64,000 bases of DNA from Celeribacter persicus (GTDB taxonomy: Bacteria; Pseudomonadota; Alphaproteobacteria; Rhodobacterales; Rhodobacteraceae), in the NCBI RefSeq assembly GCF_003050785.1, contig NZ_QAOH01000001.1:434001-498000 (forward strand), in the 5' to 3' direction. Both the position numbers and the translations under genes were made by a program. The notes beneath the pieces were generated by a model, which was given only the letters and a program-made list of their open reading frames with translations, ran no database searches and was not told the origin of the DNA. Of this stretch, positions 1 through 64,000 are shown piece after piece (positions within the stretch are counted from its first letter, which is position 1; every line of letters starts with the position of its first letter).

Positions 1-486
1 ATCCTTCTGGCCTGTGCCGTGATCGGGGCATGGGGCGGCAGAAAGCTGCGCCTGCCCGCCCCCGAACTTCTGGGACCGATGCTGCTGTCGGGAGCGGTGC
101 ATATGACCGGGCTGACCCATTCCTCGCCCCCGGCCCTTCTGGTGGTTGCCGCACAGGTGATCCTTGGCACTTCCATGGGCTGTCGCTTTCGTGGTGCCAA
201 ACCGGCGCTGGTGTTCAACACGCTGGCACTGACCTTTGGCGGCACGCTGATCACCATGGCGCTGTCGCTTGGTTTTGCGGTGGGGTTGCATCATCTCTTC
301 GGCCAGACCACGGAGCAGGTGCTGCTCGCCTATGCCCCCGGAGGTCTCACGGAAATGTCGCTCGTCGCCCTCGCGATGCATGCCGAAGTGGCCTATATTT
401 CGCTCCACCATCTTGTAAGGATCGTGATCCTCGTGGCGATTGCGCCAACGCTCCTGTCACGCATCGCGGGGCGTCTGGGGTACTGA
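1..486 (+). CDS. AbrB-family inner-membrane protein, C-terminal half (5' truncated by window edge)
   Basis: The reading frame is open from the first base, so the gene starts outside the window and only about 161 C-terminal residues are seen. The visible part is very hydrophobic with several membrane segments. It carries the PELLGPMLLSG and AYAPGGLTEMSLVALAMHA signatures that I associate with the AbrB-like/'ammonia monooxygenase' membrane family (PF05145). The family is about 350 residues long and built of two similar halves; this is the second half. Its transport or regulatory function is not established. A glycosyltransferase gene follows on the same strand after about 120 bp. Confidence 0.8.
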   Translation: MLLACAVIGAWGGRKLRLPAPELLGPMLLSGAVHMTGLTHSSPPALLVVAAQVILGTSMGCRFRGAKPALVFNTLALTFGGTLITMALSLGFAVGLHHLFGQTTEQVLLAYAPGGLTEMSLVALAMHAEVAYISLHHLVRIVILVAIAPTLLSRIAGRLGY

Positions 487-606
487 CCCTGCCTGCCCCC
501 GCGCTTGACTCACCATGATCGGTGTGAGACCAACACAGAACTGTAAAAGCCGGGCGCGGCCTTGCAAAACCACGCCAATCACTGGCACGCGACAGGCAGG
601 TTGGGT

Positions 607-1620
607 TTGAACACACTCGCAATCACATGCATCCGGGATGAGGGGCCATGGCTTCTCGACTGGATCGCCCATCACAGGGCTGCGGGATTTTCCCATTTCC
701 TCATCGCCTCCCATGACCTCTCGGACGGCTCCGATGCTCTGCTGGATGCGCTGTCCGATGCGGATATCATAACCCATATGCCGTTTCAGCCCGAGGGTGA
801 GAAATCCGTGCAATGGCAGGCGATGAAATTCCTGTCGAAACATCCTCTTTATAAAAGTGCCGATCTCGCACTGTTCTTCGATGTGGACGAATATCTCGTA
901 CTGGACGAGGGGCTGACGCTTGATGCACTTCTGCCGCAGGGGTTCGATGCCGTGCCGCTGCGCTGGCATCTCTTCGGCAACAGTGGCATCGGGTCCTGGG
1001 ACGACCGCCCCGTCACCGAACGTTTCACCATGGCCGCCCCCGACGAGATCGCCCTGCCGCTGGCGCATTTCTTCAAGACGCTGCATCGCCCCTCTGCTTT
1101 CAAAGCACTGGGCATACACCGCCCGAAACCGTTGAAAGACCGCCCCGCGCGCTGGATCGGTGCCAACGGCAAACCGATGCCGGACGCCTTCGCGGAGCAG
1201 AGCACACGGATCAACCTCTTCGGCCTGCCGCAGGAAGGGGCGCGCGCCTGGCTCAACCATTATTCCGTGCGCTCCGTCGAGGAATTCGTGCTGAAATCCG
1301 TGCGCGGCCTGCCCAACCATATGCTCAAACCTATCGGCCACGGCTATTGGGCGGAGCGCAATTTCAACACCCTTGAGGACCGCCGCATCAGATGGATGCG
1401 CTCCGGGGCAGATGCCGCACGCGCCGAGCTTGCAGCGTTCGAGCCGCTGCATGCCACCACCGTGGCCCAGCATCGCGCGCGGCTCAAGGCATTAACCGCT
1501 CAGCGCCCGGTGATCGAAATGATGTGGCATCTGACGCTGATGGCTGGCTCGACCCCACCGGGAGCGACGCAACTGGCGGCCCATCTCGCCCGTCTCAAGG
1601 CCCTCGCACAGGACAACTGA
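607..1620 (+). CDS. Family-2-like glycosyltransferase (PF13704 type)
   Basis: The N-terminus LAITCIRDEGPWLLDWIAHH and the FFDVDEYL motif (DxD-type metal/nucleotide-sugar site near residue 98) are typical of the Glyco_tranf_2_4 proteins common in Rhodobacteraceae. They probably act on surface or exported glycans. The protein is soluble and about 337 residues long. I chose the TTG at 607 because the family starts just before this motif and an AGG lies 6 bases upstream; the frame stays open back to a TTG at 562. The next gene, a sulfotransferase-like protein, starts 9 bases after the stop, so the two probably form an operon. Donor and acceptor sugars are unknown. Confidence 0.75.
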   Translation: MNTLAITCIRDEGPWLLDWIAHHRAAGFSHFLIASHDLSDGSDALLDALSDADIITHMPFQPEGEKSVQWQAMKFLSKHPLYKSADLALFFDVDEYLVLDEGLTLDALLPQGFDAVPLRWHLFGNSGIGSWDDRPVTERFTMAAPDEIALPLAHFFKTLHRPSAFKALGIHRPKPLKDRPARWIGANGKPMPDAFAEQSTRINLFGLPQEGARAWLNHYSVRSVEEFVLKSVRGLPNHMLKPIGHGYWAERNFNTLEDRRIRWMRSGADAARAELAAFEPLHATTVAQHRARLKALTAQRPVIEMMWHLTLMAGSTPPGATQLAAHLARLKALAQDN

Positions 1621-1629
1621 GGTTCATCC

Positions 1630-2535
1630 ATGGATCATCCGACACAGGTCACATTCCACATCGGGGTGCAATTCAGCACCGGTCGCGATCTGCTCCTGAG
1701 CGCCAAGGCAAATGCGAAGATCTTGCGTGATCAGGGCATTTCCATGCCGCCCATCCGCAAAGCGCGCAAGACGATCAGTGACATGCTCAGCAACCTCGAT
1801 GGGCTACCGCCGACCCCGGAAGAACAGAACGATGTGATCGCACAACTGTCCGGCCCCGACAAAGTGCGGCATCTGCTGCTGGACGACGATCTACGTGGGG
1901 GCTCCCTGCGCGAGCTTTTCACCGGACCGGAGCTTTACAACGGCATCGAGACCCGTCTCGCCCCTGTTGCCGAACTCTTCTCGAACACAGAGTTCCGGCT
2001 TTCCCTGTCGCTGATCAATCCAGCGGTGTTTTTGCATCGCGCGCTCTCCTCGGGCACGGCCGCACGCACGCTCCAGAGCTTCACTGAGTCCACCGATCCC
2101 ACGCGTCTGCGTTGGCGAGACATGGTACTGCGTCTGCGTCGGGCCATACCGGATGTGCCCTTAATCATCTGGTGCAACGAAGATGCGCCACTGATCTGGC
2201 CGCAGATATTGCGCAATCTCTTCGACCTGCCTCAGGATGTCACGCCCGAAGCCGGCCTTTTGCCACTCAAGCCGCTGCTAGAAGACGAAGGACTGGCACG
2301 GCTAAGCGCCTATCTGACGAAGTTCCCGCCGGAAACCGACGCCCAGTATGAGCGCGTCATCCTGTTGTTTCTCGACAAATACGGGATCGAAGAGGCGCTG
2401 TCGCCGCACTGTGACATTCCCGGATGGGACGCAGGCACGATCGAAACCGTCACCGCGCAGTACGAAGAAGATATCGAACTGCTCGCCGAAGACGAGGGCA
2501 TCACCCTGCTGTTGCCAAGCACGCCACTCGCCTGA
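1630..2535 (+). CDS. Sulfotransferase-like protein with degenerate P-loop
   Basis: This 301-residue protein has no clear named family. Its N-terminus, FHIGVQFSTGRDLLL followed by NAKILRDQGISMP, aligns by eye with the start of Roseobacter sulfotransferase-like proteins (HIGxHKTGTTxLQ...NAxxLxxQGIxxP). The lysine and TGTT that bind the PAPS 5'-phosphate are absent. A region near 170-185 (DVPLIIWCNEDAPLIWP) fits the 3'-phosphate segment position. I infer a sulfotransferase-fold protein that has lost or changed cofactor binding. A GAGG Shine-Dalgarno lies 8 bases before ATG. It is probably co-transcribed with the glycosyltransferase in front. Function unknown. Confidence 0.6.
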   Translation: MDHPTQVTFHIGVQFSTGRDLLLSAKANAKILRDQGISMPPIRKARKTISDMLSNLDGLPPTPEEQNDVIAQLSGPDKVRHLLLDDDLRGGSLRELFTGPELYNGIETRLAPVAELFSNTEFRLSLSLINPAVFLHRALSSGTAARTLQSFTESTDPTRLRWRDMVLRLRRAIPDVPLIIWCNEDAPLIWPQILRNLFDLPQDVTPEAGLLPLKPLLEDEGLARLSAYLTKFPPETDAQYERVILLFLDKYGIEEALSPHCDIPGWDAGTIETVTAQYEEDIELLAEDEGITLLLPSTPLA

Positions 2536-2557
2536 TCTGGCTCCAATCCGTCGGGCC

Positions 2558-3256
2558 TCAGCGCGCGGCTTCGGCGGCGGCGCGGATCGCGCGGATGTTT
2601 TCTCCGTAAGGCACAGGATTGATTACGGAACCGCCCTTGAATACGGCAGAGCCCACAACCAGCGCATCGGCGCCGGCCGCCGCCATCAGCGGCGCGGTGG
2701 TCGGGTCGATGCCACCGTCGATCTCGATATGGATCGGGCGATCACCGATCATCTCACGCAACTGTTTCACCTTGTCGATCTGGGAATGAATGAATTTCTG
2801 ACCGCCGAAACCGGGGTTCACGGTCATCACACAGATCAGATCGACCATATCCAGAAGATATTCCACGCTCTCGGTCGGCGTCCCCGGATTGAGCGCGACA
2901 CCGGCCTTGACGCCCGCGCCCCGGATTGCCTGAAGCGTACGGTGAATGTGCGGCCCGGCCTCGACGTGGGCGGTGAGAATATCGGCCCCCGCATCGGCGA
3001 AGGCCTCGATGTAGGGATCGACGGGGGAGATCATCAGATGCACGTCCATCACCGTCTTGATATGCGGACGGATCGCCTTGCACATCGCCGGGCCGAACGT
3101 CAGGTTCGGTACGAAATGCCCATCCATGACATCGACATGGATCCAGTCCGCACCATGGGCCTCGACGGCCTGAATTTCCCGACCGAAATCGGCGAAATCG
3201 GCGGCCAGAATGGAGGGAGCGATCTTGATGGAACGGTCAAAGCTCGGAGCGGTCAT
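2558..3256 (-). CDS. rpe: Ribulose-phosphate 3-epimerase
   Basis: Interconverts D-ribulose 5-phosphate and D-xylulose 5-phosphate in the pentose phosphate and Calvin pathways. The 232-residue (beta/alpha)8 protein shows the family signatures [31 protein letters not shown] (metal-binding His and catalytic Asp), [13 protein letters not shown] and EIDGGI. The length is normal. It is transcribed divergently from the AraC-type regulator at 3432, and its 3' end converges on the sulfotransferase-like gene with only 22 bases between them. In this neighbourhood it links to deoC through pentose phosphate metabolism, but a direct regulatory link is only inferred. Confidence 0.97.
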
Positions 3257-3339
3257 CGGGCGAATCCTTGGTCTTTGCGGCAGTTGACGGTGCTCTACCC
3301 GATGTGCCTGCCCCTGTCACGCCGTAGTGATTGCTCGCG

Positions 3340-3366
3340 AATGTGGCAAAGCCCGCCCAATGTGGC
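3340..3366 (+). promoter_or_regulatory. Direct repeat AATGTGGC, candidate AraC-type operator
   Basis: Two exact copies of AATGTGGC at 3340-3347 and 3359-3366 (19 bases start to start) lie in the divergent rpe/araC intergenic region. Direct repeats about two helical turns apart are the usual AraC-family operator layout. Assignment to the adjacent regulator is inference. Confidence 0.4.
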
Positions 3367-3431
3367 GTTTTTCTATACCTATCCTACATAAAATGTGAGA
3401 ATTGGACGTTTTCCTATGGTAAGCTGTGCAC

Positions 3432-4274
3432 ATGCTGACGACCTCACTGCGACAGGCTGACATTCTATCCAAAGGGGAAGACTACCACTTTTCCCGCAGC
3501 GTCCTGTCCCGGACGCGACCGAAAGCTTTACACGACCAAGATTATTACGAGTTGTTCTGGCTCCACAACGGACGGGCGCGTCTGGTAACAAATGGCATGC
3601 GCATGCCCCTGTCGGAGGGCGACCTGGTATTTCTCTCTCCCGACCTGCCTCATGCGCTTCAGGGTCAGGGCGAAGAAAGCCATGTCGTCAACGTGATCCT
3701 GCGGCGCAAACGGGTCAAGGATCTGATCGACCGCTTTCCCGAAGTGAACCAGTATTTCCCGGCCCCCGGTTCGGTGCCGGTTCGGGTGCATCGCGACATT
3801 CGCCAGATGTCCCAACTCTCCACTGCCGCCAAAGCGCTCGAAGCCGCCCCGCGCACCACGCTCTTTCTCGAAGCTTTCCTCTTGCCGCTAATCGCCGGGC
3901 TGGCGTTTGAAGCGCGCGAAAAGACCGAAACCATGCCGCACTGGCTCTCTGAGGCACTGGTACGGGTCGAGGACCCGGTCATATTCCGCGACGGAGCAGC
4001 GGGACTTGTGGCCCAATGTGGCAAGGCCCATGCCCATGTCGCTCGCACGATGCAGAACTGCCTCGGCCAGACCCCCTCTGATTACGTCAACCGCTTGCGC
4101 ATGGAATATGCTGCACGCCGTCTCAAAGGCACGCCCGACAGCCTGTCAGAGATCGCAAGTGACATTGGTCTTCAGAATATGAGCCATTTTCACCGGTTGT
4201 TCCGATCCCGTTTCGGAATGACGCCACGGCAATACCGCGTCAAATATCAAAAAGGCGTGGTGCAGCCTATTTGA
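3432..4274 (+). CDS. AraC-family transcriptional regulator (cupin + AraC HTH)
   Basis: A protein of about 280 residues. The N-terminal cupin-like ligand domain (YYELFWLHNGRARLVTNG, SEGDLVFLSPDLPHALQG) is followed by a C-terminal AraC double HTH (YVNRLRMEYAARRLKGT, ...SEIASDIGLQNMSHFHRLFRSRFGMTPRQYR). I prefer the ATG at 3432 over the in-frame GTG at 3426, because GGTAAG then sits 7 bases upstream. It lies directly before deoC and an ALDH16 gene on the same strand and is their most likely regulator, perhaps sensing deoxyribose or a nucleoside derivative. The inducer is unproven. Confidence 0.9.
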   Translation: MLTTSLRQADILSKGEDYHFSRSVLSRTRPKALHDQDYYELFWLHNGRARLVTNGMRMPLSEGDLVFLSPDLPHALQGQGEESHVVNVILRRKRVKDLIDRFPEVNQYFPAPGSVPVRVHRDIRQMSQLSTAAKALEAAPRTTLFLEAFLLPLIAGLAFEAREKTETMPHWLSEALVRVEDPVIFRDGAAGLVAQCGKAHAHVARTMQNCLGQTPSDYVNRLRMEYAARRLKGTPDSLSEIASDIGLQNMSHFHRLFRSRFGMTPRQYRVKYQKGVVQPI

Positions 4275-4286
4275 CCGAATGGTCAA
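4271..4286 (+). promoter_or_regulatory. Palindrome TTGACC-N4-GGTCAA upstream of deoC
   Basis: TTGACCGAATGGTCAA has perfect 6 bp arms and overlaps the stop codon of the AraC-type gene, 61 bp before the deoC start. The position suits an operator for the deoC-aldehyde dehydrogenase pair. The form (short perfect dyad) is more usual for TetR, GntR or ArsR proteins than for AraC, so the binding protein is unknown. Confidence 0.35.
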
Positions 4287-4346
4287 TGATTGCCAAAGCG
4301 CTCCGTCCATGCGAGCTTGTGGCCCAAGTGAAAACGGAGCTTTTCG

Positions 4347-5360
4347 ATGAGCACGACCGATATATCCGCCACCACCGCCGGTGCGGACACCACAACGGCG
4401 CATCTGCCGCAGATTCATGAACCGCGCAATCCGGGGATGGAACTCGACCTCGACATTATCGAACGCCAGCGCGTCAACACCTCCGCCGTAGAACGGCGTT
4501 GTGCCACCCTGCCCGGACGGCGCTCGGTGAAGAAAGACCATCAGGCCGCGTGGCTCCTGAAAGCGATCACCATGATCGACCTGACCACTTTGGCGGGCGA
4601 CGATACGGCCGGGCGCGTGCGCCGGCTCTGCGCCAAGGCTGCGCATCCGGTGCGCGCCGATCTTCTGAACGCAATGGGTATGGGCCCGATTACCACCGGC
4701 GCAGTTTGCGTGTATCACGACATGGTGGAAACCGCGGTCGAGGCGCTCGATGGCACCGGCATTCCCGTGGCCGCCGTCTCCACCGGATTTCCGGCAGGGC
4801 TTTCACCTTATCACCTGCGGGTCAAAGAGATCGAGGAAAGCGTCAAGGCGGGGGCAAAGGAGATCGACATCGTGATCTCGCGGCGTCACGTTTTGACCAG
4901 CAACTGGCAGGCGCTCTACGACGAGATGCGCGAGTTCCGCGAAACCTGTGGCGAAGCGCATGTGAAAGCCATTCTGGCCACGGGAGAGCTGGGAAGTCTG
5001 CGCAATGTCGCCAAGGCCTCTCAAGTCTGCATGATGGCGGGCGCGGATTTCATCAAGACCTCGACCGGCAAGGAAAGTATCAACGCCACCCTACCTGTCA
5101 GCCTCGTGATGATCCGGGCGGTGCGTGACTATTATGCCCGCACCGGCTACCGCATCGGTTACAAACCGGCGGGCGGGATTTCCAAGGCGAAAGACGCTTT
5201 GGTCTACCTGTCGTTGATCAAGGAAGAACTGGGCAATCACTGGCTCTCACCGCATCTGTTCCGTTTTGGTGCATCGTCTCTTCTGGGCGACATCGAGCGG
5301 CAATTGGAGCATCATGTTACGGGTCAGTATTCCGCCTCCTGGCGGCACGCGATCGGGTGA
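4347..5360 (+). CDS. deoC: Deoxyribose-phosphate aldolase
   Basis: Cleaves 2-deoxy-D-ribose 5-phosphate to glyceraldehyde 3-phosphate and acetaldehyde, the last step of deoxynucleoside breakdown. The 337-residue protein carries the Schiff-base lysine motif FIKTSTGK (near residue 235) and the second active-site lysine in YKPAGGI (near 272). It also has the preceding STGFPAGLSPYHLRVKEIEE segment. It belongs to the longer DERA subfamily, with a 50-60 residue N-terminal extension compared with the E. coli enzyme. It is followed after 62 bp by ALDH16, whose likely job is to oxidise the acetaldehyde. No thymidine or purine nucleoside phosphorylase lies in the window. Confidence 0.95.
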   Translation: MSTTDISATTAGADTTTAHLPQIHEPRNPGMELDLDIIERQRVNTSAVERRCATLPGRRSVKKDHQAAWLLKAITMIDLTTLAGDDTAGRVRRLCAKAAHPVRADLLNAMGMGPITTGAVCVYHDMVETAVEALDGTGIPVAAVSTGFPAGLSPYHLRVKEIEESVKAGAKEIDIVISRRHVLTSNWQALYDEMREFRETCGEAHVKAILATGELGSLRNVAKASQVCMMAGADFIKTSTGKESINATLPVSLVMIRAVRDYYARTGYRIGYKPAGGISKAKDALVYLSLIKEELGNHWLSPHLFRFGASSLLGDIERQLEHHVTGQYSASWRHAIG

Positions 5361-5371
5361 GCGCCTGACAT

Positions 5372-5392
5372 GAGTATTTTTGCCATCAGAAA
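5372..5392 (+). repeat. GAGTATTT dispersed motif, copy 1
   Basis: GAGTATTTTTGCCATCAGAA lies between deoC and the ALDH gene. It matches GAGTATTTnnnCCA found at 13143, 15880, 36161, 40475 and 48411 (+) and 19767 (-). This copy is not preceded by a hairpin. The ATG overlapping it (5370) opens an 18-codon frame whose TGA overlaps the ALDH start codon. Confidence 0.6.
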
Positions 5393-5422
5393 ACCCGCAA
5401 CGGGCAAGACGGGAGCAGCGCA

Positions 5423-7753
5423 ATGAGCGTGAAAGAGATTTTCGAGACCATGGACTATGGCGATGCGCCCGAGAGCGCAGCGGAGGCGCTGCGCTGGCTG
5501 GTGGATGGCGGCGACCGGTTCGGGCTTTTCATCGGGGGCAAGATGACGGAGCCGGGTGCGGTCTTCGAGGCGAAAAACCCGGCCACTGGCGAGGTTCTGG
5601 CACATTTGACGCAAGCAACCAAAGCCGATGTGGACGCCGCCGTCACCGCCGCACGCAAGGCCCAGAGCAAATGGGCGAAGGACGGCAAGGCCCGTGCGAA
5701 AGTGCTCTATGCGCTCGCTCGTCTGGTCCAGAAACACGCGCGTCTGTTCGCCGTGCTGGAAACGCTCGACAACGGCAAGCCGATCCGCGAAAGCCGTGAC
5801 ATCGACGTGGCTCTGGTGGCGCGGCATTTCTATTACCATGCGGGCATGGCACAGCTCATGGAGGCGGAACTGCCGGGGCGTGAGGCGCTTGGGGTTTGCG
5901 GCCAGATCATCCCGTGGAACTTCCCGCTTCTGATGCTGGCGTGGAAAGTCGCGCCCGCGATTGCCATGGGCAACACTGTGGTGCTGAAACCCGCCGAATA
6001 TACCTCCCTGACCGCGCTTCTGTTTGCTCAGATCTGTCAGGAAGCGGGCGTTCCGAAAGGCGTCGTCAACATCGTGACCGGCGACGGCGCGGTGGGCGAG
6101 ATGATCGTGACCCATCCGGGCGTGGACAAGATCGCCTTTACCGGCTCGACCGCCGTGGGCCGCCGCATTCGCGAGGCGACCGCCGGATCGGGCAAGTCTC
6201 TGACGCTCGAACTGGGCGGCAAGTCGCCTTACATCGTCTTTGAAGACGCCGACATCGACAGCGCCATCGAGGGTCTGGTCGATGCGATTTTCTTCAATCA
6301 GGGGCAGGTCTGCTGCGCCGGATCGCGACTTTTGGTGCAGGAAGGCATCGCGGATGATTTCCATAAACGCCTCGTCGCGCGTATGGCGAAGCTGCGCATC
6401 GGCAATCCTCTGGACAAATGCATCGACGTGGGTGCCATCGTCGATCCGGTGCAACTTGAGCGGATTGAAACCCTTGTCGCCAAAGGCAGTGGGGAGGGCA
6501 CGGTGCATCAGCCGGTGAGCGCGCCGGAAGGCTGTTTCTATCCACCCACTTTGGTGTCCGGTCTGGAGCCCGCGTCCCTGCTGATGCAGGAGGAAATCTT
6601 CGGCCCCGTACTGGTTTCCACCACGTTCCGCACACCCGCCGAGGCGGTGGAAGTGGCGAACAACACGCGCTATGGGCTGGCGGCGTCTGTCTGGACCGAA
6701 AACGTCAATCTGGCGCTCGATATTGCACCGAAACTGGTCGCGGGCGTCGTCTGGGTGAACGGCGCGAACATGTTCGACGCCGCCGCAGGATTTGGCGGTG
6801 TCCGCGAGAGCGGGTTCGGGCGTGAAGGCGGTTGGGAGGGCCTCATGGCCTACACCAAGCCCAAAGGCAAAGCCACGCCAGTGAAGCCCGCAAAGGCGCA
6901 TGTGAAACCCGACGATATCGAAGTTCTGGGGCTGGATCGCACCGCGAAACTCTATATCGGCGGAAAACAGGCGCGGCCCGATGGTGGCTATTCGCAGGCG
7001 ATCTATTCCCCGAAAGGTAAGCTTTTGGGCCATAGCTCCATCGCCTCCCGCAAGGACATTCGCAACGCCGTCGAAGCCGCGCAGAACGCGAAAGGCTGGG
7101 CCAAGGCCACGGCGCACAATCGCGCGCAGGTGCTGTATTTCATTGGCGAAAACCTGTCAGCGCGCGCGGATGAATTCGCCAGCCGCATCCGCGATCTGAC
7201 CGGCACGACCGAGGCGAAAGCGCAGGCGGAAGTGACGGAGGCGATCGACACACTCTTCACCTACGCCGCCTGGTGCGACAAGCTCGACGGGGCGGTGAAA
7301 CCGGTGCCGATGCGCGGGGTTGCCTTGGCAATGAACGAACCCGTGGGGGTGATCGGCGCATTTTGCGATGACCGACCTCTCGCAGGGCTGATCGAAGTGG
7401 TCGCCCCCGCGATTGCCATGGGCAACCGGGTGATCGCCGTGGCCTCCGAGGCCTATCCTTTGGCCGCCACCGATTTCTATCAGGTGCTCGACACTTCCGA
7501 CGTGCCCGCCGGTGTGGTGAACATTCTGACCGGACCGCATACGGAGTTGGCCAAGACCATGGCCGGGCATATGGATGTGGAGGCGGTGTGGAGTTTCTCC
7601 TCCACCGACATCTCCGGGGTGATCGAGAAGGAAAGCACCGGGAACCTGAAACGCACCTGGGTGAACAATGGCATGAGCCGGAGCTACCCGGCGCGGGACT
7701 GGCTGGCACAGGCCACCGAGGTCAAGACGATCTGGGTGCCTTACGGGGAATAA
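5423..7753 (+). CDS. Aldehyde dehydrogenase of the two-domain ALDH16 type
   Basis: The 776-residue protein has two ALDH domains in tandem. The first (about 1-480) is complete, with GQIIPWNFP, the general-base Glu in LELGGKSP (about 262), catalytic Cys in QGQVCCAG (about 296) and EEIFGPVL. The second (about 510-776) keeps an ALDH-like NAD-fold half, but I see neither the LGGK nor the QxxC catalytic motif. That layout is the ALDH16 family, known in Loktanella and in animals. With deoC upstream, acetaldehyde to acetate is a reasonable inferred reaction. A purine-rich GGGAGCAG precedes the ATG. A bidirectional terminator follows. Confidence 0.92.
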   Translation: MSVKEIFETMDYGDAPESAAEALRWLVDGGDRFGLFIGGKMTEPGAVFEAKNPATGEVLAHLTQATKADVDAAVTAARKAQSKWAKDGKARAKVLYALARLVQKHARLFAVLETLDNGKPIRESRDIDVALVARHFYYHAGMAQLMEAELPGREALGVCGQIIPWNFPLLMLAWKVAPAIAMGNTVVLKPAEYTSLTALLFAQICQEAGVPKGVVNIVTGDGAVGEMIVTHPGVDKIAFTGSTAVGRRIREATAGSGKSLTLELGGKSPYIVFEDADIDSAIEGLVDAIFFNQGQVCCAGSRLLVQEGIADDFHKRLVARMAKLRIGNPLDKCIDVGAIVDPVQLERIETLVAKGSGEGTVHQPVSAPEGCFYPPTLVSGLEPASLLMQEEIFGPVLVSTTFRTPAEAVEVANNTRYGLAASVWTENVNLALDIAPKLVAGVVWVNGANMFDAAAGFGGVRESGFGREGGWEGLMAYTKPKGKATPVKPAKAHVKPDDIEVLGLDRTAKLYIGGKQARPDGGYSQAIYSPKGKLLGHSSIASRKDIRNAVEAAQNAKGWAKATAHNRAQVLYFIGENLSARADEFASRIRDLTGTTEAKAQAEVTEAIDTLFTYAAWCDKLDGAVKPVPMRGVALAMNEPVGVIGAFCDDRPLAGLIEVVAPAIAMGNRVIAVASEAYPLAATDFYQVLDTSDVPAGVVNILTGPHTELAKTMAGHMDVEAVWSFSSTDISGVIEKESTGNLKRTWVNNGMSRSYPARDWLAQATEVKTIWVPYGE

Positions 7754-7766
7754 AGCTCGGACTAAA

Positions 7767-7790
7767 AAAGGGGCCTGCGAGGCCCCTTTC
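7767..7790 (+). terminator. Bidirectional Rho-independent terminator
   Basis: AAAGGGGCCT-GCG-AGGCCCCTTT is a perfect 10 bp stem with A and T tracts on its two sides. It lies between the convergent ALDH16 and DUF1523 genes and can serve both. Confidence 0.85.
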
Positions 7791-7792
7791 CT

Positions 7793-8425
7793 TTACCGTT
7801 TGAACCAGCGCTTTACCTTATCGACCGCGCTGTCTTTTTTCTCGTCGGCCAGTTCCAGCACATCCTCCACATCCTCGACCAGCGGCTCAATGGTACGTTC
7901 GCGGAATTGCTGCCAGATGCGGTAGAGCGTCACGACGAAAAGGAACAAAAACGTCAGGATGATGATATTCACCCAAGGGATGATCGTCACATCCGGACCT
8001 TCGACCTGTTTGATCCCGACAGCATTGGGAAAGATCGACAGGAGCTGCGAGCGCCAGCCGTAATGCGTGACGGAAACCCACTCGGGTGTGGCCTTGGTCG
8101 AGATCGCGTCATTGGCCTCGGTGTACAGATTGGCCGTGTCGAATTTGAAATAGGGCGGCCAGCCCCAACCTGTGTCCTCGTTGCGGTAGACGATGGACTT
8201 GCCGTTCGGGCGCACCGCCTGAATGAACTGCACATCCCGGTTCTGTGTCGTCGCCGTGCCATTGTCCGGCCCTTGCCAGAAGATCGAAGTCCAGCCGGAA
8301 ATATCCTGACGTTCCTCATAGGTGTTCACGATCCGCACAATGTCGTGCTGCGGAAGGGTATAGTGAAAGAACCCTCCGACAAAGAGCAGGATCAGGGCGA
8401 TCAGGGTCCATTTCACATAGCGCAT
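7793..8425 (-). CDS. DUF1523 family membrane protein
   Basis: A 210-residue protein with an N-terminal membrane segment (about 5-25), a periplasmic central domain of about 125 residues containing DISGWTSIFWQGPDNGTATTQNRDVQFIQA, and a second membrane segment near 150-170 (PWVNIIILTFLFLFVVTLYRI). A charged cytoplasmic tail ends it. This matches DUF1523 (PF07509), a family of unknown function in alphaproteobacteria. It lies 9 bp downstream of an 88-residue membrane protein gene on the same strand, so the two are probably co-transcribed and may work together. Confidence 0.85.
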   Translation of the reverse strand: MRYVKWTLIALILLFVGGFFHYTLPQHDIVRIVNTYEERQDISGWTSIFWQGPDNGTATTQNRDVQFIQAVRPNGKSIVYRNEDTGWGWPPYFKFDTANLYTEANDAISTKATPEWVSVTHYGWRSQLLSIFPNAVGIKQVEGPDVTIIPWVNIIILTFLFLFVVTLYRIWQQFRERTIEPLVEDVEDVLELADEKKDSAVDKVKRWFKR

Positions 8426-8434
8426 CGCGGGGCC

Positions 8435-8701
8435 TCACATAAAATTCGTCACGTAGAAGATCGCGGCAAAGACGATCAGGGGCAGGATATAGACCAGAAC
8501 CAAAAGCTTCGGTCGAAAGGAGCGTTCATACTCCTGCATCCCCTGCTCCACATAAGTATCGCGGTCGCCAATGGAACCCTCTTTCTCCCACTCGTCTTCG
8601 AGACGTTCGCGGGTAAGCGAACGCAGGTAGATGCCCAAAAGCAGGTACAGCCCCGTCAGAAGGACGAGGCCGATCACGAGAAAACGCAGGAATCCCAACA
8701 T
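8435..8701 (-). CDS. Small two-span membrane protein, function unknown
   Basis: The 88-residue protein has hydrophobic segments near residues 4-28 and 66-86. The charged central stretch (TRERLEDEWEKEGSIGDRDTYVEQGMQEYERSFRPK) presumably forms a cytoplasmic or periplasmic loop. The gene is the first of a two-gene unit with the DUF1523 protein. I do not recognise a named family; small proteins of this kind are common hypotheticals in Rhodobacteraceae. The start ATG is plausible but I see no strong ribosome-binding site. Confidence 0.7.
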   Translation of the reverse strand: MLGFLRFLVIGLVLLTGLYLLLGIYLRSLTRERLEDEWEKEGSIGDRDTYVEQGMQEYERSFRPKLLVLVYILPLIVFAAIFYVTNFM

Positions 8702-8877
8702 GGTTTGGCCTCAAGAGTGCGACACGAAGCGCATTCTAGCCGCATCGCGGCGAAAGCGCGAGGTGGATTGATGCCTCGGGTACGCACCCTTTTCTGCAAT
8801 CCCGCGTTCATTCTTCCCCTTGCCTGCCAGCCGATGAACGGCTTTGCTAAGAGCATATTATTCATCGGAGGGGTCCA

Positions 8878-9444
8878 ATGACATTTAACACAAAACTTTT
8901 GACGGGCGTGGGATTCGCCCTGAGCCTCGGCACAGCCGCCATGGCCGACGAGGTCACCGACACGCTGAACAGCGCGCTCAAGGCCTATGAAGAGGGCGAC
9001 GTTACCTATGCGCTCGAAGAGCTCGATTACGCCAAGCAGTTGATGCAGGAAATGCAGACCGGGGAGCTGTCGGCCTTCCTGCCCGCAGCCCCCGAGGGCT
9101 GGACCGCTGAAGACGATGCCGACACCACGGCGGGCTTTGCGATGCTCGGCGGCGGCACGGCGGCGGCAAAACGCTATTCCAACGACGCGGGCGACGAATT
9201 CACCATCACCATCGTGGTCGACAGCCCGATGATCGCCATGATGGGCGGCATGATCCAGAATGCCGGTGCCATGGGAATGAAGACCATCCGCGTCGGACGA
9301 GAGAAATTCCTCGAAAACGAGGGCGATCTGTCGGCTCTGATCGAAGGCCGCGTACTCGTGCAAGCCTCAGGCGAGCCGCGGGACGTCGTGGTCCCGCTTC
9401 TGGAACAGATCGACTATCGCGCTCTGGGTCGCTTCGGCTACTGA
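8878..9444 (+). CDS. Conserved secreted protein of unknown function
   Basis: A 188-residue protein with a signal peptide (MTFNTKLLTGVGFALSLGTAAMA, cleavage before DEV). A helical segment follows with the pattern LNSALKAYEEGDVTYALEELDYAKQLM, which looks like a tetratricopeptide-style helix pair. The rest is a compact domain rich in Gly and Met (GFAMLGGGTAAAKRY, MIAMMGGMIQNAGAMG). It is expected in the periplasm. An excellent GGAGG ribosome-binding site precedes the ATG, and a strong terminator follows. No enzymatic motif was found. Confidence 0.75.
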   Translation: MTFNTKLLTGVGFALSLGTAAMADEVTDTLNSALKAYEEGDVTYALEELDYAKQLMQEMQTGELSAFLPAAPEGWTAEDDADTTAGFAMLGGGTAAAKRYSNDAGDEFTITIVVDSPMIAMMGGMIQNAGAMGMKTIRVGREKFLENEGDLSALIEGRVLVQASGEPRDVVVPLLEQIDYRALGRFGY

Positions 9445-9471
9445 GACCGCTTTGCCCGAAATAACCGGAAT

Positions 9472-9502
9472 AAAAAGAGGGGCGCTTTGGCCCCTCTTTT
9501 TT
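9472..9502 (+). terminator. Rho-independent terminator
   Basis: GAGGGGC-GCTTTG-GCCCCTC followed by six T, preceded by a run of A, lies 28 bp after the secreted-protein gene. It converges on the aminotransferase gene and may also act on the minus strand. Confidence 0.85.
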
Positions 9503-9521
9503 CATTTTTGTTTACGTGAGG

Positions 9522-10766
9522 TCACATCTGCGCGCGGATGACATCACCAAGACGGGCAATGCCCTCTTCAATCTTCGCCGCAGGCGACATCGAGAAATTG
9601 AGCCTGAGCGTGTTGGTGTGCGAGCCATCGGCATAGAACGCGCCCCCCGGCACGAAAGCGACCTTCGCCTCCAGCGCCTTGACCAGAAGCTCCGCGCCCC
9701 CCATGCCCTTGGGCAGGGTGACCCAGACGAACATGCCACCTTCGGGCCGTGTCCATTCCACGCCCTCGGGCATGTGGCGTTCGAGCGCCGCCAGCATCGC
9801 ATTCAGCCGCGCACCATAGACCTCGCGCAGGGTCGCGACATGCTCGTTGAACACGCCGCGCGCCACTTCGTTCACCGCGATCTGATTGATCGTGGCGGTC
9901 TGGAGATCGGCAGCCTGTTTGGTCAGAACCATCTGCTGAATGACTGGCTTCGCGGCCACGGCCCAGCCGACCCGCAATCCCGGCGCGAGGGTTTTCGAGA
10001 ACGACCCGAGATAGATCGTGCGGCACTCTTCGATGCTGCCCTTCTGCTCGATTTCGAGCGCCAGCATCGGTTTGACCTCTTCACCCTGATAGCGCAGCTC
10101 CTGATAGGCGGCGTCCTCAATCACAGCACAACCAAGCGCTTCGGCCCGTTTCAACACCGTCAAGCGCTGATCTTCAGTAAGTGTTACACCCGTCGGATTG
10201 GCAAAATCGGACGAGAGGTAGACGAATTTCACACGTCCTCCCGCAGCTTCGGCATCGGCCGTGATATCCTCTATCGGACGGTTGGCCTGCGGATCGAAGC
10301 GATCATAGCGCGGCTCATAGGCATTGAACGCGCCGAGCGCCCCCATATAGGTCGGCCAAGCCACCAGGGCGGTGTCGTTCGGGTCGAGAAACAGCTTGCC
10401 GAGGTAATCGAGCGCCTGCTGCGATCCGGCGGTGATCAGGATGTTGTCGCGGGTGCAGCTCACGCCATGACGGCCCATGTAATCGACGATCCAGTCGCGC
10501 AGGGGCGTGTAGCCTTCGGAGGTCGAGTATTGCAGCGCCACACCTGCCGCCTGTTCGCTCGTCGCCTTGAGCATCGCCTGTTCGAAAGCCACGCGCGGAA
10601 AATAGGCCGGATCGGGGATACCCCCCGCGAAGGAAATAATATCCGGCTGGTCCAGAAGCTTGAGAAGCTCGCGGATTTCGGAGGCCTTCATCTTCTGGGT
10701 GCGTTTGGCAAAAAGCGTGTTCAGGCGCGCGGGCGAATTCTGCGACAGACTCATTTTCTTCTCCAT
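9522..10766 (-). CDS. PLP-dependent aminotransferase, class I/II (2-aminoadipate/LysN-like)
   Basis: A 414-residue fold-type I transaminase. It shows FAGGIPDPAYFP near the start, SSDFANPTGVTLT (substrate/PLP region), DAAYQELRY with the PLP-binding Asp/Tyr, and SFSKTLAPGLRVGW containing the Schiff-base Lys. These features match the LysN / 2-aminoadipate transaminase-like group, which often acts on aromatic, branched or aminoadipate substrates. The exact substrate cannot be read from sequence. There is no GntR HTH, so it is not a MocR regulator. A GGGAG site lies 6 bases before the ATG at 10766. It is transcribed divergently from the secreted esterase. Confidence 0.88.
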   Translation of the reverse strand: MEKKMSLSQNSPARLNTLFAKRTQKMKASEIRELLKLLDQPDIISFAGGIPDPAYFPRVAFEQAMLKATSEQAAGVALQYSTSEGYTPLRDWIVDYMGRHGVSCTRDNILITAGSQQALDYLGKLFLDPNDTALVAWPTYMGALGAFNAYEPRYDRFDPQANRPIEDITADAEAAGGRVKFVYLSSDFANPTGVTLTEDQRLTVLKRAEALGCAVIEDAAYQELRYQGEEVKPMLALEIEQKGSIEECRTIYLGSFSKTLAPGLRVGWAVAAKPVIQQMVLTKQAADLQTATINQIAVNEVARGVFNEHVATLREVYGARLNAMLAALERHMPEGVEWTRPEGGMFVWVTLPKGMGGAELLVKALEAKVAFVPGGAFYADGSHTNTLRLNFSMSPAAKIEEGIARLGDVIRAQM

Positions 10767-10922
10767 TCAGGGCTCCCGTCTCGCGCTTTTCGGCGATTAA
10801 GTCAACAAAGCTGACGTGACACTCCAAGCACAGCCCCCTTTACAAAAATGATACAAAACCATCACTCAGACGACATTTCCTTTCGTCACACCGCGCGCGT
10901 GTGCAATGACGAGGGACACATC

Positions 10923-13088
10923 ATGAAAAAGCATCTGCTGCTGGCCGCCTCTGCGCTCGCGATCACCGCGACCGGGGCCTCCGCCGAACTGAACTTCAAC
11001 CGCATCGCCTCTTTCGCCACCCCGGACAACATGGCCGTGGGCGAAGACAAGGCGCGGACCACCTCTGCCGAGATCATCGGCGCCTCCGGGGACGGCATGA
11101 CACTGGTCTACACCGACAGCCCCTTGGGCGTGATCGGTCTGATCGACATCACCGATCCGAAAAATCCCTTGCCAAAAGGCAATGTGGAGATGGGCGGCGA
11201 GCCGACCTCCGTCACCGTCATCGGCAACACCGCCTTTGTCGCGGTGAATACGTCTGAGAGCTATGTCGAACCCTCGGGCAAGCTGCTGTCCGTCGATCTG
11301 GCCACCGGTGAGATCACCGGCACCTGCGATCTCGGCGGTCAGCCGGATTCCACCGCGCATAATGACGAAGGCACCATGGTCGCCATCGCGATCGAGAACG
11401 AGCGCGACGAAGACGCGGGCGACGGTCGTGTCGGCCAGATGCCGGCCGGTTACATGGTCACCATCGGCGTGAAAGACGAAGCGCTTGCCTGCGACAGCCT
11501 CAAGAAAATCGACGTCACCGGTCTTGCGGAAATCGCCCCGGAAGATCCCGAACCCGAATTCGTGGACATCAACGCTCTGGGCGAGATGGCCGTGACGATG
11601 CAGGAAAACAACCACATCGTGGTGATGGACAAAGACGGCAATGTGACCGCGCATTTCTCCGCAGGCTCCGTCGATCTCGCCAACATCGACGCCACAGACG
11701 AACGCGCGGCCCTTCTGTTCACTGAGAGCCAGCCGGGGCGTCTGCGTGAGCCCGACGGGCTTCAGTGGATCGACGACGATCACATCATGATTGCCAACGA
11801 GGGCGACATGGACGGCGGATCGCGCTCCATCACCGTGTTCAACAAGGATGGCACGCTGGTCTGGGAATCGGGCGCCGCGTTCGAACATCCGATCATTCAA
11901 GCCGGTCACTATCCGGACAAACGCTCCGACGCCAAGGGCGTGGAACCCGAAGGGATGGAAGTCGCCAGTTTCGGCGACACCACCTATGCTTTCATCCTCT
12001 CCGAGCGCTCCTCCACGGTGTCCGTCTATGACGTGACCGATGCGGAGCACCCGGTGTTCAAGCAACTCCTGCCCTCCGGCATTTCGCCCGAAGGCGCGAT
12101 TGCGATCCCCGAGCGCGGGCTTCTCGCGACAGCGAACGAGTTGGACCTCGTGGAAGACGGCGGCGTGCGTGCCCATGTCATGCTTTACGAACTGCAAGAC
12201 GCCCCCGCCGCCTACCCGACAATCTCCTCCGAGAGCATGGATGAACTCACCGGCTGGGGAGCGAACTCCGGCATGGTCGCGGATGAGGACGGCATGATCT
12301 GGGCCGTAAACGACAGCTTCTACGGTTATCAGCCCACCATCTTCAAAATCGACCCGACACAGACACCGGCGAAGATCGTCGAAGCGATCCGCGTCGTGCG
12401 TGCCAATGGCGATGCCGCGCAGAAGCTCGACATGGAAGGCATCACGCTCGATGGCGAAGGTGGCTTCTGGGTCGCCTCCGAAGGGCGCACCGACCGTGTG
12501 ACCCCGCATGCGCTTTACCATGTGAACGCCAAGGGCGTGATCAAGGAAGAGATCGGCCTGCCCGCCGAGCTTTTGAACAACGAGACACGGTTCGGGTTCG
12601 AAGGCATCACCAAGGTGGGTGACACGCTCTGGATGGCGGTTCAGCGCGAATGGGGCGATGATCCGAAACACACGGTGAAACTCGTCGCCTACAACACCGA
12701 GACCGGTGAATGGGGCGCCGTGCGTTACGAAAAAGCCGCGCCGGATACCGGCTGGGTTGGCCTCTCGGAAATCGTTGCCCATGGCGACTGGTTCTATGTC
12801 ATCGAGCGCGACAACCAGATCGGTGCCGCCGCGAAGATCAAGAAAATCTACCGCATCCCGGCCTCCGACATGGTTCCGGCTCCTCTGGGCAGCGATCTGC
12901 CGGTCGTGTCAAAGGAAGAGGTTCGCGACCTGATCCCGGATCTGAAATCCTGGAACGGTTACGTGGTCGACAAGGTCGAAGGCCTCGCAATCACCAGAGA
13001 CGGCGAGATGTTCGTTTCCACCGACAACGACGGCGTGGACGACAGCTCGGGCGAGACCTTCTTCTGGACCATCGGCAAGGTCGAGTAA
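10923..13088 (+). CDS. Secreted phytase-like esterase / beta-propeller protein
   Basis: The 721-residue exported protein starts at MKKHLLLAASALAITATGASA (signal peptide, cleavage near residue 21). Residues of about 30-410 form a repeated beta-propeller-like region (GVIGLIDITDPKNPLPKGN, NNHIVVMDKDGNVTAHF, ADEFxxPEGMEVA-type segments) like choice-of-anchor/alkaline-phosphatase-associated propellers. Residues of about 430-721 resemble the 'esterase-like activity of phytase' domain (PF13449), with KLDMEGITLDGEGGFWVASEG, FGFEGITKVGDTLWMAVQ and KVEGLAITRDGEMFVSTDND. It may act on organic phosphoesters in the periplasm; the substrate is inferred. The frame extends upstream to 10848, but the signal peptide fixes the start. 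Confidence 0.85.
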   Translation: MKKHLLLAASALAITATGASAELNFNRIASFATPDNMAVGEDKARTTSAEIIGASGDGMTLVYTDSPLGVIGLIDITDPKNPLPKGNVEMGGEPTSVTVIGNTAFVAVNTSESYVEPSGKLLSVDLATGEITGTCDLGGQPDSTAHNDEGTMVAIAIENERDEDAGDGRVGQMPAGYMVTIGVKDEALACDSLKKIDVTGLAEIAPEDPEPEFVDINALGEMAVTMQENNHIVVMDKDGNVTAHFSAGSVDLANIDATDERAALLFTESQPGRLREPDGLQWIDDDHIMIANEGDMDGGSRSITVFNKDGTLVWESGAAFEHPIIQAGHYPDKRSDAKGVEPEGMEVASFGDTTYAFILSERSSTVSVYDVTDAEHPVFKQLLPSGISPEGAIAIPERGLLATANELDLVEDGGVRAHVMLYELQDAPAAYPTISSESMDELTGWGANSGMVADEDGMIWAVNDSFYGYQPTIFKIDPTQTPAKIVEAIRVVRANGDAAQKLDMEGITLDGEGGFWVASEGRTDRVTPHALYHVNAKGVIKEEIGLPAELLNNETRFGFEGITKVGDTLWMAVQREWGDDPKHTVKLVAYNTETGEWGAVRYEKAAPDTGWVGLSEIVAHGDWFYVIERDNQIGAAAKIKKIYRIPASDMVPAPLGSDLPVVSKEEVRDLIPDLKSWNGYVVDKVEGLAITRDGEMFVSTDNDGVDDSSGETFFWTIGKVE

Positions 13089-13110
13089 AAGACACCTCCC
13101 GAAAACGGAA

Positions 13111-13137
13111 ACGCCCGCCGGTTTGGCGGGCGTTTTT
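13111..13137 (+). terminator. Rho-independent terminator of the esterase gene
   Basis: ACGCCCGCC-GGTTT-GGCGGGCGT followed by T's, 22 bp after the stop. An identical copy is at 15848 inside the right repeat. Confidence 0.88.
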
Positions 13138-13142
13138 CATTT

Positions 13143-13164
13143 GAGTATTTTCACCAGAAAGAAG
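13143..13164 (+). repeat. GAGTATTT dispersed motif, copy 2
   Basis: GAGTATTTTCACCAGAAAGA lies 5 bases after the terminator T-run, the arrangement also seen at 15880, 36161 and 40475. Confidence 0.6.
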
Positions 13165-13165
13165 A

Positions 13166-13432
13166 TCAGACTTCGGTCGTCCGTTCGCCCTCGATCACTT
13201 TCGTCTCGACCGTGTTCGGTCCGGCGATCTCGATCCGGCGCGGCTTGAGCGCTTCGGGCACTTCGCGTTTCAGGTCGATGTGCAGCATGCCGTTTTCATG
13301 GCTCGCGCCCACCACCTTCACATGCTCGGCAAGCGTAAAGCGACGCTCGAACGCACGGGTGGCGATGCCGCGATGGAGATAGGTCTTGCCCTTCTCTTCC
13401 TCGCTGTCGGTTTGGCGAGCTGAAATCACCAA
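13166..13432 (-). pseudogene. Truncated hsp20 fragment (C-terminal 88 residues)
   Basis: The frame encodes residues 72-159 of the small heat-shock protein whose intact gene is at 15903-16382. Over the last about 80 residues the proteins are identical. Differences are confined to the first few residues (ISARQTD against VSARKSD). Most DNA mismatches fall at silent positions, so both copies were apparently under protein-level selection until recently. The N-terminal 71 residues, the start codon, ribosome-binding site and promoter are missing, although part of the alpha-crystallin domain and the C-terminal tail remain. It is very probably non-functional. Confidence 0.85.
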
Positions 13433-13761
13433 GTGTTCAGGCCCGGTTCATTCGGCATCAGTTTTTCGGCATCACCGGCGTGATTTCAGGCCTCTTGTGT
13501 TGCGCACAGAGCACGATGTCACAGAAGGCTCGATAAATCCGACAAAAACAGTTGATCTTTCTCGTGCATCGCGATTTCTACCAGACTCGCGAGCAACTGT
13601 TAATGTCTTCACCGAAGGCTAATGTTTTTAGCAAGCCGACACAGGTCCGGGCTTTCCAAACCTAAGACGATATTTGGCAGTGGTCGGCTTTGCTTGCAGG
13701 CGACAACCAATCCACGCAACCCGCGCCTTTTCCACGACAGAACATAACCAAGGATTGGGAT
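13433..13761. other. 329 bp gap upstream of the TonB receptor
   Basis: No convincing gene. It contains an inverted repeat AACAGTTG / CAACTGTT (13547-13554 and 13594-13601) with inner TCGCGA segments, and a direct repeat of TTCGGCATCA near 13457-13482. It should hold the promoter of the receptor gene. I looked for Fur and Irr/ICE-like boxes and found no clear match. The left end is the junction with the hsp20 fragment. Confidence 0.6.
13547..13601 (+). promoter_or_regulatory. Inverted repeat in the TonB-receptor leader/promoter region
   Basis: Eight-base arms AACAGTTG and CAACTGTT enclose 39 bp, within which TCGCGA occurs twice. It could be a leader hairpin or an operator; the function is unassigned. 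Confidence 0.35.
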
Positions 13762-15741
13762 ATGAACACTCGCATGAAACTTACGGGGACAAGTGCCCTT
13801 GCACTTTGTCTCTCCCTTGCGACACTGCCCGTCTTCGCACAAAGCGATGACGAAGTGATCCAACTCGACCAGATCATCATTGCATACCGCGCGGACGGAA
13901 CCCCGGTCTATGCCGGTGACGACACCACGCGGGTCGACTCAGAGGAAGTCGAATCCGCCGGCGCCTCTGGTAAAGTCGATGACGTCCTGCGCGCACAGCC
14001 TTCGACCTTTACGCGCTACAATGCGCAGCAAACCGGCGTTGCCGTCAACATTCGCGGTTTTGAAGGCAATGGTCGTGTTGCTATGGCAATCGACGGCGTA
14101 CCACAGAACTTCCGCTTTACCGGACACGAAGCCATGGGCTTCGCTTATATCGATCCGTTGCTGCTGTCGTCGATCGACATCACCCGTGGCGCCAACACCA
14201 CGGCAGGCGGGACCGGCCTCGCGGGCTCTGTGAACTTCCGCACCATTGATCCTGTCGATCTCGTAGAAGAAGGCGAAGGCTTCGGGAGCCAGGTGAAGCT
14301 GAGCTACGGCGACAATGGCAACAACCGTGCCGGAATGCTCGCCACAGCTTACAGCGGCACCGATTTCGACGTCATGTTCGCGGCGACAAATCGTCAGTCC
14401 GACAATTTCGAAGACGGTGCTGGCAATGAGGTCAGCGATACGGGGCAGGACACGACGTCCTACCTCGGCAAAGTGATCTATCGCATTGATGATAATCAAA
14501 GCCTCAAATTCTCTGCTATGCATTATGAAAGCGAATTTGGTGCGAACAGCTACTATCAGGAGATGACCAACGACACCGTCAGCCTTGGCTACAACCTGAT
14601 CGGTGCCTCACCTCTCGTGAATCTCAGCGTCAATGCCTATTATGCTGAAAACTCGATGCTCTACACCGAATCCATCAGCGGCACGGGCAGCTATGCCGGA
14701 CGTAACCTGATCACCAAGACCCTCGGGGCCAACGTCACCAACACGTCGGAATTCGCCTTCGGAAATTGGCTGGCAACCAGTGTGAATGGCCTGGAGTACT
14801 CCCGTGATGACCTCGGCGGCACAACCGGCAACGTCAACCCTGTGGACGGAGAAACGGCCCGTTTCTCGCTGTTCAGCCAAAACACCTTTGACAATGGGCC
14901 TTGGGAAGTGACGGCGGCCTTCCGCGCGAACAGCTACACGACAAAAGGTGTAAACGTTAACGAAGTGGCGACGGATATCGACAAGAAATCTTTCGACCCG
15001 AAACTCACCATCGGCTATCAGCTCACGGATTGGCTCCAACCCTATGTCAGCGTGTCGCGCACCACGCGAATCCCGACACTGTCGGAAACCCTTCTGGGCG
15101 GCAACCACGGTGACAGCAACCCCTCCTTCTTCGTGCCGAACCCGGACCTCAAACCTGAGGTATCCACGGGCTTCGACATCGGTTTCAACATCGACAAAGC
15201 GGACCTCTTCGTTTCAGGCGACCGCTTGACCGGCCGCGTGAACTACTACGAAATGGACGTTGAAGATTACATCGTGAGCGGTGCTGTCTCATCAGGTGGT
15301 TTTGGCTACGGGTTCTATAACGTCGACGGTACCTCCAAGACCAAAGGCGTTGAAGTCGGTCTGGACTACATGAACGATCTCTATGAGATCGGTTTCGCCT
15401 ACACACATACCGACAGCGACCTTCCGCCGACGACCGACGGACTTGGTGCAAGCCAATATCTGCCGGACGACACCGCGAGCCTGCGCACCGCCGTGCACCT
15501 TCTCGACAACAAGCTGACGGTTGGCGGGATCGGCACCTACGTGTCCACCGGGCCGGATGCAGGCTCGTCCAATGAGGACTATGCGCTTATGGACCTCTTC
15601 GCCAGCTATGAGCTGAGCGAGGCCGTGACGCTTGATGCGAAGCTCACCAACGCCTTCGACAAAGACTATACGCCCTGGCTCACCACCAACGGCAAAGGCC
15701 GCGGTCGCACCATCTATGTCGGGATGAACCTGAATTTCTGA
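13762..15741 (+). CDS. TonB-dependent outer-membrane receptor (heme/hemoglobin-receptor-like)
   Basis: A 659-residue protein with signal peptide MNTRMKLTGTSALALCLSLATLPVFA, then a probable TonB box (DEVIQLDQIIIAY). The plug domain follows (VAVNIRGFEGNGRVAMAIDGVPQ, SIDITRGANTTAGGTGLAGSVNF), then a 22-strand-type barrel ending in Phe (GMNLNF). The barrel has TRIPTLSETLLGG, an NHGD histidine and NPDLKPE, reminiscent of the FRAP/NPDL boxes of heme receptors, so heme is the best guess for its substrate. AAGGA lies 7 bases before the ATG. No ExbBD, TonB or heme ABC transporter lies nearby. The gene sits between two hsp20-derived direct repeats, indicating insertion. Confidence 0.9.
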   Translation: MNTRMKLTGTSALALCLSLATLPVFAQSDDEVIQLDQIIIAYRADGTPVYAGDDTTRVDSEEVESAGASGKVDDVLRAQPSTFTRYNAQQTGVAVNIRGFEGNGRVAMAIDGVPQNFRFTGHEAMGFAYIDPLLLSSIDITRGANTTAGGTGLAGSVNFRTIDPVDLVEEGEGFGSQVKLSYGDNGNNRAGMLATAYSGTDFDVMFAATNRQSDNFEDGAGNEVSDTGQDTTSYLGKVIYRIDDNQSLKFSAMHYESEFGANSYYQEMTNDTVSLGYNLIGASPLVNLSVNAYYAENSMLYTESISGTGSYAGRNLITKTLGANVTNTSEFAFGNWLATSVNGLEYSRDDLGGTTGNVNPVDGETARFSLFSQNTFDNGPWEVTAAFRANSYTTKGVNVNEVATDIDKKSFDPKLTIGYQLTDWLQPYVSVSRTTRIPTLSETLLGGNHGDSNPSFFVPNPDLKPEVSTGFDIGFNIDKADLFVSGDRLTGRVNYYEMDVEDYIVSGAVSSGGFGYGFYNVDGTSKTKGVEVGLDYMNDLYEIGFAYTHTDSDLPPTTDGLGASQYLPDDTASLRTAVHLLDNKLTVGGIGTYVSTGPDAGSSNEDYALMDLFASYELSEAVTLDAKLTNAFDKDYTPWLTTNGKGRGRTIYVGMNLNF

Positions 15742-15847
15742 GCGTTATGTGGCCTCAGCTTTGCTGAACTGCTCCCGTCAGCAGCCTGCAAAAAGTTGCC
15801 GACAACTGGGGCTGGGACTTCCCTTATCAATGCACATTCGTTTCGAA

Positions 15848-15874
15848 ACGCCCGCCGGTTTGGCGGGCGTTTTT
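15848..15874 (+). terminator. Rho-independent terminator downstream of the TonB receptor
   Basis: Copy of the terminator at 13111: ACGCCCGCC-GGTTT-GGCGGGCGT with a T-run. It now ends the receptor transcript about 105 bp after its stop. Confidence 0.85.
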
Positions 15875-15879
15875 CATTT

Positions 15880-15901
15880 GAGTATTTTCACCAGGAAGAA
15901 G
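15880..15901 (+). repeat. GAGTATTT dispersed motif, copy 3
   Basis: GAGTATTTTCACCAGGAAGA, duplicate of copy 2 within the right repeat and again just after a terminator. Confidence 0.6.
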
Positions 15902-15902
15902 A

Positions 15903-16382
15903 TCAGACTTCGGTCGTCCGTTCGCCCTCAATCACTTTCGTCTCGACCGTGTTCGGTCCAGCGATCTCGATCCGGCGCGGCTTGAGCGCTTCGGGCACTT
16001 CGCGTTTCAGGTCGATGTGCAGCATACCGTTTTCATGGCTCGCGCCCACCACCTTTACATGCTCGGCCAAGGTAAAGCGGCGCTCAAAGGCGCGGGTGGC
16101 GATGCCACGATGGAGATAGGTCTTGCCCTTCTCTTCCTCGCTGTCGGATTTGCGGGCGGAAACCACCAGAGCGTGCTCGCGCTGCTCGATGGCGATGTCT
16201 TCGGTCGAGAACCCGGCGACGGCGAGCGAAATGCGCCAAGCGTCTTCCGCGGTTTTCTCGATGTTATAGGGCGGGTAGCTGGGCTGGCTGACGTCCTGAG
16301 TCAGGACCCGGTCCATCAAGTCGGCGATCTGGTCGAAACCGACGGTGGCACGGTAGAGCGGAGCAAGGTCAAAGTTGCGCAT
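15903..16382 (-). CDS. Small heat-shock protein, Hsp20/IbpA family
   Basis: The 159-residue ATP-independent holdase binds unfolding proteins. It begins MRNFDLAPLYRATVGFD, as alphaproteobacterial IbpA-like proteins do. The alpha-crystallin domain is at about 35-130 (YNIEKTAEDAWRISLAVAGFSTEDI, RGIATRAFERRFTLAEHV, ENGMLHIDLKREVPE) and a C-terminal extension carries a PRRIEI motif. GGAGG lies 6 bases before the ATG. A heat-shock-type promoter and a 75 bp nested palindrome lie upstream. The 3' half is duplicated at 13166-13432. Confidence 0.93.
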   Translation of the reverse strand: MRNFDLAPLYRATVGFDQIADLMDRVLTQDVSQPSYPPYNIEKTAEDAWRISLAVAGFSTEDIAIEQREHALVVSARKSDSEEEKGKTYLHRGIATRAFERRFTLAEHVKVVGASHENGMLHIDLKREVPEALKPRRIEIAGPNTVETKVIEGERTTEV

Positions 16383-16401
16383 GGGTATCCTCCATTGAGC
16401 G

Positions 16402-16476
16402 ATTCCAGATGTAATGCCTTCCGGTGTGCGGACAGGCAGAATGCCGGACCCTGTTCAGGCATCCGACATCTGGAAT
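16402..16476 (-). promoter_or_regulatory. 75 bp nested inverted repeat upstream of hsp20
   Basis: The outer arms ATTCCAGATGT (16402-16412) and ACATCTGGAAT (16466-16476) are perfect. Inside them ATGCCT pairs with AGGCAT, and CCGG with CCGG. The element ends 19 bp before the hsp20 start codon and just before its Shine-Dalgarno. It could fold in the 5' leader (RNA-thermometer-like control) or act as a DNA dyad. It partly overlaps the candidate -10, so the true transcription start decides. Confidence 0.55.
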
Positions 16477-16503
16477 CTGGGAATAAAGAGAGGCCGTTTC
16501 AAG
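16474..16503 (-). promoter_or_regulatory. Candidate heat-shock (sigma-32 type) promoter of hsp20
   Basis: On the minus strand CTTGAAA (16497-16503) and CCCAGATT (16474-16481) are 15 bp apart, close to the sigma-32 pattern CTTGAAA / CCCCATNT. It begins right after the stop codon of the upstream protease gene. The -10 match is imperfect. Confidence 0.5.
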
Positions 16504-16508
16504 AGGGC

Positions 16509-17309
16509 TTACTGCCCGAGCAAGCCCAGCGCGAATTTTGTGTCGGTCAGGGCAGGCATAGGACCCGCGTCCACCTTCTTGAATCGGCTTTGACCGGTGG
16601 CTGCCATCTGCAGGAGATCGGCCAGAGCACCATCGAGAGAGGTGCCGACGGACACTCGTTCGCCCCGGAAATTCGCCTTGGCCGAAACCACGGAAACGAT
16701 GCGTGGCACGGCCCCGGTCATGTCGAAAATAGGTGCGCCCGAGGACCCGAAATCGACCTCACAGGAGGTCACAAGCACGCCGCCCTGACGCGCCATGACA
16801 TGACAGACTTCCTGCAAGGAGGGGCTTTCGGCGCGATCATGCGCATAGGAGACAACTCCCACCGCCTGACCTTTCTCGGGTCGTACGGAAGTCGGGAAGG
16901 GCCGCACGGACGTGTTGCGCACCGGCAGCGACAACTCGACCAGCGCCACGTCATTGACCAACCGATCATGAAGATTGTCGCTCGCCAGAGAGAACCCCGG
17001 ATGGACATAGATCGCCTTGGCCGTGCGATAGGCCTGAGCCTGACCGTTGCGCCACCCCGCTCTGAACGTGACATCGTTTGGCTGATGCGCCTGCTTGCTG
17101 TAAATGTCGAACATGCAATGGGCGGCGGTCAACACGAGACGCTCAGTGATCAGTGTGCCGGTGCAGAAACTGCGCCCTGCAAAATCCAGTCGTCCGACCG
17201 CTTCCCATCCCCGGCTATCATCGCCTGTGCGAAAGCTCTTGAGCGCGCTGTCTGCCTGTGCCGCGCCCGCCGCAAGTATCAGGGAAAAGATGATCAGCAA
17301 TTTTTTCAT
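16509..17309 (-). CDS. Secreted trypsin-like serine protease
   Basis: A 266-residue S1-type peptidase with signal peptide MKKLLIIFSLILAAGAAQA. The catalytic triad is visible: His64 in LTAAHC, Asp120 in NDVALVEL, and Ser190 in DFGSSGAP. Cys49/Cys65 and Cys169/Cys183 are spaced as trypsin-fold disulfides. It is expected in the periplasm or secreted; the substrate is unknown. The start at 17309 is chosen because the signal peptide begins there and GAGG precedes it; the frame runs four codons further up to a TTG. The gene ends just before the hsp20 promoter. Confidence 0.9.
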   Translation of the reverse strand: MKKLLIIFSLILAAGAAQADSALKSFRTGDDSRGWEAVGRLDFAGRSFCTGTLITERLVLTAAHCMFDIYSKQAHQPNDVTFRAGWRNGQAQAYRTAKAIYVHPGFSLASDNLHDRLVNDVALVELSLPVRNTSVRPFPTSVRPEKGQAVGVVSYAHDRAESPSLQEVCHVMARQGGVLVTSCEVDFGSSGAPIFDMTGAVPRIVSVVSAKANFRGERVSVGTSLDGALADLLQMAATGQSRFKKVDAGPMPALTDTKFALGLLGQ

Positions 17310-17364
17310 GTCAGTCCTCAAACCCTGTTCGCCCCTCCAGCGCTAAAGAGACATCTGGGCGGGA

Positions 17365-18657
17365 TTATGGCCGATTCGAGAACAATTTGGGCGGTTTTGG
17401 GCCACCTGTTGCCCAATCCAGTAATTCGACGGTATGGACCACAGGCACATCCATGCCGGACCCGATCTGCATGATGCAGCCGATATTGCCCGCAGCCACC
17501 ACATCTGGTGTCTTGTCCGAGAGGGATCTGATCTTGCGGACCTTGAGATTTTTCGAAATGTCCGGCTGCAAAAGGTTGTAGGTTCCGGCAGAACCACAGC
17601 ACAGATGGCTGTCGCGGGGCTCAACCACCTCAAAGCCGACCTTTTTCAAAAGCGTTTTTGGATGGGTTTTGATCTGTTGCCCGTGTTGCAGGGAACAAGC
17701 AGCGTGATAGGCGACTTTCAGGTCCTGTTTGCCCTCGGGCAGGTCGAGTTGCATCAGCACTTCGGAAACGTCCTTCGCCAAAGCCGCCACCTTCGCCGCC
17801 TCTTCCGCCAACTCAGAGGTGCGGAACATATGGCCGTAATCCTTCACCGTCGTGCCGCAGCCGGAGGTGTTGATCACGATGGCCTCCAGCCCCTCGCCTT
17901 CGATCTCGCGCATCCAGGCGCGGATGTTGCGCGCCGCCGATCCATGCGCCTCGGCCTCCTTGCCCATGTGATGCGTGAGCGCGCCGCAACATCCCGCCCC
18001 TTTCGCCACCACGACCTCGCAGCCCAGCCGGGTCAGAAGGCGGATCGTCGCATCGTTGATGTCGGTGTCGAGCGCCTTCTGCGCACAGCCGGTCATCAAA
18101 GCGACTCGCATCTTGCGCTCCCCCTTGGCAGGGAACACCTGCGCATCGTCATTGCGTGACACCGGCGGAATACGCGCGGGCGCCATCTCCAGCATGGTTT
18201 TCAAACGCGGATCGGGCAACAGATGCCGGAACGGTTTCGCCAGTTTCGCCCCAAGCAACGCCACCCGGAACCGCGATGGGTACGGCAGGATTTTCGACAG
18301 GCCCCATCGCAGCAGCCGATCCGTCAAAGGCCGTTTGTAGGTCTTTTCCACATGAGCGCGGGCATGGTCGATCAGATGCATGTAGTGCACCCCCGACGGG
18401 CAGGTGGTCATACAGGCGAGACAGGACAGGCATCGATCCAGATGCTTGACGATCTTCTCATCAGCGGGGCGATCATTCTCCAGCATGTCCTTGATCAGGT
18501 AAATCCGCCCGCGCGGACTGTCCAGTTCATCGCCCAGCACCGCGTAGGTCGGACAGGTCGCGGTGCAGAACCCGCAATGCACACAGGCCCGTAGAATCTC
18601 GTTCGCCCGCGCGATGCCGGGATCGGCGAGTTGCGCCTCAGAAAAATGCGTCTGCAT
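17365..18657 (-). CDS. glcF: Glycolate oxidase, iron-sulfur subunit
   Basis: The 430-residue electron-transfer subunit of the membrane-associated GlcDEF complex, which oxidises glycolate to glyoxylate. Two ferredoxin-type 4Fe-4S motifs are present (CVHCGFCTATCPTY near residue 30, CLSCLACMTTCPSGVHY near 80), followed by two cysteine-rich CCG domains (GAGCCGALTHH and SHLCCGSAGTYN). Its start codon overlaps the glcE stop by one base, so it is translationally coupled as the third gene of the glcD-glcE-glcF operon. Confidence 0.96.
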   Translation of the reverse strand: MQTHFSEAQLADPGIARANEILRACVHCGFCTATCPTYAVLGDELDSPRGRIYLIKDMLENDRPADEKIVKHLDRCLSCLACMTTCPSGVHYMHLIDHARAHVEKTYKRPLTDRLLRWGLSKILPYPSRFRVALLGAKLAKPFRHLLPDPRLKTMLEMAPARIPPVSRNDDAQVFPAKGERKMRVALMTGCAQKALDTDINDATIRLLTRLGCEVVVAKGAGCCGALTHHMGKEAEAHGSAARNIRAWMREIEGEGLEAIVINTSGCGTTVKDYGHMFRTSELAEEAAKVAALAKDVSEVLMQLDLPEGKQDLKVAYHAACSLQHGQQIKTHPKTLLKKVGFEVVEPRDSHLCCGSAGTYNLLQPDISKNLKVRKIRSLSDKTPDVVAAGNIGCIMQIGSGMDVPVVHTVELLDWATGGPKPPKLFSNRP

Positions 18658-19769
18658 CAGCCCATCATCCCACGGTTGAACTTACCTTCGGGGTCGAATT
18701 TCCGGCGCAACCCCGCACTGATCCGCTCAAGTGCAGCATTTTGAGGATGAAACACGCTGAGACGCCGTTTGGTCTCATTGGAGGCCCGGACAAGTGTCGC
18801 ATGACCTATGGGCATTTTTACCCGCACATCCGTTCCTTCCGCCACCAATAGCCAGAAGCGATTGCCACCCCAATCAAAGATCACATCTGCGGGTGCGACC
18901 GCATGCACCACGTCTGCCGCGTCCGAGGGCTTCACGGACATCCGCCAGACATCCCCTGGCACGTCCTGAAACGGTGCGACATCCCGAATTCCACGCCAGA
19001 TCGGATCGCAAATCTCCGTCCCCCAATGCTCCACAACATCGCGACGGAGCCGCGCACGCATCAGCCCGATCCGGTAGCGCAGCGAGGTCTCGAAGCCTTC
19101 GAGACGAAACATAACCCTGCCACCCTGCCAGGCCGCACCGGTCAGATCGTAAGGCTGGCCGAGCATATCCGACATGATCGCCACCGCCTCGACCGCGTCG
19201 CCTCCCGGCACACCAAGCGTCACCACCGTTTCCGGCAGGGGCTGCACCTTGAGGCTCACCTCCGTCATCACCCCCAACGTCCCGTGGCTCCCCGCCATCA
19301 GCTTCACGAGATCGAGCCCGGTGACATTCTTCATCACCCGCCCACCGTTCTTCACCACCTGCCCGCGCCCGTCGACGAAACGCACACCGAGACAGAAATC
19401 GCGACAGGCCCCGACCGCCACACGTCGCGGCCCGGAGGCATTGGCGGCCACCACGCCGCCGATGGTGCTTTCGCCCGCACGCCCAAGCAATCCGCGCAGG
19501 TCCGGCGGCTCGAAGGCCAGCCTCTGATTTTCCGCCGCCAAAAGCGCGTCGATTTCGCTCACCGGCGTTCCCGCCTGCGCCACAAGCGTCAGGGTGCCCG
19601 GCTCATAAAGCGTCACACCGCTGAGGCCCCGCGTCGAAAGCACCTCGCCCTCGGCCAAACCGATCCGCCGCGAGCCACCACCTTCGATCACGAAAGGTCC
19701 ACCCTCTCGGATCGCTTCGACCAGATCGGCTTCGCTTTCCACCGCCTTCTTCTTGGCCAAAATACTCAT
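18657..19769 (-). CDS. glcE: Glycolate oxidase, FAD-binding subunit GlcE
   Basis: A 370-residue FAD_binding_4 protein paired with GlcD. It shows GGGSRRIG, GTPVSEIDALLAAENQRLAFEPPD, GGVVAANASGPRR and GRVMKNVTGLDLVKLMAGSHGTLG. The start ATG at 19769 overlaps the glcD stop by 4 bases (ATGA). The frame is open further upstream inside glcD, but the coupled ATG is clearly preferred. The first nine codons (MSILAKKKA) are formed by a copy of the GAGTATTTnnnCCAnnAAGAA motif, so an intergenic repeat appears to have become the N-terminus. Confidence 0.93.
   Translation of the reverse strand: MSILAKKKAVESEADLVEAIREGGPFVIEGGGSRRIGLAEGEVLSTRGLSGVTLYEPGTLTLVAQAGTPVSEIDALLAAENQRLAFEPPDLRGLLGRAGESTIGGVVAANASGPRRVAVGACRDFCLGVRFVDGRGQVVKNGGRVMKNVTGLDLVKLMAGSHGTLGVMTEVSLKVQPLPETVVTLGVPGGDAVEAVAIMSDMLGQPYDLTGAAWQGGRVMFRLEGFETSLRYRIGLMRARLRRDVVEHWGTEICDPIWRGIRDVAPFQDVPGDVWRMSVKPSDAADVVHAVAPADVIFDWGGNRFWLLVAEGTDVRVKMPIGHATLVRASNETKRRLSVFHPQNAALERISAGLRRKFDPEGKFNRGMMG
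19745..19767 (-). repeat. GAGTATTT dispersed motif inside the glcE start region
   Basis: On the minus strand GAGTATTTTGGCCAAGAAGA begins at 19767, two bases into the glcE ATG (ATGAGTATT...). It fits the intergenic consensus but here is translated as SILAKKK. Confidence 0.65.
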
Positions 19770-21202
19770 CTCCCCGCCCTCCGGCCCGCACTCACCGCAA
19801 GGGGGAAGACCTTCGCCGGGTTCAACAGCCATTCGGGATCGAACACATCCTTCACCGTCATCTGCATCTCCAGATCGACAGGTGCAAACTGATGCGTCAT
19901 CAGTTCGCGTTTCTCGACGCCCACACCATGCTCCCCGGTCAGGCAGCCTCCCACATCGACGCAAAGCTTCAAAATCTCCGCCCCAAGCCGCTCGGCACTT
20001 TCCAACTGCCCCGGCTCATTGGCGTTATACAGGATCAGCGGATGCATGTTGCCGTCGCCTGCGTGGAACACATTTCCGACCATGTGGCCATGCGTCTCAC
20101 CCAACTCCGCGATACGCTTCAACACGGCAGGCAGTTCGCCCACCGGGATCGTCCCATCGAGACAGATGTAATCGCCCATCTGCCCCATCGCGCCAAAGGC
20201 AGATTTGCGCCCGAGCCAGATGCGCGTGCTTTCTTCCGCACTGGCGCTTTCCCGGATCGCCACCGGGTCATGACGTTTTGCGATGCCAATGATCCGTGCC
20301 AGTTGGTCCGCGATCTCCTGTTCCGAGCCTTCGACCTCGACAATCAGAAGCGCCTCGCAATCCGGATATCCCGCCTCCGCGAAGTCTTCGGTGGCGCGGA
20401 TGATCGGCCGGTCCATGAACTCGATCGCCACCGGGATCAGGCCGGAGCGGATGATGTCTGCGACACAGGCCCCGGCCACCTCGCTGCTATCAAAGCCGAA
20501 CAACACGGGCCGCGCGCCTTCGGGTTTCGGCAGGATGCGCAGGGTGGCTTCGGTCACGATTCCGAGTTGTCCCTCCGAACCGCAGATCAGCCCCAAAAGA
20601 TCGAGCCCCGGCGCGTCCATTACCGCGCCGCCGATCTCGACCACCTCACCATCGGCCATGACCATGGTCACACCCAGAAGGTTGTTCGTCGTCACCCCGT
20701 ATTTCAGGCAATGCGCCCCGCCCGAGTTCATCGCGATATTGCCCGCGATGGCACAGGCGAGCTGGCTTGACGGGTCGGGAGCGTAGAAAAAACCTTCATC
20801 CTCGACAGCGGCAGTGACGGAGAGATTGGTCATGCCGCTTTGGACCCGAATGTAACGGTCAGAGGTGTTGATCTCCAGAACCTCCCGCAGCCGCGCAACG
20901 CCGAGGATCACCGCATCCGCCGTGGGCAAGGCACCACCCGCAAGCGAGGTCCCCGCCCCGCGCGGCACCACAGGCACGCCCATCTCGTGACAGATATTCA
21001 TCACTTTCGCGACCTGCTCCGTCGTCTCCGGCAAAACCGCCAGAAGCGGCGGGCAGCGATAGGCGGAGAGCGCATCGCATTCATAGGCCTTCAACTCTTC
21101 AGGAGCCTCAATTACCGCATCGGAGGGAAGCACCGCGCAGAGGCGGGAGGCCAGCTCCGGCTTGCTGGCGAGCCTCCCCGATTTGGGGGCTGGCATTTCC
21201 AT
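19766..21202 (-). CDS. glcD: Glycolate oxidase, FAD-linked subunit GlcD
   Basis: The 478-residue catalytic subunit has a PCMH-type FAD domain (VVPRGAGTSLAGGALPTADAVILG, SGMTNLSVTAAVEDEGFFYAPDPS, GGAHCLKYGVTTNNLLG). The C-terminal FAD-oxidase domain has HAGDGNMHPLILY and TGEHGVGVEKRELM. It oxidises glycolate or other 2-hydroxyacids. The ATG at 21202 has a strong GGAGGAG site, so I place the start there although the frame is open to 21256. It is first in the glcDEF operon. A dyad ATTGGT-N11-ACCAAT lies just upstream. Confidence 0.96.
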   Translation of the reverse strand: MEMPAPKSGRLASKPELASRLCAVLPSDAVIEAPEELKAYECDALSAYRCPPLLAVLPETTEQVAKVMNICHEMGVPVVPRGAGTSLAGGALPTADAVILGVARLREVLEINTSDRYIRVQSGMTNLSVTAAVEDEGFFYAPDPSSQLACAIAGNIAMNSGGAHCLKYGVTTNNLLGVTMVMADGEVVEIGGAVMDAPGLDLLGLICGSEGQLGIVTEATLRILPKPEGARPVLFGFDSSEVAGACVADIIRSGLIPVAIEFMDRPIIRATEDFAEAGYPDCEALLIVEVEGSEQEIADQLARIIGIAKRHDPVAIRESASAEESTRIWLGRKSAFGAMGQMGDYICLDGTIPVGELPAVLKRIAELGETHGHMVGNVFHAGDGNMHPLILYNANEPGQLESAERLGAEILKLCVDVGGCLTGEHGVGVEKRELMTHQFAPVDLEMQMTVKDVFDPEWLLNPAKVFPLAVSAGRRAGR

Positions 21203-21218
21203 GGCTTTCTCCTCCCTG

Positions 21219-21241
21219 ATTGGTAAGATTTTAAAACCAAT
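21219..21241 (-). promoter_or_regulatory. Dyad ATTGGT-N11-ACCAAT upstream of glcD
   Basis: The arms at 21219-21224 and 21236-21241 are exact inverted repeats and lie 17-39 bp before the glcD start. The half-sites resemble those of FadR-subfamily GntR regulators (GlcC, LldR, PdhR), although their spacers are usually much shorter. A FadR/GntR regulator is encoded at 44098, but a link is only conjecture. Confidence 0.45.
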
Positions 21242-21285
21242 TTTAGGATGTGACAAGCGTACCGCTCTTGCGTAATGCTGCGCGC

Positions 21286-21981
21286 ATGGAACTCATTGAC
21301 CAGCTTCGACATTTCAGCCTGCTCGACGCCATCGCCGTGATCTATCTGGTCGGGGCCTGGGGGATTTTGGGCTATATCATCGAGAATCCGCCCCGAAAGC
21401 GGATTTCCACCTCGGTTCTGGTCGCCGACTATCGGCGCGAGTGGATGGTCCACATGATCACCCGCAAACCGCGGATTTTCGACGCGACGGTGCTTTCGAC
21501 CCTGCGCGAAGGCACGAGCTTTCTCGCCTCCGCCTGTCTCATCGCCATCGGTGGCGGGCTGGCGGCAATCTCGAATGCCGAGCGGCTGAGCGGTGTGGCC
21601 CGCGATCTGGCACTTGATGCGCCACAGATCATCTGGGAGGTCAAAATCCTTCTGGCGCTGTTCTTCGTCACCAACGCGTTTTTGAAATTCATCTGGTCGA
21701 ACCGGCTGTTCGGCTATTGCGGCGTGGTCATGGCCTCGGTCAGCAATGACGAAACCGACCCGCAAGCCCTGCCTCGTGCAAAGAAGGCGGGCGATCTGAA
21801 CATCACCGCCGCGCGGGCCTTCAATGCTGGCATTCGCGGAATTTACTTTGCCCTTGGCGCGCTGTCCTGGCTGGTCGGTCCGGTCGGGCTACTGATCGGT
21901 GGCACGCTGGTGATTTTCGTCATGCTGCGTCGGGAATTCGCCTCCACTTCCCGGGCAATCCTGCTCCGCGACGAACCGTAA
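21286..21981 (+). CDS. DUF599 family membrane protein
   Basis: A 231-residue protein with several membrane segments (about 10-30, 75-95, 115-140, 185-215). The motifs REWMVHMITRKPRIFDATVLSTLREGTSFLASA and FKFIWSNRLFGYCGVVMAS match DUF599 (PF04654), of unknown function. The ATG at 21286 begins the usual N-terminus (MELIDQLRHFS); a GTG at 21250 is also in frame. It is divergent from glcD and convergent with the TetR gene, with only 4 bases separating the two stops. Confidence 0.85.
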   Translation: MELIDQLRHFSLLDAIAVIYLVGAWGILGYIIENPPRKRISTSVLVADYRREWMVHMITRKPRIFDATVLSTLREGTSFLASACLIAIGGGLAAISNAERLSGVARDLALDAPQIIWEVKILLALFFVTNAFLKFIWSNRLFGYCGVVMASVSNDETDPQALPRAKKAGDLNITAARAFNAGIRGIYFALGALSWLVGPVGLLIGGTLVIFVMLRREFASTSRAILLRDEP

Positions 21982-21985
21982 ACCG

Positions 21986-22588
21986 TCAGGCCGTGCGTAC
22001 AGACAGCGCTTCGATTCCTTGCGCAATGTCTTCGGCGACCTGCGCAACCCGCTCCTCCGCATTGATCCTCTGCGCATAAGCGCGCAATCCGATCAGTTCC
22101 GCCTGCAATCGCCCTGCCAATCGTGCGGGATCGGCATCGGCGGGCAATTCCCCCTCCAATTGAGCCATACGCAAGGCCCGCTCCAAAGCCGTTTCCATAC
22201 GATCGATCAGTTCCTCGGCCAATCCGCGCAGCTTTGGATCGTCATCGGGCATTTCCAGAATGGTTTTCACCAGCATGCAGGCGCGCGAAGGCACCTCTGT
22301 ACGGTTTTGCCCCCCGAGGCGCCGCACATAATTCGCAAGCGCTTCAAGATACGGACCATTTCCGGACAGCATATCGGCCAGACCCGCCTGAGTTTTCCCG
22401 GAATAGAGGCGCAGCGCTTCGGCAAAAAGACCCTCCTTGGAACCGAATGCGGCATAGATCGACCCCGGTCGCATATCGAGCACATGTTCCAGATCCTTGA
22501 GAGAGGTTGCATGAAATCCCTTGGCCCAGAACAGGTCCATCGCGGATTTCAACACCTTGTCCCGGTCATATGTTGCCTGTCTCGCCAT
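21986..22588 (-). CDS. TetR-family transcriptional repressor
   Basis: A 200-residue regulator with the N-terminal TetR HTH (DKVLKSAMDLFWAKGFHATSLKDLEHVLDMRPGSIYAAFGSKEGLFAEAL, residues about 8-57). The C-terminal ligand domain (about 75-195) contains a Cys in RACMLVKTILEM, as in the YcdC/NemR-like subgroup. It is transcribed away from an AhpD-like gene. The 116 bp between them holds three nearly identical 16 bp palindromes, so it very likely represses both itself and that gene. The inducer may be a reactive electrophile or oxidant (inference from the partner). Confidence 0.93.
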   Translation of the reverse strand: MARQATYDRDKVLKSAMDLFWAKGFHATSLKDLEHVLDMRPGSIYAAFGSKEGLFAEALRLYSGKTQAGLADMLSGNGPYLEALANYVRRLGGQNRTEVPSRACMLVKTILEMPDDDPKLRGLAEELIDRMETALERALRMAQLEGELPADADPARLAGRLQAELIGLRAYAQRINAEERVAQVAEDIAQGIEALSVRTA

Positions 22589-22604
22589 CTTCGTCTCTTC
22601 AAGT

Positions 22605-22620
22605 TTGAGTGATCGCTCAA
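22605..22620 (+). promoter_or_regulatory. TetR operator O1
   Basis: TTGAGTGATCGCTCAA, a near-perfect palindrome with TTGAG/CTCAA arms, 17 bp before the tetR start codon. Confidence 0.75.
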
Positions 22621-22628
22621 AATATATA

Positions 22629-22644
22629 TTGAGTGACCGCTCAA
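22629..22644 (+). promoter_or_regulatory. TetR operator O2
   Basis: TTGAGTGACCGCTCAA, 24 bp centre to centre from O1 with an AT-only spacer that may hold a -10 element. Confidence 0.75.
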
Positions 22645-22670
22645 GTAAACTAAAGTCAGGTCACTCTTAT

Positions 22671-22686
22671 TTGAGCAAGCGCTCAA
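22671..22686 (+). promoter_or_regulatory. TetR operator O3
   Basis: TTGAGCAAGCGCTCAA, 42 bp from O2 and 18 bp before the AhpD-like start codon. GGTCACTC near 22659 may be a weaker half-site. Confidence 0.75.
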
Positions 22687-22704
22687 TAATTAAAAGGACA
22701 CAAC

Positions 22705-23274
22705 ATGATCAACTTCACCGCTCATACGATTGACACCGCCCCCGAAGAAAGCCGCGCCACGATAGAGGATGTGAAATCCACCTTCGGTCGCGTCTCCGGC
22801 CTGATCGCCGTCATGGCCGAAGCCCCCGCCCTGGCAAAGGCCTATTGGCAATTGCACCACATCTTTCAATCCGAAACCACTTTCGACAAGGACGAGCTGA
22901 CCGTCATCTGGCAGACAATCAATGTCGAACACGAATGCCATTATTGCGTCCCCGCACATACCGGCATCGCGAAAAAGATGAAGGTGGACGACGCCATTTC
23001 CAACGCGCTGCGGGACGAAACCCCTTTGCCGAACGCCCATCTCGAAGCCCTGCGCAGTTTCACGCTTCAGGTCGTGCGTCAGCGCGGCAATGTCACCGAA
23101 GCGCAGATGCAAAGCTTCCTCGACGCAGGATTCACCAAACGGCAGATCCTCGAACTTCTCGTCGGCGTCTCGCAAAAGGTGCTGTCGAACTACACGAACC
23201 ATATCGCGCAAACGCCGGTCGACCCAGTAATGCAGCCTTTTGCTTGGGAAAAGAAACAATCCACAGCCGTCTGA
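22705..23274 (+). CDS. AhpD-like / carboxymuconolactone decarboxylase family protein
   Basis: A 189-residue all-helical protein with the redox motif EHECHYCVPAH (Cys78 and Cys81, preceding acidic residue, following His), as in AhpD-type peroxidases. It probably reduces peroxides or reactive electrophiles with a thiol partner, but the reductant and substrate are unknown. AAAGGA lies just before the ATG. It is controlled, most likely, by the divergent TetR protein through three palindromes. A terminator follows that overlaps the end of the opposing operon. Confidence 0.88.
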   Translation: MINFTAHTIDTAPEESRATIEDVKSTFGRVSGLIAVMAEAPALAKAYWQLHHIFQSETTFDKDELTVIWQTINVEHECHYCVPAHTGIAKKMKVDDAISNALRDETPLPNAHLEALRSFTLQVVRQRGNVTEAQMQSFLDAGFTKRQILELLVGVSQKVLSNYTNHIAQTPVDPVMQPFAWEKKQSTAV

Positions 23275-23297
23275 ACACGACAAGACACCAGAGGAAC

Positions 23298-23327
23298 GGG
23301 GCGCGGCGGCAAGGCAGCGCCCCTTTT
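23298..23327 (+). terminator. Rho-independent terminator
   Basis: GGGGCGC (23298-23304) and GCGCCCC (23317-23323) followed by TTTT, 24 bp after the AhpD-like gene. Confidence 0.75.
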
Positions 23328-25392
23328 AGCGACGTCCCTCTCGCAGCCACGCACCCACCGACAACCCGGCCAGAAGTACCAACCAGACCCAGCCCGGCAG
23401 CACGGGCACCAGACGGGTCGATTGTGTGACATAGGCCTCGCGCGGGGTGATCCCCATCCAACCACGGCCCGCTGCAACGCGGCCTTCGGGGACGGTCCGG
23501 ATCGTGGGCAGGCCATCCGAAAGCGCGAACACACCGCCGCCGGAAGCCTTGATCACCGGGGCGAGTTTGTCGCCCGTGGCGATGGTTTCCTCGAACTCGC
23601 GCGGGGCCGCCGGGCCAAGGACCATGACGGCACTCTGGTCGCCCTCGCGCAACCGGTAAAGCCCCATCTCGCCATCGGTCATCTCCGCCACAAACCGTCC
23701 GGGACTGGTCTCCTCCATCGGGATCTCGGTCACGGTGCCGTCAGGGGCCTCGACGGTGACGGAACGTGCGCCTTCCGAGAGGCTGCGACGGGTGATGATC
23801 AGAGTGTTACCCTCAGCGGTGGCGGTCAGGGCCTCTTCCTCAAGATCGGGTTCCTTCATCATCCAATGCGCAAGGCGGCGCAGCAGTTCAAGCTGCGGCC
23901 CGCCACCTTCGACACCACGGGTCCAGAGCCAGGCATGATCGGAACCAAGCACCGCAACACGTCCCTCACCCACCCGATCAAGCACCAGCAAAGACCGCCC
24001 ATCGACGCCGGACATCACCGTTTCGCCGGTCTCGCCGGGGTCCAACTCGACCTGCCGGAACCAGCGCCCCCATGTGGGATCGTCCTCGGCGGAGTGAAGC
24101 CCTCCAAACCCTTCGGTCACCGGATGGCGCGCCCCGAGATCGGTGAGACGCGGCAGGAAGGGTTCCGCGGTCACCCGGCCCGTGGGCGCGGCGGGAATGA
24201 CGCGGGCGAGCGGGGAACGATAGAGGCTGTCGGCACTGGCGAAATCGGGACCGGCAGCGAAAAGCACAGCCCCACCGTCTTCGACATAGCGGGCAATGTT
24301 GTCGAGATAGGATGCGGGCAGAATGCCGCGCAGCTTGTAGCGGTCGAAAATGATCAGGTCGAAATCGTCGACCTTCTCCATGAACAGCTCCCGTGTCGGA
24401 AAGGCGATCAGCGACAGTTCGGTTACCGGCACACCGTCCTGTTTCGAGGGCGGGCGCAGGATGGTGAAATGCACCAAATCGACGGACGGATCAGATTTCA
24501 AAAGGTTGCGCCAGGTACGCTCGCCATTGTGCGGCTCGCCGGAAACCAGAAGGACACGCAACCGGTCACGCACGCCATTGATCTGAACCATGGCACTATT
24601 GTTGCGGGTGGTCAGCTCGCCGGGGGCTTCGGGCAGGGTGAACTGGATGACGTTCATGCCCCCATGCGCCAGCTTGAGCGGCACGTCGAGGGGGCGACCG
24701 ATGGGAACGGTAAAGCGCTCCGGCGCCTCACCGTCGATGGAAATCATGAGATCGGTCAGCTCTGGCAGTCCAGTGGGCCGGTTGCCCTGATCCTCGACAC
24801 GAAGTTTGAGCGTGACCGCCTCGTCGAGAATGGCGAAGGAAGGCGCGCTTTCAATCACCAGACGACGGTCCCAATCTTCGGGCTCACCGGTGAGCAGGAG
24901 ATGCACCGGAGCGGGAAAATCGGGAACGATATCGACATCGTGGAGCTGACCGTCGGAGAGGAGGAAAGCACCGGCCAAACGCCCATGCGGCTCATCGGCC
25001 ATGGCGTCAGAAAGCGCGGTCATCAAAAGCGTACCGCGATTGTCGGGCGCATCGCCCAGTGTGATCACCCGAAGCTCGGTGTTGGGAAGGACGGACAGGC
25101 GCGCCTCAAGCGTGGCTCGTGCTTCGGCTAGTTGGTTTGGGCGGCTGGAAAGATTCTGCGAGGCACTTTCATCGACCACAAGGAAGACGATGTCGGAGAG
25201 CGGATCACGCTGTTCTTCTCGCAGCGACGGGCCGGAAAGGAAGGCGAGGATCCCCAGAGCGGCCAAAGCCCGGAAGGCCCAGCCGGAGAGACCCCGGTAC
25301 GCAGCAAAAGCGATCAGAACCACCGCAAATGCGGCCAGAACCGCCAGCACGGACCAGGGGATGAGCGGGAAGAAAGCGAGATCGCGGATCAT
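23326..25392 (-). CDS. Membrane-anchored protein with von Willebrand/GATase-like domain, MoxR-operon type
   Basis: The 688-residue protein has two N-terminal membrane segments (about 10-55) and one at the C-terminus (about 665-685). Just after the N-terminal segments is FLVVDESASQNL, a vWA-like DxSxS variant. A later region near 340-470 (DLIIFDRYKLRGILPASYLDNIARYVEDGGAVLFAAGP, RVAVLGSDHAWLW) resembles a class-I glutamine amidotransferase fold. I do not see a GATase catalytic triad. Its ATG overlaps the DUF4159 stop by 4 bases. It is the last gene of the moxR operon, probably part of a periplasm-facing envelope complex. Function unknown. Confidence 0.8.
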   Translation of the reverse strand: MIRDLAFFPLIPWSVLAVLAAFAVVLIAFAAYRGLSGWAFRALAALGILAFLSGPSLREEQRDPLSDIVFLVVDESASQNLSSRPNQLAEARATLEARLSVLPNTELRVITLGDAPDNRGTLLMTALSDAMADEPHGRLAGAFLLSDGQLHDVDIVPDFPAPVHLLLTGEPEDWDRRLVIESAPSFAILDEAVTLKLRVEDQGNRPTGLPELTDLMISIDGEAPERFTVPIGRPLDVPLKLAHGGMNVIQFTLPEAPGELTTRNNSAMVQINGVRDRLRVLLVSGEPHNGERTWRNLLKSDPSVDLVHFTILRPPSKQDGVPVTELSLIAFPTRELFMEKVDDFDLIIFDRYKLRGILPASYLDNIARYVEDGGAVLFAAGPDFASADSLYRSPLARVIPAAPTGRVTAEPFLPRLTDLGARHPVTEGFGGLHSAEDDPTWGRWFRQVELDPGETGETVMSGVDGRSLLVLDRVGEGRVAVLGSDHAWLWTRGVEGGGPQLELLRRLAHWMMKEPDLEEEALTATAEGNTLIITRRSLSEGARSVTVEAPDGTVTEIPMEETSPGRFVAEMTDGEMGLYRLREGDQSAVMVLGPAAPREFEETIATGDKLAPVIKASGGGVFALSDGLPTIRTVPEGRVAAGRGWMGITPREAYVTQSTRLVPVLPGWVWLVLLAGLSVGAWLREGRR

Positions 25393-28133
25393 TGGCCCAA
25401 CCTGTCGAGAAGTGCGGGAACATGGACCTGATCGGATTTGTAATTGCCGGTCAGCACATAGATCACGAGGTTGATGCCAAAACGATAGGCCATTTCCCGT
25501 TGCCGTTCACCCGCGAAACCACGCCCCACGGGCAGCATCGGAAAGCCGGTGTCATCCACCGCCCAAGCCGCCGCCCAATCGCCACCGCCAATGATCACGG
25601 GCGTCACATTGTCGTTGAGATTGCGAAAGGGCATACCCTCAGCCTGTTCTGTGTCGGGCGAGGCCTCGACCCAAAGCGTGCCCTCGGCGTGACGGCCCGG
25701 AAAATCCCGCAACAGGTAGAAAGCACGCGTGAGCACATGATCCTCCGGGATCGGCTCCAGCGGCGGAATGTCGAGCGAGCTGGCCAGCGCCTGAAGCCGT
25801 GTGCCAGTGGGCGTGGCGGTGCCGAAAGCGGCGACATCGGCATCGCGCGTGTCGAACACGATGACGCCCCCGGTGCGCAGATAGGCGTTGAGTTTCGTGT
25901 AAGCTGCGGCGGAGGGCATCGGCTGATCGGCGGTGACCGGCCAGTAGAGCAGCGGAAAGAACCCGAGCGGATCGGTTTCGAGATCAATGCCCATGGGCGC
26001 CGCAGGCTCGACGGAGGTACGCGCGGTGAGCATGTCGGACAGGCCCTGCAACCCGGCCTCGGAGGTTCGGTCGAGCGTGGCGTCACCGGTTTTCACATAG
26101 GCGAGCGTCAACTCAGATGAGGCGAGAAGGGCGAAATCGTCGGGGCTTTGCGCACGCAGGTCCTGCGGGCTCAGCGCCAGCGCCAGAAGCAGCATCGGCA
26201 CGGCACGCGCCCCGAACAGCCGCCCCGAAAGCCAGAGCGAAGCCAGTAGATCGGCACCGAGAAGCGCCAGCGCGGCAAGCAGAAGCGGGGGAGAGAGCGG
26301 GTGTTCACGGGCCGCCGTCACACTGCTCAAGGGCACATCGGAGGGCCATTGTGCGGCGGTCAGCGCCTCGCCTTCCGCCATCACGTTGAGCGCCCGAAGC
26401 GCATCGCGGCCCTGATAGAGCCCCGGCGGCGTGGCGCGGGAAGCATGGGCCGTGGCAAAAACCTCTCCCGTGACGGGCGGTAAGGTGCCCGCATCGGTTA
26501 GCGTACCGAATCCGTCCATCAACTGCTGCGGCTGGAGGCTCTGACCGGTGAGGTCATCGGCCCCCAGAAGCGCCGATTGCGATGTGACGGAGAGCCGATC
26601 TAGCATCGACACGAACAGCCCCGACAAAGGCAGAGTGGACCATTCCGCATTGGCGGTAACGTGGAACAATACGACCTGTCCCTGCCCCACGGTTTTGCGG
26701 GTCACGAGCGGCGTACCATCTTCGAGCGTGGCGATGGTACGGGCGGCCAGTTCGGGATCGGGCTGGGCCATGACTTGGGCGTTCACCTCGACATCTTCGG
26801 GCACAGGCAGGCCGTAAAACGGCGAGATCTCGGCGAAGGGGCGCAGGCGTTTCGGCTCGCCCCAACTCATCGCCCCGCCAAGCGTCCGCCCGCCCGCGCG
26901 CAGACGCACCGGCATAAGCGGATCTTCGTCGTCGCGCGCCACATCGGAGGCGGCCAGTTGCGGTCCGGCGAAGCGCAGAAGCAAACCGCCCTCGTTGACC
27001 CAATCGAGCAGATCCGCCGACTCACCTCCCGACAGTTGCGCCACATCGGCAAGAACGATCACATCCGGATTGGCCATGATCAGATCGGGCAGCGCGCCCT
27101 CGACCACATCGGCCTTATCGAAAAGCGCGGCGCGCAGGTAATGCAACTGCGACAAAAGTTGCAGCCCCTCGCCGCCTTCGCGCACGGACAAAAGCCCGAC
27201 CTCACGGCGCCTGAGGCTGTCGTCGGTGAGGCGTTTGGCGCCTGCGGAACGCACGCCTTCGATCTCGAAGCGGCTCACACGGGCGCGCAGTTCGGGGGGG
27301 AGATCGAAGATCACCTGTGTCGTGGGACCACCAAGCGAGACCGCCTGCCGCGCCAGTTCGCGCGCCACACCCGCCGGATCGGTGCCATGGGCGATGACCG
27401 TAACGTCCTGCGGTTCGTTCCCGGCGCGCAGCACCGGCAAGCTCACGCCCTCATCAATGAGCGCCAAAGGTCCGAGCGCCAGAGGGGTCCGCCCGGTTTC
27501 AAACACGGAAACGAGGCCATGGGATTGCAGAAGCGACAGGATACGATCCCGCCCGGCGCGCGCCAGACCGTCGGAAAGCCAGAGCGTCTCCACACCGTCC
27601 GGAAGCGTGGCAAGCGCACCGCTCAGTGCGTCCATATCGGGCGCGAAACCGGCGGGTTTGATCCCGGCCAAACGCGGGCGCCAGTCTGCGGCGGAGAGAA
27701 AAGCACAGCCCTCGGCGGGAATGTCGCTTGCGGACAGGATGCAGACAGTGCGCCCGTCGACCTCCGCCTCATCCAACGCCTGCCCCACACGCCCCATGCG
27801 CAGGGTCCAGTCAGGGGCAGATGCCCAACTCGCGTCCATCAGAACCAGAAGCGGCCCGGAACCGCCGCGTTCGACACGCGGGTTCAGGACAGGGCCAGCG
27901 AAAGCGATAATGAGGGCCGCTACGGCCAGCATCCGCAGGAGCAGGAGCCACCAGGGCGTGCGGTCGGCCTCCACCTCTTCGTCCTTGAGCCCCAGAAGCA
28001 GCGCGACACCGGGAAAGCGGCGCCTGATCGGCGCGGGCGGCACGGCGCGGAGCAGAATCCAGAGGATCGGCAGCAGCGTAAGCGCGAGCAACACCCAGGG
28101 CGCAGTGAAACCGATGGGGCCGAGAATCCACAT
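25389..28133 (-). CDS. DUF4159 protein with BatA-type N-terminus
   Basis: A 914-residue membrane protein. The start MWILGPIGFTAPWVLLAL matches the BatA/aerotolerance N-terminal domain (PF07584), with two membrane segments within residues 1-85. A vWA-like region follows (GPLLVLMDASWASAPDW). A central segment about 370-560 resembles class-I GATase-like folds (NPDVIVLADVAQLSGGESADLLDWVNEGGLLLRFAGP). Another membrane segment lies near 640-660, and the C-terminal DUF4159 domain is about 695-914 (GGVIVFDTRDAD, HVLTRAFYLL, RFGINLVIYVLTGNYKSDQVH). The start at 28133 is chosen by overlap with the DUF58 stop (TGATG). Confidence 0.88.
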   Translation of the reverse strand: MWILGPIGFTAPWVLLALTLLPILWILLRAVPPAPIRRRFPGVALLLGLKDEEVEADRTPWWLLLLRMLAVAALIIAFAGPVLNPRVERGGSGPLLVLMDASWASAPDWTLRMGRVGQALDEAEVDGRTVCILSASDIPAEGCAFLSAADWRPRLAGIKPAGFAPDMDALSGALATLPDGVETLWLSDGLARAGRDRILSLLQSHGLVSVFETGRTPLALGPLALIDEGVSLPVLRAGNEPQDVTVIAHGTDPAGVARELARQAVSLGGPTTQVIFDLPPELRARVSRFEIEGVRSAGAKRLTDDSLRRREVGLLSVREGGEGLQLLSQLHYLRAALFDKADVVEGALPDLIMANPDVIVLADVAQLSGGESADLLDWVNEGGLLLRFAGPQLAASDVARDDEDPLMPVRLRAGGRTLGGAMSWGEPKRLRPFAEISPFYGLPVPEDVEVNAQVMAQPDPELAARTIATLEDGTPLVTRKTVGQGQVVLFHVTANAEWSTLPLSGLFVSMLDRLSVTSQSALLGADDLTGQSLQPQQLMDGFGTLTDAGTLPPVTGEVFATAHASRATPPGLYQGRDALRALNVMAEGEALTAAQWPSDVPLSSVTAAREHPLSPPLLLAALALLGADLLASLWLSGRLFGARAVPMLLLALALSPQDLRAQSPDDFALLASSELTLAYVKTGDATLDRTSEAGLQGLSDMLTARTSVEPAAPMGIDLETDPLGFFPLLYWPVTADQPMPSAAAYTKLNAYLRTGGVIVFDTRDADVAAFGTATPTGTRLQALASSLDIPPLEPIPEDHVLTRAFYLLRDFPGRHAEGTLWVEASPDTEQAEGMPFRNLNDNVTPVIIGGGDWAAAWAVDDTGFPMLPVGRGFAGERQREMAYRFGINLVIYVLTGNYKSDQVHVPALLDRLGQ

Positions 28134-29010
28134 CAGCGCGGGCCCTCCAAAGCCTCGTAAAGCCACAAAAGCGCAGGCAGATCGGCCCCGTTCGTGTGAT
28201 GCGTGGCAAACCGCCAACCCGCATGATGCGCGATACGGCTCAGGTGATCCTTGCGCTCGGCGAGGCGTTCCAGATAGCGGCCCCGCAAATCGCCCGCCCG
28301 CAGGGTTTCATGCCGCAGCACACCGCCCATGGAGGTAAACACAGTGCGGCCCTGATAGGGAAAGGCCTCTTCGACGGGATCGAGAATTTGATAGAGCACG
28401 CCGGAAATGCCGCGATCAGACGCCATGCCAACCGCTTCCTCGATAGCTTCGATGGGACCGAGGAAATCCGACAGGAACAGCGCGCGGGAATGCGGCAGGA
28501 ACAGGCGCGCATCCGGCGCACCATAATCGGCATCGCCCGACTGAGACAGGCCCTCTGCGATCCGGCGCAGTTGCAACGCGCCGATGCGGGGCGGCGTGCC
28601 GAGGGACGCAAGCGCCACCCGCTCACCGCCTTTCATTAGCAGGATCGACAGCGCCATGGCCAAGAGAGCCGCACGGTCGGATTTCGGCGGGATCGCCTTG
28701 CCGGAAGTGAACCCCATGGAGGCCGAGAGATCGACCCAGAGATGCACGGATTGCGCCGCCTGCCATTCCTTTTCGCGCACATAATGCCCGTCGGAGCGAC
28801 CGGAACGCCGCCAATCAATCGCCCGCCCCGGATCACCCGCTTGCGCCGGGCGATATTGCCAGAACTCGTCACCCATGCCGGATTGTCGCCGCCCATGCCC
28901 ACCCATCAAAAGCGCACGGGCAAGCTGTTCGGCCCGCGCCTGCAAAGGCGGCAAGGCGGTGGCAAGCGTCTCAGCGCGGGCGCGCAGGGCGGCGGGGGCG
29001 GGGTGATCGC

Positions 29011-29014
<4 letters not shown>
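28133..29014 (-). CDS. DUF58 domain protein (vWA-like, MoxR partner)
   Basis: A 293-residue soluble protein with the DUF58 signatures GMGDEFWQYRPAQAGDPGRAIDWRRSGRSD and VREKEWQAAQSVHLWVDLSASMGF. The latter includes a DxSxS-type MIDAS motif. DUF58 proteins are the usual clients or partners of MoxR ATPases. It starts with GTG overlapping the MoxR stop by 4 bases and overlaps the next gene by 1 base. It is therefore tightly coupled in stoichiometry and timing with its neighbours. Confidence 0.9.
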
Positions 29015-30030
<1,016 letters not shown>

Positions 30031-30121
30031 GGCTTCACCTCCGATGTCATTCCATGACACTATTAAGGACGCCCCAAGGCAAAAGCACAAATGACAAAAG
30101 GGTTAAGAGGAGGAATTTCCG

Positions 30122-30685
30122 ATGACTGTTTCCGCAGAGAGCATTGCAGCGGCGATCAGGTCGGCGGAAGGCCGCGGATTACCCCCCGTGGAGCGCTGGA
30201 ATCCGCCGTTTTGCGGCGATCTCGACATGCGGATTGCCCGCGACGGAACGTGGTATTATCTCGGCGCGCCCATCGGACGCGCGCCTTTGGTCCGGCTGTT
30301 CTCGACCGTGCTGAAACGCGAGGGGGAGCGTTATTTCCTTGTCACGCCGGTGGAAAAGGTTGGAATCACCGTAGACGATGTACCGTTTCTCGCGGTCGAT
30401 TTCGACGTGGAGGGTGAAGGCGAGGCGCAGGCCCTCACCTTTCTGACCTCTGTCGGCGACAAGGTTACAGCAGATGCGGCACACCCGATCCGGGTGGAGA
30501 CCCGTGATGGCGAACCCGCCCCTTATGTCGAGGTGCGCGCAGGGCTTGAGGCACTGATCGACCGCAAGAGCTTCTTTCGCCTCGTTGACCATGCCACCAC
30601 GCGGGAGATTGACGGCGAGGCGGTTTTCGGCGTCTGGTCAAGCGGTACGTTTTTCGAAATTGCGAAAGCCACCGATCTCGACTGA
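30122..30685 (+). CDS. DUF1285 domain protein
   Basis: A 187-residue protein whose LPPVERWNPPFCGDLDMRIARDGTWYYLGAPIGRAPLVRLFSTVLKREG region is the DUF1285 (PF06938) hallmark. No membrane segment or signal peptide is visible. It lies back to back with the moxR operon, a conserved neighbourhood in Rhodobacteraceae, and overlaps the next gene by one base (TGATG), so it is coupled to hydroxypyruvate isomerase. AGGAGG lies 6 bases before the ATG. Function unknown. Confidence 0.9.
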   Translation: MTVSAESIAAAIRSAEGRGLPPVERWNPPFCGDLDMRIARDGTWYYLGAPIGRAPLVRLFSTVLKREGERYFLVTPVEKVGITVDDVPFLAVDFDVEGEGEAQALTFLTSVGDKVTADAAHPIRVETRDGEPAPYVEVRAGLEALIDRKSFFRLVDHATTREIDGEAVFGVWSSGTFFEIAKATDLD

Positions 30686-31458
30686 TGCCCAAATTCGCCG
30701 CCAACCTGTCCTTTCTGTTCAAGGAATACCCGCTTCTGGACCGCTTCGCCGAGGCGAAAATGGCCGGATTTAAGGCGGTCGAAGTGCTTTTCCCCTATGC
30801 CGAACCGGCCTCGGAGATTGCGAAACGCATGGCCGATCTCGACCTCAAAATGGTGCTGATCAACGTGCCGCCGCCGAATTATACCGGCGGCGAGCGGGGT
30901 TTTGCGGCAGTTCCGGGACTCGAGGAGCGCTTCAAACGCGACTTCAAACGCGCGCTCCGCTATGCGGATTTCCTCAGGGCCGACCACATGCATATCATGG
31001 CGGGCAAGGCCAAGGGCACGATGGCGCTTGAAACCTACAAGCGCAATCTGGCCTGGGCGGCGCAGGAAGCCCCGCACAAGAGCCTGACCATCGAACCGAT
31101 CAATACCGGGGATATGCCGGGTTATTTCCTCGACGATTTCGATCTTGCGGTGGAGGTGCTCGACGCAGTGGCGGAGTCGAACCTCGGGCTGCAATTCGAC
31201 GCCTACCATGCGCAGACCATCACTGGCGATGCGATGGCGGCCTGGGAGCGCTATGCCCCCTATGTGCAGCACATCCAAATCGCGGGCGCGCCGGAGCGGC
31301 ATGAGCCGGTGAAAGGGTTGATCGACTACCCGGCGTTTTTCAGGGCGGTGGACGAGAGCGGCTATTCCGGTTGGGTCTCCGCCGAATACATGCCGAAGAA
31401 ACGCACCGAAGAGGGGCTTGAATGGTTCCGCAAGGCCAATACTCAGGCCAAAGGCTGA
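30685..31458 (+). CDS. hyi: Hydroxypyruvate isomerase
   Basis: The 257-residue TIM-barrel enzyme interconverts hydroxypyruvate and tartronate semialdehyde in glyoxylate metabolism. Recognised from PKFAANLSFLFKEYPLLDRFAEAKMAGFKAVEVLFPY, then TIEPINTGDMPGYFLDDFD (catalytic Glu), LQFDAYHAQTITGD and HIQIAGAPERHEP, with VSAEYMPKKRTEEGLEWF (second catalytic Glu) at the end. Together with glcDEF in this window it suggests glycolate/glyoxylate use, although it is not in that operon. Its last 16 bases overlap the 3' end of the convergent CDF gene. Confidence 0.92.
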   Translation: MPKFAANLSFLFKEYPLLDRFAEAKMAGFKAVEVLFPYAEPASEIAKRMADLDLKMVLINVPPPNYTGGERGFAAVPGLEERFKRDFKRALRYADFLRADHMHIMAGKAKGTMALETYKRNLAWAAQEAPHKSLTIEPINTGDMPGYFLDDFDLAVEVLDAVAESNLGLQFDAYHAQTITGDAMAAWERYAPYVQHIQIAGAPERHEPVKGLIDYPAFFRAVDESGYSGWVSAEYMPKKRTEEGLEWFRKANTQAKG

Positions 31459-32381
31459 AACCCCGGCGCCTCTCCGGCGCATCCCGCACCCGGAGCCTCG
31501 ACCTCAAGCGTGGAATGGGCGATGCCAAACCGCTCGCGCAGGAGCAGTTTCACATTCCCCAGCACATCCGAGGGCTCACCCGCGATCACCACATGAGCCT
31601 CGACCGAGGTGCGGTGTTCGTCGATCTGCCACAGGTGGACATGATGCACATCCTCGCCCCCGGCCACCCCGGCCATGGCATTGGCCACCTCGCCCGCGCG
31701 CGTTCCGTCGGGCGCGCCGAGCATCAGGATGCGGATCACCGGACGGACCTCGGAGAGCGCGTGCCAGAGAATGTAGAGCGAGATCAGGATGGTCAGAATC
31801 GGGTCGATCAACCGCCAGTCCCACAAAAGGATGACCACACCGCCGACGATCACCGCCACCGATGTCGCCGCATCCGCGAGATTGTGCAGGAAAGCGGCCC
31901 GGATATTGAGACTGTCCTTTGAGAGCGCCCATGTGAGCGCCGCCGTGACCAGATCGACGATCAGAGCGATGCCCGCAATGATCACCACGGTCCAGCCCGC
32001 GATCTCAGGCGGATTGAACAGACGCGAGACACCTTCGGCAAAGAGATAGACTGAAATCACCACGAGCGTGGTGTAATTGACCATCGCCGCCACGACCTCC
32101 GCCCGCCCGTAGCCAAAGGTCATCGCACCGTCACGCGGTCTGCGCGCGATCTTGCGTGCGCCAAAAGCGATGACGAGGGATATGGCATCCGACAGGTTGT
32201 GGATCGCATCGGCGATCAGCGCCATGGAGCCGGAAACCACACCGCCGACGATCTGCGCCAGCGTCAGAAACAGGTTGACTGCGATAGCGATCGCGACGCG
32301 CGCATCGCCCGCATCCGGGTCGATGTGATGATGATGGTGGTGCGCATGGGAATGATGATCGTGAGGCATGAAGCTATCCAT
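31443..32381 (-). CDS. Cation diffusion facilitator family metal exporter
   Basis: A 312-residue protein with six membrane segments (about 27-210) and a cytoplasmic C-terminal domain (about 215-300). The N-terminus is histidine-rich (HDHHSHAHHHHHH). The metal-site motifs IADAIHNLSDA and FLHNLADAATS (HxxxD in TM2 and TM5) indicate Zn(II)-type transport out of the cytoplasm in exchange for protons. The ATG at 32381 gives the longest form; an ATG four codons later is also possible. Its 3' end overlaps that of hyi by 16 bases in the opposite direction, so there is no room for a terminator. Confidence 0.93.
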   Translation of the reverse strand: MDSFMPHDHHSHAHHHHHHIDPDAGDARVAIAIAVNLFLTLAQIVGGVVSGSMALIADAIHNLSDAISLVIAFGARKIARRPRDGAMTFGYGRAEVVAAMVNYTTLVVISVYLFAEGVSRLFNPPEIAGWTVVIIAGIALIVDLVTAALTWALSKDSLNIRAAFLHNLADAATSVAVIVGGVVILLWDWRLIDPILTILISLYILWHALSEVRPVIRILMLGAPDGTRAGEVANAMAGVAGGEDVHHVHLWQIDEHRTSVEAHVVIAGEPSDVLGNVKLLLRERFGIAHSTLEVEAPGAGCAGEAPGFQPLA

Positions 32382-32728
32382 GCCCGAACCGGCATGAAAA
32401 GCCAGAGGAAATTCCGACGCAGTGGAAACGAAATACCTGACCAGGTGGTGCGGGCGCTATTGTTACCGGCCAGACGCTCAAAATGCTTCACTTATGTGTG
32501 ATATTGCACATTGCCTTAATTTTCACATCAATAAAAAGAATTTACAGATTTCCAGTCGAAATCTCGAATATTTGATCAAGTTTTTTGCACATATATAGGT
32601 TAATTTTTCAATATTAGTTCTTATTTACACAATCAACACAAATCCCTAAATCTATTTTCATCGAACGGCGCAAAAACACACAGTCAGCGCCAAACTTACA
32701 CAACCAAACTTATAAAAGGACCAAAACA
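32382..32728. other. 347 bp AT-rich intergenic region
   Basis: No gene seen. From about 32500 to 32700 the sequence is far richer in A and T than its surroundings. It contains a perfect dyad AGATTTC-CAGTC-GAAATCT (32546-32564), a TTGATCAA palindrome near 32572 and TGTGTGATATTGCACA near 32494. It must carry the promoters of the CDF exporter and the small secreted protein. The base composition fits a strong promoter region or a nucleoid-protein binding site. Confidence 0.6.
32546..32564 (+). promoter_or_regulatory. Dyad AGATTTC-N5-GAAATCT
   Basis: Perfect 7 bp arms within the AT-rich gap, 165 bp before the small secreted-protein gene. A candidate operator; the binding protein is unknown. Confidence 0.35.
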
Positions 32729-33070
32729 ATGACCTTCTCTCTGAAAACTCTCTCCGCCGCCGCTGTTATCGCCGTTGCCGGTTCCGCCGCTTTCGCTGGC
32801 CCGAACTACATCATCCCCGGCAGCCAGAGCGGTCTGCAATCCGTGGCCACCGTCGACCTCGTTCGCGCTGATGAGAACGCCACGCTCCAGGTTTACGATT
32901 TCCACACCGGCGAACGTGGCGTCCTGCTTGGCTCGACCAAGGTGCATGCCGGTGCCAACACCGACGTGAAAGTGCGCCTGTCGCAGAAACCGCTCTCCGA
33001 CGTGGAATTCGTGCTCGTTGGCAACAACAACGCACCGCTCGCGATCAAAACCGCTGACACCTACCAATAA
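32729..33070 (+). CDS. Small secreted protein of unknown function
   Basis: A 113-residue protein with a clear signal peptide (MTFSLKTLSAAAVIAVAGSAAFA, cleavage before GPN). The mature form of about 90 residues looks like a small beta-sandwich (ATVDLVRADENATLQVYDFHTGERGVLLG, VKVRLSQKPLSDVEFVLVG). There are no cysteines. AAAAGGA lies 7 bases before the ATG. It is a single-gene unit with its own terminator and AT-rich upstream region, which suggests high or regulated expression. I do not recognise a named family. Confidence 0.75.
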   Translation: MTFSLKTLSAAAVIAVAGSAAFAGPNYIIPGSQSGLQSVATVDLVRADENATLQVYDFHTGERGVLLGSTKVHAGANTDVKVRLSQKPLSDVEFVLVGNNNAPLAIKTADTYQ

Positions 33071-33121
33071 TCCGAGGATATGAGCGCCTTCGGGCGCTCC
33101 CTCCCCCACGACACAGACAGC

Positions 33122-33153
33122 AAAACGCCGTCGGGAAACCGACGGCGTTTTTT
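33122..33153 (+). terminator. Rho-independent terminator
   Basis: ACGCCGTCGG-GAAA-CCGACGGCGT, a perfect 10 bp stem with a GAAA tetraloop and six T, 55 bp after the secreted-protein gene. Confidence 0.9.
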
Positions 33154-33191
33154 AATCTCTGCACGACTTCAGCACACGGGCAGCGTAAGGT

Positions 33192-34019
33192 TCAATCCCC
33201 GAGTTTCGCGTGAACCTCATCGAGATCGACCTCCCCCATGGGCATCTTGTTCCCCGGATTTTCAAAATCGTATTTGAAAAGCTGGAAATCCTTTTTGTAG
33301 ATTTCCCACATCAGATGCATTGAGAGATCGTCGAAATAGTCCTCGACCGGATGCAACCGTTTCGGCCCATGCCCTTCGGATTCGTTGAAGCGTGGGATTT
33401 TCGCGAGATCGACCTTGTGCGGCGTCTCGATGTGATCGAGCACATCCTGCATGCCCTCGTTGAATTTCTCGGTGAAGAAAATCCTGTCGTATGTTCCGCC
33501 GTTCACGATGAAAGTCGAAACATGCCCCGCCATGGAGGACCAGTGAATATCCGGGTCCATCGGGCGCCGCCAACGGATCGTATCACGCACGAACAGAAGA
33601 AAGCGGCGAAAGCTGGCAATCTGGTCGAACTCCTGCTTGCCGTCCTCACCGCCAACCTCGATGCCGTATTTCTGGATGAGCTGCGGGACGAGATTGCCGC
33701 GATAGCGTCGCCCGTTGCGCTGAATGCCACAAATCTTGTCGAAAAACGACGACAGAACACGGGTATAAGGGTTGCGCACACAGGTAAAAGCATAGGATTT
33801 ATGCGCGCGGACATTGGCCTCGATCAACTCCTGACTGCCGTCCTGGGCCCATTTGTGCATGCGGTCCTTGCTGTCGTGGATGTCACCATTGAAAAACTCG
33901 CCATGATCGGAATAAAACATGATCTGACCGATGGTCGAACAGGCACATTTGGGGACGACACGATAGACCACACTCTCGCTCTCGGTCATCCAGGTTCCGG
34001 GAAAGCCCATATTTACCAC
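33192..34019 (-). CDS. Sulfotransferase family 2-like protein
   Basis: A 275-residue cytosolic-type protein with VPKCACSTIGQ near residue 22 (5'-phosphosulfate loop of the carbohydrate sulfotransferase family, PF03567) and FTCVRNPYTRVLSSFFDKI near 78 (3'-phosphate site). It probably moves sulfate from PAPS to a polysaccharide or lipid-linked sugar. It lies back to back with a GT14-type glycosyltransferase, sharing a 125 bp divergent promoter region, which hints at a joint role in making a sulfated surface glycan. The acceptor is unknown. Confidence 0.85.
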   Translation of the reverse strand: MVNMGFPGTWMTESESVVYRVVPKCACSTIGQIMFYSDHGEFFNGDIHDSKDRMHKWAQDGSQELIEANVRAHKSYAFTCVRNPYTRVLSSFFDKICGIQRNGRRYRGNLVPQLIQKYGIEVGGEDGKQEFDQIASFRRFLLFVRDTIRWRRPMDPDIHWSSMAGHVSTFIVNGGTYDRIFFTEKFNEGMQDVLDHIETPHKVDLAKIPRFNESEGHGPKRLHPVEDYFDDLSMHLMWEIYKKDFQLFKYDFENPGNKMPMGEVDLDEVHAKLGD

Positions 34020-34144
34020 AACTCCATTTATGCCGTGCCACTCGACAGCCTTTTCGCTTTAAAAGCAAATTACCCTTGATTATTCAATGATTGGTTACGC
34101 TTATATGCGAACAATGCGTCAAAAATGAGGTTATGGTTTCCAAT

Positions 34145-35722
34145 ATGGCACGAATTGCCTTCATCCTGTTGTGCCATAAGGACCCGGAGGCGATCATAGA
34201 TCAAGCCCGGCAGTTGACCCGTGCCGGCGATTATATCGCCATCCATTTCGACGCGCGCGGCGGCAAGGAGGCGTTCGAGGCGATCCGCGCGGGGCTCAAG
34301 GACAACCCCAATGTCGCCTATGCCACGAAACGTATCAAATGTGGGTGGGGGGAATGGAGCCTTGTTGAGGCGACACTTTACGCCATCGAAGCTGCCGAAG
34401 CGGCCTTTCCCCGGGCAACGCATTTCTACATGCTGTCGGGCGATTGCATGCCAATCAAGAGTGCCGAATACATCCATGATTATCTCGACCGTGAGGATGT
34501 GGATGTCATCGAGAGCTTCGACTTTTTCGAAAGCGACTGGATCAAGACCGGAATCAAGGAAGAGCGGCTGATCTATCGCCACTGGTTCAACGAACGCACA
34601 CACAAGTGGCTGTTTTACCAAAGCTTCTGGATGCAGCGCCGACTTGGCCTTAAACGCGAGATTCCCGAGGATCTGCAAATCATGATCGGCTCGCAATGGT
34701 GGTGTCTGCGGCGTCGCACGATCGAGTGGATTCTCGACTTCACCCGGAGCCGCAAGGATGTGATGAAGTTCTTTCGCACCACATGGATTCCCGACGAGAC
34801 GTTTTTCCAGACCCTCGTGCGCCATCTGGTGCCGGAAAACGAGATTCGAGCCCGCACGCTCACCTTCCTGATGTTCACCGATTACGGCATGCCCGTGGTG
34901 TTCTACAACGACCACTACGATCTTTTGCTATCGCAGGATTATCTCTTTGCCCGGAAAATCTCCCCCGATGCCAAGGAGTTGAAAAAACGCTTGGGCGATC
35001 TGTTCGCCGCCACCGGGATGGAATTCCAGATCTCCAACGAAGGGCGCTCGCTCTTCACCTTCCTCACCGGGCGCGGACGCGACGGGCGGCGCTTTGCCCA
35101 AAGATTCTGGGAAACCGAGAGCACACTGGGACGGGATCGCGAACTTCTGATGATTGTCTGCAAGAAATGGCACGTCGCCAAGCGGCTGGTCTCGCAGATC
35201 AAGGAACACTGCGACATTCCCTGCCTCGAATACCTGTTCAACGAACAGAACACCTACCTGCCCGATCTCGGCGGCATCGAGAAAAGCCTTGAAAAACGCA
35301 CGCGCCACCGGCGGGCCTGGGTACGCATGCTGTTCGACTATTTCGATGCCGACAGGATGGTGGTTTGTCTCGACCCGCAGGGCATCGACCTAATCCGTGA
35401 CTTTTATGCCGACCGCTCCGGCACCCGCATTCTCGAAATCGACTGCGAGTTCACCGACGACTATCTGAGCGGTCATGCGAAACGCACCGGGCTTGCGGGC
35501 GATCAGACCCCGGAGGAGGCGCTCAGGCGCCTGTTGCCGACGATCCGCGCCGACATCAACCATGAAAGCGATCGCATCCGCGATGCCGAATTCGACAATT
35601 ACGAGCGCATCTCGCAATCCAGAACGCCAGAGGAAAACGCACGCCCCCTTGCACGCTTCCTCGGGATTTCCGAAGATGCGGCGCTCGAGATCGTCTCGAT
35701 GCACTACCTGTTTTCCGACTAA
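34145..35722 (+). CDS. Core-2/I-branching-type (GT14) glycosyltransferase with extra C-terminal domain
   Basis: A 525-residue protein. The N-terminal part (about 1-270) starts MARIAFILLCHKDPEAI and has YMLSGDCMPIKSAEYIHDYL, ...IGSQWWCLRR and PDETFFQTL, the signatures of the Branch/GT14 beta-1,6-N-acetylglucosaminyltransferases. The C-terminal part (about 280-525; LMIVCKKWHVAKRLVSQIKEH, DRMVVCLDPQGIDLIRDFY) is a separate domain that I recall as DUF5928 in Rhodobacteraceae. I place the start at 34145 because the conserved sequence begins there; the frame is open to 34091. No membrane anchor is visible. The divergent neighbour is a sulfotransferase. Confidence 0.83.
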   Translation: MARIAFILLCHKDPEAIIDQARQLTRAGDYIAIHFDARGGKEAFEAIRAGLKDNPNVAYATKRIKCGWGEWSLVEATLYAIEAAEAAFPRATHFYMLSGDCMPIKSAEYIHDYLDREDVDVIESFDFFESDWIKTGIKEERLIYRHWFNERTHKWLFYQSFWMQRRLGLKREIPEDLQIMIGSQWWCLRRRTIEWILDFTRSRKDVMKFFRTTWIPDETFFQTLVRHLVPENEIRARTLTFLMFTDYGMPVVFYNDHYDLLLSQDYLFARKISPDAKELKKRLGDLFAATGMEFQISNEGRSLFTFLTGRGRDGRRFAQRFWETESTLGRDRELLMIVCKKWHVAKRLVSQIKEHCDIPCLEYLFNEQNTYLPDLGGIEKSLEKRTRHRRAWVRMLFDYFDADRMVVCLDPQGIDLIRDFYADRSGTRILEIDCEFTDDYLSGHAKRTGLAGDQTPEEALRRLLPTIRADINHESDRIRDAEFDNYERISQSRTPEENARPLARFLGISEDAALEIVSMHYLFSD

Positions 35723-35733
35723 TCGAGGACGCC

Positions 35734-36111
35734 ATGCCCTACGCCTATGACGACCAGAATATCTTTGCGAAAATCCTGCGCGGCGAAATTCCCGCGAAAC
35801 CGGTTTTCGAAAGCGAACATACGCTGGCCTTCCCCGACATTTCCCCCAAGAAGAAAGCCCATGTTCTGGTGATCCCCAAAGGGCCCTACCGCTGTTACGA
35901 CCATTTCGTGCAGGCGGCCTCCGATGCCGAACAACTCGATTTCTTCAAATCCGTCGCCAAGGTGGCCGAGCTTATGGGCGTCGCCGAATCCGCAGGCGGT
36001 GAGGGCTTTCGTCTGATCACCAACTCGGGGGCGCATTCGCATCAGGAAGTGCCGCATTTTCATGTGCATCTTCTGGGCGGAGAACCCTGCGGGCCTCTGG
36101 TCTGCGATTGA
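35734..36111 (+). CDS. HIT family protein (HINT-like nucleotide hydrolase)
   Basis: A 125-residue histidine-triad protein: NIFAKILRGEIPAKPVFES at the start, FPDISPKKKAHVLVIPKG in the middle, and the HFHVHLLGG triad near 107-115. Bacterial HINT proteins cleave AMP-lysine or similar nucleoside phosphoramidates. It follows the glycosyltransferase after 11 bases with GAGG before the ATG, so co-transcription is likely although a functional link is not. A strong terminator follows. Confidence 0.93.
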   Translation: MPYAYDDQNIFAKILRGEIPAKPVFESEHTLAFPDISPKKKAHVLVIPKGPYRCYDHFVQAASDAEQLDFFKSVAKVAELMGVAESAGGEGFRLITNSGAHSHQEVPHFHVHLLGGEPCGPLVCD

Positions 36112-36130
36112 AAATGACACCTAGAATGAG

Positions 36131-36157
36131 AAAACCCCGCCACAGGCGGGGTTTTTT
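36131..36157 (+). terminator. Rho-independent terminator
   Basis: AACCCCGCC-ACA-GGCGGGGTT with flanking A4 and T6, 19 bp after the HIT gene; a GAGTATTT motif follows 3 bases later. Symmetrical enough to serve the opposing ABC gene. Confidence 0.88.
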
Positions 36158-36160
36158 ATC

Positions 36161-36184
36161 GAGTATTTTGACCATCAGAAAGCC
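36161..36184 (+). repeat. GAGTATTT dispersed motif, copy 4
   Basis: GAGTATTTTGACCATCAGAA then AGCC, directly after a terminator and before the stop of the opposing ABC gene. Confidence 0.6.
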
Positions 36185-36189
36185 AGAGA

Positions 36190-37122
36190 TTATTTCCCGG
36201 AAGTAAGGGTGACGAACACGTCTTCCAGATCCGGTTCCATCGTCCGCACATCACCGATGGTGATCCCAGCCGCCTGCACTGCGTCAATGATCGCCCCCAC
36301 CGAGGTCTGACGCCGGGAAAAGTCGAAGGACAGCGTGCCGTCGCGGCGGCGCTCCATCTTCACGCCCTCGGGCAGACCCGTGATGTCCGGCGCATCCTCT
36401 TCAGGTTCGATGACCAGGGTTTTGGCATCCATAAGCCCGAGCAGGTTCTTCGTCGTGTCGCGTTTGATCAGTTCCCCATGGTTGATGATGGCGATCTCGT
36501 CGCACATTTCCTGCGCTTCTTCGAGATAATGCGTCGTGAGGATGATCGTCATCCCGCGCTCTTCGTTGAGCTTGCGCACGTTGTTCCAGAGCATCTGCCG
36601 CAATTCGATATCGACCCCTGCGGTGGGCTCATCGAGCACAAGAATCTGCGGATTGTGCACCAATGCCTTGCCCAGCAAAAGCCTCCGCCGCATCCCTCCC
36701 GAAAGCGTCCGCGCATAGGCATCGGCCTTGTCGGAAAGCCCGATGAGCTCAAGGATTTCATCGGTACGCCGGTCACGTTTCGGCACACCGTAAAGCCCGG
36801 CCTGCACTTCAAGTGCGCCGCGCGGGGTGAAGAACGGGTCGAGGTTCAACTCCTGCGGCATCACCCCGATGGCGGCACGCGACTGACGCGGGTTCACATC
36901 CTGATCGAAGCCCCAGATTTTCGCCTTGCCGGAGGTCTTGATCACCAGTCCCGCAAGAATGTTGATCATCGTCGATTTACCCGCGCCATTGGGCCCGAGC
37001 AGACCGAAGATCGAGCCTTGCGGAATAGTCAGATCCACCCCCTTGAGCGCTTCCCTCGGCGCCTGCCCCTTACCGCCCGCATAGGTCTTGCGCAGGGCCT
37101 CGATCTCTATCGCGTTTCTCAT
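36190..37122 (-). CDS. ABC-2 type transporter ATP-binding protein (YadG/NodI-like)
   Basis: A 310-residue ATPase with Walker A GLLGPNGAGKST (near 46), signature LSGGMRRRLLLGKAL (near 143), Walker B ILVLDEPTAGVD and switch His in ILTTHYLEEAQ. A C-terminal extension (about 230-310) resembles those of ABC-2 exporters for lipids, polysaccharides or drugs. The ATG at 37122 follows GGGGGAGG; a longer frame upstream is not supported. No permease gene is adjacent, which is unusual, because YadG and NodI are normally followed by YadH or NodJ. Confidence 0.9.
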   Translation of the reverse strand: MRNAIEIEALRKTYAGGKGQAPREALKGVDLTIPQGSIFGLLGPNGAGKSTMINILAGLVIKTSGKAKIWGFDQDVNPRQSRAAIGVMPQELNLDPFFTPRGALEVQAGLYGVPKRDRRTDEILELIGLSDKADAYARTLSGGMRRRLLLGKALVHNPQILVLDEPTAGVDIELRQMLWNNVRKLNEERGMTIILTTHYLEEAQEMCDEIAIINHGELIKRDTTKNLLGLMDAKTLVIEPEEDAPDITGLPEGVKMERRRDGTLSFDFSRRQTSVGAIIDAVQAAGITIGDVRTMEPDLEDVFVTLTSGK

Positions 37123-37332
37123 GGTTTTCCTCCCCCGACCAGATGCCCTTCGTGGCACTCGGGCCGGTTTGCCTCTTGTCCGCACCACACGGATGGCTAT
37201 CATGCAGGCCTGATCTAGGCGGTCTCTGGGCTCTCGGCAACCGCACTGGCCACACAGGCCCCCTTGCAAAGACCCACACGCTCCGCCAAAGACCGTGCTG
37301 ACCGCACGTTCACAGCAAAAGGAACGAGAGAG

Positions 37333-37515
37333 ATGACGATTGAAGCGCCGGAAACCGAAGTGGTCTCCACCTGGAAAGTGGCCTGCGATGGGGGCGAAGG
37401 CGCGCTTGGACATCCCCGCGTCTGGCTCGTGATTCCGCATGACACGGGCTATGTCGAATGCCCCTATTGCGACAAGAAATACATCCACGAAAGCGCCCGT
37501 CTTAGCGACGCCTGA
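37333..37515 (+). CDS. Small zinc-finger (zf-CHCC, NDUFS6-like) protein
   Basis: A 60-residue protein with the zinc ligands [15 protein letters not shown]...ECPYCDKKY (Cys, His, Cys, Cys), as in the zf-CHCC domain (PF10276). This domain is related to the mitochondrial complex I subunit NDUFS6. Small free-standing versions are common in alphaproteobacteria and may support complex I assembly; that role is inferred. GAGAGAG immediately precedes the ATG. It is divergent from the ABC ATPase and 88 bp upstream of polA. Confidence 0.85.
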
Positions 37516-37603
37516 ACCAGCCCGGTTTTCAGATACCTGCTTGCAGCCGGTCCGGCCTTCCGTGTTATCAAGACACGAGTGAAATCTGTTTGGGACAGCG
37601 CGC

Positions 37604-40414
37604 ATGACATTCGGCAAGGGCAGCCACCTGCATCTGATCGACGGATCGGCCTTTATTTTTCGGGCCTACCATGCCCTGCCACCGCTGACGCGCAAATCCG
37701 ACGGCTTGCCGGTCGGAGCGGTCTCCGGCTTTTGCAACATGTTGTTCAAATATATCGAGGACAGCACCGGCAATGACGCGCCAACCCACGCGGCGGTGAT
37801 TTTCGACCACTCTGGCAAGACCTTTCGCAACGATCTCTATCCGGCCTACAAGGCGAACCGCCCACCCGCGCCCGAAGACCTCGTGCCACAATTCCCCCTG
37901 ACGCGCGAAGCGACGCGGGCGTTCAACGTCGCCTGTATCGAGATCGAAGGGTTCGAGGCAGACGATATCATCGGGACGCTCGCCCATCAGGCGCGTGACG
38001 CTGGCGGGCGCGTGACGATCATCTCCTCTGACAAGGACCTGATGCAGCTCGTCGGCAACGGGGTTGAGATGCTCGACCCGATGAAGAACAAGCGCATCGA
38101 CCGCGAGGGCGTCGAAGAGAAATTCGGCGTCGGCCCGGAGCGGGTCGTGGATGTTCAAGCACTGGCGGGCGATTCGGTCGACAACGTGCCGGGGGCGCCG
38201 GGGATCGGCCTCAAAACCGCAGCACTTCTGATCAACGAATTCGGCGATCTCGACACGCTTCTGGCGCGCGCCGAAGAGATCAAACAGCCGAAACGTCGCG
38301 AGACTCTGATCGAAAAGGCGGAACAGATTCTCATCTCACGCCAACTCGTGAAACTCGATTGCGATATGGAACTGGATTTCACCCTCGACAGTCTTGAGGT
38401 GCAGGAGCCGGATGCCGAGACGTTGCTGGGATTTCTTGCGAAAATGGAATTCCGCACCATCGTCAAACGGGTTTCCGAAAAGCTCGGTGCTGAACCTCCC
38501 GCAATCCCGGATGCCCCGCAGCCTTCCGCCACCACATCCCCCGACGCCCCCGCGACACCGGCGGCAAAACCTTTCGACACCTCAGCCTATGAAAAAGTTT
38601 CGACCCTAGGCGCGCTGGAGCGCTGGATCGACGCGATCTATGCCCGCGGCTATGTCGCCGTGGACACGGAAACCACCGGGCTCGACGAAATGGTGGCCGA
38701 TCTCGTGGGTGTATCGCTCTGCGTCGAGCCGGGAGAGGCCTGTTACATTCCGGTCGGGCACACGATGGGCGAGGACGATCTTTTCGGCGGCTCAAACCTT
38801 GTCGATGGGCAGCTCGCCAAATCCATGGTTCTGGATGCGCTCAAACCCGTGCTTGAAGACCCGAGCATCCTCAAAATCGGCCAGAACATGAAATACGACG
38901 CGAAGATTTTCGCGCGCAACGGTATTCAGGTCGCCCCCTGTGACGACACCATGCTCATGTCCTATGCGCTGCATGCCGGGCTCAACACCCACGGCATGGA
39001 TGCCCTGTCCGAACGCTACCTGAACCACACGCCGATCCCGACGAAAGAGCTTTTGGGCACCGGCAAATCCGCGATCACCTTCGACAAGGTGGATGTGACA
39101 AAGGCAGTCGAATACGCCGCCGAAGATGCCGATATTACACTCCGGCTTTGGCAAACGTTCAAACCGCAGCTTCACGCCGAGCGCGTCACCACGGTTTACG
39201 AAACGCTGGAGCGCCCGCTTTCGCCGGTGCTGGCCAAAATGGAAATGGCGGGCGTACTGGTAGACCGCGATGTGCTCTCGCGCATGTCCAACGCCTTTGC
39301 CCAGAAGATGGCCGGGCTTGAGGCGGAGATTCACGAGCTGGCCGGAGAGACGTTCAACGTCGGCTCGCCCAAACAACTTGGTGAAATCCTTTTTGATAAA
39401 ATGTCCCTCCCCGGCGGGAAAAAGGGCAAGACCGGTGCCTATGCCACCGGGGCCGACATTCTCGAAGACCTCGCCGCCGAGGGGCACGACCTACCCGCGC
39501 GCGTGCTCGACTGGCGCCAGCTCTCCAAACTGAAATCGACCTACACAGACGCGCTTCAGACCTTCATCAACAAGGAAACCGGTCGGGTCCATACCTCTTA
39601 CCTCCAGACTGGCGCGGTCACGGGCCGTCTGTCCTCGTCTGATCCGAACCTGCAAAACATCCCGGTACGCACCGAGGAAGGCCGCCGCATTCGCGAGGCC
39701 TTCATCGCCCCGAAAGGGCGCAAACTCATCTCGCTCGATTACAGCCAGATCGAGCTGCGCATCCTCGCCCATGTCGCCGGCATCGACAGCCTGAAACAGG
39801 CTTTCCGCGACGGGCTCGACATTCACGCCATGACCGCCTCCGAAATGTTCGGCGTCCCCATAGAGGGTATGGACCCGATGGTGCGGCGTCAGGCCAAGGC
39901 GATCAACTTCGGCGTGATCTACGGCATCTCCGGCTTCGGCCTCGCCCGGAACCTGCGCATCCCGCGCGCCGAGGCACAGGGCTTCATCGATCGCTATTTC
40001 GAACGTTTCCCCGGCATCAAGCAATACATGGACGACACCATCGAATTCGCGAAGGAACACAAATACGTCCAGACCCTGTTCGGTCGCAAAATCCATACGC
40101 CGGAAATCGGTGCCAAAGGTCCGCAGGCCGGTTTTGCCAAGCGTCAGGCGATCAACGCCCCGATCCAAGGCTCTGCCGCCGATATCATCCGCCGCGCCAT
40201 GATCCGCATGCCCGAGGCGATCAGGGATCTGCCCGCCACAATGCTGTTGCAGGTGCATGACGAATTGATTTTCGAAGTGGACGAAGACGCCTGCGATCCG
40301 GTGATTAAGGTGGTGAAAGACGTGATGGAGGCTGCGGCCGAACCCGCCGTCAAACTCGATGTGCCGATCGAAGTGGACGCGGGCATCGGCGACACCTGGG
40401 CCGAGGCGCACTAG
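37604..40414 (+). CDS. polA: DNA polymerase I
   Basis: A 936-residue replication and repair polymerase with all three domains. The 5'-3' exonuclease (1 to about 290) has HLIDGSAFIFRAYHA, FEADDIIGTLA and GDSVDNVPGAPGIGLKTA. The 3'-5' exonuclease domain (about 330-530) retains VDTETTGLD near 350 and YAAEDADITLRLW. The polymerase domain (about 560-936) has DPNLQNIPVRTEEGRRIR, LDYSQIELRILAH (catalytic Asp near 712), RRQAKAINFGVIYG and LQVHDELIFEV. It removes primers and fills gaps. The proofreading acidic residues appear intact. It ends at a terminator flanked on both sides by GAGTATTT-type motifs. Confidence 0.98.
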   Translation: MTFGKGSHLHLIDGSAFIFRAYHALPPLTRKSDGLPVGAVSGFCNMLFKYIEDSTGNDAPTHAAVIFDHSGKTFRNDLYPAYKANRPPAPEDLVPQFPLTREATRAFNVACIEIEGFEADDIIGTLAHQARDAGGRVTIISSDKDLMQLVGNGVEMLDPMKNKRIDREGVEEKFGVGPERVVDVQALAGDSVDNVPGAPGIGLKTAALLINEFGDLDTLLARAEEIKQPKRRETLIEKAEQILISRQLVKLDCDMELDFTLDSLEVQEPDAETLLGFLAKMEFRTIVKRVSEKLGAEPPAIPDAPQPSATTSPDAPATPAAKPFDTSAYEKVSTLGALERWIDAIYARGYVAVDTETTGLDEMVADLVGVSLCVEPGEACYIPVGHTMGEDDLFGGSNLVDGQLAKSMVLDALKPVLEDPSILKIGQNMKYDAKIFARNGIQVAPCDDTMLMSYALHAGLNTHGMDALSERYLNHTPIPTKELLGTGKSAITFDKVDVTKAVEYAAEDADITLRLWQTFKPQLHAERVTTVYETLERPLSPVLAKMEMAGVLVDRDVLSRMSNAFAQKMAGLEAEIHELAGETFNVGSPKQLGEILFDKMSLPGGKKGKTGAYATGADILEDLAAEGHDLPARVLDWRQLSKLKSTYTDALQTFINKETGRVHTSYLQTGAVTGRLSSSDPNLQNIPVRTEEGRRIREAFIAPKGRKLISLDYSQIELRILAHVAGIDSLKQAFRDGLDIHAMTASEMFGVPIEGMDPMVRRQAKAINFGVIYGISGFGLARNLRIPRAEAQGFIDRYFERFPGIKQYMDDTIEFAKEHKYVQTLFGRKIHTPEIGAKGPQAGFAKRQAINAPIQGSAADIIRRAMIRMPEAIRDLPATMLLQVHDELIFEVDEDACDPVIKVVKDVMEAAAEPAVKLDVPIEVDAGIGDTWAEAH

Positions 40415-40417
40415 GCG

Positions 40418-40441
40418 TTTCCTTTGCTGCTGAAAATACTC
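40418..40441 (-). repeat. GAGTATTT-like motif, minus-strand partial copy
   Basis: On the minus strand from 40441, GAGTATTTTCAGCAGCAAAG matches the first half of the motif but has GCA in place of CCA. It sits on the other side of the polA terminator from the plus-strand copy at 40475, giving a mirror arrangement. Confidence 0.45.
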
Positions 40442-40475
40442 AAACGGCGCGCAGGTCTCCCACGCGCCGTTTTTG
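40442..40475 (+). terminator. Bidirectional Rho-independent terminator between polA and the PfkB kinase
   Basis: AACGGCGCG and CGCGCCGTT arms around an 11-base loop, with A tract before and T5 after. Serves convergent polA and the kinase gene. Confidence 0.8.
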
Positions 40476-40498
40476 AGTATTTAAACCATCAGAAAGCC
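40475..40498 (+). repeat. GAGTATTT dispersed motif, copy 5
   Basis: GAGTATTTAAACCATCAGAA then AGCC, immediately after the terminator T-run. The half CCATCAGAAAGCC is identical to the copy at 36161. Confidence 0.6.
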
Positions 40499-40502
40499 GA
40501 AA

Positions 40503-41489
40503 TCAGATCAGCCCGTGTTTCTGAAACAGAAGCTTCATATCCGTCTCGGGACGCGGCCCGATGTGGGAGATTACCTCGGCCGCGGCAACACAGCCCATGC
40601 GTCCGCTGATCGCGAGGCTCTGTCCGGTCGCCAATCCATAGAGGAACCCGGCGGCGAACTGATCGCCCGCGCCGGTGGTGTCCACGGGTTGCACGCGATG
40701 CACCGGCACAACGGCCTCCTCGTCGCCGCGCACCAGCACCACGTCCGAACCGGAACGGGTACAAACCACCAGTCCGGATTCATTTGCCGCAGTTTCCAGC
40801 GCGGTGGAGAGGTCTGTCTGGTAGAGGCTTTCCCATTCGTGTTCGTTGCCGATCACGAAATCCATCTCACGCACGAACTTGCGGAAATCGTCGCGGTGAC
40901 GGTCAACGCAGAACGGGTCAGACAGCGAAATTCCGACCATGCCACCCGCTTTATGGGTCAATTCGGCAGCGCGGTTGAACGCCTCTTTCCCCTTTGGTTT
41001 ATCGTAGAGATAACCTTCGAGGAACATGATCTCCGTGTCGGAGGCCACAGTTTCCGGCACGTCCTGCGACGAGATTTCGGACGAAATCCCGAGATAGGTG
41101 TTCATCGAGCGCTCGCCATCCGGCGACACGAAAATCATCGAGCGCGAGGTCGGAAGCTCACCGCCCGGCACCGGTGCGTTGACGAAAGCGGTGCCATCGG
41201 CCTCCATTTCGGCAGCGTAAAAGCGCCCCAGAGCGTCGTCATGCACCCGGCCGATAAAGCCGGTCTTCAGCCCCAAAGACCCCAACCCCGCCAGCGTGTT
41301 GGCCACCGAGCCGCCCGGCGTCTGCACCCGGTTGGTCATCGCGCCATAGAGCATCTCGCCCCGGTTGCGTTCCACCAGTTGCATGATGCCCTTTTCGATC
41401 CCCATGAGTTCGAGGAACGTGTCATCGGCCTGGGTGATCACATCGACGATGGCATTGCCGATGCCGACAACCTGATAGGTTTTAGTCAA
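40503..41489 (-). CDS. PfkB-family sugar/nucleoside kinase (adenosine kinase-like)
   Basis: A 328-residue ribokinase-superfamily protein: VGIGNAIVDVI at the start, QTPGGSVANTLAGLGSLGLKTGFIGRVHDDALG (substrate-binding GG), and the catalytic motif VDTTGAGDQFAAGFLYG (Asp near 280). Alphaproteobacterial members are annotated as adenosine or sugar kinases, so the substrate remains open. The TTG at 41489 is chosen because GAGGAG lies 7 bases before it and the conserved N-terminus follows at once; it overlaps nth by 8 bases. The frame continues upstream without conserved sequence. Co-transcribed with nth. Confidence 0.88.
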   Translation of the reverse strand: MTKTYQVVGIGNAIVDVITQADDTFLELMGIEKGIMQLVERNRGEMLYGAMTNRVQTPGGSVANTLAGLGSLGLKTGFIGRVHDDALGRFYAAEMEADGTAFVNAPVPGGELPTSRSMIFVSPDGERSMNTYLGISSEISSQDVPETVASDTEIMFLEGYLYDKPKGKEAFNRAAELTHKAGGMVGISLSDPFCVDRHRDDFRKFVREMDFVIGNEHEWESLYQTDLSTALETAANESGLVVCTRSGSDVVLVRGDEEAVVPVHRVQPVDTTGAGDQFAAGFLYGLATGQSLAISGRMGCVAAAEVISHIGPRPETDMKLLFQKHGLI

Positions 41490-42129
41490 GATTCTTCTCC
41501 TCGAAGTCACAGAGGTCGCGGATGAGACAGGCGCTGCATTTCGGCTTGCGCGCAACGCAGGTATAGCGCCCATGCAGGATCATCCAGTGATGTGCATGTT
41601 GTTGGAATTCCGCCGGAATATGGTCCTCGATGGCACGTTCGACGGCGACGACATCCTTGCCCACCGCGACGCCCGAGCGATTGCCGAAGCGGAAGATATG
41701 CGTGTCCACCGCCTGCGTCGGCACATGCCACCACATGTTCAATACGACATTGGCGGTTTTGCGCCCGACCCCCGGAAGGCTTTCGAGCGCAGCGCGCGAC
41801 GAGGGCACTTCGCCGTCATACTCCTCGACAAGGATTTTCGACAGCTTGATGACATTCTTTGCCTTGTTACGGTAAAGCCCGATGGTCCTGATATATTCGA
41901 TCAGCCCCTCTTCACCGAGAGCGAGCATCTTTTGCGGTGTGTCGGCGATTTTGAACAACTCTTTCGTCGCCTTGTTCACGCCCTTGTCGGTCGCCTGCGC
42001 CGACAGCGCAACGGCCACTACAAGCGTATAGGCGTTGGTGTGATCAAGCTCCCCCTTCGGCTCCGGCTCAGCGGCACGGAAACGGGTGAAAATCTCTTTG
42101 ATCGTATGATAATCGAGCTGTTTGGTCAT
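41482..42129 (-). CDS. nth: Endonuclease III (base-excision repair DNA glycosylase/AP lyase)
   Basis: A 215-residue enzyme that removes oxidised pyrimidines. The helix-hairpin-helix with catalytic Lys (LESLPGVGRKTANVVL), the catalytic Asp in VDTHIFRFGNRSG and the C-terminal 4Fe-4S ligands Cys-x6-Cys-x2-Cys-x5-Cys (CVARKPKCSACLIRDLC) are all present. The length is normal. It is first gene of a two-gene unit with the PfkB kinase and lies near polA and an Ada-like methyltransferase, so three repair genes are clustered. Confidence 0.97.
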   Translation of the reverse strand: MTKQLDYHTIKEIFTRFRAAEPEPKGELDHTNAYTLVVAVALSAQATDKGVNKATKELFKIADTPQKMLALGEEGLIEYIRTIGLYRNKAKNVIKLSKILVEEYDGEVPSSRAALESLPGVGRKTANVVLNMWWHVPTQAVDTHIFRFGNRSGVAVGKDVVAVERAIEDHIPAEFQQHAHHWMILHGRYTCVARKPKCSACLIRDLCDFEEKNLD

Positions 42130-42386
42130 AGCGGTCTAATGCCTTGTCCGGCCCGGGTGGGCAAGCTGTTCCTTTGTCGCGAAAAGTTTTCGTAAAATGC
42201 GATGCAAACAAGGCATGATATGGCACCGACGTGATGATCGGAACAAACCAGGGAGCGCAGGTCCGCTGTTCGTCATCGTAGCGACACGGATGGCCGCCTG
42301 TAGACCGCATCGGTTTACACAAGTTTCGGGTCGGCACACCGACCTAAACCGGCTAGACTCCGTACACATCATCCCGGAGCACCATC

Positions 42387-43271
42387 TTGTCCACCGCCCC
42401 CCTGCCCCTCGAAGATCGTTATCATTACAATGTCATCCGGCGCGCGATCGACCTGATCGACGCCGCCGCCCTGCCTCTGCCGCTTGACGCGCTGGCCTCT
42501 GAGCTGGGTATGAATCCGCATCATTTACAAAAACTGTTCACTCAATGGGCGGGCGTCTCCCCTAAACGGTTTCAGCAATATCTCACGCTCAACCATGCCA
42601 AGGCGCTGATCGAAACCCGTCACACGATGCTCGACACGGCAGAGGCCACCGGCCTCTCCGGCACCGGGCGGCTACATGATCTCTTCCTGCGCTGGGAAGC
42701 CATGACCCCCGGCGATTTCGCCCGTAAGGGCGAGGGTCTCACCATCGCCTATGGGTTCTTCGATACACCTTTCGGCGAAGCACTGGCCATGGCGACGGAG
42801 CGCGGGCTCTGTGCTCTGGCTTTCACCTCGGAAACCACACGCGAGGCGGCCTTCGCCGACCTCAGCGCACGGTGGCCCGCCGCGCGCTATCTTGAAGCAC
42901 CCGAGACCGTCCGGCCACTGATCGACACGGCACTCGGCGGCGGGAACATGCCCCTTCATCTCATCGGAGCACCATTCCAGATCAAGGTCTGGGAGGCATT
43001 GCTGTCGATCCCCTCGGGTCATGTGACCACCTATTCCGACATTGCACGCGCCATCGGTGCGCCTAAGGCCGTGCGCGCGGTCGGCACCGCAGTCGGACGT
43101 AATCCGGTGAGCTGGCTGATCCCCTGCCACCGGGTGCTGCGCAAAACCGGCGCCTTGGGTGGCTATCACTGGGGACTGCCGGTCAAACGTGCCATATTGG
43201 CCTATGAAACCGCGCGAACCGACGCGATGCACAGCGATACCCCTGAGCGAAAACCCGCCACAATTTCGTGA
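42387..43271 (+). CDS. AraC-HTH / O6-alkylguanine-DNA methyltransferase (Ada-like)
   Basis: A 294-residue two-domain protein. An AraC-type HTH (about 10-105; LDALASELGMNPHHLQKLFTQWAGVSPKRFQQYL) is followed by a methyltransferase domain (about 115-285) with PFQIKVWEALLSIPSGHVTTYSDIA and the active-site IPCHRVLRKTGALGGYHWG (methyl-acceptor Cys near 246). The N-terminal Ada zinc domain that repairs methylphosphotriesters and switches on the ada regulon is absent. It therefore probably repairs O6-methylguanine without classical self-induction. It starts with TTG behind a GGAG 8 bases upstream. Confidence 0.92.
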   Translation: MSTAPLPLEDRYHYNVIRRAIDLIDAAALPLPLDALASELGMNPHHLQKLFTQWAGVSPKRFQQYLTLNHAKALIETRHTMLDTAEATGLSGTGRLHDLFLRWEAMTPGDFARKGEGLTIAYGFFDTPFGEALAMATERGLCALAFTSETTREAAFADLSARWPAARYLEAPETVRPLIDTALGGGNMPLHLIGAPFQIKVWEALLSIPSGHVTTYSDIARAIGAPKAVRAVGTAVGRNPVSWLIPCHRVLRKTGALGGYHWGLPVKRAILAYETARTDAMHSDTPERKPATIS

Positions 43272-43349
43272 TCGGATAAAATCCGCCGTGCCAGAGCCAG
43301 AGGAGAAGGCTAGAAACAGCGTCAAGAGCAGTTTTCAGGAGGATCAAAG

Positions 43350-43997
43350 ATGAAATCCCCGCTTTACGTCGCCATCCCGCTGGTCGCCACCCTCGGCCTG
43401 ACCGCCTGTATGAATACCTACGACCCGAACACCAAAGCCACGCAAGGCGCCGTTATGGGCGCCGCTCTGGGCGGGATTGCCGCAGCCGCGACCTCGTCCG
43501 ACAACGACAAGCTCGCCAAGACCGCCGTCGGTGCGATGATCGGTGGCGCCATCGGTGGTGCCATTGGCCAGCGTCTCGACCAACAGGCCGCAGACCTGCG
43601 TCAGGACCTCGGCAACGGCGATGTGAAAATCGTCAACACCGGATCTCAGCTTATCGTGACCATGCCGCAGGACATCCTGTTCGCCACCGACAGCGCGGTG
43701 GTCGTGCCTTCGTTGCAGGACGACCTGCGCGCCCTGGCCTACAACCTTCAGGATTACCCGAACACCACGGTGCAGATCATCGGTCACACCGACAACACCG
43801 GATCTGCAACCTACAATCAGGAACTGTCGACCCGCCGCGCCTCCGCCGTTGCGACCATCCTGCGCGCCAATGGTGTCGCCTCCGGGCGCATTCAGGCCTT
43901 TGGTCGGGGCGAGGACGCACCGATCGCGACCAACCTGACCCCCGATGGCCGGGCGCAGAACCGCCGTGTGGAGATCGTCATCACGCCGATGACCTGA
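43350..43997 (+). CDS. OmpA-family outer-membrane lipoprotein
   Basis: The 215-residue protein has a lipoprotein signal (VATLGLTAC, acylated Cys near 20). A glycine-zipper segment follows (GAVMGAALGGIAAAATSS...GAMIGGAIGGAIGQRL, about 33-72), then a C-terminal OmpA peptidoglycan-binding domain (about 95-212) with IIGHTDNTGSATYNQELSTRRA and the NRRVEI end. It is expected in the outer membrane, contacting the cell wall. AGGAGG precedes the ATG and a terminator follows, so it is probably monocistronic. Confidence 0.93.
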   Translation: MKSPLYVAIPLVATLGLTACMNTYDPNTKATQGAVMGAALGGIAAAATSSDNDKLAKTAVGAMIGGAIGGAIGQRLDQQAADLRQDLGNGDVKIVNTGSQLIVTMPQDILFATDSAVVVPSLQDDLRALAYNLQDYPNTTVQIIGHTDNTGSATYNQELSTRRASAVATILRANGVASGRIQAFGRGEDAPIATNLTPDGRAQNRRVEIVITPMT

Positions 43998-44020
43998 CCT
44001 GCCCATCAGAACCGAAGATA

Positions 44021-44046
44021 GGCCGGGGATTTACCCGGCCTTTTTT
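44021..44046 (+). terminator. Rho-independent terminator
   Basis: GGCCGGG-GATTTA-CCCGGCC followed by six T, 23 bp after the OmpA lipoprotein. Confidence 0.88.
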
Positions 44047-44066
44047 CATGGCTCCCTCCCCATCGC

Positions 44067-44083
44067 GGTCATATAATCTGACC
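44067..44083 (+). promoter_or_regulatory. Palindrome GGTCA-N7-TGACC covering a TATAAT box
   Basis: GGTCATATAATCTGACC lies 14 bp before the FadR/GntR start codon; the spacer contains a perfect -10 hexamer (44072-44077). A repressor bound here would block its own promoter. The very short leader that results holds AAAGGAG. No good -35 is visible. Confidence 0.55.
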
Positions 44084-44097
44084 AAAAGGAGCCTCCC

Positions 44098-44868
44098 ATG
44101 CCGTTTCAGAAAGTCCATGCCGAAAAGCTCAGCGCCTCTGTCGTGCGGCAGATCGAACTTCTGATTCTGCGCGGCATCCTGCGCCCCGGCGAGCGCCTTC
44201 CGGCGGAGCGCGATCTGGCCGAACGGCTCGGCGTCTCCCGCCCCTCTCTGCGTGAAGCCATCGCGGAACTCTCCACCAAGGGGCTGGTCGAGACGCGAGC
44301 CAATGCCGGGGTATTCGTGGCAGATGTGCTCGGCTCCGCCTTCTCTCCTGCGTTGGTGAACCTGTTTGCGACCCATGACGAGGCGGTGTTCGATTACGTC
44401 GCTTTCCGCCGCGACATGGAGGGGCTCGCCGCCGAACGGGCCGCCAAGATGGCCTCCGACACCGATCTCAAGGTGATCGACACGATCTTTCGCAAGATGG
44501 AAGCGACCCACCCGAAACGCAATCCCTCCGAAGAGGCCCGCCTCGACGCCGAGTTTCACCTCGCCATCATCGAAGCCTCGCATAACGTGATCATGCTACA
44601 CATGATGCGTTCGATGTTCGACCTGCTGCGCGAAGGCGTGTTCTACAACCGCTCCGTGATGTTCAAGCAACGCACCAACCGCGCCCAGCTTCTCGACCAG
44701 CACCGTGCGATCAACGACGCACTACAGGCGCGCGACTCCGAGGCCGCCCGTGTCGCTGTAACCCGGCACCTCAACTATGTCGAAGCGGCGCTTAAGGATC
44801 AGCAGAAGTTCGAGCATAACGAAGAGGTGGCCCGGCTGCGATATGCGCATGAGGCAGCCCGGAGTTAG
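44098..44868 (+). CDS. FadR-subfamily GntR transcriptional regulator
   Basis: A 256-residue protein with N-terminal winged HTH (KLSASVVRQIELLILRGILRPGERLPAERDLAERLGVSRPSLREAIAELSTKGLVETRANAGVFV, about 9-75). The C-terminal all-helical FCD ligand domain (about 95-235) carries a metal-site pattern (FRRDMEGLAAERAA, EARLDAEFHLAIIEASHN, HRAINDALQARD). This group controls organic-acid genes such as glc, lld or pdh. No such gene is adjacent. A palindrome over its own -10 box suggests autorepression. Confidence 0.92.
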   Translation: MPFQKVHAEKLSASVVRQIELLILRGILRPGERLPAERDLAERLGVSRPSLREAIAELSTKGLVETRANAGVFVADVLGSAFSPALVNLFATHDEAVFDYVAFRRDMEGLAAERAAKMASDTDLKVIDTIFRKMEATHPKRNPSEEARLDAEFHLAIIEASHNVIMLHMMRSMFDLLREGVFYNRSVMFKQRTNRAQLLDQHRAINDALQARDSEAARVAVTRHLNYVEAALKDQQKFEHNEEVARLRYAHEAARS

Positions 44869-45048
44869 AGTGGCAACGCGTCACCTCAGAATGGCGTTCA
44901 GAACTGGACAAGCAGGGTAAAATACTCCGCAAACAAGTCCTAGAATATATAAATTTCTCTATATTGTTGTTTTGAAAGAGATTTCATAGGCCAGAAAGGA
45001 GTTTGAAGCACCACTGCATCCAGTTGACATCCCATTGGAGCCATATTG

Positions 45049-45303
45049 ATGAAACCTCTTGGAGAAATTCCTAGTCCGCTTTCTCCGCGTCAGACACAGA
45101 TTCTGTCCCTTTTGGCCCAAGGTTACCGATTGGGTGAAATTGCACAAAGATTGGGTATCAGCGATTCCGCCGTCAATCTCTATCTCTCCAATACAAAACA
45201 AAAACTCGGCCTGAAAACGAAAGAACACTGCCTTGCTTTGGCCGTCCGCAATGGTTGGCTAAGCAAAAATGGCGCCACTCTCAAGTCCGACCAGCCTCAC
45301 TGA
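45049..45303 (+). CDS. Stand-alone LuxR/GerE-type DNA-binding protein
   Basis: An 84-residue protein consisting almost only of a GerE helix-turn-helix: SPRQTQILSLLAQGYRLGEIAQRLGISDSAVNLYLSNTKQKLGLKTKEHCLALAVRNGWL. There is no receiver or autoinducer domain. It could be a small activator or a dominant partner of another LuxR protein. The ATG at 45049 follows GGAG by 9 bases; a TTG one codon earlier is possible. The region is more AT-rich than its neighbours. A 63-residue membrane protein follows after 44 bp on the same strand. Confidence 0.8.
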   Translation: MKPLGEIPSPLSPRQTQILSLLAQGYRLGEIAQRLGISDSAVNLYLSNTKQKLGLKTKEHCLALAVRNGWLSKNGATLKSDQPH

Positions 45304-45347
45304 GCCGTGGGTTACTCGACCAACCCGAAGAGAGGCAGCAGCATCCA

Positions 45348-45539
45348 ATGATACTCGTTCTTGGTTATTTTTCCCTGATGGCGGCCATTTTTGGTGCTCT
45401 GTTGAGCTACGCGTATTTCTTTTATGCGAAAAACGCCCTGCTCAATCGCTTGCAACTTGGCACCCTCGCTTTCTTGGCGGCTTTGTTTATCGCTTTGAGT
45501 TTATACTTTGGAAAGTTGATGCTTACGGTATCTCAGTAA
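45348..45539 (+). CDS. Small two-span membrane protein
   Basis: A 63-residue protein, almost entirely hydrophobic, with segments at about 4-25 (LGYFSLMAAIFGALLSYAYFF) and 36-58 (LGTLAFLAALFIALSLYFGKL) joined by YAKNALLNRLQ. It carries no recognised domain. I chose the ATG at 45348, 12 bases after AGAGG, rather than the open frame back to 45255, which overlaps the LuxR-type gene. It could be a partner or target of that regulator; there is no direct evidence. Confidence 0.6.
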   Translation: MILVLGYFSLMAAIFGALLSYAYFFYAKNALLNRLQLGTLAFLAALFIALSLYFGKLMLTVSQ

Positions 45540-45540
45540 A

Positions 45541-45572
45541 TAAAAAGCCCCGCCTGAAGCGGAGCTTTGTAA
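45541..45572 (+). terminator. Imperfect hairpin between convergent genes
   Basis: AAAGCCCCGC-CTGAA-GCGGAGCTTT, one mismatch pair in a 10 bp stem. It may end both the small membrane-protein transcript and the ATP synthase operon. Confidence 0.55.
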
Positions 45573-45599
45573 TCAGGGTCGGTCCGGTCAGGAAACCGA

Positions 45600-46172
45600 T
45601 CAATGCAGTTTCGCGGTCACTTCGTCGATTGACGCGTCGATCAGGGCGTTGGCCTCAGTGGCACCCATGTTTTTCGCGATGACATCAGAAGCAGCGGCCA
45701 CGGCAACCGAGATTGCGGTATCGCGCACTTCGCGCACGGCAGCGGCTTCAGCGGCGTCGATCTGCTCCTCAGCCGCAGCAAGACGACGAGCGATGGAAGC
45801 TTTCAGGTCCTCTTTCGCTTTTTCGGCGGCGGCTTCGGCATCTTTCCTGGCCTGAGCGACGATAGCATCGGCCTGCTCCTGCACTTCGCGCTGTTTGCGC
45901 TCGTAGGAGGCAAGGATCGACTGGGCCTCTTCGCGCAGCGCGCGGGCTTCATCGAGCTCGGATTTGATACCTGCGGCGCGCTGATCGAGCATCCCGCCGA
46001 TCATCGACGGAACTTTTTTCCAGACCAGAATTCCGACAAACACGAGAAAGCCCAGAAGGACGATCAGGTTGGTGTTCGAAAGCGTCCAGAAATGGCCCGA
46101 GAACGGGTTGGAGCTTGCAGCAAGCGCCGGGGTGGCGGCGGTGAGGGCAATGAGGAGAGAAAGTTTTTTCAT
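45600..46172 (-). CDS. atpF: ATP synthase F0 subunit b
   Basis: A 190-residue peripheral-stalk subunit. The N-terminus is hydrophobic and signal-like (MKKLSLLIALTAATPALA), followed by a membrane helix about 32-50 (TNLIVLLGFLVFVGILVW) and a long Ala/Glu/Lys-rich coiled coil (about 60-170). It pairs with b' as in other photosynthetic-type alphaproteobacteria. It starts 4 bp after atpF' ends, so it is translationally linked and last in the F0 operon. The F1 genes are not in the window. Confidence 0.93.
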   Translation of the reverse strand: MKKLSLLIALTAATPALAASSNPFSGHFWTLSNTNLIVLLGFLVFVGILVWKKVPSMIGGMLDQRAAGIKSELDEARALREEAQSILASYERKQREVQEQADAIVAQARKDAEAAAEKAKEDLKASIARRLAAAEEQIDAAEAAAVREVRDTAISVAVAAASDVIAKNMGATEANALIDASIDEVTAKLH

Positions 46173-46176
46173 GTCC

Positions 46177-46722
46177 TTAGCCTTTCATCCGCGCGGTGAC
46201 AGCCGCAGTGACAGAGCGCGCGTCGGCGGTGGTGCCAAGCGCAGCCACGAGTTCCTTGGCGGTCTCTTTGGCGACTTCTTTCACGCTGTCCATCGCACCG
46301 GCACGGATCTCGTCAATCGCTTTCGCCGACTCGGCGGCCTTGGCGGAGATTTCCGCATCGGCTTTCGCGGTGGCGGCGTCGAGATCGGCCTGAATGGCGG
46401 CGCGGGTCTCGTTCGCGATCTGTTGTGCCTGGGCTTTCGCCTCAGCGAGCGCGGCGTTGTAGGCTTCTTCGGCCTCTTTCGCCTTGAGCTTGAGCTCTTC
46501 GGCGGCGGCAATGTCGTTCATGATCGTGCCGGAGCGTTCTGCCAGCACCGCGGAGATGCGCGGCAGGGCGATCTTGGACAGCACGAAATAGATCACGACG
46601 AGCGTGACCAGAAGCCAGAAAATCTGGTTGGGGAAGGTTGCGAAGTCGAGCTGCGGCATGCCTGCCTCAGCAGCGCCATGTGCGGCGTCTACGACCTCTG
46701 CCCCATGCGTCTGAGTTGCCAT
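46177..46722 (-). CDS. atpF': ATP synthase F0 subunit b'
   Basis: The 181-residue second b-type subunit has a membrane helix at about 27-48 ([25 protein letters not shown]) and a long charged coiled coil. The [37 protein letters not shown] segment is typical of b' (AtpX/AtpF2). It lacks the signal-like N-terminus of b. A GGAG site precedes the ATG. The gap of 165 bp to atpE upstream is unusually large and holds an 83 bp palindrome and a second hairpin. Confidence 0.93.
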
Positions 46723-46746
46723 CTTATTCTCCTGATTCTGACCTGT

Positions 46747-46764
46747 TCTCCCGGTGCCGGGAGA
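46747..46764 (-). repeat. Hairpin TCTCCCGG-TG-CCGGGAGA in the atpE-atpF' spacer
   Basis: Perfect inverted repeat with 8 bp arms, lying between the large palindrome and the atpF' ribosome-binding site. It has no T-run, so it is not a classical terminator; it may protect or process the operon mRNA. Confidence 0.6.
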
Positions 46765-46782
46765 GACCCCTGATATTACGCG

Positions 46783-46865
46783 AGGGTGGGTCTGCCTTCA
46801 GTGCTCGCAATGCCCGAGTCGAAAATCATTCGATTTTCTAAGCATTGCTCACGCAGACCCACCCT
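46783..46865. repeat. 83 bp nested palindrome between atpE and atpF'
   Basis: The outer arms AGGGTGGGTCTGC (46783-46795) and GCAGACCCACCCT (46853-46865) are perfect. Within them GTG/CAC, GCAATGC/GCATTGC and GAAAATC/GATTTTC form successive inner pairs around a 4-base centre. The structure looks like a miniature palindromic mobile or REP-like element rather than a terminator (no T-run). It starts 22 bp after the atpE stop. Whether it recurs in the genome cannot be seen here. Confidence 0.8.
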
Positions 46866-46887
46866 GCCGTAAGGATGGAGCGTCGGA

Positions 46888-47124
46888 TCAGACGGCGAAC
46901 ATCAGCAGAAGTGCGACGAGGAACGAGAAGATCCCCAGAGCTTCCGCGAAGGCCATGCCGATGAAGAGGGTCGCGGTTTGCGACGCAGCGGCGGACGGGT
47001 TGCGCAGAGCGCCGGAGAGGTAGTTGCCGGCAACGTTACCCACACCCATGGCGGCGCCGCCCATACCGATGGCGGTCAGACCAACACCGATGTATTTGCC
47101 GAGTTCTGCGATATTGCCTTCCAT
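46888..47124 (-). CDS. atpE: ATP synthase F0 subunit c (proteolipid)
   Basis: A 78-residue ring subunit with two membrane helices (about 10-32 and 52-76), a polar loop ALRNPSA, and the ion-binding carboxylate Glu61 in [15 protein letters not shown] see no sodium-binding ligand set, so protons are the likely coupling ion. It lies between atpB (57 bp upstream) and the palindrome-bearing spacer downstream. This spacer could help keep c-subunit mRNA abundant, because about ten copies are needed per complex. Confidence 0.97.
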
Positions 47125-47181
47125 TGTGATATCTCCTTACGTTGGAATTGGCTGGATAGAGTTCGGACCATGCCCGCAGTC

Positions 47182-47943
47182 TTAGTGGACCGGGTGCAGC
47201 GCGTCTTTCAGATAGACGCAGGTCAGAATGGTGAACACGTAGGCCTGAATGAAGGCCACGAGGATTTCGAGACCATACATGGCGGTGATCGCCAGGATGG
47301 AAACCGGGGAGATCGCGGCGATGGCGGCAAAGCCTGCGAAAACCTTAATCACGGCGTGACCGGCCATCATGTTCCCCGCAAGACGGATGGAGTGGCTGAC
47401 GGGACGCACGAAGTAGGAGATCAGCTCGATCACAGCGAGAAGCGGGCGCACGGCCATCGGCGCGGAGCTGACCCAGAAGAGGGCGAGAAATTTGGAGCCG
47501 TTCTTCACGAACCCGAGCACGGTCACGAAGAGGAACACCAGAACCGCGAGCACACCGGTGACAGCGATGTGCGAGGTGGTGGTGAAGGACAGCGGCAGAA
47601 GGCCCAACATGTTCGAGAAGACGATAAAGATGAACAGCGTCATCACATAGGGGAAGTATTTCACGGCATCCTTGCCGGTCACTTCCTCAAGCATCTTGTA
47701 GACGAAACCGTAGGTCAGTTCGGCGATAGACTGCCCTTTGGAGGGCACGACCGCACGGCCACGGGAGCCGACGACCAGAAGCAGGATCACACCGACGACG
47801 GCAATCGCCATCCACAGCGTCACGTTGGTGATCGTGTACCAATGCACCGGACCATCGCCGAAAAGCGGCGTGACCTTGAACTGGTCCATCGGGTGGAAAA
47901 CAAGGCTGCTCTCGGAACCATGCGCTTCAGTCGCCACGTTCAA
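47182..47943 (-). CDS. atpB: ATP synthase F0 subunit a
   Basis: A 253-residue membrane protein forming the proton half-channels. The essential Arg lies in [23 protein letters not shown] (near residue 187), and the C-terminal helix [21 protein letters not shown] is typical. About five to six membrane segments are evident. It overlaps atpI by 4 bases, so the two are translationally coupled. The length and motifs are normal. Confidence 0.97.
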
Positions 47944-48305
47944 TCCCTCTCATCACGTGCGGGCGTCCCCGCGTTGTCGTCTTCGGTCGCGCCGTTTGCG
48001 GCTTTGACCTGTTCTTTCTCGATCTCTTTCGCCGTCCGCATCATCGTCTTGACGCCGGCCGCGAGACCAAATCCGATAAACAGCATGAGGAAGATCGGGG
48101 ATGTCCCCAAGAGCCTGTCCAGGCCGAACCCCATGCCGAAGCCAATCAACAGACCAGCCACAAGTTCCGTCACCATCCGCCAAGCCATGTTGGCCTGAGA
48201 AAAGTGCTCTTCGCCGCGGGAGGTTTTCGGCTTTTGCGCCTCTTTCGCCTTCGCAAGCCGCTCTTCCAAAGCGCGCAGACGCTCAGGATCATGCGGGTCG
48301 GTCAT
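47940..48305 (-). CDS. atpI: AtpI-like protein (F0F1 assembly factor)
   Basis: A 121-residue protein with a charged N-terminus (about 1-40, [17 protein letters not shown]) and two membrane helices (about 45-68 and 72-92; [39 protein letters not shown]), matching the AtpI/F0F1-ATPase-subunit family. AtpI is thought to help c-ring assembly or Mg uptake. It is first in the F0 operon, with a good promoter 30-60 bp upstream, and overlaps atpB by 4 bases. Confidence 0.9.
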
Positions 48306-48335
48306 GGCGAAAGCCCCCCTCGGTCACTTGCGGGC

Positions 48336-48364
48336 AAGCTATGCGGGGGGGGATTGAGAGTCAA
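48336..48364 (-). promoter_or_regulatory. Candidate sigma-70 promoter of the atpI-B-E-F'-F operon
   Basis: On the minus strand TTGACT (48359-48364) and TAGCTT (48336-48341) are separated by exactly 17 bp, which include an eight-C run. The -10 ends 31 bp before the atpI start codon. Confidence 0.55.
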
Positions 48365-48410
48365 CGCGGAATTGGCCCTTTCAAAAGCGGAATAAAGTCA
48401 TGATTTTATT

Positions 48411-48434
48411 GAGTATTTAAACCAAGAAGAAAAC
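48411..48434 (+). repeat. GAGTATTT dispersed motif, copy 6
   Basis: GAGTATTTAAACCAAGAAGA then AAAC, in the divergent atpI/arsR region. No hairpin precedes this copy. Confidence 0.6.
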
Positions 48435-48487
48435 ACGAACGAAGCACAAATAGCGCCGTTAGCGCAAAAGGCTCGCGTTTTCGTTAT

Positions 48488-48503
48488 TCAACCAAATGGT
48501 TGA
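48488..48503 (+). promoter_or_regulatory. Palindrome TCAACCA-AA-TGGTTGA, probable ArsR operator
   Basis: Perfect 7 bp arms with a 2-base centre, 33 bp before the ArsR start codon. Typical in form for autoregulation by SdpR-like ArsR proteins. Confidence 0.6.
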
Positions 48504-48535
48504 CCAAAGCGGCGCGCGCGCCTATCGGCAAAGAC

Positions 48536-48883
48536 ATGACACATGATCTCGATCTCATCTTCGCAGCGCTCGGCGACCCGACCCGTCGGGCCATCCTGTC
48601 GATGCTGTTGGAGGATGACATGGCGGTCACCGATGTGGCCGATCCTTTCGAGATGTCCTTGGCGGCGGTGTCCAAGCACCTGACCATCCTGACCCGTGCG
48701 GGCCTCATCGCGCAGGAGAAACGCGGGCGGGTGAAATGGTGCAAGCTCGAACCCGACGCGATGCGTGCGGCCTCGGTCTGGATGCAGAGCTTCGGACAGT
48801 TCGACGAGATCGACCTCGACGGCTTGGAACGGTTTCTGGAACGCGAATTGTCCGACACAGATGAACCGCTTGCGACCTCTTAA
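48536..48883 (+). CDS. ArsR-family transcriptional regulator (SdpR-like)
   Basis: A 115-residue winged-helix regulator: DLIFAALGDPTRRAILSMLLEDDMAVTDVADPFEMSLAAVSKHLTILTRAGLIAQEKRGRVKWCKLEPDAM. It lacks the ELCVCD-type metal-binding Cys motif, so it is probably not a metal sensor. The ATG at 48536 is preferred because the conserved sequence begins there; the frame runs back to a start at 48500 that overlaps the operator. ArsR proteins of this kind are often followed by an SRPBCC (AHSA1) gene. Here none follows; its stop codon overlaps that of the convergent YoaP-like gene. Confidence 0.9.
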   Translation: MTHDLDLIFAALGDPTRRAILSMLLEDDMAVTDVADPFEMSLAAVSKHLTILTRAGLIAQEKRGRVKWCKLEPDAMRAASVWMQSFGQFDEIDLDGLERFLERELSDTDEPLATS

Positions 48884-49671
48884 CCAGAAACCGCCTTTTC
48901 TCCAGCCTTTTCGAGAATTTTATCAAACCGGCTGTCCATGCAGACGCTCAGGTCTGTTGTGACGAAACGGTCGTCTACAAACAGGCTGAAAATCGTTGCG
49001 GGCGTCGGCGCAGTCCGCGCCTTCTCAAGACTATCCAGTTTGACAATCCTCGGCGTCAATCCGCGTTTCTCACATGTCTGCATAAGTGAGCTGTGGATGT
49101 GGAACTCCGTGAAAGGACAGCGGTTCGAATAAAAGACCGTCATCCCCTTCGTGTCGGGAGAAAGCCCTGCCTTCGCACTATCGGCAAACAGCGGAGCTGC
49201 GACCGTCCTGCCGCCCCCAACTTCCAGCGCCAAAAGGCTGAACCCGTTCTCCAATTCATCGACTTCACGAAACCCCTGCTTCAAAAGCCATTTTCCATCG
49301 CTCTGAAAATGCATTTTCTTCTTGCCGACCACCGCGACCATACCGGCCAGCCCCTGTTGTCGGGCATCCTCAAGCCCGGCCTGCAAAAGGGCTTTGCCGT
49401 ACCCCTGTTGCTTGAACTTTCCGGAGACCCAGAAACACCCCATGACCATCCATTCGGGGGCCAGAACGGGCTGCCAGCATTCTGCGCCCGGACCGTATTC
49501 GAGAAAGACCTTGCCGCGCTCATCCAGCCGCGTGAAGCGATATCCTCGCTCATATTCCTGTGCCAGCCACTGTTTCTTGGCCGCGTAACCTTCCACGCAT
49601 TTCTTGTCAGAAATCGCACAGCAGATATGTTCGTTCGGTAGGGTCTCGGGCGTGAGTGTGACAAGGGGCAT
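48880..49671 (-). CDS. GNAT acetyltransferase with YoaP-type C-terminal domain
   Basis: A 263-residue two-part protein. The N-terminal GNAT domain (about 1-150) contains WVSGKFKQQGYGKALLQAGLEDARQQGLAGM (acetyl-CoA loop Q/R-x-x-G-x-G/A). The C-terminal part (about 170-260; KGMTVFYSNRCPFTEFHIHSSLMQTCEKRGL, then ATIFSLFVDDRFVTTDL) looks like the YoaP-like/thioredoxin-fold domain with a single Cys in SNRCPF. Early Cys residues (EHICCAISDKKC) are notable. ATG at 49671 follows GGAG by 6 bases. Substrate unknown. Confidence 0.8.
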   Translation of the reverse strand: MPLVTLTPETLPNEHICCAISDKKCVEGYAAKKQWLAQEYERGYRFTRLDERGKVFLEYGPGAECWQPVLAPEWMVMGCFWVSGKFKQQGYGKALLQAGLEDARQQGLAGMVAVVGKKKMHFQSDGKWLLKQGFREVDELENGFSLLALEVGGGRTVAAPLFADSAKAGLSPDTKGMTVFYSNRCPFTEFHIHSSLMQTCEKRGLTPRIVKLDSLEKARTAPTPATIFSLFVDDRFVTTDLSVCMDSRFDKILEKAGEKAVSG

Positions 49672-49862
49672 GTCCGGCTCCGTCGACATGGAATGCGACC
49701 AAGGGTACAGCACATTGTCGGCACAAGCAGCCATGACCCCGATCAAAGCGGATTGCTTCATCTCACCCCACAAGACAAACTCCGAAAAAGAAAACACGCG
49801 AAGCCTTGACGGCCCGCGCGCTTTACTCTGTGTCGGCATCAGGGTCGGCTGCACCGCTCCGT

Positions 49863-49931
49863 TCAGAAAACAAAGCTCAGAATGGCACCGACAACGACGA
49901 CAAGACCGACGAGATAGATGATGGAATGCAT
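49863..49931 (-). CDS. 22-residue single-span membrane peptide
   Basis: A very short gene between the YoaP-like and DMT genes. GGGAGAG lies 5 bases before ATG, and the translation MHSIIYLVGLVVVVGAILSF is followed by VF and a stop. It is almost wholly hydrophobic, enough for one membrane helix. Single-span peptides with the pattern IIYLVGLVVVV are, from memory, common in Rhodobacteraceae. The ribosome-binding site, ideal length and composition make it likely real, although the function is unknown. Confidence 0.65.
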   Translation of the reverse strand: MHSIIYLVGLVVVVGAILSFVF

Positions 49932-49991
49932 TGTTTCTCTCCCATGTTTTGCGTTGAAAAGACAACGCGCAAAACCCGGGAAAGGTTCCGT

Positions 49992-50891
49992 TCAGGTTTC
50001 GTGCTTGAGCAGAAGATAGAGCGCCAGAATGGTCAGGCCGATGCCGCCAAATACCAGAACAGGCGGGGTGCCGTGCCCCAGAGCGATCTCCCAGACGATC
50101 ACCCAGGATGGCACGAGATAGGTGTAAGCCATAACCTTGGCCGCCGCGAGCCGCACGGAGGCATAGGCCAGAAGCGTCGCCGTCGTGGTGGTGGCGAAGA
50201 CCGTGATATAGCCCAGCGCAATCCAGACGATGGCTGGAAGATGTGCCCAGTCGGTCGCCAGTACGTCTTTCCAGCCGACGAGCAGAATGACGAGAGAGGC
50301 AGAGGACAGCACAAAGAAGGTGAAGACCAGCGTGCGCTCGCCCCGGTGCAGGCGCGGCACCAGCGGGGTATAGATCGCATGCGCCACGACACCGATGAAA
50401 TAAAGCGCCTCACCACGCCCGACATGGAAGGCCAGAAGCGCATGGATGTCGGCGCGGAAGATCACCCAAAGCGCGCCCGCCGCCCCAATCGCAAGTGCGA
50501 TGGCGATGCGGCGTGTGGTGATCTGGCGCATGATCAGATAGCCGAACCCTGCCGCCAGAAGCGGAGTAAGGGTGAAAACGGCGGAGGCCGACACCGGCTC
50601 CGCGGTTTTCAGGCCAACGAACATCATCACGAAGTAAAGCGCAAAGATGCCGCCGAGCACGAGATACCGCCAGGGCTGACGCGCCGCCTCGCGCGGAATG
50701 CCTCCCGTGGCCATGGCCATGATGCCGACAAAGATCGCGGCAGCCACGAAGCGTACCCCATTCAGCGCCAGCGGCGTGATCTCATTGGCCGCCATGGAAC
50801 CCAGAGAAAACGACCCGGCCACCAGACAGGAAAAGGTGAGCATGGCCAGATGGCCATTGCGGCGGTCATTGGCGGTTGCGTTATGCGGCAC
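49992..50891 (-). CDS. EamA/DMT-superfamily transporter
   Basis: A 299-residue inner-membrane protein with ten predicted helices in two EamA repeats (about 15-140 and 155-295). Recognisable pieces are SLGSMAANEITPLALNGVRF, LYFVMMFVGLKTAEPVSASAVFTLTPLL and LLAYASVRLAAAKVMAYTYLVPSW. It probably exports a small metabolite or amino acid. I chose the GTG at 50891 (MPHNATANDRR form, AAGAG 8 bases upstream); a longer frame reaches 50978. A LysR-type regulator gene lies 102 bp upstream on the same strand and may control it. Confidence 0.85.
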   Translation of the reverse strand: MPHNATANDRRNGHLAMLTFSCLVAGSFSLGSMAANEITPLALNGVRFVAAAIFVGIMAMATGGIPREAARQPWRYLVLGGIFALYFVMMFVGLKTAEPVSASAVFTLTPLLAAGFGYLIMRQITTRRIAIALAIGAAGALWVIFRADIHALLAFHVGRGEALYFIGVVAHAIYTPLVPRLHRGERTLVFTFFVLSSASLVILLVGWKDVLATDWAHLPAIVWIALGYITVFATTTTATLLAYASVRLAAAKVMAYTYLVPSWVIVWEIALGHGTPPVLVFGGIGLTILALYLLLKHET

Positions 50892-50993
50892 GGGAAAACT
50901 CTTTTGAAAACGCTGTGGATCAGGCTCCCATAACGCCCGGCATGGCGAAGGTCCATTGCGAGCATCCGCACAGGACAAAATCGTTTTCGCGGC

Positions 50994-51896
50994 TTACCCC
51001 ACGCGTGAACAGGGCCATTCCTTAGCCCGTGCCTTGAGGAAGGTCAGAAACGCCTGCACCTTCGGCGTACGGTGCAGGTCGACATGGGTGACGATCCAGT
51101 TCTGACTGTCCCAGTCCGGGCTGGTGGGCAGCACCTCCACCAGATCGTCGCGCTGCTGGGCTTGCCAGGTCGGCAGGAAGCCCGCACCGGCCCCGGCATA
51201 GATCGCCTCGGTCATCACCTCGATATCGGAGGTGCGGAAGGCGAGCCGGTCGGCGGGCACATGTTCGTTGATCCAGACCATAAAAGGTGCGCGGGAGTTC
51301 GGATCGTCGAGCGAGACAAAGCGCAACTCCTGCGCCAGAGCCTCTCCCGTCGCCTGCGGCAAGCCGTAGCGTTCGACATAGGCCTTGTGGACGTAAAGCG
51401 CATAGGCCTGACGGTGGAAAGGCTGCACCACATTGTCGGGTTCCTGCGGCGGGCGCCCGGCACGGATCGCCACATGGGCTTCGCCATATTCGAGCCGGAA
51501 CAGCCGCTCGCCAGTCAGATAGCGCACGTTGAGGCCGGGATGTTCGAGCTGGAACTCGGAGAGCACCGGCACCAGAAGCGCCCCCATCCCCGGAAGGGAG
51601 GTCACGACTAGCTCGCCTGCCACCTCCTCACCCCGGCCTTTGATCCGGGAGACGAGTTGGGAGAGCTGATCATCGGTGGTCTGCGCGACCTTGAGAAGGT
51701 CCATCCCCGCCTCGGTCGGCGTATAGCCGCGGGCATGGCGCTGAAACAGTTTGACGCCAAGGCGCTGCTCCAGACTGTCGATATGGCGGATCACCGTGGC
51801 ATGGTGCACACCGAGTTCCTGCGCGGCTCCGGATACGGTGCCCATTTTCGCGACCTGAAAGGCGGTGCGGAATTCATCCCAGTTTTCAACGGACAT
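50994..51896 (-). CDS. LysR-family transcriptional regulator
   Basis: A 300-residue regulator with N-terminal HTH (NWDEFRTAFQVAKMGTVSGAAQELGVHHATVIRHIDSLEQRLGVKLFQRHARGYTPTEAG, about 4-65) and a type-2 periplasmic-binding ligand domain (about 90-290). The YALYVHKAYVERYG and GAGAGFLPTWQA segments are typical. The ATG at 51896 (MSVENWDEF) is the likely start, although the frame extends 14 codons upstream. It is placed tandemly before the DMT gene rather than divergently. The effector is unknown. Confidence 0.9.
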   Translation of the reverse strand: MSVENWDEFRTAFQVAKMGTVSGAAQELGVHHATVIRHIDSLEQRLGVKLFQRHARGYTPTEAGMDLLKVAQTTDDQLSQLVSRIKGRGEEVAGELVVTSLPGMGALLVPVLSEFQLEHPGLNVRYLTGERLFRLEYGEAHVAIRAGRPPQEPDNVVQPFHRQAYALYVHKAYVERYGLPQATGEALAQELRFVSLDDPNSRAPFMVWINEHVPADRLAFRTSDIEVMTEAIYAGAGAGFLPTWQAQQRDDLVEVLPTSPDWDSQNWIVTHVDLHRTPKVQAFLTFLKARAKEWPCSRVG

Positions 51897-51963
51897 CTCT
51901 GGCCTCATGTGCGGAGAGGAACGGTTCTCCGCAATCATCCAGATGTCTGTTCAGAATTACAAG

Positions 51964-52782
51964 CTATTTTGCCGGGAGCCGGTTTCTTAATTCCGACCAG
52001 ACCTGCGCGGCCTCGGGCAAATCTCCCTGCCATTCCTCTGTCAAAGCCTGCCGTTCGGCCTTGAGCAGGGCCTCCAGCGTGGCAATCCGCGCACCCCGTC
52101 CGCGCATGTGATCCTGAAAGCGGTGCGAATGCAGGATGGTCGGAATGGCATCCAGCGGTTCCCAGGCATCCAGCAGCGTCACCCGGCGCAGGTTGAACTC
52201 CGGTGGAAGCACATAATAACGCAGATCGCTTTCCCAAAGCATGTCCTTGAGGATCACCTGATCCCGTTCGATTCCGTCATCGGCAAAGAAACGCTCCGCC
52301 CAGTCGTGCAGAAACCCGAACATAGCCTCGGAACGCCGATAGAGAAACACGCCCGAATTGTGCTGTGGAAAGGCATAGGGGGTCCGGTGATCGCGCCCTT
52401 GCCGGATCAGCGCCCAGTCGCGCCGCACATCATGGGTCAGCGCACATTCGAACCGGTCGAGAATGGCGAAAAGATCGCCAAGAGGCGCAAGGAACAATGT
52501 ATCGCTGTCCACATAGAGCGTCCGCGAAAAACGGGTTTTCGGCATCGCACGCAGCTTTTCGCGCGGATGCATGTCGTAAACGGCGCTCACCCGGTCGAAC
52601 AGCCCTGTTGGCAGGTTCTCCGGCAAATCCGTCACCAGGTCGATGGCTATACCGGGCTCTTGCTCGCGCAGAGAGCGGGCCGACTGAATTGCGAGATCGA
52701 CATATTCAGCCCCTCCGGCAACATAGAGCACGCCACATTCCGGGGCCTCCGGTTCAAAATCTTCGCTCTTGGCGGTCTGCAT
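51964..52782 (-). CDS. Putative nucleotide-sugar glycosyltransferase (DxD type)
   Basis: A 272-residue protein of GT-A-like appearance. It has GVLYVAGGAEYVDLAIQSARSLREQEPGI at the N-terminus, TLYVDSDTLFLAPLGDLFAIL (DxD metal site near residue 93) and PQHNSGVFLYRRSEAMFGFLHDW. The order resembles nucleotide-diphospho-sugar transferases of the GT77 or glycogenin-like groups. No membrane segment is present. It is upstream of the LysR gene by 67 bp on the same strand. The product and acceptor are unknown. Confidence 0.7.
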   Translation of the reverse strand: MQTAKSEDFEPEAPECGVLYVAGGAEYVDLAIQSARSLREQEPGIAIDLVTDLPENLPTGLFDRVSAVYDMHPREKLRAMPKTRFSRTLYVDSDTLFLAPLGDLFAILDRFECALTHDVRRDWALIRQGRDHRTPYAFPQHNSGVFLYRRSEAMFGFLHDWAERFFADDGIERDQVILKDMLWESDLRYYVLPPEFNLRRVTLLDAWEPLDAIPTILHSHRFQDHMRGRGARIATLEALLKAERQALTEEWQGDLPEAAQVWSELRNRLPAK

Positions 52783-53112
52783 TCTCTTTCCCCCGGTTCT
52801 GACACGGCTGACACGCTCGAACGAGTCTAGAGCAAATCGGCACCCCGTCTACCCCGCTGTCCATGCGCACACTTGACTCACCCTACGCACGCGCGTAGAG
52901 AGCGGATCAAATTTCCCGGAAGTGTGCATCTTCCGGTCCTCAGGCCACAGGCCAGGATCGCCCCCCGTCAGCGCGTTGCGCCCACGGGGGCCAAGTTGCA
53001 TTGGCCGTTTGCTCTTGCGGGAGCACGCGGTCAGACCGAGGTTTTAAATTCGCCGCTTCGTCCCCAGATGGAGCATATCGTCAACGGCCCCCTAACCTAA
53101 GGAGAATGGCCC
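52783..53112. other. 330 bp structured gap upstream of ffh
   Basis: No convincing gene. Several hairpins follow each other: CCGGAAG-TGTGCAT-CTTCCGG (52916-52936), GGCC-ACA-GGCC near 52943, then CCCCCGT/ACGGGGG enclosing GCGC/GCGC (about 52964-52997), and CCAA/TTGG near 53000. A leader RNA or small RNA is possible. I looked for the conserved 4.5S/SRP RNA sequence and did not find it. AAGGAG before the ffh ATG is at the right end. Confidence 0.5.
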
Positions 53113-54624
53113 ATGTTTGAAAATCTGTCCGAACGCCTGTCCGGCGTCTTCGACAAGCTCACCAAACAAGGTGCCCTGTCCGAAGACGATGTGAAAACCG
53201 CGCTACGCGAAGTGCGCGTCGCCCTGCTCGAAGCCGACGTGTCCCTCCCGGTCGCACGCGATTTCGTCAAGGCGGTGGGCGACAAAGCCACTGGGCAAGC
53301 GGTCACCAAATCCGTCACCCCCGGCCAGCAGGTCGTCAAGATTGTCCATGACGAACTGGTCCACGTCCTTGCGGGCGACGAGGGCGAGATCGGCACGCTC
53401 AAGGTCGACAACGCCCCCGCCCCGATCCTCATGGTCGGTCTGCAAGGTGGCGGTAAGACCACGACCACCGCGAAACTCGCCAAACGCCTGAAAGAGAAAC
53501 AGGGCAAGCGCGTCCTCATGGCCTCGCTCGACGTCTACCGCCCGGCGGCCATGGACCAGCTCAAGGTGCTGGGCGAACAGATCGGCGTCGACACGCTGCC
53601 GATCGTTCCGGGCCAGAAACCCGCCGACATTGCCCGCCGCGCCAGGCAACAGGCGACGATGGGCGGCTATGACGTCTATATGCTCGACACCGCCGGGCGT
53701 CTGTCCATCGACGACGCGCTGATGGCCGAGGTCGAGGAAGTCAAGGCGATCACCACGCCGCGCGAGACGCTACTGGTGGTCGACGGCCTCACCGGTCAGG
53801 ACGCCGTGCACACCGCCGAGAACTTCGACGGGCGCATCGGCATCACCGGCGTCGTTCTGACCCGGATGGACGGTGACGGGCGCGGTGGGGCGGCGCTCTC
53901 CATGCGCGCGGTCACCGGCAAGCCGATCAAATTCGTCGGTCTCGGCGAGAAAATGGACGCGCTCGAAGAGTTCCACCCGGAGCGGATCGCGGGCCGTATC
54001 CTTGGCATGGGCGACATTGTGGCCCTCGTCGAGAAGGCGCAGGAAACCATCGAGGCTGAACAGGCCCAGCGCATGATCAAGCGCTTCCAGAAAGGTCAGT
54101 TCAACATGAACGACCTGAAGATGCAGCTTGAGCAGATGCAAAAGATGGGCGGCATGGAAAGCATCATGGGCATGATGCCGGGCATGGGCAAAATGGCCAA
54201 GCAAGTTCAGGACGCCGGTTTCGACGACAGCATCATCAAACGCCAGATCGCCCTTGTGAACTCCATGACCAAGAAAGAGCGCGCCAACCCCGCGCTGTTG
54301 CAAGCCTCGCGCAAAAAACGCATCGCGGCGGGTGCCGGTCTTGAGGTTTCCGAGCTGAACAAGCTTCTGAAAATGCACCGTCAGATGGCGGACATGATGA
54401 AGAAGATGGGCAAAATGGGTAAAGGCGGCATGCTGAAACAGGCTGTGAAAGGCATGTTCGGCAAGGGCGGCCCGCAGGGTCTCGAAGATATGGACCCGGC
54501 GAAAATGGCCGAAGCCACCAAGGCGCTGCAAGGCGCGATGCCGAAGGGCATGGGCGGCCTTCCCGGCCTCGGTGGTGGCATGGGCCTGCCATCGAACCTC
54601 TCGGGTCTTGGGAAAAAGAAATAA
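53113..54624 (+). CDS. ffh: Signal recognition particle protein Ffh (SRP54)
   Basis: The 503-residue GTPase binds signal peptides and the SRP RNA and docks with FtsY. The N domain is about 1-85. The G domain (about 86-300) has GLQGGGKTTTTAKLA (G1), DVYRPAA, DTAGR (G3) and TRMDGDGRGGAAL. The methionine-rich M domain (about 320-450) has QRMIKRFQKGQFNMNDLKMQLEQMQKMGGM and NPALLQASRKKRIAAGAG. A Gly/Met/Lys-rich tail follows. It is followed at 2 bp by a GNAT gene, so they are probably co-transcribed through rpsP. Confidence 0.98.
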   Translation: MFENLSERLSGVFDKLTKQGALSEDDVKTALREVRVALLEADVSLPVARDFVKAVGDKATGQAVTKSVTPGQQVVKIVHDELVHVLAGDEGEIGTLKVDNAPAPILMVGLQGGGKTTTTAKLAKRLKEKQGKRVLMASLDVYRPAAMDQLKVLGEQIGVDTLPIVPGQKPADIARRARQQATMGGYDVYMLDTAGRLSIDDALMAEVEEVKAITTPRETLLVVDGLTGQDAVHTAENFDGRIGITGVVLTRMDGDGRGGAALSMRAVTGKPIKFVGLGEKMDALEEFHPERIAGRILGMGDIVALVEKAQETIEAEQAQRMIKRFQKGQFNMNDLKMQLEQMQKMGGMESIMGMMPGMGKMAKQVQDAGFDDSIIKRQIALVNSMTKKERANPALLQASRKKRIAAGAGLEVSELNKLLKMHRQMADMMKKMGKMGKGGMLKQAVKGMFGKGGPQGLEDMDPAKMAEATKALQGAMPKGMGGLPGLGGGMGLPSNLSGLGKKK

Positions 54625-54626
54625 CC

Positions 54627-55169
54627 ATGACCCTCGCCCCCACCATAGAAACCCAGCGCCTGAGGTTGCGCGCGCATATCGAAGCGGATTTCGATCCCTT
54701 TGCCGATATGTTCGCCTCCGAGCGCTCGCGTTTCATGCATGGCCCGCTCACCCGGCGTCAGGCGTGGTTCGCCTTCTGTGGGGATGTGGCGCAATGGCAG
54801 TTGTTCGGCCATGGCGCATGGGGCGTGGAACGTCTGGAGGATGGCGCGTTCGTCGGTCAGGTCGCACTCAACAAACCACCTCATTTCCCGGAGCTGGAAC
54901 TCGGCTGGTTCGTCATGGACGGGTTCGAGGGCAAAGGCTATGCGCTGGAGGCCGCCACAGTCGCCCGCGATTACGCCTATGTCGAAATGGGGCGTGACAC
55001 GCTGGTGTCCTACATTGACGCGGCGAACACGCGTTCGATCGCTCTGGCCGAACGGATGGGCGCGGAATTGGACGAGATGGCTCAAACGCCCGATGGCGAG
55101 GCCTGCCTCGTCTACCGTCACCCGACACCCGAAGCGCTGCAAGACGGCGGCATGGAGGCTTACGCATGA
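54627..55169 (+). CDS. GNAT family N-acetyltransferase (RimJ/RimL-like)
   Basis: A 180-residue acetyltransferase_3-type protein: ETQRLRLRAHIEADFDPFADMFAS at the start, LELGWFVMDGFEGKGYALEAATVARDYAY (acetyl-CoA loop) and YIDAANTRSIALAERMGAELDE. Such proteins acetylate the N-terminus of ribosomal proteins, antibiotics or small molecules; the target is not visible. It lies between ffh and the chorismate mutase gene, overlapping the latter by 4 bases. Confidence 0.9.
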   Translation: MTLAPTIETQRLRLRAHIEADFDPFADMFASERSRFMHGPLTRRQAWFAFCGDVAQWQLFGHGAWGVERLEDGAFVGQVALNKPPHFPELELGWFVMDGFEGKGYALEAATVARDYAYVEMGRDTLVSYIDAANTRSIALAERMGAELDEMAQTPDGEACLVYRHPTPEALQDGGMEAYA

Positions 55170-55462
55170 ACGAGACCCAGAAACGCGCTGCGGAAATCCT
55201 CAAGGAGCACCGCGAAAGCATCGACCGGCTCGACGCGATCCTCGTCTACACCTTGGGCGAGCGCTTCAAACACACTCAGGCCGTGGGCAAGCTCAAGGCC
55301 GAAAACGATCTTCCGCCGTCGGACCCGGCGCGCGAAGAGAAACAGATTGCCCGGCTCGAAGAACTTGCCATTGCGGCGGACCTCGATCCGGAATTCGCAA
55401 AAGCCTTCCTGAAATTTATCATTCGGGAAGTCATCCACCACCACGAAAAACATCAGGAATGA
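55166..55462 (+). CDS. Chorismate mutase, AroQ type
   Basis: A 98-residue all-helical enzyme that converts chorismate to prephenate for Phe/Tyr synthesis: RESIDRLDAILVYTLGERFKHTQAVGKLKAENDLPPSDPAREEKQIARL. The first-helix Arg, the Lys in VGKLKA and the later Arg/Glu positions match AroQ active sites. A single-domain form with no signal peptide, so cytoplasmic. It overlaps the GNAT gene by 4 bases and is 46 bp before rpsP. Confidence 0.92.
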   Translation: MNETQKRAAEILKEHRESIDRLDAILVYTLGERFKHTQAVGKLKAENDLPPSDPAREEKQIARLEELAIAADLDPEFAKAFLKFIIREVIHHHEKHQE

Positions 55463-55508
55463 CAGAGAGTTAATCTCTGACAAATAGCTAATCTCAGGAG
55501 AAACAACC

Positions 55509-55913
55509 ATGGCTATGAAAATTCGTCTCGCCCGCGGCGGTTCCAAGAAACGTCCGTTCTACCGCATCGTCGCCACCGACTCCCGCATGCCGCGCGACGG
55601 TCGCTTCATCGAGAAACTGGGCACCTACAATCCGCTCCTGCCGAAAGACAGCGAACAGCGCGTCCAGATGGACATCGACGCCGTGAAAGCATGGCTCGAC
55701 AAAGGCGCCCAGCCGACCGACCGCGTCGCTCGCATGCTCGAAGCGGCTGGCGTGCTTGAGAAAAAAGAGCGCAGCAACCCGAAGAAAGCCGTCCCGGGCA
55801 AGAAAGCTCAGGACCGCGCCGAAGAGAAAGCCGCGAAAGTTGCCGAGGCGGCCGCCGCTGCTGAAGAAGCCGCTGCTGCTCCGACCGAAGAAGAAGCTGC
55901 CGCAGAAGAGTAA
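55509..55913 (+). CDS. rpsP: 30S ribosomal protein S16
   Basis: A 134-residue protein. The first about 80 residues are standard S16 ([41 protein letters not shown], then [17 protein letters not shown]). A Lys/Ala/Glu-rich tail of about 50 residues follows, as found in many alphaproteobacteria. AGGAG lies 8 bases before the ATG. A terminator follows, so transcription is at least partly cut before bluB. Confidence 0.97.
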
Positions 55914-55950
55914 GCGCACCGGGCCTTTGCCCCGAACGATTCCGTCTTCC

Positions 55951-55979
55951 GGGCGCGGGCAATTTGCCTGCGCCCTTTT
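55951..55979 (+). terminator. Rho-independent terminator of rpsP
   Basis: GGGCGCGGGC-AATTT-GCCTGCGCCC (one G-T pair) with four T, 38 bp after rpsP. It separates rpsP from bluB and the distal ribosomal genes. Confidence 0.75.
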
Positions 55980-56109
55980 CCAATCCTGCTTTGGTGGTGA
56001 GCAATAAAAACATGGGATTTCCACATCCTGCCGTTTGCCCACACTCAAAGTTCACCTCAGCTTAACCCGCTATCGTGCCTGTATATCTGAGCACAAACAG
56101 GGGAAAAAC

Positions 56110-56757
56110 ATGACCAAGACTGCTGCAGTCGGACAGTTTTCTGCCGCTTTTCGGAACGATTTTGCCGAGCTTCTGCGCTGGCGTCGGGATGTGCGCCGCT
56201 TTCAGACCGACCCGGTCGACGAAGCCGTGCTTGCGCGCTGTCTTGAAACCTTCACTCTCGCACCCTCCGTCGGACTGTCACAGCCATGGCGGATCATCCG
56301 GGTCACCAGCGACACGGCACGTCAGGCCGTGTTGGAGAATTTCACGACTGCAAACCAAAAGGCCCTTGCCGGATACGAGGGCGAAACCGCCAAAGCCTAT
56401 GCAAATCTCAAACTGGCCGGTTTGCAGGAGGCCCCTGTGCAGCTGGCCGTATTCTGCGACACCGCGACCGAACAAGGCAAAGGCCTTGGGGTCCAGACCA
56501 TGCCGGAGATGCTCCGATATTCCGTGGTCAGCGCAATCATGCAGTTCTGGCTGACATTGCGCGCGGAAGGCATCGGACTGGGCTGGGTCTCCATTCTCGA
56601 CCCGCAAGCTCTCTGCGCCAGTCTTGAAGCGACGCAGAACTGGTCTTTGGTCGGCTATCTCTGTATCGGTTACCCCGAAGAGATCACGCGTGAGCCTGAA
56701 CTCGAACGCGCGGGCTGGGAGCAACGCAACGCTTGCCCCGAGATCATCGAGCGGTAA
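56110..56757 (+). CDS. bluB: 5,6-Dimethylbenzimidazole synthase
   Basis: A 215-residue nitroreductase-fold enzyme that fragments FMNH2 to make the lower ligand of vitamin B12. Signatures: FAELLRWRRDVRRFQTDPVDEAVLARCL, LAPSVGLSQPWRIIRV (FMN site), ETAKAYANLKLAGLQEAPVQLAVFCD and GLGWVSILDP. The ATG at 56110 follows AGGGGAAAAAC. It sits between rpsP and rimM, away from other cobalamin genes, and I see no B12 riboswitch upstream. Confidence 0.92.
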   Translation: MTKTAAVGQFSAAFRNDFAELLRWRRDVRRFQTDPVDEAVLARCLETFTLAPSVGLSQPWRIIRVTSDTARQAVLENFTTANQKALAGYEGETAKAYANLKLAGLQEAPVQLAVFCDTATEQGKGLGVQTMPEMLRYSVVSAIMQFWLTLRAEGIGLGWVSILDPQALCASLEATQNWSLVGYLCIGYPEEITREPELERAGWEQRNACPEIIER

Positions 56758-56784
56758 TCTGAGCCCCCGAGGGCGGAGGACAAC

Positions 56785-57291
56785 ATGAGTGACACGCGGA
56801 TCATCGTCGGAGCTATTGCGGGCGCCTTTGGCGTTCATGGCGAGGTGCGGATCAAAAGCTTCTGCGCCGAACCGGAGGCCATAGGGGACTATTCCCCGCT
56901 GACCTCCGAGGGTGGCACGGAATACGTCCTGACCCTGACCCGCGCGATCAAGAACGGCTTTGCCGCCGAAATCGAGGGGGTCGAGACCAAGGAAGAGGCC
57001 GACGCGCTGCGCGGCGTGACGCTTTATGCCGACCGTGACCAGCTTCCGTCTCTGCCCGACGACGAGTTCTACCATGCCGATCTGATCGGCCTCACCGTGC
57101 TCGACACCGGCGGCACCATTCTGGGTACCGTGCGCAATGTGCTCAATCATGGCGCGGGCGATCTTCTGGAAGTGCAGGGAGCAGACCTCAAGACACCGGT
57201 ACTGCTGCCGTTCACGATGAAAAATGTGCCGACGGTCGATCTTGCCTCGGGCCGGATCATCGCCGATCCGCCGGAAGGTCTGTTCGAATGA
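56785..57291 (+). CDS. rimM: 16S rRNA processing protein RimM
   Basis: A 168-residue ribosome-assembly factor for the 30S head. The N-terminal RimM domain is about 1-95 ([44 protein letters not shown]) and the PRC-barrel C-terminal domain about 100-168 ([38 protein letters not shown], ...[12 protein letters not shown]). It binds S19. It overlaps the following sulfotransferase-like gene by 4 bases. Confidence 0.96.
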
Positions 57292-58082
57292 GACCCAAAG
57301 GAACCAGGCGGGTGATTATCCACGCCGGGTTCCACAAAACCGGCACTACGACCTTGCAGAAAACCTTCGAGCTCAACCGCGCGGCGCTCGATGAGCATGT
57401 GGAACTCTATCTGCGTTACGACTTTCGCACCCGCTTGCTGGCGCGTCCGGTCCGAAGATTTGCCGCGGCGCGCAACAAGAGCGCAAAAGACGCCATTCTG
57501 GATGAAGCGCTTCTGTTCTTTGCCGGGCTTGACGACAACGACCCCCGCCCCGTCTTCATCAGCCACGAAAATCTTTCCGGCACGTTCATCGGTAAGGACC
57601 GCGTGGCGAACTATGCGGCGGCCCCTATTGCGATCGGCCTCATTCAGGAGGCCTGGCGCCGGGTGACCGGCGGCACAGAAGGGTTAGAGCTGTTGTATTC
57701 CACCCGCAAAACGGGCTGGATCGCCTCCTGTCACTGGCAGAGGGTACGACAGGACCGCGAAACCCGCGATCTCGCCACCTACGAACGGCAGTATGCCGAA
57801 GCCGCCGATCTCGATCATGCCGTCGATCAGATCCGCGATGCGGTCGCACCCAGTCCGGTGCATCGTTTTGCAATCGAAGAGGTTGCACATCCCGCGCTTG
57901 CCGCACTCGACCTGCTTGGCCTCTCGGAGCTCTGGCCCATGCTCGACATTCCCGACAACCAGAACACCACGTTGGGAGAAGACGTGCGCGCCCGGCTTCT
58001 CGCCCTCAACCGCTCGTCTTTGCAGGGGGCCGAGTTTCATACGCGACGGCGCGCGCTTCTCGGTTTGTCACAGCCGGATTAA
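57288..58082 (+). CDS. Sulfotransferase-like protein between rimM and trmD
   Basis: A 264-residue protein with a clear P-loop-like PAPS site at the start ([19 protein letters not shown], residues about 9-27). The later segment [24 protein letters not shown] (about 134-157) sits where the 3'-phosphate site lies in sulfotransferases. The family is unassigned. It is translationally coupled to rimM (ATGA overlap) and so embedded in an otherwise conserved ribosomal operon, where it has no obvious role. It seems to be a lineage-specific insertion. Confidence 0.75.
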
Positions 58083-58171
58083 CGTGTTGTGCGCCTTGCG
58101 TCACTGACACAACAGGATCATTTTCCCATCCGCTGATTTCCAAGACCTGCCGGTCAGGTCTATATGAACCC

Positions 58172-59041
58172 ATGAGTGACGATTCGACCCCGCCCCTGCC
58201 CAAAGGCACAGAACAGAACACCACTGGCAAAGCCAGATCGCACGGTCGTTTGGCCGTGCGTCCGACATTGCAACCGCGTGAACTGATGACCAACACGCCG
58301 GACATCGCGGGCGTGTGGAAAGCCAAGGTGATCACCCTTTTCCCCGACGCCTTTCCCGGTGTGCTGGGCGAGAGTCTGACCGGCAAGGCGCTTCAGGACG
58401 GGCTTTGGCAGTTGGAAAAAATCCACCTGCGCGAATTCGGTGTGGGGAAACACAAGAACGTGGATGATACCCCTGCTGGCGGCGGGGCTGGCATGGTGAT
58501 CCGGCCCGATGTGATGGGCAATGCGATTGATTTCGCGATGAACGGCACACCGCCGGATCGCAGGGACTGGCCGTTGGTCTATCTCTCGCCCCGCGGCAAA
58601 CGCTTTGATCAGGCCACGGCAAAACGCTGGTCGAAAGCGCACGGCATCACGATGATCTGCGGGCGGTTCGAGGGGGTCGATGACCGGGTGCTGTTTCACT
58701 ACGGCATCGAGGAAGTATCTCTGGGCGATTTCGTCCTCACCGGCGGCGAGATCGCGGCGCAGGCCATGATCGACGCAACCGTGCGGCTTCTGCCCGGAGT
58801 TCTCGGAAATGCGGAAAGCGTCGAAGAAGAGAGCCACTCGAACGGCCTTCTCGAACATCCGCAATTCACTCGCCCCGCCGAGTGGCGCGGCCTGCCGATC
58901 CCGGAGGTTCTGATGTCCGGTCACCACGGCAAGATCGCCGAATGGCGCTTGAGGATGGCGGAGAAGATCACGCGGGATCGCAGGCCGGATATGTGGGAGG
59001 CCTATGAGGCGCGCCAAACCAGTCGAAAAACCAAGGAATAA
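58172..59041 (+). CDS. trmD: tRNA (guanine(37)-N1)-methyltransferase
   Basis: A 289-residue SPOUT enzyme that makes m1G37 in tRNAs with 36G and prevents +1 frameshifting. The trefoil-knot region shows VYLSPRGKRFDQATAKRW, ICGRFEGVDDRV, EEVSLGDFVLTGGEIAAQAMIDATVRLLPGVLGN and PEVLMSGHHGKIAEWR. An N-terminal extension of about 45 residues with SHGRLAVRP precedes the normal VITLFPDAFPG. From memory, relatives have a similar extension, so I keep the ATG at 58172; ATG 58286 is an alternative. Confidence 0.95.
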   Translation: MSDDSTPPLPKGTEQNTTGKARSHGRLAVRPTLQPRELMTNTPDIAGVWKAKVITLFPDAFPGVLGESLTGKALQDGLWQLEKIHLREFGVGKHKNVDDTPAGGGAGMVIRPDVMGNAIDFAMNGTPPDRRDWPLVYLSPRGKRFDQATAKRWSKAHGITMICGRFEGVDDRVLFHYGIEEVSLGDFVLTGGEIAAQAMIDATVRLLPGVLGNAESVEEESHSNGLLEHPQFTRPAEWRGLPIPEVLMSGHHGKIAEWRLRMAEKITRDRRPDMWEAYEARQTSRKTKE

Positions 59042-59084
59042 AGGGCATTCCCCTCTTGATCGGAACAAAAACCGGGCCTATACA

Positions 59085-59123
59085 CCGCGCGTCCGGGACC
59101 GGAATCGGTGCGCGGGCCTTTTT
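59085..59123 (+). terminator. Weak hairpin + T-run between trmD and rplS
   Basis: CCGCGC (59085-59090) and GCGCGG (59110-59115) followed by GCC and five T. It may act as a terminator or attenuator before rplS. Confidence 0.4.
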
Positions 59124-59306
59124 GCTATTTGCGGAACGGCTTCTTCTCCGTCCACCACAGCATGGCAGAATGACCAAAGCAAAGACGACCTGAACCCTCC
59201 GGCGGGCATCCTCCTTACAGGACAGTGATGGACCCGATCGAAGACGCGGAGCTCTGAGGCGAATGAAACCTTCGTGGCATACCACGAGCAAATTGGAGTG
59301 TAAGCG

Positions 59307-59681
59307 ATGGATCTGATCGCACAGCTTGAAGCCGAGCAAATCGAAGCTCTCGGCAAAACCATCCCGGATTTCAAGGCCGGTGACACCGTCCGCGTCGGTT
59401 ACAAAGTGACCGAGGGTTCGCGCACCCGTGTGCAGAACTATGAAGGTGTCTGCATTTCCCGTAAGAACGGCAAAGGCATTGCCGGTTCCTTCACGGTTCG
59501 CAAAATTTCCTTCGGTGAAGGCGTTGAGCGTGTGTTCCCGCTCTTCTCCACCAACATCGAATACATCGAGGTGGTACGTCGCGGCCGTGTGCGTCGTTCG
59601 AAACTGTACTACCTCCGCTCCCGCCGCGGCAAATCTGCCCGTATCGCGGAAGTCACCAACTACAAGCCGCTCGAAGCCTGA
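59307..59681 (+). CDS. rplS: 50S ribosomal protein L19
   Basis: A 124-residue ribosomal protein at the 30S-50S interface: [104 protein letters not shown] in outline; the pieces [10 protein letters not shown] and [13 protein letters not shown] are diagnostic. It follows trmD after a 265 bp leader that contains a weak hairpin and tiny frames but no clear gene. rpmE follows 11 bp later. Confidence 0.98.
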
Positions 59682-59692
59682 GGATCGTCACG

Positions 59693-59914
59693 ATGAAAAC
59701 CGATATCCATCCCGACTACCACTTCATCGACGTCAAAATGACCGATGGCACCGTCGTGAAAATGCGTTCCACCTGGGGTTCCGAAGGCGACACCCTGTCG
59801 CTCGACATCGACCCCTCGGTGCACCCGGCCTGGACCGGCGGCAACTCCCGCCTGCTGGACGCCGGTGGTCGCGTTTCCAAATTCAAAAACAAATACGCTG
59901 GCCTCGGCTTCTAA
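59693..59914 (+). CDS. rpmE: 50S ribosomal protein L31
   Basis: A 73-residue protein of the short, zinc-free L31 type: [25 protein letters not shown] and [12 protein letters not shown]...[10 protein letters not shown]. The CxxC pair of the zinc form is missing; the D-type arrangement is usual in alphaproteobacteria. It is co-transcribed with rplS and followed by a terminator. Confidence 0.96.
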
Positions 59915-59937
59915 GCCTCCGCCCGTATCTGACATGC

Positions 59938-59964
59938 AAAGGCCCGCCGATTGGCGGGCCTTTT
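59938..59964 (+). terminator. Rho-independent terminator after rpmE
   Basis: AAAGGCCCGCC-GATT-GGCGGGCCTTTT, a stem of more than 10 bp. It also faces the convergent OmpA gene. Confidence 0.88.
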
Positions 59965-59991
59965 CGTTTGGGGTTCGTATGAGGGCGGGCC

Positions 59992-61884
59992 TCATTGCGC
60001 CGCAGCTTCGGCCAATAGCGGCGTGATCACCCGAACCGCTGCCCGACGATTGGCCCGTTCGGCCTCGACGGTCGGCACTTTCAAGTAGCGCTCACCATAG
60101 CCTTGCACGACCATGTTCTCCGGCGGCACGTCGAAATATTCCGTCAGCGCCAGAGCGAGGCTCTCCGCACGACGGTCCGACAGGGCGAGGTTCATCGTCG
60201 CAGCCCCCACGGCATCGGTATGTCCCTCGACCAGGAACACCTCACGCGGGTTCGCGGCAATCGCATCGCGCATCGCCCGACCCAGAGCCGCGAGTTCTTC
60301 GGCCTCGGTGGGAGAGATCGCCGCAGAGCCGGTCGCGAAATTCACATTGGTGAGTTCGATCTCCGGAGCGAGTTCGCGCACAGCCCGGATCGAGCGGATC
60401 TGGCTCAGGGAAAAGCGCCGGTTCAGCACCTCAGTCTCGGCCTGGCTCGCCGCCAGAGCCGCGCGCAATGCGTCTTCGTCCTGTGTATAGGTCACCGTCT
60501 TCTGCGTGGGCGCAGGAAGAGCGGAGACATCGACTGCCTCGATGGTTTGCGTATCATCGAAAAGCACCACGCGCCTGCCATCGGCAAGCACCCGTTCGCG
60601 GCGCAAAACCCGACCGTCCGCCGAACGGATCGTCACAACCTCCGTACCGTCTTCACGGTTGAGCGTGGTGCGCGTCGACCCATCCGTGAAAGTCTCTGTG
60701 GTCACCTGAGAACCGGGCTGGCGCAACAGGGCGTCGTCGTTCTTTAGCACCCGCAACTGTCCATCGCGTTCGACGATCACCCGGTCGCCGGTGTTGGCCA
60801 CCACCTGATCGTCATCGGACAGCACATTGCCAATCACCGCGGCACCCACGGCTCCGATCAGGAATTTTTCGAGGTTGGAAAGACCATCCTCATCCTTCTC
60901 AGGTTGCACCGTGGTCTGTTTGCTGAATTCTTCATCCGAGGAGCGTGCGGTCTCTGCGGTCACGGTTTCGGTCTGAACCTCGACCTCCTGCCCGGTCTCG
61001 GCGCTGGCAGCCGCAGCGGCGGTCGTGTTTGCGTCCTCCTGTGCGGCGATCTCAGCCTCTGCCTCGGCCTCCGCCTTGAGCGCCTCTTCGGTCATCTCCA
61101 CGGCCCGCGCCTCACCCGCCGTCGTCGGCACAAACCCCTCGACCTCTTCGGGCAGTTGCGGTTTGACCTCCGCGTCGGTCATCTCTCCGGCAACGGGGTT
61201 TTCCGTCATCGGATCGGCCTGGTTTATATCATCGCTGGCAGCCTCAGCGGCCTCCTCGACAGGGGCAACCGTCACATCGGTCTGCAGCTCTTCCACAGCC
61301 TCCTGCGCCTCAACCGCTTCTTCCCGAGCTGAAGACGACTCCTCCTCTTCGGTCATCACCGCATCGGACGCGGGCGGCACATCCGCGCTTTCCTCATTCA
61401 GAGGTTCAGCGGTGACATCCGTATCGCTCTCCTGCGTCACTGTCGCATCCGGAGCGACCTCGTCGGTTTCTTCGATCTGGTTTGTCGTGCCCTCAGCCGG
61501 GCTTTCTTCGGCAGCCATGTCCTCGGCCAGTTGATCGGCCAGAATGTCTTCCTCGACGACCTCCTGATGCTCGATATCCGCCACGGCTTCCTCTCCGGCG
61601 GTGGTGGGCTCGGTCTCAGGCGAGGTGTCCGCCCCGGTTTCGACCTCCTCCCGCGGCGCGGCAATGCCAAGCGCTTCATAGGCCTCAACCGCACTCACGA
61701 TACGACCGTCCTTCAACAGGACTGTCCCCTCCTCTGTCATGCAGGGCGGCTGAATGTCACTGCAAGCCTCCAGGGTCAGTTCCTCGCTCACCTCCGGCGC
61801 ATCCTGCGCCAGCGCGGGGGTGCTCAGCCCAAGGCCGATCAGCCCCAAACCGGTGGCAGCCGTGCTCAAAATCATGCGCTTCAT
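59992..61884 (-). CDS. Large OmpA-family protein with acidic repeat region
   Basis: A 630-residue exported protein. Signal peptide MKRMILSTAATGLGLIGLGLSTPALA, then a small domain with two Cys (LEACSDIQPPCMTEEGTVLLKDGRI). A low-complexity stretch of about 250 residues follows, extremely rich in Glu, Ala, Val and Thr (about 85-330). Next come a membrane-like or glycine segment (LEKFLIGAVGAAVIGNVLS), a YMGG/lipoprotein-like repeat region with DxxRVIVERDGQLRVLKND, and a C-terminal OmpA domain (about 515-625) with VNFATGSAAISPTE, LVEGHTDAVGAATMNLALSDRRAESLA and NRRAAVRV. It probably bridges the outer envelope to peptidoglycan. The start at 61884 follows GGGAG. Confidence 0.88.
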   Translation of the reverse strand: MKRMILSTAATGLGLIGLGLSTPALAQDAPEVSEELTLEACSDIQPPCMTEEGTVLLKDGRIVSAVEAYEALGIAAPREEVETGADTSPETEPTTAGEEAVADIEHQEVVEEDILADQLAEDMAAEESPAEGTTNQIEETDEVAPDATVTQESDTDVTAEPLNEESADVPPASDAVMTEEEESSSAREEAVEAQEAVEELQTDVTVAPVEEAAEAASDDINQADPMTENPVAGEMTDAEVKPQLPEEVEGFVPTTAGEARAVEMTEEALKAEAEAEAEIAAQEDANTTAAAAASAETGQEVEVQTETVTAETARSSDEEFSKQTTVQPEKDEDGLSNLEKFLIGAVGAAVIGNVLSDDDQVVANTGDRVIVERDGQLRVLKNDDALLRQPGSQVTTETFTDGSTRTTLNREDGTEVVTIRSADGRVLRRERVLADGRRVVLFDDTQTIEAVDVSALPAPTQKTVTYTQDEDALRAALAASQAETEVLNRRFSLSQIRSIRAVRELAPEIELTNVNFATGSAAISPTEAEELAALGRAMRDAIAANPREVFLVEGHTDAVGAATMNLALSDRRAESLALALTEYFDVPPENMVVQGYGERYLKVPTVEAERANRRAAVRVITPLLAEAAAQ

Positions 61885-62108
61885 GTGTCTTCTCCCATTG
61901 CGGTGCGGCACTCAGCGCGCCACACGTGATTTTCATGACAACGCGCGAGGCGACAAAACGTTTCCTCAGCCCAATCGCAACACTCGCGAACGGATCACCA
62001 AAACCGGGCGAAACGCTCTTGCACGGCGTCCAAAAACAACGTCATACAAGGGCCAAAGAGACAACACGCGCAGCGCAAAAGCGCGCGGACAGAACGGGAC
62101 GACAAGAC

Positions 62109-62921
62109 GTGGCGCATATCATCATCGTCGGGAACGAGAAGGGCGGAGCGGGCAAATCGACCGTCTCCATGCATGTGGCGACCGCGCTGGCGCGGCTTGG
62201 CCATCGGGTGGGCGCACTGGATCTGGACCTGCGACAAAAGACCTTTGCCCGTTATCTCGAAAACCGTCTGAGCTATTGCCTGCGCGATGGGATCGAACTG
62301 CCGACGCCCGAATATCGCGATCTGCCGCAGGTGGACGCCGCCGATCTGGCCGAGGGCGAGAATATCTATGACCAACGTCTGTCGATGGCCGTCGCTGGGC
62401 TGGAAGAGACTTGCGATTTCATCCTGATCGACTGCCCCGGCTCGCACACCCGTCTGTCGCAGGTGGCGCATACGCTGGCCGATACGCTGATCACGCCGAT
62501 GAACGATAGTTTCATCGACTTCGATCTTCTGGCCCGCGTCGACCCCGACAGCAACAAGATCCTCGGCCCCTCAGTCTATTCGGAAATGGTCTGGAACGCG
62601 CGGCAATTGCGGGCGCAGGCCGGGCTCAAACCCATCGACTGGGTGGTGCTGCGCAACCGTCTCGGTGCGCAGGCGATGCACAATAAAAAGAAAATCGGCG
62701 ATGCACTCGGCGAGCTGTCGAAACGCATCGGCTTTCGCGTCGCGCCCGGTTTTTCCGAACGGGTGATTTTCCGCGAACTGTTCCCCCGCGGGTTGACGTT
62801 GCTCGACCTCAAGGACGTCGGTGTCAAATCCGCGATGAACATTTCGAACGTCGCCGCCCGCCAGGAATTGCGCGATCTGATGAAAGAGTTGAACCTGCCC
62901 GGTGTCGAGGTTGATTTCTGA
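62109..62921 (+). CDS. mipZ: MipZ-type ParA/MinD-like ATPase (division-site positioning)
   Basis: A 270-residue Walker-type ATPase: AHIIIVGNEKGGAGKSTVSMHVATALARLGHRVGALDLDLRQKTFARYLENR (deviant Walker A at about 8-16), LIDCPGSHTRLSQVAHTLADTLITPMNDSFIDFDLLARVD and VVLRNRLGAQAMHNKKKIGDAL. In Caulobacter and Rhodobacter MipZ forms a polar gradient via ParB and blocks FtsZ away from midcell. It starts with GTG at 62109, where the conserved sequence begins; longer frames are not supported. It is divergent from the OmpA gene. Confidence 0.93.
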   Translation: MAHIIIVGNEKGGAGKSTVSMHVATALARLGHRVGALDLDLRQKTFARYLENRLSYCLRDGIELPTPEYRDLPQVDAADLAEGENIYDQRLSMAVAGLEETCDFILIDCPGSHTRLSQVAHTLADTLITPMNDSFIDFDLLARVDPDSNKILGPSVYSEMVWNARQLRAQAGLKPIDWVVLRNRLGAQAMHNKKKIGDALGELSKRIGFRVAPGFSERVIFRELFPRGLTLLDLKDVGVKSAMNISNVAARQELRDLMKELNLPGVEVDF

Positions 62922-63000
62922 TCGGCGCACGCACGATTTTTGATGCTCAGCTCAGAGCTGCCGCAGATCGTATTTGTCGGGGAGTTCATCTGGAGAGGGC

Positions 63001-63954
63001 TCATCGCGCCCGCTCCCGCCAAAGCGTCGCAGCCCGCTCCTCCGCCGCCGGCTCACCCAGAGTGTCGAGCGCCAGAGCGGCTGTGGCTAACACGATAGCC
63101 TCCGCAAACGGATCGTCGAGCGTTCCGTCCCAAAGTGCGCTCAGGCGCGACAGATCGGTTTCGCCATCGTTGAGCCTGCGCGTATCCTCATGAGCCGGGG
63201 GCACAAACCCGTCCCAGCGCGCGCCCGCACGCAGGCCAAAGACCTGAATGTCTTTCGACGGATTACGCTCGAACTCGCCGCCGCCCCCCTTGATCACCGA
63301 AAGGGATTTCAGCCCGAGAAGCGCGGAGGCATCGGCCTGCAACTCGCGGTAGGGCGGATGAAACACCCCCTGCACGGAAGCCTCCGCCCCACCCGGATTG
63401 AGCATCCGCGCGACCGTGTTGAGACAGGAGCGCAGCCCGAAAACCGCGCGCAGTTGCAAGAGGTGCAGAAGCTCCGGCGAGACATTTTCAAGCGGCAGAT
63501 AGGCGATGCCCTCTGTCGCCATCACCTCGCGGGCATGATCCGGCCCGTCACAAGACATGATCCCGGCATAGGACAGCCCCTCACGCACCAGATGGCCGCT
63601 TTCGCCCAACCCGTTCCAGCCATGCATCAGGACCTTATATCCACCCTGCGCCACAAGACGCGCGGACAGGAGAAACCACGGTAGCCCACGCGTGCGCCCG
63701 GCGGCATAGGACGGCCAGTCGAGATCGGGCGTCGGCACGGTTACCAGCGTATCGCGCAGGGCACGGGTGAAGCCCGCGATCTCCTCGGGCACTTCGCCCT
63801 TCATCCGCATCAGCATCAGCATGGCACCGGTGCTTTCGGGCGCGGCCTCACCGCGCAGCACACGGGCCATGGCCTCATGCGCCTCGTCATATGTCAGGGA
63901 TCGCGACCGGCCCGGGCCACGGCCCAGAATCCGGACAAATTCGGCAATGCTCAT
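63001..63954 (-). CDS. TrpD2/YbiB-like glycosyl(phosphoribosyl)transferase-family protein
   Basis: A 317-residue protein of the anthranilate-phosphoribosyltransferase fold. The N-terminal helical domain (about 1-75; LTYDEAHEAMARVLRGEAAPESTGAMLMLMRMKGEVPEEIAGFTRALRD) precedes a catalytic-type domain with LMHGWNGLGESGHLVREGL, YLPLENVSPELLHLLQLRAVFGLRSCLNTVARMLNP and VIKGGGGEFERNP. It lacks the usual GTGGD loop, as in YbiB/TrpD2, which bind DNA. The function is uncertain; it is not likely to make tryptophan. Confidence 0.82.
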   Translation of the reverse strand: MSIAEFVRILGRGPGRSRSLTYDEAHEAMARVLRGEAAPESTGAMLMLMRMKGEVPEEIAGFTRALRDTLVTVPTPDLDWPSYAAGRTRGLPWFLLSARLVAQGGYKVLMHGWNGLGESGHLVREGLSYAGIMSCDGPDHAREVMATEGIAYLPLENVSPELLHLLQLRAVFGLRSCLNTVARMLNPGGAEASVQGVFHPPYRELQADASALLGLKSLSVIKGGGGEFERNPSKDIQVFGLRAGARWDGFVPPAHEDTRRLNDGETDLSRLSALWDGTLDDPFAEAIVLATAALALDTLGEPAAEERAATLWRERAR

Positions 63955-63973
63955 CAGGTGCTCACTCAGCTAC

Positions 63974-64000
63974 TTACTCTGCGGCTTCCTGGGCCTGCAC
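63974..64000 (-). CDS. C-terminal end of a gene running out of the window
   Basis: On the minus strand the last nine codons read VQAQEAAE and TAA, ending 20 bp before the TrpD2-like start codon. The short spacing and same strand suggest an operon partner. Too little is visible to identify the product. Confidence 0.3.
   Translation of the reverse strand: MQAQEAAE

Follow-up and report, generated by a model that had tools for sequence, protein, structure and literature searches.

A heme-type receptor gene lies between two unlike hsp20 3' ends in Celeribacter persicus

Among described systems, one of the closest likenesses to the locus reported here is found in the displaced immunity-gene arrays of the Vibrio cholerae type VI clusters, where a conserved portion of a gene provides the anchor for added foreign DNA, the original downstream portion is shifted aside but retained, and no integrase is known, as far as the sections of these papers used here go (PMC5361080, PMC2884548). 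Homology-facilitated illegitimate recombination (HFIR) has been put forward there as a proposal for the displaced genes; the same section gives its frequency as lower than that of ordinary recombination by several orders of magnitude (PMC5361080). For E. coli, the portion of PMC3240628 drawn on here gives an HFIR rate of 3e-10 per recipient in conjugation and describes linear DNA as either degraded or circularised by ligation and then integrated by a RecA-dependent single crossover, a course that would place the homologous stretch on both sides of the new DNA as direct repeats. Homologous pairing of an incoming fragment, with repeats at the borders of DNA that is added or duplicated, also characterises the transformation-made merodiploids of Streptococcus pneumoniae in the part of PMC3784515 used here, and the corresponding part of PMC5527308 merely mentions additive recombination. 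Unlike the Vibrio arrays as described in those sections, the Celeribacter locus has a heat-shock gene as its anchor, a nutrient receptor as its cargo and probably a single event behind it (PMC5361080, PMC2884548).

All coordinates given here are positions in the window, a stretch of 64,000 nt from Celeribacter persicus (NZ_QAOH01000001.1, GCF_003050785.1). In it a 325-bp segment is present twice, at 13108-13432 and 15845-16169 (both on the minus strand), with a receptor gene between the copies, and each copy holds a terminator-like hairpin, a GAGTATTT motif and the last 88 codons of hsp20. The repeat search of the window returned 13108-13407 and 15845-16144 as a direct repeat with a spacing of 2737 and reported no other at a minimum of 40 nt; by direct count the copies agree at 286 of 300 bases, and blastn matched them over 324 bp at 94.4%, reaching window position 13431. 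The similarity between the copies has its left edge at 13107/15844, and that of hsp20 ends on the right at about 13432. The left copy starts directly after the stop codon of a gene for an esterase-like-phytase/choice-of-anchor I protein (10848-13088, plus strand; PF13449 at 1.6e-57, PF22494), which flanks the native junction on the left; the copy's orphaned hsp20 3' end (13166-13432) is without a start codon of its own. The right copy runs on into a full hsp20 of the IbpA type (15903-16382, minus strand, 159 codons; PF00011 at 1.9e-18), whose right neighbour encodes a trypsin-like serine protease (16509-17321, minus strand; PF00089). These searches and flanks confirm two claims of a sequence-only reading of the same DNA, namely that terminator, motif and hsp20 3' codons are doubled around the receptor, and that the left copy keeps the esterase junction and the right copy the rest of hsp20. 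On the intact hsp20 the IbpA and IbpB models scored under their cut-offs, NF008013 (IbpA) giving 8.7e-45 and 152 bits where 212 would be required.

The left hairpin (13105-13142, no strand assigned), native to the esterase junction, folds strongly (-23.2 kcal/mol, z -4.4); read by eye, the same stem stands at this site in 13 of the 17 aligned relatives and a different stem in 3, and the hairpin is missing from the list produced by a consensus terminator scan. The motif is no special mark of the repeat pair: a genome-wide count gives 74 occurrences of the pattern GAGTATTT-(0-10)-CCA and 12 of its reversed control, and a literature search on the motif found nothing relevant. An inverted repeat of 10 bp spanning the left joint was not used as evidence, since 2.5% of random stretches reach that length. 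On the 582-kb contig holding the window, blastn at E 1e-5 found a single further pair of direct repeats that are 100 bp or longer, 85% or more identical and less than 30 kb apart, a 198-bp tandem at contig position 290759. The genome is a draft of 94 contigs, in which misjoins at repeats are possible, but 14 of 300 positions distinguish the copies, whose flanks are unlike, a repeat of 300 bp is short, and bases absent from the right copy are present in the left one; an assembly artefact seems to us scarcely credible.

A plain esterase-hsp20 junction, with 83-115 bp between the aligned C-termini, was found in 15 of the 17 relatives that have this hsp20, as the sequence-only reading had anticipated for an insertion; the other two (G005 and G012) gave no receptor match inside their 1.5-kb flanks, and none of the 17 shows the receptor at this locus. 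Judged by these sites, the receptor region is an insertion. The same reading had proposed searching for the receptor with an hsp20 remnant elsewhere, and here the outcome was negative: among the best 80 of 505 hsp20 matches in genome_contigs (16 of these 80 loci being shorter than 12 kb), the receptor was in the flanks of none, the C. persicus locus itself being found as the positive control.

Comparison of the two hsp20 pieces was informative as to their origin. As far as 13407 the copies differ in 11 codons, every one of them synonymously (P about 1.2e-7 under random mutation), the orphan shows zero amino-acid change across these 79 codons, and in the tree the copies are sisters (0.984) with derived bases in both. 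Since every change in this part is synonymous and both copies carry derived bases, they appear to be two alleles that diverged while functional, and an in-place duplication whose left copy then decayed is rejected on the synonymous-only differences. Because the copies diverge in this way, the pattern points to another lineage as the source of one hsp20 piece, a possibility that the sequence-only reading had left aside. It could also come from an imported allele that replaced the right hsp20 after a duplication with identical copies. In the tail at 13408-13432 the copies disagree at 6 of 25 bases and 3 amino acids, and for that reason more than one event may be involved. One form of such a history, in which an unknown element made an identical 325-bp target duplication and the right hsp20 was later overwritten by an imported allele, would leave the same synonymous-only differences, but it demands an element that duplicates hundreds of bases as well as a second event. 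Moreover, the 19 neighbouring reading frames hold no recognised recombinase, and a second hsp20 match was seen at none of the 80 other loci (the best 80 of 505 matches) even at E 1e-5, where the C. persicus locus shows one; we hold this course of events to be quite improbable. As a test applied to border repeats, synonymous-only differences separate an imported allele from in-place duplication and decay.

The gene between the repeats (13762-15741, plus strand) is intact and encodes a TonB-dependent receptor of the heme/hemoglobin type with 659 aa, scoring 353.1 bits against TIGR01785 (curated cut-off 316.85), carrying plug and barrel domains (PF00593, PF07715) and matching HasR and ShuA in PDB. 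His122 and His449, the plug and loop histidines and putative heme ligands, are invariant across 6 aligned receptors, the second histidine being one position off in the HasR alignment. The receptor's relatives in the genus reach 32-34% amino-acid identity (20 genomes), and its best relatives 51% in 394 family genomes and 53% in 390 order genomes, the three sets overlapping and the family and order sets being samples. Two related receptors, 44-49% identical, are on plasmids, the one at 49% on a Rhodovulum plasmid; no record reached 80% query coverage in a plasmid DNA search, and a peptide-pattern search in genome_contigs found no relative. The receptor is foreign to the 20 genus genomes searched, and DNA with no close congeneric kin adjoins a homologous anchor, hsp20. 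Upstream of the receptor lies inserted DNA that is presumably its promoter region (13433-13761, plus strand, GC 0.508), where a scan for sigma-70-type promoters gave no site and where the fold of 13530-13761 was no better than shuffles; between its stop and the right repeat is further inserted DNA (15742-15844, plus strand), unlike the left flank of the other repeat copy. A search for an RNA element in the insert yielded nothing from Rfam beyond sub-threshold matches.

Two unlike hsp20 3' ends of functional type border this insert, and we think it likely that the receptor was acquired additively in a process driven by homology. For the specific course of events, a one-ended, HFIR-like integration, with a close relative's lineage as the source of the DNA, is our tentative choice, at somewhat less than an even chance, graded down because HFIR is reported as rare. 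In the donor, receptor, terminator and hsp20 would have been adjacent. The incoming fragment would have recombined homologously at one end, in hsp20 as the anchor, the donor hsp20 3' end and terminator becoming the right copy; its opposite end, 329 bp 5' of the receptor, would have undergone illegitimate joining to codon 72 of the resident hsp20, the candidate joint being 13432/13433, where hsp20 similarity stops. The last 88 resident codons would then have been left on the esterase side as the orphan, the left copy, with an intact hsp20 retained and a terminator-like hairpin now also 3' of the receptor. The insert could be excised again by RecA exchange between the two repeats.

The sequence-only reading had proposed instead a single crossover with a circle. 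In such a case about 2.74 kb of receptor, terminator and hsp20 3' end, ligated to a circle or borne on a plasmid, would have crossed over within the shared 325 bp. This fits nearly as well as the one-ended version: the anatomy is exact and, provided that receptor, terminator and hsp20 stood in that arrangement in the donor, includes a single new joint at 13432/13433; two related receptors are plasmid-borne. It is also favoured by the E. coli findings, in which HFIR is far rarer than the RecA-dependent crossover of ligated linear DNA, although those cases, in the portion cited, are laboratory constructs and the Celeribacter circle is hypothetical (PMC3240628). Against it, the sole recognised gene in the insert is the receptor, with no plasmid backbone gene recognised, and the plasmid relatives are only 44-49% identical, no record covering 80% of the query. 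HFIR of a linear fragment and unequal interchromatid exchange leave the same anatomy. We regard the circle as possible but unlikely. A further scenario, in which sister chromosomes exchange unequally across a bridge formed by incoming receptor DNA with hsp20-terminator homology, follows a model shown in pneumococcal merodiploids, where repeats likewise border the added DNA; in the part of that source used here, however, the duplicated stretches measure about 100 to 900 kb and lie between incomplete IS copies, against 325 bp in Celeribacter (PMC3784515), and no feature of the locus requires such an exchange, which we judge improbable. That the receptor and one hsp20 3' end form a homology-targeted mobile unit, leaving as a 2.74-kb circle by RecA exchange and re-entering at hsp20 of related strains with no enzyme of its own, is very improbable.

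Pfam searches of the 19 neighbouring reading frames, 4 of them without a family match, recognised no recombinase or transposase, in keeping with what the letters alone had suggested, and the receptor is the one recognised gene of the insert. An integrative element of the island type does not fit, there being no recognised integrase in or beside the insert and no att-like repeats: the repeats are about 325 bp long and 94-96% identical, not short and identical. The locus looks like ordinary DNA uptake and recombination rather than a mobile element of a new kind. Since the genome has ComEC and a GTA TIM-barrel gene, the cell could conceivably take up DNA or receive it by GTA transfer; ComEC is also present in 10 of 14 control genomes. 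The proposal that nutrient receptors enter core genomes by a route free of mobile-element machinery is plausible here, and such a route has already been described in other bacteria, in the sections cited (PMC5361080, PMC2884548, PMC3240628). General interest is therefore modest, the mechanisms considered being known from elsewhere; what the locus offers is a simple single-gene case, with empty sites in relatives, of an outer-membrane nutrient receptor joining a core chromosome region with no recognisable mobile machinery.

As to function, the genome has an hmuSTUV operon elsewhere (G000:C18), which no receptor adjoins, and a second heme-type receptor at C7. Uptake of heme or hemoproteins is the most likely role of the new receptor, which would feed that operon. 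That it repaired a loss at the hmu operon is a weakened idea, given the receptor at C7 and the state of five congeners (G004, G005, G013, G015 and G016), where three receptor queries also found no receptor within 1.5-kb flanks of the hmuS loci. Ruegeria sp. TM1040 likewise combines a heme-type TonB receptor, HmuR, with hmuSTUV in one genome, but in the part of that report used here receptor and transporter are clustered (PMC5225302), whereas the Celeribacter receptor stands alone beside hsp20.

The sequence-only reading had placed a TonB-dependent receptor gene between two hsp20-derived direct repeats (13108-13432 and 15845-16169), an arrangement that our analysis confirmed. Over their first 300 bases (13108-13407 and 15845-16144) the copies are identical at 286/300 positions, and beyond these bases the similarity persists, within the hsp20 coding region, until about 13432 (by blastn 94.4% over 324 bp). 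Both contain the final 88 hsp20 codons, the GAGTATTT motif and a strong hairpin, the latter being absent from the list of a consensus terminator scan although its folding is strong. The right copy is part of an intact IbpA-type hsp20 (159 codons), while the left copy is an orphan hsp20 end adjoining an esterase-like gene. The closest named hsp20 match is from C. ethanolicus NH195 (96% aa), and the named matches place the locus with Celeribacter. The window covers 434001-498000 of the 582-kb contig C1 in this 4.3-Mb draft genome. The pair was the only one of at least 40 nt reported in the window, and the contig has one further pair lying within 30 kb (length at least 100 bp, identity at least 85%), a tandem of 198-bp copies (G000:C1:290759-291178; 99.5% identity, starts 222 bp apart).

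Comparison with congeners supports an insertion at the esterase-hsp20 junction, as had been proposed. DNA of the locus was matched in 18/20 genus genomes, own included (all except G008 and G017), and in 15 of the 17 relatives the esterase and hsp20 genes form a plain convergent junction with 83-115 bp between their aligned C-termini, too short a space for the receptor. In the 1.5 kb of flank fetched for G005 and G012, neither an esterase nor a receptor was detected. The GC content of the insert is 55.7%, versus 60.1% for the window. As the earlier reading had stated, no transposase or recombinase was visible, here by Pfam in 19 nearby reading frames, of which four had no family match at all. 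The search it had suggested for the receptor with an hsp20 remnant elsewhere came back empty: among 80 hsp20 loci (the best 80 of 505 matches in genome_contigs, 16 of them shorter than 12 kb), no receptor relative (tblastn, 1e-10) turned up in the fetched flanks of any, and no further hsp20 match at 1e-20 or even at 1e-5, whereas both were detected at the own locus, the positive control. This 0/80 speaks against a recurrent hsp20-targeted element.

On sequence comparison, the left and right copies represent different alleles. Of the 79 codons compared in 13166-13407, eleven are changed, through twelve base differences that are all synonymous. If a fraction of 0.26 of random mutations is synonymous, twelve out of twelve would arise with a probability of ~1.2e-7, a value that is approximate since one codon has two changes. 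Relatives indicate derived bases in left and right copies alike; the copies are sisters in the tree (support 0.984), at a distance resembling that between some neighbouring congeners. Duplication in place followed by divergence was rejected: because the differences of such an orphan should mostly alter amino acids, either the allele split is older than the insertion, or an imported allele later took the place of one copy. Since the orphan carries no amino-acid change over 79 codons, the insertion is recent relative to the split. At 13408-13432, 6/25 bases differ, with three conservative amino-acid changes; this segment is more variable among the nine nearest congeners too (mean identity 0.786 vs 0.844), and a second recombination event is possible. 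A perfect 10-bp inverted repeat, CTGAAATCAC (13420-13429 and 13480-13489), spans the left junction and includes two left/right differences (13421, 13426); repeats as long occur in 2.5% of random 120-nt window stretches.

The better-supported core is recombination involving DNA from a related lineage. The simplest histories would need a single new joint, at 13432/13433, provided that receptor, terminator and hsp20 were neighbours in the donor; in that presumed arrangement the donor-side joint would lie just before the hairpin, at 15844/15845. In the one-ended version, homology-facilitated illegitimate recombination (HFIR), the incoming fragment would recombine homologously within hsp20, and an illegitimate joint would connect its far end to the resident copy of that gene; the 3' end of the resident hsp20 would stay behind beside the esterase. 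We lean to this version, at slightly less than even confidence, because it needs no circle, because HFIR has been proposed in Vibrio cholerae for gene parts that were displaced yet retained behind a conserved anchor (PMC5361080, in the text available), and because the genome encodes ComEC and a GTA gene, although neither demonstrates actual DNA uptake and ComEC is widespread (10/14 control genomes). The circular vehicle of the earlier reading, in which the fragment ends would be ligated first and one crossover in 325 bp would insert it, fits the anatomy, but the one-ended version leaves the same anatomy, so the circle stands as a possibility only. HFIR is described as rare (PMC5361080; PMC3240628), and circularisation followed by a single crossover is the observed fate of undegraded linear DNA in E. 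coli (available text of PMC3240628); for these reasons we lowered our confidence in HFIR to its present level and raised that in the circle, which we still consider rather unlikely. Interchromatid bridging, known from pneumococcus (PMC3784515, available text), is a further alternative to one-ended HFIR.

The inserted gene is intact (659 codons) and exceeds the curated cut-off set for TIGR01785, the heme/hemoglobin subfamily, with HasR and ShuA as PDB sequence matches. Two histidines, putative heme ligands, are invariant across six aligned relatives. No donor was found among 20 genus, 394 family and 390 order genomes and plasmid records. With a limit of E 1e-30, receptor relatives were detected in 9/20 genus genomes, own included, those other than the gene itself all being 32-34% identical and located elsewhere; under stricter limits 6/394 family and 7/390 order genomes matched (own included in each; best others 51% and 53%). 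Two plasmid records matched at 49% and 44%, and on both the receptor adjoins a heme ABC operon. The inserted gene is probably an additional heme receptor and not a rescue, because the own hmuSTUV operon (L154, G000:C18:44000-58703) has no adjacent receptor, a different receptor adjoins hmuS at 10/18 genus hmuS loci (17 genomes, one contributing two partial matches), and a second heme-type receptor lies on contig C7 (280 bits, below the subfamily cut-off of 317). Receptor choice seems to turn over within the genus, judging from the bare own operon against those 10/18 loci. The hmuS matches of congener G018 come in two halves (C1:1240627-1241178 and 1280206-1280673) ~40 kb apart, as if split by insertion or rearrangement.

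Upstream of the intact hsp20, the ROSE RNA thermometer family matched weakly (16376-16466, minus strand; 26.8 bits vs a gathering threshold of 45, E 0.39), a putative site that would fit a heat-shock gene. The pattern GAGTATTT-(0-10)-CCA occurs seven times in the window (5372, 13143, 15880, 19767 on the minus strand, 36161, 40475 and 48411) against 0.07 expected, and 74 times genome-wide against 12 for the reversed pattern; a literature search on the GAGTATTT motif returned nothing relevant. Contig C1 has 15 GAGTATTTNNNCCA sites; read by eye, TCAGAAA or AGAAGAA comes next at 12 of the 15, and a hairpin stands directly before some sites.
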